Source: Acidipila sp. (GTDB lineage Bacteria > Acidobacteriota > Terriglobia > Acidiferrales > UBA7541). From it: 34,538 bases of DNA. Made by a program: the position numbers and the translations under genes. Below the pieces are notes generated by a model. That model did not search any database. It saw only the letters and a program-made list of their open reading frames with translations, and was not told the origin of the DNA. Position 1 is the first letter of the stretch. Each line of letters begins with the position of its first letter. Location of the stretch: assembly GCA_010365215.1 (NCBI GenBank), contig JAAFGT010000051.1, forward strand, positions 1-34,538, read 5' to 3'. Positions 1 to 34,538 of this stretch are shown here, piece by piece.

Positions 1-1
1 T

Positions 2-1042
2 GTCGGCGGACCCCTGGCGAACGTCATAGCCGCGGTGGTGCTGACAATTTTTCTATTCACGTGGCGCGGCATCCCGGAATCGCCGATCCTGAAACAGCCC
101 GCCGTAGTGGTGGGCGCGCTGAATAATTCACCCGCAGGGAAGGCCGGAGTACAGGCCGGCGACCGGCTGGTGGAGCTGGATGGCCGCCCGGTCTATACCT
201 GGGAAGATGCGCTCAACGTCAAGACCCTGGACCAGCCGGGCGCGCAACTTTCCGCCGTTTACAATCGCGCCGGCCAGAAGATTCATCTGGCCATCGCCGC
301 ACCCGGGCCGAGCGACGGATTCCGTGAGCGCCTGGGCTACCCGCTGGAACCTTTTGTAGTCTTTGAACCCACACCGGGCATGCCCGCGGAAAAGGCCGGG
401 CTGAAGTCGGACGACGAAATACTTTCCTTCAACGGCCAGCCGGTACTGAGCTGGTTCCAATTTGTCGAGGACGTGACGAACTCCGGCGGCCTACCGATCG
501 AATTGATGGTGCGGCGCGGCGACCAGCGCGTTGCGATTCACTTGCAGGCGGTCCAAGGGCAGCGCGCCGACGGCACCATGGGCTGGCAGATTGGCATCCA
601 TCCCTTTACCCCTGAAGTTTTCAGGCCGCTGCCGGTGCAGCAGGCTATCGTCGAAGGCGTGGTTGAAAACGGACGCAATGCGGGGATGATCGTTGGCGGC
701 ATTCTGCAACTGGTTCGCGGTCGGGTGTCCATGAAGGAACTGGAAGGCCCGGTGGGCATCACCCGTCACGCCGGCCGCGCCGCTAAACTGGGCATGCCTT
801 ACTTCCTGCATCTGCTGGCCATCATCAGCCTCAATCTGGCGTTGGTCAATCTGCTGCCGATTCCCATTCTCGACGGCGGACAACTGCTGCTGCTGGGACT
901 CGAAGGACTTTTCCGCCGCGAGTTCAGCATCGCTTTCAAGGAGCGCTTCGTGCAGGTGGGTTTGGTCTTCATCCTGCTGATTTTTGCCATCGTCATGTAC
1001 AATGACGTTCGCAAACTGGTGCCCACGCACTGGCTTAGCTGA
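2..1042 (+). CDS. rseP: RseP-like site-2 zinc metalloprotease, 5' end missing
   Basis: Membrane-embedded M50 protease that cuts transmembrane substrates such as anti-sigma factors. The frame is already open at base 2 and opens with a GPLAN motif, which in this family follows the first catalytic helix; the HExxH zinc site must therefore lie upstream of the window. Two PDZ domains can be read (about residues 30-85 and 110-185 of the visible part), the first with NSPAGKAGVQAGD and the second with PAEKAGLKSDDEI. The third conserved family motif, PIPILDGGQ, lies near the C-terminus and carries the zinc-ligand Asp, followed by a final hydrophobic helix. Two PDZ domains fit RseP rather than the single-PDZ Gram-positive RasP form. 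In many bacteria rseP sits with dxr, cdsA and bamA; those would lie off the left edge. The stop is followed by a 120-base gap before the Fur gene. Confidence 0.93.
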   Translation, partial: VGGPLANVIAAVVLTIFLFTWRGIPESPILKQPAVVVGALNNSPAGKAGVQAGDRLVELDGRPVYTWEDALNVKTLDQPGAQLSAVYNRAGQKIHLAIAAPGPSDGFRERLGYPLEPFVVFEPTPGMPAEKAGLKSDDEILSFNGQPVLSWFQFVEDVTNSGGLPIELMVRRGDQRVAIHLQAVQGQRADGTMGWQIGIHPFTPEVFRPLPVQQAIVEGVVENGRNAGMIVGGILQLVRGRVSMKELEGPVGITRHAGRAAKLGMPYFLHLLAIISLNLALVNLLPIPILDGGQLLLLGLEGLFRREFSIAFKERFVQVGLVFILLIFAIVMYNDVRKLVPTHWLS

Positions 1043-1162
1043 TGTAGCGCCGGCGTCCTTCCTGCCGGGTCTCTTTCCGGCCGTGGGTGCTGTGGAGGCA
1101 AGTTCCCCGAACGGGAGCGATCGATGCGCCCGGCTTGAGGGTTCGCCTCTCCCGACTTGTCC

Positions 1163-1672
1163 ATGTCCGCAACCTCTGCTGCACGCATTTCTCGCGGTGA
1201 ACGCCTTAACGCCGGCGAAAAACCCGGCCGCCTGGGCAGTGAACTGGCCACGCGCGGTATCCGCCTGACCCGCCAGCGTAGAGTGATTCTCCACGTAATG
1301 GATACGGCGCAGCGTCACCTGGACGCCGCGGAGATTCTCGACCGCGCCCGCAAGATCGACTCGCAAGTTCACGCCGTTACCGTTTATCGCACCCTCGATC
1401 TGCTCAAACAGCTGGGCCTGATCGACGAGCTGGATCTGCTGCACATCCGCGGCGACCGCCATTACTACGAAAGCCATGGCCCGCGCGATCACATCCACAT
1501 CGCCTGCCTGCATTGCGGCAAGGTCCGCGAGTACGAAAGCGCGCTTTTCGAAGAGCTGAAAAAACGCATCGAGCGCGAGTTCGACATGAAAATCAGCGTT
1601 ACCCGCACGGAAATTGGCGGATACTGTCTCTCCTGCGCGGAGGAGCTGGCCTCGCAGAAGAAGCGCCCTTAG
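1163..1672 (+). CDS. Fur-family metal-dependent transcriptional regulator
   Basis: DNA-binding repressor of the Fur/PerR/Zur superfamily. The winged helix spans about residues 25-95, with the recognition-helix signature HAVTVYRTLDLL. The C-terminal dimerisation domain holds the metal-site stretch HGPRDHIHIAC and two structural zinc CxxC pairs (CLHC near residues 115-118 and CLSC near 155-158). The length of 169 residues is slightly longer than usual because of a roughly 20-residue basic N-terminal extension. The start is uncertain: the ATG at 1163 is chosen over a TTG two codons earlier, and neither has a good ribosome binding site (a GAGGG at about 1137 is rather far). Whether it senses iron, zinc or peroxide cannot be told from motifs alone. 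It stands between rseP and the MocR gene, about 140 bases before the latter. Confidence 0.9.
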   Translation: MSATSAARISRGERLNAGEKPGRLGSELATRGIRLTRQRRVILHVMDTAQRHLDAAEILDRARKIDSQVHAVTVYRTLDLLKQLGLIDELDLLHIRGDRHYYESHGPRDHIHIACLHCGKVREYESALFEELKKRIEREFDMKISVTRTEIGGYCLSCAEELASQKKRP

Positions 1673-1758
1673 CGGTGCCCATCCCCGAAACCAATAAGTT
1701 CCGAACGGAATCGCGGTAGGCCCCGGCTCCGGCCCGGGCTAAGCCGGCGGGAGACATA

Positions 1759-1812
1759 TTGGCTCTTTTGAGCAGGCCAAACCCGTGTAGAGTGGTGGCT
1801 GGAGAGAGCCAA
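1759..1812. promoter_or_regulatory. Inverted repeat overlapping the MocR gene start
   Basis: A perfect 8-base inverted repeat, TTGGCTCT at 1759-1766 and AGAGCCAA at 1805-1812, flanks the region just upstream of the MocR-type gene; the right arm overlaps the Shine-Dalgarno and the A of the ATG. A third partial copy (GGCCAA, 1775-1780) lies between. The spacing of the arm centres is about 46 bases. I infer an autoregulatory operator; chance occurrence cannot be excluded. Confidence 0.35.
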
Positions 1813-3410
1813 TGCTGCCACTGCAACTCCAACCCGAAAGTCACATCCCGCTGTACCTGCAGATTCGCGACCAGCTTCGCGCTATGGTGCACAGCGGCGA
1901 GCTGCGCCCGGGCGACCGCATTCCCGCCAGCCGCGAGCTGGCCCAGCACCTTCGCGTGCATCGCACCACGGTGGCCAACGCCTATGCCGAGCTGGAGTCC
2001 GATGGCCTGATCCAGGGGCATGTCGGGCGCGGCACCTTTATCCGTGAAGAGCCTTCTTTTCCCGGGCACAACGGAAAAGCAAATGGCCTTGGCAATGGCT
2101 CATCGACTCCGGCTTTTGCTCCTCCCGCGCTCGCTCCCGCGAACGGCCAGGTGCGCTGGGAAACTCTGTTTGCCGACGAGCGTGGCGAAGAAGCTCTTTC
2201 GCGTCTCACGCCAACCGTTCCCCCCGGAGCAATTTCATTCATCGTAGCCCGGCCGGCGGCCGAATTTTTTCCTATCGATAAACTGAGCACCTGCGTGCAG
2301 TCCGCGTTGAAAAATGACGGCCCGCGCATTCTCCAGCTGGGCTCCTCCGACGGGTACGCCCCGCTCAAGCGCGTAGTCGCCGAGATGTTGAAAGGCGAGG
2401 ACATCAAGGTACGGGATGACCAGATCCTGATTACTTCGGGCTGCCAGCAGGCTCTGGATCTGCTGTCCAAAGCTTTCCTGCGCCCCGGCGATTCGGTGAT
2501 TCTTGAGAACCCAACTTATCCGGGCGCTCTCGCCGTTTTCTCGGCGGCGCGTGTGCGCTGCCTGGGCGTCAACGTGCGCACGGAATCGAGCGACTCGGCC
2601 GGGGCGGGCATGGATCTGGAGGCGCTGGAAACCACGCTGGTTCAGAACCGCGTAAAGCTCATCGTGGTCACGCCGGATTTCCAGAGCCCCACCGGCACCA
2701 CCATGCCGGTGAGCGCGCGCAAGAGGCTATTGGAGCTGGCCACCCGTCACCAGGTGCCCGTGGTGGAAGATCATATTTATGCCAGCCTGTATTTCCGCGG
2801 CGAACCGCTGCCCTCGCTCAAGTCGCTCGATCGCTCGGGGATCGTGATTCACATCGACAGTTTTTCGAAAGTCGCTTTTCCCGGCTTGCGCGTGGGCTGG
2901 TGCGTGGCCCCGGAAAAGGTGATCGACCGGCTGCGCCTGGTGAAGCAGTACACCGACCTGCACACCGATCAATTGGCGCAAGCCACCGTGGCCGAGTTCG
3001 TGCAGCAGGGATTTTTCGAGAAACACCTCAAGGCCATGCGGCGCGTTTATGCCCGGCGCCTGGAGGTGCTGCTGGCCAGCTTGAAGCGGTACATGCCCGA
3101 AGGCGTGCAGTGGACGCAGCCCCAGGGCGGCATGTGCCTGTGGGTGACTCTGCCCCCGGGATATGACGCCAGCGAGCTTTCCGTGCACGCCCGCGAGCGT
3201 GGCGTGTTGTTCAGCCCCGGCCGATATTTTTACGTTCAGGTTCCGCGCCCTAACGCCTTCCGGTTGGGCTTCGCCGGTGTGGAAGAAAAAAAGATTGCCC
3301 GCGGCATTGAGATCCTCGGCGAGGAGCTGCGGATGGAAATGCGCAGGCGCCAGCGCGGCAATGGACGCGGCAGTGCACGCCCCTATGAAACGCGCATGGC
3401 TCTGGTTTAA
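1812..3410 (+). CDS. MocR/PdxR-type regulator (GntR HTH + class I aminotransferase fold)
   Basis: Transcription factor that senses pyridoxal phosphate or an amine through a catalytically repurposed aminotransferase domain. The N-terminal GntR winged helix (about residues 1-78) shows IPLYLQIRDQL and PASRELAQHLRVHRTTVANAY. A low-complexity linker (about 80-110) leads to a fold-type I domain with SGCQQALDLLSKA, NPTYPG, TPDFQSPTGT, D320-x-x-Y323 (EDHIY) and the PLP-binding lysine K353 in SFSKVAFPGLRVGW. The C-terminal carboxylate-binding Arg appears in NAFRLGFAG. GGAGAGAG at 1801-1808 supports the ATG at 1812. Length (532) is slightly above the usual 450-500 because of the linker. Because pdxS and pdxT follow within 2 kb on the same strand, a PdxR-like role controlling vitamin B6 synthesis is the best inference; PdxR genes are more often divergent from pdxST. 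It could instead regulate another amine pathway. Confidence 0.92.
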   Translation: MLPLQLQPESHIPLYLQIRDQLRAMVHSGELRPGDRIPASRELAQHLRVHRTTVANAYAELESDGLIQGHVGRGTFIREEPSFPGHNGKANGLGNGSSTPAFAPPALAPANGQVRWETLFADERGEEALSRLTPTVPPGAISFIVARPAAEFFPIDKLSTCVQSALKNDGPRILQLGSSDGYAPLKRVVAEMLKGEDIKVRDDQILITSGCQQALDLLSKAFLRPGDSVILENPTYPGALAVFSAARVRCLGVNVRTESSDSAGAGMDLEALETTLVQNRVKLIVVTPDFQSPTGTTMPVSARKRLLELATRHQVPVVEDHIYASLYFRGEPLPSLKSLDRSGIVIHIDSFSKVAFPGLRVGWCVAPEKVIDRLRLVKQYTDLHTDQLAQATVAEFVQQGFFEKHLKAMRRVYARRLEVLLASLKRYMPEGVQWTQPQGGMCLWVTLPPGYDASELSVHARERGVLFSPGRYFYVQVPRPNAFRLGFAGVEEKKIARGIEILGEELRMEMRRRQRGNGRGSARPYETRMALV

Positions 3411-3416
3411 TGGTGA

Positions 3417-3926
3417 ATGAAAAGGGGCATGGTGGACGCTGACAAACCGACGCGCGAGGAGCAGACACAGAACTACCAGCGCCCGGCGAACGCCTGCTTC
3501 GGTTGCGGTGAATCCAATGCCGCGGGAATGGGCCTGGTCTTCGAGCGTGACGCTGCCGCGCAGCGTGTGCGCGGACGGTTCCGCCTCTCGTCGCGCTATC
3601 AAGGCGGCTCGGGAATGATTCACGGGGGTATAATCGCCCTGGTGCTCGATGAAGCTCTGGGCAAGGTTTGCGGTTTCTATGATGTGCGCGCCGTGACCGC
3701 TGAGCTCAACGTGGAATATCTGCGCCCGGTGAAGGTAGACGAGGAAATTATGGTGGAAGCCTTCCTGGCGGAGCGCAAGGAGCGCAACCTGTTTCTAGAA
3801 GGTGAAATTCGAGATACTACGGGGCGCGTGCTGGCGCGAGGCCGGGGCCGCTTCGTGGTGGTGGACCCGGAAAGTTACCGTCGCGTGGCCGGGCTGGCGA
3901 CGCCGGAAGCAGCTCAAAAGGCTTGA
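3417..3926 (+). CDS. PaaI-like hotdog-fold acyl-CoA thioesterase
   Basis: Small hotdog-fold protein, probably a cytosolic acyl-CoA thioesterase. The 4HBT/PaaI signature HGGIIALVLDEALGKV lies at about residues 65-80, followed by a central strand (TAELNVEYLRPV) and a C-terminal sheet, both typical. Residues 20-30 (NACFGCGESNAAGMGL) match the N-terminal CFGCG-x-NP-x-GL motif common in this subfamily. The start is uncertain: ATG 3417 lies 6 bases after the MocR stop with no clear Shine-Dalgarno; ATG 3429 is an alternative. The tight spacing indicates co-transcription with MocR and probably pdxST. No link between a thioesterase and PLP synthesis is established, so substrate is unknown. Confidence 0.85.
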   Translation: MKRGMVDADKPTREEQTQNYQRPANACFGCGESNAAGMGLVFERDAAAQRVRGRFRLSSRYQGGSGMIHGGIIALVLDEALGKVCGFYDVRAVTAELNVEYLRPVKVDEEIMVEAFLAERKERNLFLEGEIRDTTGRVLARGRGRFVVVDPESYRRVAGLATPEAAQKA

Positions 3927-3936
3927 AAATTAAATT

Positions 3937-3958
3937 CGATTTTTGCCGAACGATTTTA
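3937..3958 (+). repeat. Short direct repeat upstream of pdxS
   Basis: CGATTTT occurs at 3937-3943 and again at 3951-3957, with a 14-base period, in the 49-base AT-rich gap before pdxS. Direct repeats are known binding sites for some PdxR proteins, so this is recorded as a possible site, but the repeat is short and may be chance. Confidence 0.2.
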
Positions 3959-3975
3959 TTCAGGGGAGAAAGCAG

Positions 3976-4866
3976 ATGAGCACAACCGATGACAATGTCT
4001 GGCGCGTGAAGGTGGGATTGGCAGAAATGCTCAAAGGCGGCGTGATTATGGACGTCACCAACGCGCAGCAAGCCACGATCGCGGAAAAATCCGGCGCCTG
4101 CGCGGTGATGGCGCTGGAACGAGTGCCTGCCGACATCCGCAAGGAAGGCGGAGTAGCGCGCATGGCCTCCACCAAAGTGATTCGCGGAATCATGTCCGCG
4201 GTCTCCATTCCGGTCATGGCGAAAGTCCGCATCGGCCACTTTGCCGAAGCTCAGGTGCTGGAAGCGCTGAAAGTGGATTTCATCGACGAAAGTGAAGTGC
4301 TCACGCCCGCGGACGAAGAACACCACGTGTGGAAGCACAATTTCCGGGTGCCGTTCGTATGCGGGGCGCGTAACCTGGGCGAGGCTCTGCGGCGCATCGC
4401 CGAGGGCGCAGCCATGATCCGCACCAAGGGTGAAGCCGGCTCCGGCAACATCGTCGAGGCGGTGCGCCACATGCGCGCGCTGGTCAACGACATCAAGCGC
4501 ATCGCCACGCTCGGCGAAGACCAGTTGATGCATGAGGCCAAAACGACCGGCGCGCCGCTGGAGCTGATCCAGTACGTTGCCAAAAACGGCAAGCTGCCCG
4601 TCCCCAATTTTTCCGCAGGCGGAATTGCCACGCCGGCCGATGCGGCCCTGGTGCTGCAGCTTGGAGCCGAAGCGGTGTTCGTCGGCTCGGGCATCTTCAA
4701 ATCGAGCGACCCGGAGACCCGGGCTCGCGCCATCGTCAAAGCCACCACGCATTTCCGCGATCCTAAAGCGGTGCTGGAAGCCTCGGAAGAGCTCGGCGAG
4801 GCCATGCGTGGCCTGGACATCCGCCAACTCGACGAAAAAGAATTACTGCAAACCCGAGGCTGGTAG
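3976..4866 (+). CDS. pdxS: Pyridoxal 5'-phosphate synthase subunit PdxS
   Basis: Synthase subunit that builds PLP from ribose 5-phosphate, glyceraldehyde 3-phosphate and ammonia delivered by PdxT, in the DXP-independent pathway. The length of 296 residues is standard. Key residues are visible: D26 in GGVIMDVTN, the Schiff-base lysine K83 in [10 protein letters not shown], and K151 in [12 protein letters not shown], which match D24, K81 and K149 of the Bacillus enzyme. The phosphate-binding motif [14 protein letters not shown] and the strand [11 protein letters not shown] are intact. GGGGAGAA at 3963-3970, five bases ahead, fixes the ATG at 3976; the frame remains open upstream to a TTG at 3943, which lacks such support. 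pdxT follows after 83 bases. Confidence 0.98.
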
Positions 4867-4949
4867 GCAGCCCAGGCACTCTTGCCTGTGCTCGCTGCTC
4901 ACGGCTACATTTTAAAGCCTTGCCCGAGTTCCTTTGGCAGTGAATAACC

Positions 4950-5516
4950 ATGAAAATTGGTGTGCTTGCGGTTCAGGGAGACTTCGAAGCTCACGGCAAG
5001 ACGCTGGAGCGCCTCGGCGTGCATCCGTGGTTCGTGCGCCGAGCATCGGACATGGAGAGCTTGCAAGGTATTATTCTTCCCGGAGGCGAGAGCACCACGC
5101 AATGGAAATTCTTGCAGGCCGAAGGGCTCGACCGCGCGTTGTGCCAGGGCGCTGCGGGCGGCATGGCGATTTTTGGAACGTGCGCGGGGGCTATCCTGCT
5201 GGCCAAAGAGGTTCGCAATCCTGCGCAGGAATCGCTGGGGCTGCTTGACGTGGTGCTTTCCCGCAACGGCTACGGCCGCCAGGTGGATAGCGATGTGCGC
5301 TTCGGTGAATCCAAGCTGAGCGCCGAGGCACTGGAGATGGTTTTTATTCGCGCGCCGATTTTTGAGGAGATGGGTCCGGAAGTGAAAGTTTTGGCCGAAA
5401 ACGAAGGCAAGCCGGTGATGGTTCAGCAGGGTAAGGTGCTGGCCTCTACCTTTCATCCCGAATTGACAGGGGACAGCACGGTGCACGAATATTTTTTGAA
5501 ATTGGCCGGCAATTAA
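4950..5516 (+). CDS. pdxT: Pyridoxal 5'-phosphate synthase glutaminase subunit PdxT
   Basis: Class I glutamine amidotransferase that hydrolyses glutamine and channels ammonia to PdxS. At 188 residues it has the normal length. The N-terminal IGVLAVQGDFEAH, the oxyanion motif LPGGEST (43-49), the nucleophile C78 in FGTCAGAILLA and the His/Glu pair H169/E171 in TFHPEL are all present, so the triad is complete. The downstream gene starts on the base after its stop, so the two are presumably translated from one message. PdxS and PdxT form the 12:12 PLP synthase complex in the cytosol. Confidence 0.98.
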   Translation: MKIGVLAVQGDFEAHGKTLERLGVHPWFVRRASDMESLQGIILPGGESTTQWKFLQAEGLDRALCQGAAGGMAIFGTCAGAILLAKEVRNPAQESLGLLDVVLSRNGYGRQVDSDVRFGESKLSAEALEMVFIRAPIFEEMGPEVKVLAENEGKPVMVQQGKVLASTFHPELTGDSTVHEYFLKLAGN

Positions 5517-5951
5517 ATGGGACCGAACACTCCTAGTCGCGTTCTTTTTGTCTGTATCGGCAACGCCTGCCGCAGCCAGATGGCGGAAGCCTTAGCCCGG
5601 CATCATGCCTCTGACATCATCGAGGCCACGAGCGCGGGCATCTCTCCATTGGGCTCTATCCCCGACGCCACGCGCCAAATTCTACTCGAGCGCGGTGTGG
5701 ACATCGGCACGCAGCGCTCGAAAGGCCCAAGCGAAGTGGACATCGGTGCCACCGACGTGATCGTCAATATGACCGGGATTCCGGGTAAATCTCTTTTTCA
5801 GCCGCACCTGGAAATTGAAGACTGGGATATCGACGACCCTTACCAGGAGAGCATGGCTGTTTACCGCAGGGTTTGCGACGACGTGCAAGAGAAAGTGCTC
5901 GACCTGGCGAAACGCTTGCGCGCTCGCCACGCCTCCGCAAAGACCGCCTAG
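5517..5951 (+). CDS. Low-molecular-weight protein tyrosine phosphatase-like protein
   Basis: Member of the LMW-PTP/arsenate reductase superfamily. The P-loop C13-x5-R19 (VCIGNACRSQMAEA) sits at the N-terminus, and the general-acid motif appears as DIDDP (D106/D107-P108). Only Cys13, Cys18 and Cys120 are present: the Cys82/Cys89 redox pair used by thioredoxin-coupled ArsC is lacking, the matching region being MTGIPGKSLFQPHLEIED. This argues for a phosphatase, or a glutaredoxin/mycothiol-type reductase, over a thioredoxin-linked arsenate reductase. The ATG abuts the pdxT stop with no spacer. Length 144 is normal for the family. Co-transcription with pdxT suggests, but does not show, a link to phosphorylated vitamers or to PdxST regulation. 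Confidence 0.85.
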   Translation: MGPNTPSRVLFVCIGNACRSQMAEALARHHASDIIEATSAGISPLGSIPDATRQILLERGVDIGTQRSKGPSEVDIGATDVIVNMTGIPGKSLFQPHLEIEDWDIDDPYQESMAVYRRVCDDVQEKVLDLAKRLRARHASAKTA

Positions 5952-6009
5952 CTTTCCGTTTGCTTTTTCCTCCGCACCGGGCACACCATAGGGCTTCAAC
6001 GGAGGTCTT

Positions 6010-6690
6010 TTGCAACGCCAGCGTACCAGCGTCTCGCAGGAAGACTACCTGAAGGCCATCTGGGACATCCTTCAAGAAGAGCAGGAGCCGATCAGCGCGC
6101 GCCTGGCGGAAGAGTTGCAAGTCACGCCTCCTGCGGTGGCGGCAGCGCTCAAGCGCATGGCGCGCGACGGCTACCTGCGCGTGGAGCGCAACGGGCGCAT
6201 TCGCCTGACCGCCAAGGGCACGGCGCGGGCCGAACAGCTTGCGCTGCGCCACCGCCTGGCGGAAAAGCTGCTCACCGACGTGATCGGCCTGGACTGGTCC
6301 CGCGCGCACGAAGAGGCGGAACGCCTGGAGCACGGGATATCCGAAGAAGTGGCCGCGCTGCTCTTGAAGCGCTTCGGGCGCGGCAGCGCGTGCCCGCATG
6401 GCGTGCCGCTGCTGGGAGGCCTCTCGCGTCTGCGGCGCTCCAACGGCGCCCGGCCGCTGGCCGACGCGCCCATCGGCGGAACCGTGGAAGTTCTTCGCGT
6501 AGCCGAGAAGGATCCCAAGTTTCTCGATTTTGTTTCCGGTCTGAAGTTGCGCCCTGGCGCCCGTGCACGCGTTCGCCACCGCGAGTACGACGAAACCATG
6601 ACCATCGAAATTGCCGGCCGCGGCGGCGCCCCCATTCATCTAGGCAAGCCCGCAACTACGCGCATCTGGGTTCGCGTTATACCGGACTAG
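6010..6690 (+). CDS. DtxR/MntR-family metal-dependent repressor
   Basis: Metal-responsive repressor with three parts: winged helix (about 1-68, with QVTPPAVAAALKRM as recognition helix), dimerisation/metal domain (about 70-140, HRLAEKLLTDVIGL and HGISEEVA) and a C-terminal SH3/FeoA-like domain (about 150-222). Metal ligands can be aligned: H81, E85, H100, E107 and H108 are kept, while the DtxR Met10 position is Asp (D12 in QEDYL) and Cys102 is Glu (E104). Asp and Glu at these places are the MntR pattern, so manganese sensing is a reasonable inference despite the DtxR-like length (226). The TTG start at 6010 is supported by GGAGGT at 6001-6006. It follows the phosphatase gene by 58 bases and may belong to that transcription unit. 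Confidence 0.9.
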   Translation: MQRQRTSVSQEDYLKAIWDILQEEQEPISARLAEELQVTPPAVAAALKRMARDGYLRVERNGRIRLTAKGTARAEQLALRHRLAEKLLTDVIGLDWSRAHEEAERLEHGISEEVAALLLKRFGRGSACPHGVPLLGGLSRLRRSNGARPLADAPIGGTVEVLRVAEKDPKFLDFVSGLKLRPGARARVRHREYDETMTIEIAGRGGAPIHLGKPATTRIWVRVIPD

Positions 6691-6707
6691 CACGCACTTG
6701 CGAGATG

Positions 6708-6737
6708 TTGCCAAATTGCGGTACAGGCGACTATTAT
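6708..6737 (+). promoter_or_regulatory. Sigma70-type promoter of the aldehyde dehydrogenase gene
   Basis: TTGCCA (6708-6713), an 18-base spacer and TATTAT (6732-6737); each hexamer matches the consensus at five of six positions. Transcription would start near 6744, giving a leader of about 80 bases. Confidence 0.6.
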
Positions 6738-6824
6738 GGCCTAGCACCGCTGCCATCCTGAGAAGCAGCTTTTCTGATTTTGAATTGCGCTCGATACGAA
6801 TGACACCGTGATGGAGGAAGAAAA

Positions 6825-8330
6825 ATGGCTACCGCTACGCAGGCCGTTCAGCAGGACGATAAAGTAACCCGTTTCGTTTCCCAGACGCAAAAAATGCTCA
6901 TCAACGGAAAGTGGGTGCCTGCGGCCTCCGGCAAGACTTTCCCGACTTACAACCCCGCTACGGGAGAAGTTCTCTCCCGCGTAGCGGAAGGCGATGCCGA
7001 GGATATAAATCGCGCCGTGGACGCTGCGCGCGCCGCCTTCGAAACCGGACCGTGGTCCAAGCTGACCGCCTCCGAGCGCGGCCGGCTGATCTGGAAGCTG
7101 GCCGATCTGCTGGAAAAAAATATCGAGGAATTCGCGCAACTGGAAAGTCTTGATAACGGCAAGCCGCTGACCGTGGCTCGCGCCGCCGACGTACCGTTGG
7201 CCGTTGATATGTTTCGCTACATGGCCGGCTGGGCCACCAAGATCGAAGGAAATACAATTCCGCTGTCGGTTCCTTACACGCCCGGAGTGAAATACCTGGC
7301 CTACACGGTGCGCGAGCCGGTGGGTGTGGTGGGTCAGATCATCCCCTGGAATTTTCCGCTGCTCATGGCCGCGTGGAAACTTGGTCCCGCGCTGGCCACG
7401 GGTTGCACGGTCGTTCTGAAGCCCGCGGAACAGACGCCTTTGACCGCTCTGCGCCTGGGCGAGCTGATTCAGGAAGCAGGTTTTCCTGACGGCGTGGTGA
7501 ATATCGTTCCCGGTTACGGCGAAACAGCAGGAGCGGCATTGGCCGCGCATCCGAAAGTGGACAAGATCGCTTTCACCGGTTCCACCGAAGTAGGCAAGCT
7601 GATTATTCACGCGGCCGCGGGCAACCTCAAGAAAGTCTCGCTGGAGCTGGGCGGCAAATCGCCCAATGTGATTCTTCAGGACGCCGACATGAAGTCCACC
7701 ATTCCCGGCGCTGCCAGCGCGATATTTTTTAACCACGGCCAGTGCTGCTGCGCGGGCTCGCGGCTTTACGTCGAAGAAGCGAAATTCGACGAGGTGGTGG
7801 AGGGAATCACACGCCGCGCCGACAAGATTCGCATCGGTCCGGGTTTTGATCCCAACTCGGATATGGGTCCCCTGGTTTCCGAAGAGCAGATGAACCGCGT
7901 CTGCGGCTACCTGGAAGACGGGTTTGCGGAAGGCGCAAAGGCGACCACCGGTGGAAGCCGGCACGGCGACAAAGGCTACTTCGTCAAGCCCACCGTGCTG
8001 GTGAATACCACCGAGCAGATGAAGGTAGTGCGTGAGGAGATTTTCGGGCCGGTAGTCACGGCAACTCCGTTTACCGACATCGATGACCTGGTGGCCAAAG
8101 CCAACGACACTATCTACGGGCTGGCTGCGGGGGTGTGGACTCGCGATATTCAGAAAGCGCACCGCATCGCTTCGCAGCTTCGCGCGGGAACCGTCTGGAT
8201 CAATTGCTACAACATTTTCGACGCGGCCATGCCGTTCGGAGGATATAAGCAGTCCGGATGGGGCCGCGAAATGGGCCACCAAGCTCTGGAGATGTATACC
8301 GAAGTGAAGTCGGTCTGCACTCCCATCTAG
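6825..8330 (+). CDS. NAD(P)-dependent aldehyde dehydrogenase (ALDH1/2-like)
   Basis: Cytosolic enzyme oxidising aldehydes to carboxylic acids. Class-defining residues are intact: N176 in IIPWNFP, the general base E274 in LELGGKSP and the catalytic Cys as the middle one of GQCCCAGSR (C308), an arrangement typical of the ALDH1/ALDH2 branch (mitochondrial ALDH2 carries the same three cysteines). The cofactor motif FTGSTEVGK (250-258) and the C-terminal PFGGYKQSGWGRE are present. Length 501 is standard. GGAGGAAG at 6813-6820 precedes the ATG. It has its own promoter and no functional partner next door, so the physiological substrate (acetaldehyde, betaine aldehyde or a broader range) cannot be fixed from here. 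Confidence 0.97.
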   Translation: MATATQAVQQDDKVTRFVSQTQKMLINGKWVPAASGKTFPTYNPATGEVLSRVAEGDAEDINRAVDAARAAFETGPWSKLTASERGRLIWKLADLLEKNIEEFAQLESLDNGKPLTVARAADVPLAVDMFRYMAGWATKIEGNTIPLSVPYTPGVKYLAYTVREPVGVVGQIIPWNFPLLMAAWKLGPALATGCTVVLKPAEQTPLTALRLGELIQEAGFPDGVVNIVPGYGETAGAALAAHPKVDKIAFTGSTEVGKLIIHAAAGNLKKVSLELGGKSPNVILQDADMKSTIPGAASAIFFNHGQCCCAGSRLYVEEAKFDEVVEGITRRADKIRIGPGFDPNSDMGPLVSEEQMNRVCGYLEDGFAEGAKATTGGSRHGDKGYFVKPTVLVNTTEQMKVVREEIFGPVVTATPFTDIDDLVAKANDTIYGLAAGVWTRDIQKAHRIASQLRAGTVWINCYNIFDAAMPFGGYKQSGWGREMGHQALEMYTEVKSVCTPI

Positions 8331-8459
8331 GGCGATCAACTGCGCTAACTCGCTTGCTGGAAAATGGGTTTGGAGCGGCCGAAGCATGCGCGGCGCCGGG
8401 CTGCCGCCAGATAAGTTTGCGGTTGTCTGGCTTGCGCCGCTGCCGCACAATCGCACAGG

Positions 8460-8684
8460 ATGTTTCACGCACTGCGCTACTACTGGGTGGCCGCCTCTGG
8501 CTACCGCCTTTGTCCCTGGAAGAGTCCTTACCTCCGCTGGCGTCTGGAAACTTTTCTCGGTCCTGAAGCCGCGAATCCCGGCGCCGGGAAATTCTTCGGC
8601 ATCTGCTGGCGCGAGCGCACTCGTCTGCGAAGCTTCCTGGCCTGGGCCGCGGAACGAGAATCCGCGCAGCGCCAGCGCAGCTAG
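8460..8684 (+). CDS. Small conserved-looking protein of unknown function (74 aa)
   Basis: A short basic, aromatic-rich protein with no signal peptide or convincing membrane helix. The sequence has an organised look (RYYWVAASGYRL, SPYLRWRLETFLG, FFGICWRERTRLRSFLAWA), unlike a random open frame at this GC content, with regularly spaced Arg/Trp that suggests a helical, possibly nucleic-acid or membrane-surface binding protein. The ATG has a weak ACAGG just ahead. A poor promoter (TTGTCT at 8423, CACAAT at 8446, 17-base spacer) would place the transcript start almost on the ATG, making a leaderless message possible. It lies between the aldehyde dehydrogenase and amrS genes on the same strand. I do not recognise its function. 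Confidence 0.55.
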   Translation: MFHALRYYWVAASGYRLCPWKSPYLRWRLETFLGPEAANPGAGKFFGICWRERTRLRSFLAWAAERESAQRQRS

Positions 8685-8756
8685 AACTGCTGGCAAGTTG
8701 CTTTATGGGCCGCCCATTAGGGGCGCGTATACTTGTAAGCAGAGAATTTCTCCGCG

Positions 8757-9881
8757 ATGAGCGAACTGAAGATTTTTCAGAAGACAGAAACGCTGCACGA
8801 GGCTCGCTGGTGGGAGCCGGAACCGGGCGGCAAAGCGCACTGCTACCTGTGCCCGCGTCACTGCCACATCGGCGAGGGCCAGGCGGGATTCTGTTTCATC
8901 CGCGTGAACCAGGGCGGAAAGCTCTATAGTCTGGGGTACGCGTCGCCGGCCGCGCTGCAGATCGACCCCATCGAGAAAAAGCCGCTTAATCATTTTCTTC
9001 CGGGCACGCGTGTTTTTTCCTTGGGCACAGCGGGCTGTAACATGGGCTGCTTCTTCTGCCAGAACTGGGACATCTCCAAGTCCAAGCAGGACCAGGTAAA
9101 TTCCGCGCACGTTCCCCCGGAAGATGTCCCGCTGCTGGCGCTGCAGTATGGCTGCCCCACCATCGCGTTTACGTATAACGAACCGACCATCTGGGGCGAA
9201 TACGTGGTGGATATTTGCAAAGCGGCGAAGGAGCACGGCGTCAAGACGGTGATGGTCACCAATGGCTACATCACCCGCGAGGCTTTTCACGACATCTACG
9301 ACCACGTGGACGCGGCCAACGTGGACCTCAAGGCATTCACCGAAAACTTTTACGGGAAGATCACGCTGACGCATCTCCAGCCGGTTCTGGAAATGCTGCA
9401 ATGGCTGAAGGCGGAAACGGACGTGTGGTTCGAGCTTACCAACCTGATGATCCCCACGCTCAATGACGATCCCGGCGAAACACGCAAGCTGTGCGATTGG
9501 ATTCTGGAGAATCTCGGGCCGGACGTGCCGCTGCACTTCACCGCCTTCCATCCCGATTTCAAGTTGCGCGATAAGCCGCGCACGCCGCCGGAAACTTTGC
9601 ATCGCGCCTACGGGATCGCCCGCCAGGCCGGGCTGCACTTCGTTTACGAGGGAAATATCCACGGCGGGCATGGCGAAACGATTTGCCCGTCTTGCGAAAC
9701 AGTGCTGATCCGACGCGCCTGGCACGAGATTGTTGCGTACCGGCTGACCGCGGCGGGGTCATGTCTCACTTGCGGCCACAAAATCCCCGGCAGGTGGGCC
9801 AGCCCTGACGGCAAAGTCGCCGCGCTTTCTTCATTCAACGGCGAGGCCGTGCAGAGGAAATATCAGGCGCTGAATCTTTAG
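8757..9881 (+). CDS. amrS: AmmeMemoRadiSam radical SAM enzyme AmrS
   Basis: Radical SAM protein of the AmrS family, related to pyruvate formate-lyase activases. The 4Fe-4S cluster motif is C94-x3-C98-x2-C101 (CNMGCFFCQNW), preceded by an N-terminal cysteine set (C29, C32, C36, C46 in HCYLCPRHC and GFC) typical of the family. The stretch FTYNEPTIWGEY and the C-terminal HTAFHPDFKL, YEGNIHGGHGE, CPSC and CLTCGHKIPGRW are family landmarks; the last two pairs may bind zinc. The length of 374 residues is normal. The physiological reaction of AmrS is not established; it usually co-occurs with a MEMO-like protein and an AMMECR1 protein, neither of which is in this window. TATACT at 8728-8733 could be a -10 element. 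The start at 8757 has only a weak ribosome binding site. Confidence 0.93.
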   Translation: MSELKIFQKTETLHEARWWEPEPGGKAHCYLCPRHCHIGEGQAGFCFIRVNQGGKLYSLGYASPAALQIDPIEKKPLNHFLPGTRVFSLGTAGCNMGCFFCQNWDISKSKQDQVNSAHVPPEDVPLLALQYGCPTIAFTYNEPTIWGEYVVDICKAAKEHGVKTVMVTNGYITREAFHDIYDHVDAANVDLKAFTENFYGKITLTHLQPVLEMLQWLKAETDVWFELTNLMIPTLNDDPGETRKLCDWILENLGPDVPLHFTAFHPDFKLRDKPRTPPETLHRAYGIARQAGLHFVYEGNIHGGHGETICPSCETVLIRRAWHEIVAYRLTAAGSCLTCGHKIPGRWASPDGKVAALSSFNGEAVQRKYQALNL

Positions 9882-9941
9882 GGACGGTTTTAGGCGCGGG
9901 TTCTGTTCAGTCCGCCATCAACTTTGTCAGCAACTCCGTCA

Positions 9942-10328
9942 TCAACCCTTCAAGCGCAAGATCAATCGTTGCAGATCCGCTTCGCTGTCAGCAGCACCGC
10001 GGGGACGGAATATCGCTTCCAGGTCCACGTCGGGGAAACCTCTAAGAGTCAATCGACGCGCCACATACTCGCGAAGAGTTTCCTGGCCGGTTTTGGAGCC
10101 ACCGGCATCGCGGCGACGGAATTCGGAGAGCGCATCGAAAATAATCTGGTGAGCGGGATCGGCAAAGCGATAGCCGGCCAAAAGGGGAAGCTGTTCGTCG
10201 AGAAGGGAACTGCCGGCCCCGGAGACAGATCGACCTAGCGCGCCCAGTACTTCCAGCTCGACGGTGCGAGTCTCTTCCGCTGGCACGCGCTCGTTTTTGC
10301 GGTCGGGAAGCTTGCCAGAGAATTCCAT
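9942..10328 (-). CDS. Small protein resembling the DnaB helicase N-terminal domain
   Basis: A 128-residue protein (130 from an alternative GTG at 10334) whose first half reads like the helical N-terminal domain of replicative helicase DnaB: ELEVLGAL near the start, then YRFADPAHQIIFDAL, parallel to the family's E-x-x-VLGGL and F-Y-x-x-x-H-x-x-IF pattern. The rest (REYVARRLTLRGFPDVDLEAIF) departs from DnaB, and there is no RecA-type ATPase domain; nothing helicase-like is encoded on either side. Domains of this type mediate primase-helicase contacts, so a protein-protein interaction role is possible. The gene lies 36 bases downstream of the VPS10 gene stop, numbered by the - strand order, with its own weak start signals. 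Identification is by eye and moderate. Confidence 0.5.
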   Translation of the reverse strand: MEFSGKLPDRKNERVPAEETRTVELEVLGALGRSVSGAGSSLLDEQLPLLAGYRFADPAHQIIFDALSEFRRRDAGGSKTGQETLREYVARRLTLRGFPDVDLEAIFRPRGAADSEADLQRLILRLKG

Positions 10329-10370
10329 GGTCACTATTTCGCCCGGTCGCTGCGCGATCTGCGGAATCGC

Positions 10371-13300
10371 TTAGGGCAATGGTGCGCTTGACGGCGCTGC
10401 AGCGGACGCGCCACCCGCGGGCGCCACCTGCAGCACCGGCACGCCCGCTTCCAGAATCATCGAATTGAGTGCAGCGACTTCTTTGGCTTTAATCTCTTCC
10501 CATCGCTTGAGCTGGACGCCCAGCTGCCCGTTGAGCGCCGCAAAGACTGCATACTCCTGCGCGGTGGGCGCGGCGTCGGCGCTGCCCACTGCGCCGGCCA
10601 GCGCCGCCAGCCGGTTATTCAGCTTGATCGGATAGTTCAGCGGGTCCTGCGGAGCTTTCGACTTGACCTGCAGGATCTCTTCCTCGACCGGCTTCATTTT
10701 CTGGTCGAGCTCTTCCACGGCAGCTTTTATTTTCTTGGCCTGTGCGCCCTCGCCCAGCCGCTTGACCACGGCCTGCGACTGCGCGCGATAATCACGCATC
10801 TGATTCACGGCTTCATGTGCCGCGGAGATCCGGTCGCGAATCTGCATGAGCAGATCGAACTGTTTTTGCAGGTCGGCCGCAGGGGTGGTAACGCGTGGAT
10901 CCATCTTAATTTCGAGCGGCGCAGTCTGCTTCTTGCCCGCCACGGTCAACACCACCTGGTAAGTGCCCGGTGGGACTTGCGGGCCGTTCAAGCTGCCTCC
11001 CCAGATAATTGCCCCAGGCGTTTTTTTCGCATCTTCGTAGTTGAGATCCCACGCGAAGCGGTTCATCCCCGCTTCGACCGGCAATTTTGCAGTCGCCCCC
11101 GAATCCTCCCCCGCAGCGCCAGCGTCATCCGTTTTTTTTGGCTTGTTGGTGAACTTGCGCACCGGCTTGCCTCCCGCGTCCAGAATCTCAAGGGTTACTT
11201 CGTCCTTTTCGCCGGGCGCGGCCTTCAAATAATAATCGATGACGGCGCCGTCGGGCGGGTTCTGGCCATACGGACCGCGCCCGCCAAAGCTGCCCCAGCG
11301 ATCGCGAAGGGCGGACTGCGGGGAGTACAGGTGCGTTTCCGTCTTGGCGATCTCGGAGGTGAGCTGGCGCAGCGGCGCGAGGTCATCGAGAATCCAGAAG
11401 GAGCGCCCGTGCGTAGCCACTACCAAGTCGTCGCCTTTCACCACGAGGTCGTGGATCGGGGTGGTGGGCAGATTAAGCTGCAGCGGCTGCCAGTGCGCGC
11501 CATCGTCAAAAGAAATATAGATTCCAGTTTCGGTTCCGGCATAGAGCAGGCCTTTGCGTGAGGGATCTTCGCGCACCACGCGGACGTAGGTGGTCTCGGG
11601 AATTCCGTTGCCAAGCTTGGACCAGGACTTGCCGAAATCACTGGTCTTGAAGATCCATGGCCTGAAATCATCCACCTGATGGTGGTCCACGGCCACGTAG
11701 GCCGTGCCCGCGTCAAAAGAGCTTGGCTCGATGGAGCTGACCCGGCCCCACTCCGGCATGATATGTGGAGTGATGTTCTGCCAATTCTTCCCGCCGTCAC
11801 GCGTAAGCTGCACCAGCCCATCGTCGGTTCCTACCCAAATCTGGCCCTTGGCCAGTGACGACTCGGCCAGGGCAAAAATCGTGTCGTAATATTCCACGCT
11901 GGTGTTGTCTTTGGTGATCGGGCCGCCCGAGGCCTGCTGTTTTGATTTATCGTTGCGTGTTAGATCCGGGCTGATGGCCGTCCAACTCATGCCTCCATTG
12001 GTGCTGCGAAACAGCACCTCCGCGGCGTGATAGAGAACATTGGGGTCGTTTGGCGAAATGAGGATTGGCGCGGTCCACTGGAAGCGGTGTTGGATGTCTG
12101 CGGCGCCCCAGCCCATCGGGTCTTCCGGGTAAGGAGTGACTTCCTGGGTCTGCTCGGTGCGCTTGTCGAAGCGCGAGATATGGCCGCCATAGCAGCCCGC
12201 GTAAACAATATTGGCATCGCGGGGATCGACGGCGATGTGGCCACTCTCGCATCCGCCCACGGCATACCATTGCGCCCGGTCGATCACGCCGGTATCGCTG
12301 CGGCTGGAAATTGCCACCGTGGAGTTGTCCTGCTGCGCGCCGTAGACGTAGTAGGGATAACGAGTGTCGGTAGTCACGTGATAAAACTGCGCGGTGGGCT
12401 GATTGTCCTGGCGCGTCCAACTCTTCCCGCCGTCCACGCTGATGGTGGCGCCGCCATCGTTGCCTTCGATCATCCTTTGCGGATTTGCAGGGTCGATCCA
12501 CAGGGCGTGGTTATCGCCGTGCGGCGCGGGCACGCGCGCGAAGGAGTGGCCGCCATCCGTCGAGCGGTGCATTCCGACGTTGAGAATGTAAACGGTGTTG
12601 GGATCCTTGGGATCGGCGAAGACGTGGGTGTAGTACCAGGCGCGCTGGCGGAATTCGAAGCCGCCGTTAATCTTCATCCATTTCTCGCCGCCATCGTCCG
12701 AACGGTAGAGTCCGCCCTCCGCCGCTTCGATCAAGGCGTAGACACGATTGCTATCGGCTCCTGATACCGACACGCCGATGCGTCCCAAAATCCCCTTGGG
12801 CAGGCCATTCCCGTCCAGGCGCTTCCACGTGGCGCCGTCGTCGCCGGAGCGATAGAGCCCGCTGCCGGCGCCCCCGCTGGTCATGCCCCAGGGACTGCGT
12901 GAAGCTTCCCACAGCGAAGCGAAGAGAACATGCGGATTGGCAGGATCGAAAGTGATGTCGATGGCGCCTGTCCGGTCGTCCTTGTACAGGACTTTCTCCC
13001 AGGTCTTTCCGGCGTCGAGCGACCGGAAGACGCCTCTCTCGGCATTGGGCCCGTAGGCATGGCCCAGCGCCGCAACGAAAAGGATATTGGGGTTGCGCGG
13101 GTGCACAATTACACGCCCGATGTGGCGCGTATCTTTGAGGCCAACGTTAACCCAGGTTTTTCCCGCGTCTGTAGACCGGTACACGCCATCGCCATGGGAG
13201 ATGTTGCCGCGGATGCAGGCCTCGCCCGTCCCCACGTAGATCACGTTGGGGTCCGAGGGCGCGACGGCAATGCTGCCGATGGACGATACCGCCTGCTTAT

Positions 13301-13562
13301 CGAACAACGGCGTCCAATCGCTTCCGCCATTGGTGGTCTTCCAGACTCCTCCGGCTACCGCGCCAAAGTAAAATGTGCTGGGATCACCCGGCACCCCGGC
13401 CACGGCAATGACGCGGCCGCCGCGGAAAGGGCCAATCTGCCGCCACTTCATGCCCTTAAAGAGCGACTCGTCATATTGCGCCGCCGCGACGCCCGCAAGA
13501 AAAAACACGCCCACGCAAACCAACGCCAGGCACGCGCGAGCAGCCTTCTCGATAAGTGGCAT
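10371..13562 (-). CDS. Secreted VPS10/BNR-repeat (sortilin-like) beta-propeller protein
   Basis: Large exported protein of 1,063 residues with a signal peptide (basic MPLIEK, hydrophobic ACLALVCVGVFFLAG, cleavage after VAAA-Q). The body consists of many BNR/Asp-box repeats of the S-x-D-x-G-x-x-W type (STDAGKTW, SLDAGKTW, SGDDGATW, SDDGGEKW, SVDGGKSW, SFDDGAHW), which build ten-bladed sortilin/VPS10-like propellers. From about residue 760 a non-propeller region follows, with a beta-sandwich-like domain (TLEILDAGGKPVRKF) and a helical C-terminal tail ending in an Ala/Pro/Ser-rich stretch. Proteins of this kind are annotated as sialidase-like or glycosyl hydrolase; no catalytic set can be identified, so ligand binding on the cell surface is as likely. 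GGAGGAGA 7 bases ahead fixes the ATG at 13562; an in-frame GTG-side extension to 13607 lacks such support. Confidence 0.9.
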   Translation of the reverse strand: MPLIEKAARACLALVCVGVFFLAGVAAAQYDESLFKGMKWRQIGPFRGGRVIAVAGVPGDPSTFYFGAVAGGVWKTTNGGSDWTPLFDKQAVSSIGSIAVAPSDPNVIYVGTGEACIRGNISHGDGVYRSTDAGKTWVNVGLKDTRHIGRVIVHPRNPNILFVAALGHAYGPNAERGVFRSLDAGKTWEKVLYKDDRTGAIDITFDPANPHVLFASLWEASRSPWGMTSGGAGSGLYRSGDDGATWKRLDGNGLPKGILGRIGVSVSGADSNRVYALIEAAEGGLYRSDDGGEKWMKINGGFEFRQRAWYYTHVFADPKDPNTVYILNVGMHRSTDGGHSFARVPAPHGDNHALWIDPANPQRMIEGNDGGATISVDGGKSWTRQDNQPTAQFYHVTTDTRYPYYVYGAQQDNSTVAISSRSDTGVIDRAQWYAVGGCESGHIAVDPRDANIVYAGCYGGHISRFDKRTEQTQEVTPYPEDPMGWGAADIQHRFQWTAPILISPNDPNVLYHAAEVLFRSTNGGMSWTAISPDLTRNDKSKQQASGGPITKDNTSVEYYDTIFALAESSLAKGQIWVGTDDGLVQLTRDGGKNWQNITPHIMPEWGRVSSIEPSSFDAGTAYVAVDHHQVDDFRPWIFKTSDFGKSWSKLGNGIPETTYVRVVREDPSRKGLLYAGTETGIYISFDDGAHWQPLQLNLPTTPIHDLVVKGDDLVVATHGRSFWILDDLAPLRQLTSEIAKTETHLYSPQSALRDRWGSFGGRGPYGQNPPDGAVIDYYLKAAPGEKDEVTLEILDAGGKPVRKFTNKPKKTDDAGAAGEDSGATAKLPVEAGMNRFAWDLNYEDAKKTPGAIIWGGSLNGPQVPPGTYQVVLTVAGKKQTAPLEIKMDPRVTTPAADLQKQFDLLMQIRDRISAAHEAVNQMRDYRAQSQAVVKRLGEGAQAKKIKAAVEELDQKMKPVEEEILQVKSKAPQDPLNYPIKLNNRLAALAGAVGSADAAPTAQEYAVFAALNGQLGVQLKRWEEIKAKEVAALNSMILEAGVPVLQVAPAGGASAAAPSSAPLP

Positions 13563-13892
13563 TCTAAATCTCCTCCGGCAAGACCTGCGAAGCGACATGG
13601 TACCCAACCGACTCGCTGCGCGAAAGGGGTATGTACGCGGGCCGGCTCCGCCCCGGTCGCCCGCACTCTACGACCACGCTATCAGGCGCGTAGCCTGCGT
13701 CCCTGCAGGGGCTTAAACACCGTCCTACACCACAAATGACGGAGGCTCCCCAGGCTGCGCAACACCTCCCCGCGATTACACTTGGAATTTACGTTTGAGT
13801 TTAGAAACAATTGATTTGCAAGTGTGAGGGCCTGAGGCTATTAAATAGCCCATGCGCAGAGTGGGTGGATCTCCCCATAAGGAAATCGAGGC
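13563..13892. other. Divergent intergenic region between the VPS10 and TPR genes
   Basis: 330 bases without a gene. The left edge holds the Shine-Dalgarno of the - strand VPS10 gene; the right third is AT-richer and holds a promoter-like site with a palindrome for the + strand TPR gene. The GC-rich centre (about 13610-13760) shows nothing I can name. Confidence 0.6.
13816..13850 (+). promoter_or_regulatory. Promoter with a palindrome over the -10, upstream of the TPR gene
   Basis: TTGCAA (13816-13821), 17 bases, TATTAA (13839-13844). The -10 sits inside a perfect palindrome of 7-base arms around one A, GGCTATT-A-AATAGCC (13836-13850), suggesting that a dimeric regulator could block it. Both hexamers match consensus at only four of six positions. 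Confidence 0.4.
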
Positions 13893-14789
13893 GTGAAAAT
13901 AAAAACTTCGTTCATGGTGTGCATGATTCTCGGTGTTCTTGTGGCGGCCACTCCGAGCCGCGCCCAGACCCCGCAGGCTAAGGCCGACGCATTGCTGGCT
14001 GGCTCAAAATGGGCGGAAGCTGCCGCAGCGTATCGCCAGATACTCGACGTCAGCCCCAGTGATCCAGCGGCCTGGTCCGGCTTAGGCCAGGCGCTGCAGC
14101 AACTGAAACAGTACGACCAAGCCATCGCCGCCTACCAAAAGGCTCTCGATCTGCGCTTCCGGCCGGTGTTGCATAGCTATTTTATTGCTGACGCCTACGC
14201 GGCGAAGGGTGACCGTCAGAATACCTACGTGTGGCTAGATAAAGTAGCCGAACTGGGAGGTTCAGGAACCTTCCGGCAGATGGCGCTATCCGCGCCGGAA
14301 TTTGTTGCCATGGCTTCCGATCCAAAATTTACCGCCATCATGGAAAAAATGCGCCCGTGCACTGCGCCCGAATATCGCCAATTCGATTTCTGGCTGGGCG
14401 ACTGGGCGGTGGAGGCGCCGGCCGGCCAGCCTGCCGGAACCAACCTGGTCACCAGCGAGCAGAGCGGATGTTTGCTCATCGAACACTGGTCCTCGGCCGC
14501 GCCCGCCGCACAAACCGGCACCAGCTTCAATTTCTACGATCGCCGCGATAAAAAATGGCACCAGATCTACCTCGACAACTCCGGCAACATGGGCGCCTTT
14601 CCGCCGATGGCCGGCGAGTTCCGCGACGGTAAGATGGTGCTGCTTACCGACTCCGCCGCCACGCCCCTTTTTCGATGGACGTGGGCCCAAATCGCCCCCG
14701 GTAAAGTCACCCAGGTCGCCGAGCGGTCAACCGACGGCGGCAAAACCTGGATCGTCACCTGGGATTCCGTGTACATCAAAAAGAAGTAG
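13893..14789 (+). CDS. Secreted TPR protein with DUF1579-like C-terminal domain
   Basis: Exported protein of 298 residues with a signal peptide (MKIKTSFMVCMILGVLVAA, cleavage after SRAQ). About residues 28-100 hold two tetratricopeptide repeats (WAEAAAAYRQILDVSPSDPAAW, cut here to its core AYRQILDVSPSDP, and YDQAIAAYQKALDL). From about residue 160 a second domain starts with QFDFWLGDWAV, a motif like that opening DUF1579-type beta-barrel domains, ending near DGGKTWIVTWDSVYI. Nothing suggests a catalytic function; a periplasmic scaffold or lipid/small-molecule carrier is possible. The GTG start has AAGGAA at 13879-13884 as binding site. The gene is single, divergent from VPS10. Confidence 0.8.
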   Translation: MKIKTSFMVCMILGVLVAATPSRAQTPQAKADALLAGSKWAEAAAAYRQILDVSPSDPAAWSGLGQALQQLKQYDQAIAAYQKALDLRFRPVLHSYFIADAYAAKGDRQNTYVWLDKVAELGGSGTFRQMALSAPEFVAMASDPKFTAIMEKMRPCTAPEYRQFDFWLGDWAVEAPAGQPAGTNLVTSEQSGCLLIEHWSSAAPAAQTGTSFNFYDRRDKKWHQIYLDNSGNMGAFPPMAGEFRDGKMVLLTDSAATPLFRWTWAQIAPGKVTQVAERSTDGGKTWIVTWDSVYIKKK

Positions 14790-14845
14790 GGCATTAAGAC
14801 TAAAAGGGAAGTGCTAAGTCCGACGTCGGCCGCAGCGGAGGAAAT

Positions 14846-15415
14846 ATGAACGGCGGCATCATCGGGGTATCGGATCATGGCGGTTGGGCGGTGCTGGTGA
14901 CGGTGGGACGTGATGGGAAGCTGCTCGACCGCCGCCGGGTGGAACTCGTGGGCGAGGGCCTGCCAAAGATTCCGCACCACAGCGAAGGCCAGAGGCTGCC
15001 GACCAAGGAGGCCGTGGAGTTAGTAGAGCGCGTGCGCATGTCGGCGGAGAGGCATGCGGCGCTTGCCCTGGACGCTGTCCTGATAGCAGTGCCGCGTATC
15101 ATAGGTGTCGCCCTTCGCGAGTGCCCACAGCTTCCACCCACGATTGCCGAGCGCATCAAGGACTACCGTGCGCAGAACGTTGCCGACTGGGTGATGTACC
15201 GCAAGGCGGTGGCTACGGCGGCCGAGGCGCGGGGTTGGCCGGTCCACTGGTACAACGCAAAGAAGGTGTTTGATGCGGCCAGCCAGGCGCTGCGTGTAGA
15301 GAACCTTGACGCTCACTTCCTGCGGGTGCGGAAGGCCGTCGGGCCGCCCTGGAACATGGATCACAAGCTCGCGATGGCGGCGGCAATCGTCACGGCGAGC
15401 GCGGTTGTGGAGTAA
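14846..15415 (+). CDS. Unknown 189-residue protein, possibly RNase H-like fold
   Basis: I do not recognise this protein by name. It is soluble, with no signal peptide. It opens with a strand-rich region, GGIIGVSDHGGWAVLVTV then KLLDRRRVEL, which resembles the first hairpin of RNase H/RuvC-type folds with an Asp (D10) at the first catalytic place. A middle strand ends in DAVLIAV (D76), and the last helix reads MDHKLAMAAAI (D172), similar to the RuvC helix where an Asp precedes an Ala/Leu-rich run. Three spaced acidic residues on such elements would fit a two-metal nuclease, but this is inference. The middle helix contains ADWVMYRKAVATAAEA. GGAGG at 14837-14841 precedes the ATG. It follows the TPR gene by 56 bases and may share its message. 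Confidence 0.75.
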   Translation: MNGGIIGVSDHGGWAVLVTVGRDGKLLDRRRVELVGEGLPKIPHHSEGQRLPTKEAVELVERVRMSAERHAALALDAVLIAVPRIIGVALRECPQLPPTIAERIKDYRAQNVADWVMYRKAVATAAEARGWPVHWYNAKKVFDAASQALRVENLDAHFLRVRKAVGPPWNMDHKLAMAAAIVTASAVVE

Positions 15416-15416
15416 G

Positions 15417-15466
15417 CCGCAGTCTTCAGCCAAAACTCTGCCTCTCGACACTACGCGCGACTGCGG
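15417..15466 (+). terminator. Possible terminator after the 189-residue gene
   Basis: CCGCAGTC (15417-15424) and GACTGCGG (15459-15466) form a perfect 8-base inverted repeat directly after the stop codon, followed by TTTAAAA. The 34-base loop is long for an intrinsic terminator. Confidence 0.3.
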
Positions 15467-15690
15467 TTTAAAAGCCATTACGCGGCTCCTGGAAATTTCA
15501 GTAATTTCCGCGCCTTCCAGCCTCTCTCGCTGCCAACACCAGCAAAACGTGCAAAAACGAGGTACAGCAAAGTGGTTTGCCGTCTACATATTTCTCTGGA
15601 TGGCTGATTCCATGGCTCGCGTGTAGATTGTCTTTCGTACGATGCAGTCTCCAATACGCGCCAGAGCAAGAACTGGCGAGGAGGAAAGAA

Positions 15691-15846
15691 ATGCTGGTAA
15701 CGATCCTGCTTGTGATTCTGGTCCTGGGCCTGCTGGGGAGCCTTCCCACCTGGCCGCACAGCCGGAACTGGGGTTATTTCCCCAGCGGCGGTCTGGGTCT
15801 GGTAGTGCTGGTGCTCGTCATCCTGCTACTGACCGGCCGCCTGTAG
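15691..15846 (+). CDS. DUF3309 family small membrane protein (51 aa)
   Basis: A 51-residue peptide with two hydrophobic helices (MLVTILLVILVLGLLGSL and GLGLVVLVLVILLLTG) separated by the family signature PTWPHSRNWGYFPSGG. Length and motif match DUF3309 closely. The family is widespread in soil bacteria and has no known function. GAGGAGGAAAG at 15678-15688 places the start at ATG 15691; the frame is open further upstream but without a start signal. It is monocistronic, followed by a stem-loop. Confidence 0.88.
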   Translation: MLVTILLVILVLGLLGSLPTWPHSRNWGYFPSGGLGLVVLVLVILLLTGRL

Positions 15847-15871
15847 GAGGCAAAGTTCGTTACACAACGCA

Positions 15872-15899
15872 GGTGGAGTCAGCCCAGAAAGACTCCACC
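15872..15899 (+). terminator. Stem-loop after the DUF3309 gene
   Basis: GGTGGAGTC (15872-15880) and GACTCCACC (15891-15899) form a perfect 9-base stem with a 10-base loop, 25 bases after the stop. There is no U-tract on either strand, so termination is inferred from position. Confidence 0.45.
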
Positions 15900-15968
15900 G
15901 GCCACCAATAAAAGTTCGATCACCCAAATACCCTCCCCATCTCCCCGTTACTCGCCCACCCCACTGAC

Positions 15969-15991
15969 GCCGGCGCCTGATAAGCGCCGGC
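15969..15991. terminator. GC-rich stem-loop between convergent genes
   Basis: GCCGGCGC (15969-15976), loop CTGATAA, GCGCCGGC (15984-15991). A strong 8-base stem located 33 bases beyond the stop of the - strand MerR/TPR gene, and also past the DUF3309 gene. No U-tract; may act on both strands. Confidence 0.4.
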
Positions 15992-16024
15992 AGCCCACCT
16001 TCTCCAGGCAAAGAACTCAAATGG

Positions 16025-16885
16025 TCACCGAGTCGCCCGCGTGTTTAACCGCGCGCGCGCGTAGTCGGCATGCATGCCCGCAGGATCGAGGTTGAGATAG
16101 GAGCTCCAGTGATCGCGAGCTTCGCTTTCGGCATGAAGCTTGTCGCAGACAATGGCCAGGTTGTAATGCGCGTCGGCGTAGCTGGGATCGAGTCTTGTTG
16201 CCAGGCGCAGCTGAAGGCGCGCTTCCGGCAGCAAGCCGAGCTCGTCCAGGGTGCTACCCAGATTGAAGAGTGCCACGGGATTTTCGGGCTGAATATGCAC
16301 CGCGCGCCGGAAGTAGTCCACGGCCGTTTCCAAATCCGCCTGCTCGTAGGCGATCATCCCCCGATTCAAGAGCGCGTCCACATGCAAGGGGTCCAGGGCC
16401 AGGACACGCTCGTAGGTGTCGGCAGCCTTATTTCGCGTGGAGGCGTCGGCGTCATATTCCAGCGCCAGATCGAAAACAGAGGCGGCACCGGGCTCGGGCA
16501 TCGACAGCACTTTTTCGCACAATTCGCGCGTCTTGAAATTAAGGATGAACTGACCGGACAGGGGTTCCAGCTGCTTTCCCGCGCTCTCCACCAGCACGTC
16601 CTTGCCATTGGAGACGATATGCAGTTCGCTCAGAGGGGTGCGGGTTTCGGAAAGCTTTTGCTGCAGAGCCTGCAAGGAGCGGCGCAAGCGGTCGGGGGAA
16701 ACACCGTTCTCGATGAGCTGCTTGGCGGTGCGAACACTGATGAGGTCGCGAAAATCGTAGCTGTCTTTGATTCCCGGGTGCAAGGCCGGGACGAACTCCC
16801 ACTTCTCCCACTGTCCCAGTTGTTTTTCAGAGACGTTCAAAATCCGCAGCAGATCGGCGCGCGAAAATTGTTCACTCGGACCCAT
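16025..16885 (-). CDS. MerR-type helix-turn-helix protein fused to TPR repeats
   Basis: A 286-residue protein with a MerR-like winged helix at residues 5-75 (FSRADLLRILNVSEKQLGQWEKW, core RILNVSEKQLGQWE; then DFRDLISVRTAKQLIENGVS) and a C-terminal TPR array from about residue 150. The repeats read as AADTYERVLALDPLHVDAL, AVDYFRRAVHIQPENPVAL, ARLQLRLATRLDPSYADAH and a last partial unit. The middle (80-145) is a helical linker with a strand pair. The usual MerR coiled-coil and effector domain are absent, so partner binding through TPRs may replace small-molecule sensing. It starts 11 bases after the ku stop on the same strand, which makes one transcript likely. A regulator of, or partner for, the end-joining gene is a natural inference without direct proof. 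Confidence 0.85.
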   Translation of the reverse strand: MGPSEQFSRADLLRILNVSEKQLGQWEKWEFVPALHPGIKDSYDFRDLISVRTAKQLIENGVSPDRLRRSLQALQQKLSETRTPLSELHIVSNGKDVLVESAGKQLEPLSGQFILNFKTRELCEKVLSMPEPGAASVFDLALEYDADASTRNKAADTYERVLALDPLHVDALLNRGMIAYEQADLETAVDYFRRAVHIQPENPVALFNLGSTLDELGLLPEARLQLRLATRLDPSYADAHYNLAIVCDKLHAESEARDHWSSYLNLDPAGMHADYARARLNTRATR

Positions 16886-16896
16886 GAGCTGATAGT

Positions 16897-17754
16897 CTAC
16901 GCTTTTTTGGCGATTTTCTTTGCGTCCTTGGCAAGCGCAGGCACCGCGCGCACCGGCGGCTTCTTCGGCGCCGTGGCCGGCTTCTTTTCCAGGCTCTTTT
17001 TAAGCGCGGCCATCAGGTCGATGACCGGCGCGCGCGCGGGATGCGAGACCGCGGCCACATCCTTGCCTTCCTGTTTGGCGGCAATCAGCGCGCGCATGTT
17101 GTCGTTGTATTCATCGCGATACTTTTCCGGCTGGAATTTTGCCGCCAAAGTCTGAATCAGCTGCACGGCCAGCTTCTTTTCCGCGTCTTTTACCTCGATG
17201 TTTTCGTTCAGCCCGTATTCGGCCACGTCGCGTATCTCGCTCGGATAAAACATGGTGTGCAGGGTCATGCCGCCTTTGCGCCCGTTCTTGTGCGGGCGGA
17301 TGATCACGGTATGCTCCCGCTGGTGCATGGTGACCTTGGCAATGGCCGAGTAGCCGGAATCCTCCAGCGCGGTTTGCAGCAGAAAATAGGCTTTTTTCCC
17401 TTCCTCTTCGGGGGTCACGTAATACGACGCATCGAAATAGAGCATGTCGATTTCGCCCATCTTCACGAATTCGATGATCTCCATGGAGCGGCTGGAATCC
17501 GGCTCGATCTTGTCCAACTCCTCGTCGTTGAATAGCAGGTACTGATCCTTGTTGAATTCGTAGCCCTTCACAATTTCCGACCGCTCCACTTTACGGTCGC
17601 AGGTGGGGCAGAACAGCGGCATGCGAATACGCGTGTTGCAAACGCTGTGCAGTTGATTGAGCGAGATGCGTTCGCTGCGCGCGGCCGAGAACAGCCGGAT
17701 AGGAATGGAGAGCAGGCCAAAAGTCAGAAACCCCTTCCATACGGGAGTGGCCAT
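16897..17754 (-). CDS. ku: Bacterial Ku protein, non-homologous end joining
   Basis: Homodimeric ring protein that binds broken DNA ends and recruits the ligase LigD. The 285-residue length and the opening MATPVWKGFLTFGLLSIPIRL are typical. The core beta-barrel contains LNQLHSVCNTRI, a CPTC pair, and EIVKGYEFNKDQYLLF; the bridge region has EHTVIIRPHKNG. The C-terminal tail is Lys/Ala/Pro-rich (KKSLEKKPATAPKKPP and KDAKKIAKKA), the extended basic type that helps threading onto and retention on DNA. AGGAGA 7 bases ahead supports the ATG at 17754. LigD is not in this window, so the ligase must be encoded elsewhere. The next gene downstream is the MerR/TPR fusion. Confidence 0.97.
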   Translation of the reverse strand: MATPVWKGFLTFGLLSIPIRLFSAARSERISLNQLHSVCNTRIRMPLFCPTCDRKVERSEIVKGYEFNKDQYLLFNDEELDKIEPDSSRSMEIIEFVKMGEIDMLYFDASYYVTPEEEGKKAYFLLQTALEDSGYSAIAKVTMHQREHTVIIRPHKNGRKGGMTLHTMFYPSEIRDVAEYGLNENIEVKDAEKKLAVQLIQTLAAKFQPEKYRDEYNDNMRALIAAKQEGKDVAAVSHPARAPVIDLMAALKKSLEKKPATAPKKPPVRAVPALAKDAKKIAKKA

Positions 17755-17805
17755 TCCGTTTTCTCCTGTTTAGACCGTCAGGACGCCAACAAGATTTGCC
17801 CCGAT

Positions 17806-17833
17806 ATATTAACTTCCAGCAGGCTATCGCCAA
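17806..17833 (-). promoter_or_regulatory. Weak promoter candidate for ku
   Basis: Read on the - strand: TTGGCG (17833-17828), a 16-base spacer, TAATAT (17811-17806). Matches to consensus are three and four of six, so this is tentative; it lies about 50 bases before the ku start. Confidence 0.25.
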
Positions 17834-17937
17834 ATCAGGTAAATCGTGTACTGATGCTATACGCGCAACGCGCTTCGCTTTATATTCGCCCGCCACCCAT
17901 TCATTCGTTTTCCTGGGATGCGAAGGCCGGGGCAGCT

Positions 17938-17943
17938 TATAAT
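17938..17943 (+). promoter_or_regulatory. Consensus -10 box before a membrane protein gene
   Basis: TATAAT at 17938-17943, 40 bases ahead of the ATG at 17984. No good -35 hexamer is seen at the proper distance (TCGTTT at 17915). Confidence 0.4.
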
Positions 17944-17983
17944 CGCAATTGCCATTAAATACCAAGCACACAAACCAGCCGCC

Positions 17984-18376
17984 ATGGCGGAACACCAAGC
18001 GCGCTCTCACCGCCTAAGGGATTTGTCGCTCGACATAGCCGCAGGAACGGCGCTCGCCGCTTTGGCCATTTTACTTGGAGAGCATCAGGCCAAGGTTGGG
18101 CAGAAGCCGGAAGTTCTGCTCAAGTGGATTGGATTCTCAGTTACGACGTTACTGGTCTTCTGGTGGACAATCCGCATGTACCGACCATTTTGGGCGAACG
18201 CCAGATTCTGGAGACTTCTCGCTGTTTTTGCAGTGATACACGTCGTTTTAGGGATAGGCCTGCTCCTGCGGACAACTTTGGTCTCCCTTTTGCCGTTCGT
18301 CGTAATCACACCACTCGAATACATGCTACTGTCTGCATATCTTTCTCGCTTCGTCCCTCAAAATAAAATAGTTTAA
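17984..18376 (+). CDS. Hypothetical membrane protein (130 aa)
   Basis: Unrecognised small integral membrane protein. After a polar N-terminus (HQARSHRLRDL), about four hydrophobic segments can be read: IAAGTALAALAILLG, WIGFSVTTLLVFWW, LLAVFAVIHVVLGIGLLL and VSLLPFVVITPLEYMLLSAYL. The ATG at 17984 is chosen because the -10 box TATAAT lies 40 bases ahead; the frame is open further upstream. It is divergent from ku and starts a run of three small membrane proteins of lower GC content than their surroundings, which may have been acquired together. Confidence 0.6.
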   Translation: MAEHQARSHRLRDLSLDIAAGTALAALAILLGEHQAKVGQKPEVLLKWIGFSVTTLLVFWWTIRMYRPFWANARFWRLLAVFAVIHVVLGIGLLLRTTLVSLLPFVVITPLEYMLLSAYLSRFVPQNKIV

Positions 18377-18466
18377 ACTCGGAAGGGATCGGGTGCGGAT
18401 GGTGCAACCTTTGCGGCTATTGCAGCTGGTAGAGAAATTTTGCAAACAGCTTGTTAACGACAAGCC

Positions 18467-18733
18467 ATGACAAAGCGACTCGCGATAATTCTCGGCCTTA
18501 TTGTTTTAGCCGTGGCTTTTCTTTTACAAGTGGCTTGGGAGAGCCCTCTTCGTCCCGCTGTTTCGTGGATCACTAGTCCCGGTTGCCGGATAGCGTGGGT
18601 CCTTGCACGGCCTGACTATTTAGTGAACAAGACTGTGTGGAGATTCGACTTGATATCGCTAACGATCAACGGATTCATTTATGCCATGCTTACGATTGCG
18701 GTCGTGACACGTGTGCGACGTAAGGCAGGGTGA
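18467..18733 (+). CDS. Hypothetical small membrane protein (88 aa)
   Basis: Unrecognised protein with two likely transmembrane helices: an N-terminal one (RLAIILGLIVLAVAFLLQVA), which could double as a signal anchor, and a second near the C-terminus (LISLTINGFIYAMLTIAVV). A short basic tail (RVRRKAG) suggests both ends in the cytoplasm. No ribosome binding site is obvious before ATG 18467. Base composition is more AT-rich than the neighbouring housekeeping genes. Confidence 0.5.
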   Translation: MTKRLAIILGLIVLAVAFLLQVAWESPLRPAVSWITSPGCRIAWVLARPDYLVNKTVWRFDLISLTINGFIYAMLTIAVVTRVRRKAG

Positions 18734-18928
18734 GACATTACTACGACACAGACGGTTCCATGTACAACGACACCGTTCTTTGCTAAACCCTTGTCCAGCG
18801 GGTGCAAAGGGGTTCTTCGAAACCGCAGGCAAGTGGCTGAATCTCGGGTTAGACGAGGCCGAGAAATTTGCCGTGGATGCGGGATTAGCTGGCGCTGAGT
18901 CGATCAATTGTGCGATTCCGAGCGTTCC

Positions 18929-19501
18929 ATGAGCAATAATCCAACACGTGGGCAGCAAGTGAAATCAGGGTTTCGCAGTGCAGGGGGATGGCTACTGGGC
19001 ATCGCATGGTTCGGCCTTGTCCTGTGGGGCATCTTGGAGGCTTTCGGAACTGAGGCGAACTTTTCGGAGGGGCACCATCCTTCCCGGCTCTCGGGATACT
19101 TATTGCTAGGCGTCGGCGCCGCGGTTTTTGTAGTTTCGGCCAACCGCTGGAAGAGAATACTTCCTGGAATCATGTTTGCGGCGACGCTTGGCGCCCTGCT
19201 CGAACTGTGGCACGGGCATGCTGTCAACAATCCCTCCGTGTTGATTCCTCGTTGGATTGCCCTCGTGCAGCTTGTGGTGATTGCGGGTGTTGCGTCGTTA
19301 TCAGTCACGTTCAAGACGCGTGACCTCAACATGGTAGACCGCATTGCGCTGCTGGTGTTTGCTGCTTCAATTTACGTCGGAGGGGACGAGGCAACACGGC
19401 AAGAACTTCCGCTTGCCTTGATAGTTGGTGGTGTTTGCGTGTTAGCTGCGTGGGCGTATGACCGCCTGCAACGTCGTCCAGAGAGGAACGCTACAGCGTG
19501 A
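18929..19501 (+). CDS. Hypothetical membrane protein (190 aa)
   Basis: Unrecognised multi-pass membrane protein. Hydrophobic segments: WLLGIAWFGLVLWGILEAF, LSGYLLLGVGAAVFVVSA, ILPGIMFAATLGALLELW, WIALVQLVVIAGVASLSV, IALLVFAASIYVG and ALIVGGVCVLAAWAY, giving about six helices. Polar loops hold HHPSR and HGHAVNN. The start could also be a TTG at 18908; ATG 18929 is chosen without strong ribosome-binding support. It closes the run of three membrane proteins ahead of the repeat-rich gap and tRNA-Phe. Confidence 0.6.
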   Translation: MSNNPTRGQQVKSGFRSAGGWLLGIAWFGLVLWGILEAFGTEANFSEGHHPSRLSGYLLLGVGAAVFVVSANRWKRILPGIMFAATLGALLELWHGHAVNNPSVLIPRWIALVQLVVIAGVASLSVTFKTRDLNMVDRIALLVFAASIYVGGDEATRQELPLALIVGGVCVLAAWAYDRLQRRPERNATA

Positions 19502-19920
19502 TAAGGTGACGTTCTACAACCACAACGTTGGCGGGCGGGTCACCCTTAAGAGGGGGCTAAGGTTTTAGGTGCCGCATCCCTTTGCGGTTTAGATTTATGC
19601 AACGGGTGCGGTTTTTTGGCTCTCTTGCAATTTGGGCGGGTGGCGCACCCTTTCGGTTTTAAGGGTGCGGTTCTTGACCCTTCTTTATTAAACCTTTTTC
19701 GAGCTCCCACCTAGCTTTTTACTTATTGAGGTTTGGCGGCAAGCTCTGGTTCAGAACGCCGGCGTGGTCGAGCTAAGCACAAAGAGTTATGCCGTGCGGC
19801 GAACTCCCAAACGAGGTTTGCGGCAAATGGATTTCTTTTTCGAGGACTAGCGCCTGCGGAGGCAGAGCAAGCGTAGGCAGCCTTACGGTGGGCTTTGCAG
19901 TGACTATTTTACGTGGATGA
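19502..19920. other. Non-coding stretch with degenerate repeats next to tRNA-Phe
   Basis: About 420 bases without a credible gene. The left half holds two or three related degenerate units built on GGGCGGGT, CACCCTT, CGGTTTTA and GGGTGCGGTT (exact GGGTGCGGTT at 19604-19613 and 19663-19672). The right half (19680-19920) is AT-rich and then mixed, with nothing I can name. The composition suggests old repeat or mobile-element debris. Confidence 0.5.
19644..19669. repeat. Perfect 9-base hairpin in a degenerate repeat
   Basis: CGCACCCTT (19644-19652), loop TCGGTTTT, AAGGGTGCG (19661-19669). Part of a REP-like unit whose imperfect relative lies about 60 bases upstream. It could also act as a terminator for the upstream membrane gene. 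Confidence 0.5.
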
Positions 19921-19995
19921 TGGTGCCGGGGGACGGAATCGAACCGCCCACGCCAGCCTTTTCAGGGCTGCGCTCTACCACTGAGCTACCCCGGC
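19921..19995 (-). tRNA. tRNA-Phe (GAA)
   Basis: Cloverleaf reads cleanly on the - strand: acceptor GCCGGGG/CCCCGGC, D arm GCTC-AGTGGTA-GAGC, anticodon stem CAGCC/GGCTG with loop CTGAAAA (anticodon GAA), T arm GGCGG-TTCGATT-CCGTC with one G-T pair, discriminator A and an encoded CCA at 19923-19921. The 3' end faces the run of small membrane genes. Confidence 0.95.
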
Positions 19996-20091
19996 ACAAG
20001 GTAGGCATCCATTATTAGGACGCTGCCGCGATGTGTCAATCCGGTATCTGTGTTTCTGCGGCGTTCATTTCCTAAACTTCAGAACCCGCAC

Positions 20092-21855
20092 CTAGGCCAG
20101 CGCGCCCGGATTTTTCAGATAACGATTCACCACGGCGTCAGCGCTGCGCAGCGTCAGCGCCAGAATCGTCAGTGTGCAGTTCACCGCTGGATTCTGCGGA
20201 AACGTCGACCCGCCCAGAACAAATAGATTCGAAAACTGCCAGTGCTGAAGAAACGGATTCACCACCGATTGTTCCGGCGAGGCGCCCATGATGGTGCCGC
20301 CCTGCAGGTGGGTGGACTGGTAGATCCTGGTGTCGTAATTCCTCAACTCGCCCGCCGGGCTAACCTCTGTCGCGCCCATGGCCCGGGCCATTTCCAGCGC
20401 TTTGGCGCTCATAAACTTCGCCATCTGCCGCTCATTGTCGTGCCAGTCAAGCGTAAGGCGTAAAAGCGGGTCGCCGCAGTGGTCTCGATAGGTAGGGTCC
20501 AGATCCATGCAGTTTCCGCGATAGGCCAGGTGCTCCCCGGAAAAACCGATCTTCGCGGTTCGATCATAATAATCCACCGAAGCCTTCTTCCACTCCGCGC
20601 CCCAGGTCGCTTTCACGGATGGCGGAACGATGCCGAAGTTTCCGATGGGCCGCGAAGTCAGACTTTCCGCAGAGAAGAACCCACCACGCAAGAAGGGCAG
20701 AGTGCTGTGATCAAGAAGATCGCCATCCAGATCGCTGACCCGGATTCCCGCAGCCCCGGAGCCCATGAAGCGGTTGAGCGGCTGCTTGAAAAAAGCCATG
20801 GCCGCCGCGAAGGTCACCTGGTGAGTGAGATTTTTACCGATGGTCCCCTTGCCGGTGGCCGGATCGTACGCGTCGCCCGCACCGGAGAGCAGCAACAGAC
20901 GCGTATTGTTGAGCGTCCAGGAGGACAGAAACACCAGCGCGGCCGGCTGGAAGAATTCCTCGCCCGCGGCATTGCGGTATTGCACTCCCTTGGCCTGGCC
21001 AAGCTGCCCGGTTTTTTCGTGCACGATGCGCCGCACCTCGGCGCCCGTGCGTATGGAAACATTCTTGTGCCGTTCGATCACCGGCAACAGTGTATTGCTG
21101 GGCTGTGCTTTGGCGCCGATCATGCACCCAAAGCGCTCGCAGTATCCGCAGTACGTGCAACCGGGTCGCGACACGCCATCCGGATTCGTATACGCCTGGC
21201 TGATCGTGGCCGACGGAATGGGGTGCGGATGATAACCGAGCGAGCGGGTGGCTTCACGAAACAGGTGAGGGTAGTAGGGAATTTTTGTGGGCGGCGTGGG
21301 ATATTCCGCGCTGCGCCAACCCTCGAAGATGTTGCCGCCCTCCATCCGCTGGCCGCGGAGATTGCCCGCTTTGCCGGAAATTCCCATCATCGCTTCGGCG
21401 CCCGCGTAGTACGGCTCCATCTCGTCGTAGGTGACTCCCCAATCCTGCATCGAGTGGTCTTCGGGTAGCCGCGCCTTGCCATATTTCTTGGTGGTGCTGC
21501 TAAGAATTTCGAAACAATCAGGCAGCGCGCGCGGCGACACGCCTGCCCAGTGCTCTCCGGTTCCGCCAACTCCCGTTCCCGGCTGAAAGCAGGCGAACTG
21601 CCGCAGCGGCAGCGCGCGTTCGCTGTGATTGTGGCGCAGCGTGGCCGTCTCTTTGGAGGCGTCCTGCATCATGTGCAGACGGATAGCGTAGTCCACCTCG
21701 TCCATGTCGTCGGCGTAGTCCGCCGTTTTTGTGGCTCCGCCGCGCTCCAGCACCACAACGGAGAGCGCCGTACGCACGCCCAGCTCTTTGGCCATCAGCA
21801 GTCCGGCCCAGCCGCCTCCGACAATGACGACGTCCACTGCGGGAAGAGTTTTCAT
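20092..21855 (-). CDS. GMC-family FAD oxidoreductase, gluconate/fructose dehydrogenase large-subunit type
   Basis: Periplasm-facing sugar or alcohol dehydrogenase of 587 residues. The FAD dinucleotide-binding motif VVIVGGGWAGLLMAKELG lies at about residues 9-26. A cysteine cluster CTYCGYCERFGC near residue 240 is typical of gluconate 2-dehydrogenase-type subunits. The C-terminal GMC signature is present, with THLQGGTIMG (active-site His) and QNPAVNCTLTILALTL (Asn). The ATG overlaps the stop of the upstream small-subunit gene by four bases (ATGA), showing translational coupling, with GAGGAAGAG just ahead. It lacks its own signal peptide, so export would rely on the Tat signal of the partner. 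No cytochrome c subunit follows. The substrate cannot be read from sequence. Confidence 0.9.
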   Translation of the reverse strand: MKTLPAVDVVIVGGGWAGLLMAKELGVRTALSVVVLERGGATKTADYADDMDEVDYAIRLHMMQDASKETATLRHNHSERALPLRQFACFQPGTGVGGTGEHWAGVSPRALPDCFEILSSTTKKYGKARLPEDHSMQDWGVTYDEMEPYYAGAEAMMGISGKAGNLRGQRMEGGNIFEGWRSAEYPTPPTKIPYYPHLFREATRSLGYHPHPIPSATISQAYTNPDGVSRPGCTYCGYCERFGCMIGAKAQPSNTLLPVIERHKNVSIRTGAEVRRIVHEKTGQLGQAKGVQYRNAAGEEFFQPAALVFLSSWTLNNTRLLLLSGAGDAYDPATGKGTIGKNLTHQVTFAAAMAFFKQPLNRFMGSGAAGIRVSDLDGDLLDHSTLPFLRGGFFSAESLTSRPIGNFGIVPPSVKATWGAEWKKASVDYYDRTAKIGFSGEHLAYRGNCMDLDPTYRDHCGDPLLRLTLDWHDNERQMAKFMSAKALEMARAMGATEVSPAGELRNYDTRIYQSTHLQGGTIMGASPEQSVVNPFLQHWQFSNLFVLGGSTFPQNPAVNCTLTILALTLRSADAVVNRYLKNPGALA

Positions 21856-22511
21856 CGCTCTTCCTCGCTGGGATGCAGCGTGTGCCCGGCCATCTCGCGC
21901 AGCGTGGTGACCTTGGGACGAAATGATTCGCCGAAATGCTTGTCTACATCGTCGAGGTTGCTGAACCGCGGACCTGGAAAGCCGATCAGCTTCCATCCGG
22001 CCAGGTTTTTATTTCCGCCATGGATGGGATCGCAGAACATACCCTCGATGGTGTGCTGCCGCAGCATCGCGAAGAAAAAGGAAGTTTGGATCCTGGTGAG
22101 CGCGAGATCCTGTCCGGCCGCGTCGAGGTGCAGGAAATTGCCGAGGCTTTTCAGTCCCTCGCGGTAAATCTGTCGCGGCGTGGCCTTGCCCTGGTAACCC
22201 AGCTCGGCAACGCCGTCTTCGAACGGTTCCTGCGTGTACCGGTAGCGGTCTCGTCCGTAGGGCCCGGCCAGCTGCCGGTCAATGTACACGGCAACGCCGG
22301 CTTCGTGAGCGCCAGGACCCGAATCGTTGCTGGGAACAATTCTGGAGGCAGCCGCGGCAACTACCAGCGCTTCGGTGCGGGTCAAAAATCGAAGGGGGAT
22401 GCGAACGGGTTGGCCTTGCGCCACGGCAGAGAATGTTTTGTTGTCGAGTGAATAGACCAGGACCGTGCCGAGGCCGGTGGCGGAGAGAGTGAGAAAATGG
22501 CGTCGCTTCAC
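21852..22511 (-). CDS. Gluconate 2-dehydrogenase subunit 3 family protein (Tat-exported)
   Basis: Small subunit (219 residues) that pairs with GMC dehydrogenases. The N-terminus KRRHFLTLSATGLGTVLV is a twin-arginine signal (RRHFL). The body has the family pattern LTRTEALVVAAAASRIVPSND (core EALVVAAAASRIVPS), then AGVAVYIDRQLAGPYG and the late motif IEGMFCDPIHGGNKNLAGWKLIGFPG (core CDPIHGGNKN and GWKLIGFPG), nearly diagnostic. The start is a GTG at 22511 without a strong ribosome binding site. It is the first gene of the pair; the dehydrogenase follows with a four-base overlap. Hitch-hiker export of the large subunit via this Tat signal is the accepted model for such pairs. Confidence 0.92.
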   Translation of the reverse strand: MKRRHFLTLSATGLGTVLVYSLDNKTFSAVAQGQPVRIPLRFLTRTEALVVAAAASRIVPSNDSGPGAHEAGVAVYIDRQLAGPYGRDRYRYTQEPFEDGVAELGYQGKATPRQIYREGLKSLGNFLHLDAAGQDLALTRIQTSFFFAMLRQHTIEGMFCDPIHGGNKNLAGWKLIGFPGPRFSNLDDVDKHFGESFRPKVTTLREMAGHTLHPSEEER

Positions 22512-22571
22512 GGTTGCGAAGTATACCGCGAGTCGCGCTCCAGGCTGATGCCGAATAATAATCGCAGCGAA

Positions 22572-24908
22572 TTATTTCGGCGACTGGTCGAATTCCCGCA
22601 TCCAGTTTTTATCTTTGAGTAGCTCGCGGGGCTTGGTTCCATCGGGCGGCCCGACGATGCCGTCCTTTTCCATCAAATCGATAAGCCGCGCCGCGCGACC
22701 GTATCCCACACGCAACCGGCGCTGCAGCGTGGAAGTGGAGGCCCTTCCTGCTTCGCAGACCACGCGCACGGCATCCTGGTAAAGGTCGTCGTCCACCGGC
22801 TCTTCGCCCGCCTCTGCGTCGTCGCCCTGGGAGGATTCTTCTTTCGGCGGGCGCAGCAGATCTTCGTTGTATTGCGCCCTGGCCTGCTCACGCCAGAATG
22901 TACAAACCCCGGCGATCTCTTCCTCGGTGACGAAAGGTCCGTGAATACGCAGCAGCCGTGACGACCCCGCGGGCAGATAGAGCATGTCGCCGCGCCCCAG
23001 CAGCGATTCCGAGCCGTTGGAATCCAGAATGGTTCGCGAGTCCACCTTGCTGGCCACGCGGAAAGAGATACGCGCCGGAAAGTTGGCCTTGATCAGCCCG
23101 GTAATGACGTCCACCGACGGCCGCTGCGTTGCCAGAATCAGATGGATGCCCACCGCGCGGGCCATCTGCGCCAGGCGGGTGATGGATTCCTCCACGTTGC
23201 TGGTGTCCACCATCATCAGGTCCGCCAACTCGTCGATTACGATCACGATGTAGGGCAGCCGCTTGTGTTCCGACTCTTCCAGGTTGTCGAACAGCGAGAG
23301 CGATTCCGCTTTCTCAAAAGTACGATTGTATTGATCGATGTTGCGCACGCCGCGCTGGGCCAGCAGCTTCAACCGCCGCTCCATCTCTCGCGTGGCATTG
23401 CGCAGAACGTTTGACGCCACCTTCGGGTCGGTGACCACCGGCGCCAGAAGGTGCGGGATGTCTTCGTAGAGTCCCAGCTCCAGCCGCTTGGGATCCACCA
23501 TGACCAGCTTCAGCTCGTCCGGCGTGCACCTGTACAGCAGCGACAGAATCAGCGCGTTAAGAAATACGCTCTTGCCGGTGCCCGTCGATCCGGCGATCAG
23601 CAGGTGGGGCATCTCCGCCAGGTTGGTGACGCGCAGGCGCCCACTGACGTCCTTGCCCATGGCCAGGTTCAATTTCGCGGTGGAATTGGCGAAGTCCGGC
23701 GACTCGATCACTTCGCGCAGCGCAATCGTCTCGCGCTTGCGATTGGGCACTTCAATTCCCACCGTGGACTTTCCGGGGATGCGCTCGATGAGTATCGACT
23801 CGGCTTGCAACGCCAGGCACAGGTCCTCGGTCAGCCCGGTAATGCGCGAATACTTGATTCCCGCCTCGGGCTTGAATTCGAAAGTGGTTACCACCGGACC
23901 GGGATTAATCTGCGTCACCCGGCCGCTGACCTCAAACTCCTGGCATTTCTGCTCAATGGCCCGGGCACGGTCTTTGAGCTCTTCCTCGTCCATCTTTTCG
24001 GCGCGCGCCGGCAGCCGCAGCAGATCGACAGAGGGTAGCCGGTAGCCTGTATGGGCCTTTGTAATCTTGGGATCGGCCGCGCGGGAAGAGGCGGCTTTCT
24101 TGAGCGCAGTCTGCTCGGTGTGAATCATCATGGGCTCAAGTCTCGGTACCAGGTCCACTTCCTGAAGCTCTTTGGCACAGAGCAAGGTGATCTGCCCTGG
24201 CGCTTCTCCGACAGCGACCTCTTTTGCCCCCGGTTGCCGGCGTCCCACGCGAATCGATTCCATGCGCTTGCGCTGGCGCTCCTGATTGCGTGTATCGCGC
24301 CACGCCGTCAAACGCGCTCCCATGCCCGAAATCACGTTTACGCGGGCTAGCGGCCCGGCAAGCATTTCGTGCATGCCCGAGAAAGAAAACCGTGTGCTCA
24401 GGAATAGCGATACGCACATCGAAGCGATCGCCACCACGTACGCGCCCATAGGGTTAAATCCCGATCGCAGCACCTGCGATAAGAGCGTGCCTACCACGCC
24501 GCCCGCCGGCATCGCCCCTCGCCACGCCGGCGCCTGGACCAGCGCCAGCAGGGCAGTGAGCGACAGCACCAGCAGCAGCGCGCCGGACAGTTTCACCAGC
24601 GGCGCGCGCATGGGCCTGCTTCGAAACCATGCCGCGCCCACGAACCCAAGCCCCACGGGCAGCAGGAACGCGGCATATCCCAGGATCTGGAAAAGAAAAT
24701 CGGCTCCATACGCCCCCACCGGCCCGATCCAATTCGCCGCGGGGCTTCCGTCCGCGCCGCCTGCCGGCGCCGGGGATGCCACGTTGAACGACGTATCGTG
24801 GGGCGTATAGGAAAGCAGGCTGAGGGCAATCAGCACCCCCGCCGTTAAGGCGAGAAAACCCACCAGTTCGTTGACGCGGCGATTTGCCGTAGGCGTCAGA
24901 AAATACAT
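22572..24908 (-). CDS. ftsK: DNA translocase FtsK/SpoIIIE
   Basis: Septal DNA pump that clears chromosome dimers and segregates DNA at division. The 778-residue protein has an N-terminal membrane domain with four helices (about 15-35, 68-95, 105-125, 155-172), a relatively short linker (175-300), and the motor: Walker A GSTGTGKS (440-447), Walker B IVIVIDE (554-560), with MVDPKRLELGLYEDIPHLL and LATQRPSVDVITGLIKAN between and after. The C-terminal gamma winged helix (about 710-770, STLQRRLRVGYGRAARLIDLME) reads orientation signals on DNA. GGGAG six bases ahead fixes the ATG at 24908; an open extension to 25016 would overlap the uppP end and has no family counterpart. uppP lies 55 bases upstream on the same strand. 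Confidence 0.97.
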   Translation of the reverse strand: MYFLTPTANRRVNELVGFLALTAGVLIALSLLSYTPHDTSFNVASPAPAGGADGSPAANWIGPVGAYGADFLFQILGYAAFLLPVGLGFVGAAWFRSRPMRAPLVKLSGALLLVLSLTALLALVQAPAWRGAMPAGGVVGTLLSQVLRSGFNPMGAYVVAIASMCVSLFLSTRFSFSGMHEMLAGPLARVNVISGMGARLTAWRDTRNQERQRKRMESIRVGRRQPGAKEVAVGEAPGQITLLCAKELQEVDLVPRLEPMMIHTEQTALKKAASSRAADPKITKAHTGYRLPSVDLLRLPARAEKMDEEELKDRARAIEQKCQEFEVSGRVTQINPGPVVTTFEFKPEAGIKYSRITGLTEDLCLALQAESILIERIPGKSTVGIEVPNRKRETIALREVIESPDFANSTAKLNLAMGKDVSGRLRVTNLAEMPHLLIAGSTGTGKSVFLNALILSLLYRCTPDELKLVMVDPKRLELGLYEDIPHLLAPVVTDPKVASNVLRNATREMERRLKLLAQRGVRNIDQYNRTFEKAESLSLFDNLEESEHKRLPYIVIVIDELADLMMVDTSNVEESITRLAQMARAVGIHLILATQRPSVDVITGLIKANFPARISFRVASKVDSRTILDSNGSESLLGRGDMLYLPAGSSRLLRIHGPFVTEEEIAGVCTFWREQARAQYNEDLLRPPKEESSQGDDAEAGEEPVDDDLYQDAVRVVCEAGRASTSTLQRRLRVGYGRAARLIDLMEKDGIVGPPDGTKPRELLKDKNWMREFDQSPK

Positions 24909-24963
24909 AGAGGACTCCCTTGTGTGGGGAAGGGCGCTGCCCTGGTCAGCCGCCGCGCGGGCG

Positions 24964-25809
24964 CTATCGCGCGGGGTGAAAATGGAGGAACACGAGCAGC
25001 AAGATGACGATACCAAACGCCAGCCGGTAGTAAATGAAAATCTTGTAGGAACGTGTCTGCAAGTAACGCATCAAAAAGGCAATCACGGCATAGCCCACCA
25101 CGGCGGAAACCGCCACCGCGATCAGCAGGGTAGAGATCGGCAAGTCCATTCCACCAGCGCGGTGCAGCTTGATCAATTTGGGAATCTCGTATAGCGCCGC
25201 CCCGGCGATGATCGGCGTGGCCAGCAGAAACGAAAATCGCGCCGCGGCTTCCCGGGAAAGCCCGCGCAACAGGCCGGTGCTAATGGTAATTCCCGAGCGC
25301 GACACCCCAGGAATCAGCGCGATCGCCTGGGAAAAACCGATCACCAGGCTGTCCGCAAATGTAACCTTTTCTATTTCGTGCCCGCCGCGATGGCGCGACT
25401 CCGCGAACCAGAGGAGAAGAGCAAGGCCCATCATGGCCAGAGCAATGGATGCCGGCTGGCTGAGCCTATCCTCGACCAGGTGCTGAAAAACGAAGCCGAT
25501 GACTGCGCCAGGAATGGTAGCAATCACCAGGTACCAGAAAAGCCGCTTGTGCTGGGCTACTACTTCCGTGCTGGCCGCGGCGGGATAATGCACTCCGAAC
25601 CCGGCCAGCGCCAGCTCTACCCAGGTGCGAAAAAAATAGGCCACTACGGCGATCAAAGTTCCAGCGTGCAAGGCCACGTCAAATGCTTTGCCAGGGTCTT
25701 GCCAGCCCATCAGCCACGGCACCAGAATTAAATGGGCGGTGCTGCTGACCGGAAGAAATTCGGTGACACCCTGCACAATGGCAAGCAGGACGGCCTGATA
25801 GAGGGGCAT
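24964..25809 (-). CDS. uppP: Undecaprenyl-diphosphatase UppP (BacA)
   Basis: Integral membrane phosphatase that recycles the undecaprenyl pyrophosphate carrier for peptidoglycan and other envelope polymers; higher dosage gives bacitracin resistance. The 281-residue protein opens with AIVQGVTEFLPVSSTAHLIL, the first catalytic motif (E17 in GVTEFLPVSS), and has the second motif IPGVSRSGITI at about residues 166-176, with the active-site Ser/Arg. About eight hydrophobic segments are visible. AGGAG lies 12 bases ahead of the ATG, somewhat far. ftsK follows on the same strand, so two envelope/division functions may share a transcript. Confidence 0.97.
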   Translation of the reverse strand: MPLYQAVLLAIVQGVTEFLPVSSTAHLILVPWLMGWQDPGKAFDVALHAGTLIAVVAYFFRTWVELALAGFGVHYPAAASTEVVAQHKRLFWYLVIATIPGAVIGFVFQHLVEDRLSQPASIALAMMGLALLLWFAESRHRGGHEIEKVTFADSLVIGFSQAIALIPGVSRSGITISTGLLRGLSREAAARFSFLLATPIIAGAALYEIPKLIKLHRAGGMDLPISTLLIAVAVSAVVGYAVIAFLMRYLQTRSYKIFIYYRLAFGIVILLLVFLHFHPAR

Positions 25810-25901
25810 AGGTGGGCTGCACTCCTTAACGTCTAACTAAGCAATAATTTCTACTTGAACCGTCCTGTCCGTCTGCCTCGCGTGTTCCCCCGAGTTGTCC
25901 C

Positions 25902-25961
25902 GTAGGGGCGAGGCTTGCCTCGCCCGCTGTGGTGAACTCACGGGCAAGCCCCCGCCCCTAC
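25902..25961. repeat. REP-like palindrome at the end of the GNAT gene
   Basis: GTAGGGGCGAGGCTTGCC at 25902-25919 is mirrored by GGGCAAGCCCCCGCCCCTAC at 25942-25961, an imperfect inverted repeat with roughly 20 bases between arms. The right arm runs into the stop codon of the GNAT gene. Motifs of this kind are often dispersed intergenic repeats. Confidence 0.6.
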
Positions 25962-26413
25962 AAACCCCGGTCTTTGATTAGTTTCTTGGTCATCCAATAC
26001 GCGTCCAGGCCCTTCCCGTAATAGCCGTCGAGAATGCCGCTGGCAAGATAACCGTGCTTTTTCCAAAACGCAATCGCCGCCTCATTCGAGGTTGCGGTTT
26101 CGATCTCCATTTCACGCACACCCTCGGCGGCTAGACGCCCCTCCGCCTCGGCCAGAAGCGCGGAGCCCAATTGCCGGCGGCGAAAAGCCGCGGCGACATC
26201 GAGGGTAACGACGTGACCGAGCGCGCCCTCGTGGTCGGTAAGGATGAATCCCGCGATACCGTCCGGCGCATCGGACACCAGGCACATCATATTCGGCAGG
26301 CGCAGGAAGGCTCGCAGCGTCCTCCGCGAGTAGGCAATTTCCGCGGTAAAGCATGCCTGGTCCAGGAGGTATAGCGCCTCAAAATCCTCCGCCGTGCTTT
26401 GCCGGATCTTCAT
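25958..26413 (-). CDS. GNAT-family N-acetyltransferase (RimI-like)
   Basis: Acetyl-CoA-dependent acetyltransferase of 151 residues. The N-terminal MKIRQSTAEDFEALYLLD is the usual first strand-helix; LGHVVTLDVAAAFRRRQLGSALL contains the acetyl-CoA-binding motif A (core RRRQLGSALL, the R/Q-x-x-G-x-G/A pattern); ETATSNEAAIAFWKKHGY is motif B, with a C-terminal YYGKGLDAYWMTK, as in RimI-type ribosomal protein S18 acetyltransferases. The true substrate could be a protein N-terminus or a small amine. The gene starts 89 bases after the RNase J stop and ends inside a REP-like palindrome. Confidence 0.9.
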   Translation of the reverse strand: MKIRQSTAEDFEALYLLDQACFTAEIAYSRRTLRAFLRLPNMMCLVSDAPDGIAGFILTDHEGALGHVVTLDVAAAFRRRQLGSALLAEAEGRLAAEGVREMEIETATSNEAAIAFWKKHGYLASGILDGYYGKGLDAYWMTKKLIKDRGL

Positions 26414-26502
26414 CTCTCTGTTTTCGTCATACTGAGCGCAGGGCGCAATGACGCCATCGTCGATTCAACTCCAATTACAACTCAGGCCGAGACTGCAAGG
26501 AT

Positions 26503-28194
26503 TTACACCTCAAGAATAACGGGGAGAATCAGCGGGCGCTTGGAGGTCTGCTTGTTCAGATATTTCTTCAAATCCACGCGAATCTTTTCCTTGATAACGC
26601 TCCAATCTTTCTTTTCCTCGGGGTTGGACTGCTCCACGGTCCGGCGGATCACGTCCCTGGCTCCGTCCAGCACTGCCTGCCCATTCTCGGCGGGAAGAAA
26701 TCCGCGCGTCACGATTTCAGGCAGGTTTTCGATCAGCCCGCTGTGCTTGTCGATGGCAATAATCGCTACCACCACGCCATCTTCCGACAAGTGCTTGCGG
26801 TCGCGGATCACCACCTCTTCAATCTCTTCCAGCGAGCCCGAATCCACGCACACGCGCCCGACCGCAACGGGCTCGCCGCGCTTCACGCTGTCGCGCGTAA
26901 ACTCCAGCGTCTGCCCGTCTTCCAGCAGGATAATCTCTCCCGATACCGTGCCCACCAGATTCGCCAGCGCGGCGTGCCGGAAAAGTTGCCGGTATTCGCC
27001 GTGCATGGGAATGAAATAGCGCGGACGCACCAGATTGAGCAGCACCTTCAACTCTTCCTGGCTGGCATGGCCGGAAACGTGCACCGGGCCGCTGCCGCCC
27101 TGCTCGTAATAGACCAGCGCGCGCCGCCGGAACAGATGGTCGATCATCCGCGAAATGGCTTTTTCGTTGCCGGGAATAATTCGCGCCGAGATGATCACCG
27201 AATCATTTTCATCCAGGCTGAGCATGCGGTGATTGTCCACGGCTAGGCGCGAGAGCGCCGACATGGGCTCGGCCTGGCTGCCGCTGGCCATCACCACAAT
27301 TTTGCGCGGATCGAATCCTTTGATGTCCTGCTGGCGCACCACCATGCCGTCGGGGATGCGGATCAGTCCCAGGCTGTGGGCAATCTCCACGTTGTCCACC
27401 ATGCTGCGCCCAACGAAACCTACTTTGCGTCCCAGCGAGTGGCTGATGTCCACGATCTGCTGGATGCGATGGATCGAGCTGGAAAAGCACGAGACGATCA
27501 CCCGGCGCGGCGCGCCGCGAACCAGCGCCTCGAGCTGCGGGCGCACGGCGCGCTCCGAGGGCGTATAGCCGGTGCGCTCTGCATTGGTGCTGTCGCTGAA
27601 GAGCGCCAGCACACCCTCCGCCCCGTATCTGGCAAACGCGTGCAGGTCGAACGGCAGATTATCGGTGGGCGTGGGATCCATCTTGAAGTCGCCGGTGTGG
27701 ATGATCACTCCGGCAGGCGTGCGAATCGCCAGCGCCAGGCAATCCACGGTGCTGTGGGTGACGTGGATGGGCTCCACCTCGAATGCGCCGATGCTGATTT
27801 TTTCTCCAGGCACCATCTCCCGCAAAACCGCTTCCGCCAGGTGGCCGCTCTCGGTCAATTTTTTCCGGAGCATCGCCAGAGTGAATCGTGACCCGTACAC
27901 GGGCACTTTCAGTTCGGGCATGATGTAGGGAAGCGCGCCGATATGGTCTTCATGCGCGTGCGTCAGCACGATCGCGCGAACCATGGAGAGATTCTGTTTC
28001 AGGTAGGTGATGTCCGGCAGGACTACGTCAACGCCCAGCAGTTCTTCTTCGGGAAACATTAACCCGGCGTCCACCACCAGGATGTCGTTTCCTGAGCGGT
28101 AGGCCATCATGTTCATACCGAACTCGCCGAGTCCGCCGAGCGGAATGGCCGAGACCGAGGCGCGTGCGTTTACTGGATTGGGATTTTGACTCAA
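26503..28194 (-). CDS. rnj: Ribonuclease J
   Basis: Metallo-beta-lactamase-fold ribonuclease with 5'-3' exo- and endonuclease activity in RNA maturation and decay. The 563-residue protein has the zinc motif THAHEDHIG (H79, H81, D83, H84), further ligands in HVTHST and HTGDFKMD, the beta-CASP domain (VIVSCFSSSIHRIQ, VVMASGSQAEPMSAL) and the RNA-binding HVSGHASQEEL and PRYFIPMHGEYRQL. The C-terminal domain (about 450-563) is of the usual size. The best start is a TTG at 28194 since the family's first strand begins around residue 13 (VSAIPLGGLGEFGMN); no Shine-Dalgarno is obvious. In Firmicutes rnj genes work together with other decay enzymes; here it is followed by a GNAT gene. Confidence 0.97.
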   Translation of the reverse strand: MSQNPNPVNARASVSAIPLGGLGEFGMNMMAYRSGNDILVVDAGLMFPEEELLGVDVVLPDITYLKQNLSMVRAIVLTHAHEDHIGALPYIMPELKVPVYGSRFTLAMLRKKLTESGHLAEAVLREMVPGEKISIGAFEVEPIHVTHSTVDCLALAIRTPAGVIIHTGDFKMDPTPTDNLPFDLHAFARYGAEGVLALFSDSTNAERTGYTPSERAVRPQLEALVRGAPRRVIVSCFSSSIHRIQQIVDISHSLGRKVGFVGRSMVDNVEIAHSLGLIRIPDGMVVRQQDIKGFDPRKIVVMASGSQAEPMSALSRLAVDNHRMLSLDENDSVIISARIIPGNEKAISRMIDHLFRRRALVYYEQGGSGPVHVSGHASQEELKVLLNLVRPRYFIPMHGEYRQLFRHAALANLVGTVSGEIILLEDGQTLEFTRDSVKRGEPVAVGRVCVDSGSLEEIEEVVIRDRKHLSEDGVVVAIIAIDKHSGLIENLPEIVTRGFLPAENGQAVLDGARDVIRRTVEQSNPEEKKDWSVIKEKIRVDLKKYLNKQTSKRPLILPVILEV

Positions 28195-28358
28195 TGTTTG
28201 ACTCGATGCAGATTCCGAGGGTTCACTCGAAGGGCAATCCTATCACAGGTTGCCGATCGATTAGCCGCGATGCAGAAATCACTCTCGATTTTGATTCTTA
28301 TCTGGGATCCTAGGGCGGCGCGCCCTACGATCTCCGCGTCGCAGCGAACCTTAAGTTC

Positions 28359-28637
28359 TCACCTGCCGCCCGCCAGGCCTCGCGCAATGGCGACCAACAC
28401 AACCGCACCCACGGTTGCCGCCGCCAGCCCGCCGAGAAATCCGTACGCGCGGATATGCAACAGGCTGAACAGCCAGCCGCCGAGCACCGCTCCGATCAAC
28501 CCGATCAGCGTATCGCCTACGCAGCCAAAACCTTTGCCGCGAATCAACTCGCCGCTCAGCCAACCGGCCAGCAATCCGATAATCAGCCAGCCGACAATAC
28601 CGGTGTCCACATAATATCTAAAACTGTGCACTTCCAT
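28359..28637 (-). CDS. GlsB/YeaQ/YmgE-type stress membrane protein
   Basis: A 92-residue membrane protein of the transglycosylase-associated (GlsB/YeaQ/YmgE) family. Three helices are visible: VGWLIIGLLAGWLSGEL, IGLIGAVLGGWLFSLL and the C-terminal GGLAAATVGAVVLVAIARGL. The family signature GELIRGKGFGCVGDTLIGLIGAVLGG is intact (core RGKGFGCVGD). The family is induced by envelope or general stress in several bacteria; function is not known in detail. GGGGGCG ahead of ATG 28637 serves as ribosome binding site. It is divergent from the deoxyhypusine synthase-like gene. Confidence 0.9.
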   Translation of the reverse strand: MEVHSFRYYVDTGIVGWLIIGLLAGWLSGELIRGKGFGCVGDTLIGLIGAVLGGWLFSLLHIRAYGFLGGLAAATVGAVVLVAIARGLAGGR

Positions 28638-28692
28638 TTTCGCCCCCTGCAGTTTCCTCGCGCGCGACGCCTGTTTTCCGCCGGGTCGGCGC

Positions 28693-28720
28693 TTGTCTTC
28701 CCCGGGAAGTCTTGTACTAT
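28693..28720 (+). promoter_or_regulatory. Promoter candidate for the deoxyhypusine synthase-like gene
   Basis: TTGTCT (28693-28698), 16 bases, TACTAT (28715-28720). The spacer holds a palindrome CTTCCC-C-GGGAAG (28697-28709) that could be an operator. Hexamer matches are four of six each. Confidence 0.4.
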
Positions 28721-28771
28721 CATGACTCGCAAACGGGAACGCAAGCTGAAAAATTCCTGAGGGGCCGGGGC

Positions 28772-29902
28772 ATGAAGCGCAAAAAGACGAAAACGGCGAA
28801 ACAAAGACCGGCGCGGAAAAAAGAAGCAAAAACCGTCACCGGCCGCGTCTTGCACGATCCCATCCGTGATCACCTGCGTCCCATTTTTCCTCTGGATCTT
28901 TCCAAGTGCCGCACCGTCGATGCGCTGGTGCGCGCCATGGGTGAGACGGCGTTTACCGGCCGCCAGATCGGCGATGCCGCCGACGTTCTGGAAACGATGG
29001 CCCGAGATGAAGACTGTTTTGTGGTGCTCACTCTCTCCGGCGCCATGACCGTGGCGAAGATGGGGCTCATCTTCTGCGACCTGATGGAATCCGGCATCGT
29101 CAACGCCATCGTGTCGACTGGCGCGCTCATGGCCCATGGCCTGGTGGAGGCCACCGGACTTTCCCATTTTCGCTACGACCCCAAGATGGATGATCGCGAG
29201 CTCTTCCATGCCGGTTACAACCGCGTTTACGATTCGCTCGAGCCGGAAGTCAATCTCGATCACGTTGAAAAAGTAGTGGAAAGCGTTCTGGACGATTGGG
29301 ACGCCTCCGAAACCGTGTGCAGTTGGAAGCTGCACCGCCGCATCGGCGAATACCTGATGCGCGAATCGCCCGGCCGCGGCATCCTCAAGACGGCGCGCGA
29401 ATGCAACGTGCCGGTATTTGTTCCCGCGTTCACCGATTCCGAGCTGGGCATCGACTTCGCCCTGCACAAACGCACGCGCCTTGCCGAAAAGCGCCCCGTG
29501 CTGCGCTTCGACGCTTACGAAGATTTTGAGTTTTTTGCCGAAACCATGATGGCCACGAAAAAGATGGGCATCTTTACCGTCGGCGGCGGGGTGCCGCGCA
29601 ATTGGTCGCAGCAGTTTGGAGTGTTCGCCGAACTGCTGGCGCGGCGTGGTTACGAAAAAATGCCCCTCAAGCGCTACCACTACGGCCTGCGCATCTGTCC
29701 CGAGCCGGTGCATTGGGGCGGCCTCTCCGGCAGCACCTATCGCGAGGCGGTTTCCTGGGGAAAGTTTGTGCCGGAAGAGGAAGGCGGGAAATTCGCCGAA
29801 GTTTTCGACGACGCTACCGTGGCGCTGCCCCTGGTGGTGGGCGCAGTGCTCGAGCGGCTGCGCTACTTTGATCACGTGCCGGCGAAAAAATCCAGGCCTT
29901 GA
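28772..29902 (+). CDS. Deoxyhypusine synthase family protein, probable polyamine enzyme
   Basis: NAD-dependent aminobutyl transferase fold of 376 residues. The family core is intact: VLTLSGAMTVAKMG, IVSTGALMAHGLVE, VFVPAFTDSELG, GIFTVGGGVPRNW, and EAVSWGK with K331, the equivalent of the lysine that carries the aminobutyl group in eukaryotic deoxyhypusine synthase. Since bacteria lack the eIF5A substrate, the characterised bacterial and plant relatives that lost it make homospermidine from putrescine or spermidine. I infer a similar polyamine reaction, supported by the convergent arginine decarboxylase 30 bases away. A Lys-rich N-terminal extension (KRKKTKTAKQ) of about 25 residues precedes the fold. 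AGGGG (28760-28764) fixes ATG 28772. Substrate specificity is not decidable by eye. Confidence 0.9.
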   Translation: MKRKKTKTAKQRPARKKEAKTVTGRVLHDPIRDHLRPIFPLDLSKCRTVDALVRAMGETAFTGRQIGDAADVLETMARDEDCFVVLTLSGAMTVAKMGLIFCDLMESGIVNAIVSTGALMAHGLVEATGLSHFRYDPKMDDRELFHAGYNRVYDSLEPEVNLDHVEKVVESVLDDWDASETVCSWKLHRRIGEYLMRESPGRGILKTARECNVPVFVPAFTDSELGIDFALHKRTRLAEKRPVLRFDAYEDFEFFAETMMATKKMGIFTVGGGVPRNWSQQFGVFAELLARRGYEKMPLKRYHYGLRICPEPVHWGGLSGSTYREAVSWGKFVPEEEGGKFAEVFDDATVALPLVVGAVLERLRYFDHVPAKKSRP

Positions 29903-29932
29903 GGAATTGTTTCCGGTGTTCTCGGGAATTAT

Positions 29933-30490
29933 CTAATCGTCTTCGCCGAGAAGGAATGCCGCGGAGAGAACCGTAGTCCATAGCCCGCGCTTATCGCCGA
30001 CCGCTGACTGGCAGATATTCATGGTGCGGACTATTTTATTGGAAATTCGATAAACCTCTTTCTTCTCATCCCACGAAAGATCTGGATCAAATTCTACGTT
30101 GAGCGTGGTGGCCAGCATCTCCGCGGCCAGCTCCTCGCAGTATTCGCCGGCATTTTCTTCGGTCTCGCCGAAGGAGTGATGCTCGGAGAGGTATCCGTAC
30201 ATGGATTTGTCGGCCGGCAGGGCCACGCCGATTCCCGCGGCGATCAGGCGGTGCGGCTCGCGCGTGGAATTCTCGCTGATCACGGTGAAGGCCACCTGGC
30301 CGGGCTTCACGTGCTTCAGCCCTTCGCTCCGCGAAATTAATTTGCAATGCGGCGGGAAAATCGACGACACGCGCACGATGTTGCACGCCGCGATGCCCGC
30401 ATTGCGCAGCGCCAGCTCGAAGCTGGAGAGCCGTTCGCGATGTTTTCCGACGCCCTTAGTGAGAAAAAGTTTTTTTGCGACGAAGGCCAT
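29933..30490 (-). CDS. Pyruvoyl-dependent arginine decarboxylase
   Basis: Self-processing enzyme converting arginine to agmatine, the first step of a polyamine route. The 185-residue protein has the opening [23 protein letters not shown], the cleavage site at S42-S43 within [13 protein letters not shown], which produces the pyruvoyl group on the second serine, and the later [20 protein letters not shown] and AEEL-like helix [11 protein letters not shown]. The match to the archaeal/bacterial PvlArgDC family is strong. ATG 30490 has no clear ribosome binding site. It converges with the deoxyhypusine synthase-like gene; a gap of only 30 bases separates their stops. Agmatine ureohydrolase or similar steps are not in the window. 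Confidence 0.95.
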
Positions 30491-30613
30491 GAGGTGTGTG
30501 TGCCGGGAGACGAGCTTAGCGGCTGCGAGTTTTTCCTTTCAACATGAAGTCGTGACGGAAAGTAACAATAAGCAGCAGATGTGTCAACAGGTTTATCGCC
30601 TCGCAGAAGGTCC

Positions 30614-32275
30614 CTACCGGCGCGCCTCCACACGCAACGCTTCGACCGCCTCACGCGGTTCGATCCGCCAGTTCGCCTTGCTGTCCCCGGAGAGCAGCGC
30701 CTGGTTTCCGCGCACATACTCCACCAGCAGCTCGCGAATGCCTACGGCTGACTTTCGAATCACCGGCAAGCCGCGATAAACCGTGTATCCGCCACCTCCG
30801 TAATAACGGTAATGATTCACCGCCACGCGCAGTTTCCGGTCCGTGGCCAGCGGGCTCCCCTGAAACGTCAGCTCGCGAATTCGCCGTCCCACAGGCTGCG
30901 TCAGGTCGATGATGTAATGGACCCCCGCCGCAGTATCCGCGTCATATTCCGGCAGGTGAAGGCTTCCTCCCCTCGCGGGCCACGCCGGATAGAAGCTCGC
31001 CGCATGCTCCAGCGCTGCACGAAGTTGCGCGCCGGTCATCTCCACAGTAAAAAGGGTATTCTCGTAAGGGTAAAGCGCGAAAATCTGCCGCATGGTCACC
31101 GGCCCCGCGGGAATCCTCAGACGCGTGTTGAAAGCCGTGGCCAGGGAAACATCCGCGCCCCCCGCGCGCATCTGCGCGTCATGGATCAGCGCCAGCACCG
31201 GGAGCGCCTCGATTCTCGCCGCGGCCGTGTCCAGGTCCACCGCAGAGCGAAATACCACGCTTTCCAACCATGCCTGGCTGGCATCGTGAGCGGGTTTTGC
31301 AATCGCGACAATCCCCGGATCCGCAGCAATCTCCGCGGTCACCGGGATGGTGCGCGAAACTTTTGCGCCCACTTTCCAGACGCCTTCCGCGCTCTGGTCC
31401 ATCTCAACGTCCGTCTCAGCAAGCGATCGTCCCCAGTTCCTGGCCTGCGCCAAGACAACGCCGTTGATATATTTCCCGGAAAGCTCGCGGTGCGTATGTC
31501 CGAAGAAGATCACGTCGATTCCCGGAACGCTCTCGGCCAGGGTCTGAAGAGCCGGGGGGTCGCCTTCAAACCCGGAATGTATAATCACCACAACCAGATC
31601 AGACTTTGCGCGCACCTCCGGGATCACGCGCCGGGCCGCGTGCACAATTCCCTCGAATTCATAGCCGCGATAGTTTTCGGGTAGCTCCCACTCCTGAACT
31701 CCCGGCGTAACGAATCCCACAATTCCCACGCGAACATCCGCCAGCTTGCGGATTACATACGGCTCGATCGCCGCCGCATCGCCGTCTCCGGTTCGCAGCA
31801 GATTTGCCGCCAGAAAAGGGAACTTCGCTTCGCGGCGCACCTTCGCCAACACCTCCAGCCCAAAATTGAATTCATGGTTGCCCACGGCCATGGCCGTATA
31901 GTTCAGCTCGTTCATCGCGGCGATTGATGGATTGGGGCGGTCGGCAAGCATGCGTACAGCGAAGTACGCCAGCGGATTGCCTTGAATCGTATCGCCGCAG
32001 TCCAGCAGCATCACATTCGGATGTTGCGCGCGAATGCCGCGCACCAGCGTGGCGATTTTTGCCAGGCCCTGGTTCGCCGGCGCTCCGGTAACGTCGTCTT
32101 CGGGGAAGATGTGCCCGTGCAGGTCGGTGGTGGAAAGCAAAGTGAGCGTAACGTGGCGCGCCGCCTGCGGCAATGCGCCGCCGCCGATGCGCGTCGCTCC
32201 CAGCAGCAACGCCGCCAGCGCGAAGGCACGCAAGAAGCGTTGCGGCTTCGTGCTCTGCGCTCCGGCGGGAAACAT
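30614..32275 (-). CDS. Secreted 5'-nucleotidase/UshA-like metallophosphoesterase
   Basis: Periplasmic nucleotide or sugar-nucleotide phosphatase of 553 residues. The signal peptide is FLRAFALAALLLGATRIGGGA. The metallophosphoesterase domain shows STTDLHGHIFPED (metal-binding D and H), LLDCGDTIQGNPL, AVGNHEFNFG and FGHTHREL, the complete dinuclear set. The C-terminal 5'-nucleotidase domain (from about 335) has AFNTRLRIPAG, YPYENTLFTVEMTGAQLRAALEH (core YPYENTLFTVEMTG) and NHYRYYGGGGY. Full-length for the UshA/CpdB family. The ATG is five bases after the GAF gene stop, indicating one message. It may scavenge phosphate or nucleosides; cyclic nucleotide phosphodiesterase activity of the CpdB type is an alternative. 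Confidence 0.93.
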   Translation of the reverse strand: MFPAGAQSTKPQRFLRAFALAALLLGATRIGGGALPQAARHVTLTLLSTTDLHGHIFPEDDVTGAPANQGLAKIATLVRGIRAQHPNVMLLDCGDTIQGNPLAYFAVRMLADRPNPSIAAMNELNYTAMAVGNHEFNFGLEVLAKVRREAKFPFLAANLLRTGDGDAAAIEPYVIRKLADVRVGIVGFVTPGVQEWELPENYRGYEFEGIVHAARRVIPEVRAKSDLVVVIIHSGFEGDPPALQTLAESVPGIDVIFFGHTHRELSGKYINGVVLAQARNWGRSLAETDVEMDQSAEGVWKVGAKVSRTIPVTAEIAADPGIVAIAKPAHDASQAWLESVVFRSAVDLDTAAARIEALPVLALIHDAQMRAGGADVSLATAFNTRLRIPAGPVTMRQIFALYPYENTLFTVEMTGAQLRAALEHAASFYPAWPARGGSLHLPEYDADTAAGVHYIIDLTQPVGRRIRELTFQGSPLATDRKLRVAVNHYRYYGGGGYTVYRGLPVIRKSAVGIRELLVEYVRGNQALLSGDSKANWRIEPREAVEALRVEARR

Positions 32276-32280
32276 CTGTC

Positions 32281-32817
32281 TTAATCCAGTTTCAGGAATT
32301 GAAAGCAGCGCCCCACCTGCGTGGCGTAAGCGGATAGTTCGGTCAGTTCCTTAGGGTTGAAATCAGGACCCGCGGAGGTCACCGTCTTGCCTTTGTGAGA
32401 CACCTGCAGCACGCCGGCAATTCGGCTGTTAACAATTACCGGGGCGCTCATGATCTTCTGGATGGGGTCGCCGCGATGCTTTGGTTCCAAGGGGACCGCC
32501 TCGAACACCGTGGAATGCCGCGCGATGGTGAAGTTGTTGATCAGCTCCGGCCGCTTCTCTCGGGCGGTGCGCGCCACCAGAGCGGTGGTGCTGGTCACCG
32601 GGATCGAGCCGATCTTTTGCAGCGCGAGGGGAAGTACGAACTGCAGAAACTTTTCGTCCGCGGTGGTCGTCAAGATGGCCACCTCGTCGGGCTTCACGCC
32701 GAATGTCTTGCCGATCTCCCCGGCCAGCTTGGACATCGTGTTTACGTCGATGGGAGCGGCCTGCGCCACCAGCGCATCCACCAGCCGGGTAAACTCGGCC
32801 ACTGCGGCGTCACTCAT
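32281..32817 (-). CDS. GAF-domain protein
   Basis: A 178-residue soluble protein. From about residue 20 it reads as a single GAF domain: IDVNTMSKLAGEIGKTFGVKPDEVAIL (core TMSKLAGEIGKTF), ALQKIGSIPVTSTTALVARTARE, then the GAF-type NSRIAGVLQVSHKGK, followed by FNPKELTELSAYATQVGRCF. No output domain is attached, so it is a sensor or partner module with unknown ligand. GAGGAGG at 32823-32829 (read on the - strand) supports ATG 32817; longer starts up to 33144 would run into the sdhC promoter and are rejected. It is the first gene of a pair with the secreted nucleotidase and divergent from sdhC. Confidence 0.85.
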   Translation of the reverse strand: MSDAAVAEFTRLVDALVAQAAPIDVNTMSKLAGEIGKTFGVKPDEVAILTTTADEKFLQFVLPLALQKIGSIPVTSTTALVARTAREKRPELINNFTIARHSTVFEAVPLEPKHRGDPIQKIMSAPVIVNSRIAGVLQVSHKGKTVTSAGPDFNPKELTELSAYATQVGRCFQFLKLD

Positions 32818-32927
32818 TCCTGCCTCCTCGTGCTGAATACGTCGAATCTTACAACGAAACTGCGCCGGGCGTTTCAGGGAAATCGCCGGCTTTCTGGAAA
32901 TCGGACCAGAATGCGAAATTTGCCAAC

Positions 32928-32956
32928 TTGCGAACCGCCGGAGACGGCGATATACT
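32928..32956 (+). promoter_or_regulatory. Promoter of the sdhC operon
   Basis: TTGCGA (32928-32933), 17 bases, TATACT (32951-32956), with four and five of six matches. Transcription would start near 32963, about 70 bases before sdhC. Confidence 0.55.
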
Positions 32957-33034
32957 TTAATTTCTGCTCTCGCACCCTGCGAAATCAGCAACGAGTAGCG
33001 ACGAGTTTCACCGACTTGGAGTGTGACTGAAAAT

Positions 33035-33685
33035 ATGTCTGCCTCTCGGGGCCTGGTTGACCCCAGCTTCTTGTGGCGCAAGCTGCATTCTCTCTCTGGA
33101 ATCGTTCCTATTGGAGCCTTCCTGGCCGAGCATTTCTGGTCCAACGCGTACCTGCTGGTGGGCCACGCCAGATACGATACGGTAGGCCAGGACCTTCAGA
33201 CCATCCCCTTTCGCCTGGCAATCGAAGCTCTGGTGATCTGGCTGCCGCTTCTGTATCACAGCCTCTACGGCTTCTACATCTGGTATCGCGGACAATCCAA
33301 CGTGGTGCAGTATCCCTGGGTAGGGAACTGGATGTACACCCTGCAGCGCTGGACCGGGCTGATCGCCTTTTTCTTTATCCTCTGGCACGTCTACACCACG
33401 CGCGTGATTACCGCCGGGCGCTCCAACTTCTCCACCGTGCAGCACGACATGGCCAGCAACCTTTACGTCGCCTTCTATATTATCGGCGTTTTGGCGGCTT
33501 CCACGCATCTCGGAGTGGGAATCTGGAATTTTCTCTGCAAGTGGGGCATCGCCGCTACCGTTCGCTCGCAGCGCGCCGCGGGCTTCCTGGGCGTGGCCGT
33601 TGGCTTGATATTTTCGCTGGCCGGCCTGGCTATCGTGGCGGGCGCGCGTTACGACTGGCATCCCTTCGGGTCCTACGTTCAATGA
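33035..33685 (+). CDS. sdhC: Succinate dehydrogenase cytochrome b558 subunit (B-type SdhC)
   Basis: Single membrane anchor of a type B succinate:quinone oxidoreductase, as in Bacillus and epsilon-proteobacteria, carrying two haems b. The 216-residue protein shows five helices with the conserved histidines in WRKLHSLSG, FLAEHFW, LYHSLYGFYIWYRG, FILWHVYTTR and STHLGVGIWNF. No separate SdhD is expected for this type. ATG 33035 is chosen; an in-frame GTG at 33023 is four codons earlier, but the GGAG at 33018-33021 is too close to it. The stop overlaps the sdhA ATG by four bases (ATGA), showing coupling. Confidence 0.95.
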   Translation: MSASRGLVDPSFLWRKLHSLSGIVPIGAFLAEHFWSNAYLLVGHARYDTVGQDLQTIPFRLAIEALVIWLPLLYHSLYGFYIWYRGQSNVVQYPWVGNWMYTLQRWTGLIAFFFILWHVYTTRVITAGRSNFSTVQHDMASNLYVAFYIIGVLAASTHLGVGIWNFLCKWGIAATVRSQRAAGFLGVAVGLIFSLAGLAIVAGARYDWHPFGSYVQ

Positions 33686-34538
33686 GACAGCCCAAAATCA
33701 TTATCGTGGGCGGAGGGCTGGCCGGACTGATGGCGGCGATTCGCGTGGCCGAGTCGGGGGTGGAGGTTGAGCTTTTCTCCATCGTTCCGGTGAAGCGCTC
33801 CCACTCCGTGTGCGCGCAGGGCGGCATCAACGCCGCAAAAAATCTGAAGGGCGAAGGCGACTCCACCTTCAAGCATTTTGACGACACCGTCTACGGCGGC
33901 GACTTCCTCGCCAATCAGCCTCAAGTCAAAGCCATGTGCGAGGCCGCGCCCGCCATCATCGACATGCTCGACCGCATGGGCGTCATGTTCAATCGCACCA
34001 GCGAAGGCCTGCTCGACTTCCGGCGGTTTGGGGGCACGCTCTTCAACCGCACCGCGTTTGCCGGCGCCACCACCGGGCAGCAGTTGCTCTACGCCCTCGA
34101 CGAGCAGGTGCGCCGTTACGAAGCGGAAGGCAAGGTCAAGAAGTTCGAAGGTTGGACTTTTCTTTCCGCGGTGATCGACCAGGGCGGAGTCTGCCGCGGC
34201 ATCTGCGCCATGGATCTGAAGTCCATGGAAGTGCGGACGTTTCCCTGCGACGCGGCGATTTTCTGCACCGGCGGCATCGGCTCGGTCTTTGGCCGCTCCA
34301 CCAATTCCGTAGTCTGCACCGGCTCGGCGCAGTCCGCGCTTTTTCTCCAGGGCGCCGACTACGCGAATGGAGAATTCATCCAGGTGCATCCCACGGCGAT
34401 TCCTGGCGAAGATAAATGCCGCCTGATGAGCGAATCCGCCCGCGGCGAAGGCGGCCGCGTGTGGGTGCCCAAAAAACAGGGCGATACCCGCCGCGCCAAA
34501 GACATCCCCGAAGCCGAACGATTTTATTTCCTGGAAGA
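33682..34538 (+). CDS. sdhA: Succinate dehydrogenase flavoprotein subunit, 3' end off the window
   Basis: Catalytic flavoprotein of complex II, oxidising succinate to fumarate. The frame from ATG 33682 stays open to the right edge (285 codons). The N-terminal dinucleotide motif IIIVGGGLAGLMAA is followed by SHSVCAQGGINAAKN, which frames the covalent FAD site region, then HFDDTVYGGDFLANQP, the substrate-binding RRFGGTLFNRTAFAGATTGQ (core FNRTAFAGATTGQ) and HPTAIPG. The Gln-rich B-type wording and coupling to a single SdhC fit the Bacillus-like class. sdhB is expected just beyond the edge. Confidence 0.96.
   Translation, partial: MRQPKIIIVGGGLAGLMAAIRVAESGVEVELFSIVPVKRSHSVCAQGGINAAKNLKGEGDSTFKHFDDTVYGGDFLANQPQVKAMCEAAPAIIDMLDRMGVMFNRTSEGLLDFRRFGGTLFNRTAFAGATTGQQLLYALDEQVRRYEAEGKVKKFEGWTFLSAVIDQGGVCRGICAMDLKSMEVRTFPCDAAIFCTGGIGSVFGRSTNSVVCTGSAQSALFLQGADYANGEFIQVHPTAIPGEDKCRLMSESARGEGGRVWVPKKQGDTRRAKDIPEAERFYFLE

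Follow-up and report, generated by a model that had tools for sequence, protein, structure and literature searches.

The gene at positions 14846-15415 (+, stop codon included) of the window, i.e. the whole stretch of 34,538 nucleotides of Acidipila sp. DNA analysed here (contig JAAFGT010000051.1), raises the question of what a RuvC-like fold is used for in a protein of 189 residues. The RNase H-like fold ranks among the most common scaffolds of nucleases, and a first-pass annotation of the sequence had proposed that this protein may adopt it and that three Asp residues, D10, D76 and D172, are placed like its catalytic acids. Here, we ask in turn whether the gene is real, whether the fold holds, whether the acids are those of RuvC and, finally, what the protein may do.

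An open reading frame under purifying selection

The open reading frame at 14846-15415 is a real gene under purifying selection, as argued by a ribosome-binding site, the selection itself and many homologues. A Shine-Dalgarno-like GGAGG, read off the sequence, is present at 14837-14841 (+) and its end is 4 bases from the ATG. In eight pairwise comparisons of the window gene with eight named relatives, dN/dS is 0.13-0.36; moreover, the differences from one relative (L031) fall 15/17/38 on the three codon positions over 189 codons, i.e. with an excess at the third, and GC by codon position is 0.73/0.45/0.79. The DNA is GC-rich and long antisense ORFs overlap the gene, raising the possibility that it is a chance ORF or an overlap artefact and that, for instance, the antisense ORF at 15020-15478 is the true gene. 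However, dN/dS values below 0.37, the codon-position patterns in differences and GC, and the confident structure model described below refute this idea, to which we attach practically no weight.

Predicted fold and structural matches

The AlphaFold2 model of the window protein (pLDDT 93.9, pTM 0.90) has RNase H topology. It was computed from an alignment of 16 sequences from the window's subfamily, i.e. the window protein and 15 of 21 named loci, and the remaining 15 share 64-85% identity with the query. Three strands are followed by a long helix, strand 4, helices, strand 5, further helices and the last helix (171-188). In a PDB fold search, all 12 matches at E<=0.001 are RuvC. The best structural alignment by VIA-align is to P. 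aeruginosa RuvC (Z 14.1, rmsd 3.9, 147 residues), and the eight bacterial RuvC entries, this one included, have Z of 12.8-14.1 over 141-151 residues (the other seven 12.8-13.8); phage RuvC (4ktw) has Z 10.8. The next structural tier, at Z about 11, consists of MOC1, IscB, TEFM, Spt6 and Cas12k. A viral library yields 36 matches at E<=0.001, 11 of which carry the name RuvC, resolvase or crossover-junction nuclease. Altogether, a RuvC/RNase H-like fold of the window protein is well supported by prediction, and on this point the first-pass annotation is borne out.

Proteins of other functions appear further down. The first ROK protein, at E 1.0e-3, directly follows the RuvC group, and EutJ and KEOPS proteins are lower in the same PDB fold search. 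The RuvC-like shape might have been turned to a small ligand or to another protein as partner, e.g. for binding nucleotides or for regulation, like the ROK/ASKHA relatives of the fold, and the conserved Arg/His/Lys residues described below would suit any phosphate. By contrast, the eight bacterial RuvC entries rank above the two Kae1 entries listed (Z 9.7-9.8), and the protein is a single domain of RuvC size, unlike ASKHA proteins, which have a two-domain form. We consider a ligand- or partner-binding role of this type unlikely.

Sequence kinship to RuvC

Profile comparisons point in the same direction as the structure, with a modest link. A profile of 42 family members aligns over residues 123-181 with the C-terminal part of a profile of 20 Acidobacteriota RuvC sequences (E 2.6e-4, probability 42%). 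The 42 members are the window protein and 41 of 51 loci, the excluded loci being a repeat of the window (L001), L024, L025 and the partial or broken L028, L029 and L046-L050; the RuvC profile was built from 20 of 30 loci and the RuvX profile used below from 24 of 25. A 98-member family profile scored 26.0 against RuvC (probability 14%). None of 200 column-shuffled RuvC profiles reached this score (mean 12.9); because the best of them scored 25.8, we regard the profile evidence as modest. For scale, the RuvC and RuvX profiles, which represent accepted relatives, scored 24.3 against each other. When the family was divided into three disjoint subfamilies of 12, 20 and 66 rows, the best RuvC alignment of each fell in the same C-terminal region, with scores of 19.2, 20.7 and 22.4, each of which is weak alone (P 0.032, 0.017 and 0.0084 for 12, 20 and 66 rows, respectively).

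In the profile alignments, the C-terminal helix aligns with the C-terminal helix of RuvC, in agreement with the resemblance that had been noted at first pass. D172 aligns with the first D of the DxxD motif in the last helix of RuvC and L175 with the second; D172 corresponds to D139 of the genome's own RuvC. At the N-terminus, a low-confidence global hhalign alignment anchored by a shared Gly places S9 on the first catalytic Asp of RuvC, and D10 sits one residue beyond this position.

The acid site of RuvC

Unless stated otherwise, residue counts refer to 97 distinct full-length homologues. These derive from 152 loci, from which 30 RuvC loci and two repeats of the window were removed to leave 120, all matching, and then nine partial sequences and 14 identical repeats.

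Strand 1 (residues 4-11; 14855-14878, +) carries S9, the variable D10 and the conserved H11. Position 9 is R in 49 homologues, S in 23, A in 11, K in 11, and W, T or V in one each, i.e. R or K in 60/97 and an acid in none; across columns 4-14, acids occur at column 10 only (30/97; Asp in 24 and Glu in six). Thus, the catalytic Asp that RuvC has at the end of strand 1 is absent family-wide (0/97). Similarly, strand 4 (residues 85-91; 15098-15118, +), where the Glu of RuvC is positioned, is without a conserved acid: acids number 0, 4, 0, 0, 0, 0, 1 and 8 of 98 in columns 85-92. Because no column exceeds 8/98, the exact register of strand 4 hardly matters, and the catalytic Glu expected at the end of this strand is absent. 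D76 lies within helix 53-81 of the model, off strand 4, and this position is Asp in 22/97 and Glu in 7/97.

The last helix differs in that D172 is Asp in 89/97. Resolvases are described, in the passages of Majorek et al. (2014, PMC3985635) drawn on here, as having a canonical Asp and an additional Asp three residues before it. D172 is thus the additional, accessory Asp, i.e. the first D of DxxD, and not the canonical one. The canonical second D is absent from the window protein, which has L175, and position 175 is Asp in 12/97 homologues. Both last-helix Asp residues are kept in 10 of the 12 rows of one subfamily as well as in L052 and L128. On this comparison of sequences, the RuvC acid site is largely dismantled across the family.

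What then of the three Asp residues? All are present in the window protein and D172 is conserved in the family, but neither D10 nor D76 is at an acid position of RuvC, and conservation, the criterion by which the first-pass annotation itself proposed to be judged, fails for these two (24/97 and 22/97). In the 16 close sequences, i.e. the window protein and 15 relatives, D10 and D172 are invariant and D76 is found in at least 90%, and it is because of this invariance that D10 had looked convincing. Judging from the alignment, the three-Asp pattern is a property of the window protein and its close relatives, not of the family. A canonical nuclease of the RNase H/RuvC type acting through D10, D76 and D172 would fit the fold, the conserved D172 and the pattern among close relatives; with both aspartates so variable in the family and with the catalytic positions of strands 1 and 4 lacking an acid, we consider it very improbable.

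Conserved residues in place of the acids

While the acids are mostly gone, the family is tightly conserved at other positions. G7 is found in all 97 homologues and H11 in 90. Strand 3 (residues 26-33; 14921-14944, +) carries R29 (92) and R31 (79), and it is followed by the loop motif P43-H44-H45 (14972-14980, +), which in the family mostly reads P-[YH]-H (P43 in 96/97 and H45 in 95/97). In helix 107-128 (15164-15229, +), residue 114 is Asp or Glu in 97/97 and R119 is found in 90. The motif G166-P-P-W169 and the last helix (15341-15409, +) contribute W169 (97), D172 and K174 (88, with Arg in six more). Position 11 is His, Lys or Arg in 97/97, with Lys or Arg in 7/97. In the resolvase clade, according to the part of the superfamily survey used here (PMC3985635), the sheet order is 32145 and the last helix is reversed. 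On this topology, strands 1 and 3 would be expected to end, and helix 2 and the last helix to begin, at one common edge of the sheet, the active edge of the RNase H fold, where the conserved residues would form one site.

Several deviations from the conserved set go together. All four rows with Cys29 have Lys11, both rows with Glu45 have His119 and Gln174, and the five rows in which 172 is Lys or Arg, all of one clade, share changes at positions 13 and 14. These linked deviations hint at coupling between the residues without proving it, and because each set falls within one clade they are a hint only.

In the region of strand 5 (133-136; 15242-15259, + with residues 137-138), acids are scarce in columns 130-136 (at most 12 of 98). 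By contrast, an acid is found just after the strand, at 137 or 138, in 86/97 homologues (28 at 137, 59 at 138, both in one). The window protein has Asn-Ala at these positions.

These patterns lend themselves to a reading in which the acid site has been rearranged. In this scenario, the protein would be a RuvC-fold enzyme, a new type of nuclease or phosphotransferase, with a novel metal or acid-base site made up of H11, D/E114, D172 and H45 and, in most members, the post-strand-5 acid. The conservation of all four residues speaks for it, as do the post-strand-5 acid and the linked changes (Cys29 with Lys11; Glu45 with His119 and Gln174). Moreover, D/E114 lies in helix 2, which is where 3'-5' exonucleases keep their second acid, and active-site migration is documented in the superfamily in the portion of Majorek et al. 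cited here (PMC3985635). On the other hand, Lys or Arg at 11 (7/97) and at 172 (5/97, one clade) would rarely be tolerated in a metal ligand, and residue 114 is seven residues, or two turns, into its helix in the model. The post-strand-5 acid alternates between two neighbouring positions, and each linked change is confined to one clade. The acid at 137 or 138 favours a rearranged site in much of the family, but not in the window protein, which lacks it. We view a rearranged site as the main alternative, held tentatively.

More doubtful, in our assessment, is a charge-inverted RuvC-fold enzyme that would act on nucleic acid through H11, H45, R29, R119, D/E114, D172 and K174, in a site using either no metal or a single one. 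In this reading, a basic residue has taken the place of the first catalytic Asp in most members (60/97 homologues). To our knowledge, such chemistry has not yet been described for the RuvC fold.

Distribution and descent

The family is patchy in Acidobacteriota. A single-sequence search found it in 29/297 genomes of the phylum, and the 42-sequence profile in 41/396 genomes of the phylum and 103/399 genomes of the class, with the window genome counted in each case. By their titles, all 21 named loci are from Acidobacteriota. The window genome also carries another, divergent member of the family, at the edge of a contig (G000:C67:8-523; L030, L133).

Outside the phylum, one homologue (L052; 33% identical) was found in Nonomuraea gerenzanensis (Actinomycetota). 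It keeps H11, R29, R31, P43, H45, the acid at 114, W169, D172 and K174, and has His at 119. The record that contains it (NZ_LT559118.1, 11.85 Mb) is classed with the plasmids, lists no more than 10 features and is probably a chromosome. It was the sole match of three queries to the plasmid set. Two queries against 50,697 phage records gave no match and no relative was found among viral contigs. With these searches empty and the only plasmid-set match probably chromosomal, we reject a phage or mobile origin.

The subfamily of the window protein comprises 21 rows from several bacterial families, and in the tree the window protein branches with members of other families, which suggests transfer between lineages. 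In addition, frame breaks, deletions or split matches were observed in L046, L048, L049, G379, G415, G642 and G516. Given these several broken or deleted copies, the gene seems dispensable in places.

Gene context

Matches to both RuvC and RuvX are present elsewhere in the genome, and the window protein is therefore not the resolvase. Directly upstream of the gene, a TPR protein gene (13893-14789, +) ends 56 bases before it; a shared transcript is possible. About 1.5 kb away on the other strand is a Ku gene (16900-17754, -; PF02735, E 1.1e-46), which adjoins a gene that encodes TPR repeats and matches MerR weakly. Ku is found in 78/103 family-positive and 156/296 other genomes of the class (Fisher p 4e-5, uncorrected for kinship and genome size), and among 62 sequences it is not recurrent as a neighbour. 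The co-occurrence is a lead only.

No neighbour is universal among these 62 sequences, which comprise the window, the Nonomuraea locus and 60 other loci taken with flanks of up to ~4 kb; L050 is without a gene call. A recA gene, recognised by eye, is a neighbour in seven loci (L113, L115, L119, L120, L123, L127 and L130), on the same strand and at a median of ~1.8 kb. A 3-hydroxyacyl-CoA dehydrogenase gene is near the family gene in six loci (by Pfam on one), and five of the seven recA loci also have it. Because all of these loci are in one 12-row clade, we attribute the recurrence to inherited gene order. No added domain was seen in the proteins themselves: 2/120 frames extend beyond the match by more than 60 residues and both are in broken or deleted copies, while long open stretches before the match look, by eye, like stop-free GC-rich DNA.

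A model for the function of the family

We suggest that the protein consists of one RuvC-fold domain, probably related distantly to RuvC, which has lost the two-metal site and binds nucleic acid without cutting it; we give this model a probability of roughly one half. By the structure prediction and the homologue alignments, the Asp of strand 1 has been replaced by Arg, Ser, Ala or Lys, the Glu of strand 4 is lost, and the canonical Asp of the last helix has gone in most members such that only the accessory Asp (D172) is kept. In their place, a different constellation, H11, R29, R31, H45, D/E114, R119, W169, D172 and K174, is conserved; going by fold topology, it would be located at the edge of the sheet where RNase H-like proteins hold the phosphate backbone. 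By analogy to Tex, Spt6 and TEFM, the protein may bind nucleic acid, perhaps branched or structured, without metal-dependent cutting, and the gene would be an accessory one beside the genome's own RuvC. Tex, Spt6 and TEFM use their resolvase-like domains for binding. Several observations weigh on the other side of this model: His, Arg and Asp/Glu conserved this tightly would be no less expected of an enzyme; an acid follows strand 5 in 86/97 homologues, near the relocated acid of Tex and YqgF; both last-helix Asp residues persist in most rows of one subfamily; the profile link to RuvC is modest; the structure model draws on 16 close sequences; and neither neighbours nor fusions point to nucleic acid.

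A standalone prokaryotic family in which the RuvC shape is kept while its metal-binding acids are swapped for conserved His, Arg and Lys would be a clear natural case in which to ask how a scaffold for cutting comes to be used for binding or for a different chemistry. The family supplies residues with which this can be tested, is carried by about a quarter of the class genomes searched and is without an entry in the libraries searched.

Comparison with known systems

In Pfam, NCBIfam, PHROGs, PADLOC and PDB sequences, we found no entry for the family, but only weak and scattered matches (best E 0.0017), with those of the window protein far under curated cut-offs. The best Pfam match is WH2_Lhr (E 0.0017), which is found in 9/42 members at E<=1; Cas12 models match one member each at E about 0.005, and these Cas12 matches are in keeping with a RuvC-like fold but prove nothing. 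Among the 22 Pfam families listed as matches of the 42 members at E<=1, neither RuvC (PF02075) nor RuvX/YqgF (PF03652) is included. Our literature search found no paper on this RuvC-fold family, a statement that applies to that search and not to print at large. We read this as an undescribed standalone family of RuvC-fold proteins that is in none of the libraries searched. The first-pass suggestion of an undescribed nuclease-like family thus stands for its first part; "nuclease-like" is true only of the shape. Equivalents of the strand-1 Asp and the strand-4 Glu of RuvC are missing.

RuvC itself (PF02075; 6lw3, 4ld0, 7w8d, 1hjr) shares with the family the fold of the whole domain, a C-terminal half in register and, at D172, the first of the two last-helix Asp residues, and in the low-confidence global alignment R119 of the window protein falls on the Arg of its VRG motif. 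The family differs from RuvC in having no PF02075 match, no strand-1 Asp, no strand-4 Glu and mostly no canonical helix Asp, and in having its own conserved set (H11/R29/H45/[DE]114/W169/K174). MOC1, a plant chloroplast resolvase (Z 10.9-11.7), IscB (9.8-11.4) and one Cas9 (10.5) have the RuvC fold in common with the window protein. MOC1 and the RuvC domains of IscB/Cas9 are active nucleases with the acid set, and we found no match in sequence between them and the family. DEDD-type 3'-5' exonucleases have a DxE motif in strand 1, which the family lacks, with R, S, A or K (W, T and V once each) at position 9 and His, Lys or Arg at position 11.

The Tex, Spt6 and TEFM resolvase-like domains, which are non-cutting relatives, match the window protein structurally at Z 9.9-11.3. 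In Spt6 and TEFM, the acid site of the RuvC-like domain is incomplete or shifted. The same is described for Tex in the passages of the superfamily survey cited here, where RuvX/YqgF is placed in the same clade as RuvC, the acid of Tex and YqgF is relocated to strand 5, and nuclease activity is reported as uncorroborated for either (PMC3985635). The acid found just after strand 5 in 86/97 homologues, though not in the window protein, is reminiscent of the relocated acid of RuvX/YqgF; by contrast, the family has no RuvX/YqgF match in Pfam, a weaker profile match to RuvX than to RuvC (16.7 vs 26.0) and no strand-1 acid. Finally, the resolvase-like domains of Tex, Spt6 and TEFM are parts of larger proteins, whereas the family described here consists of standalone proteins of ~190 residues with different conserved residues.
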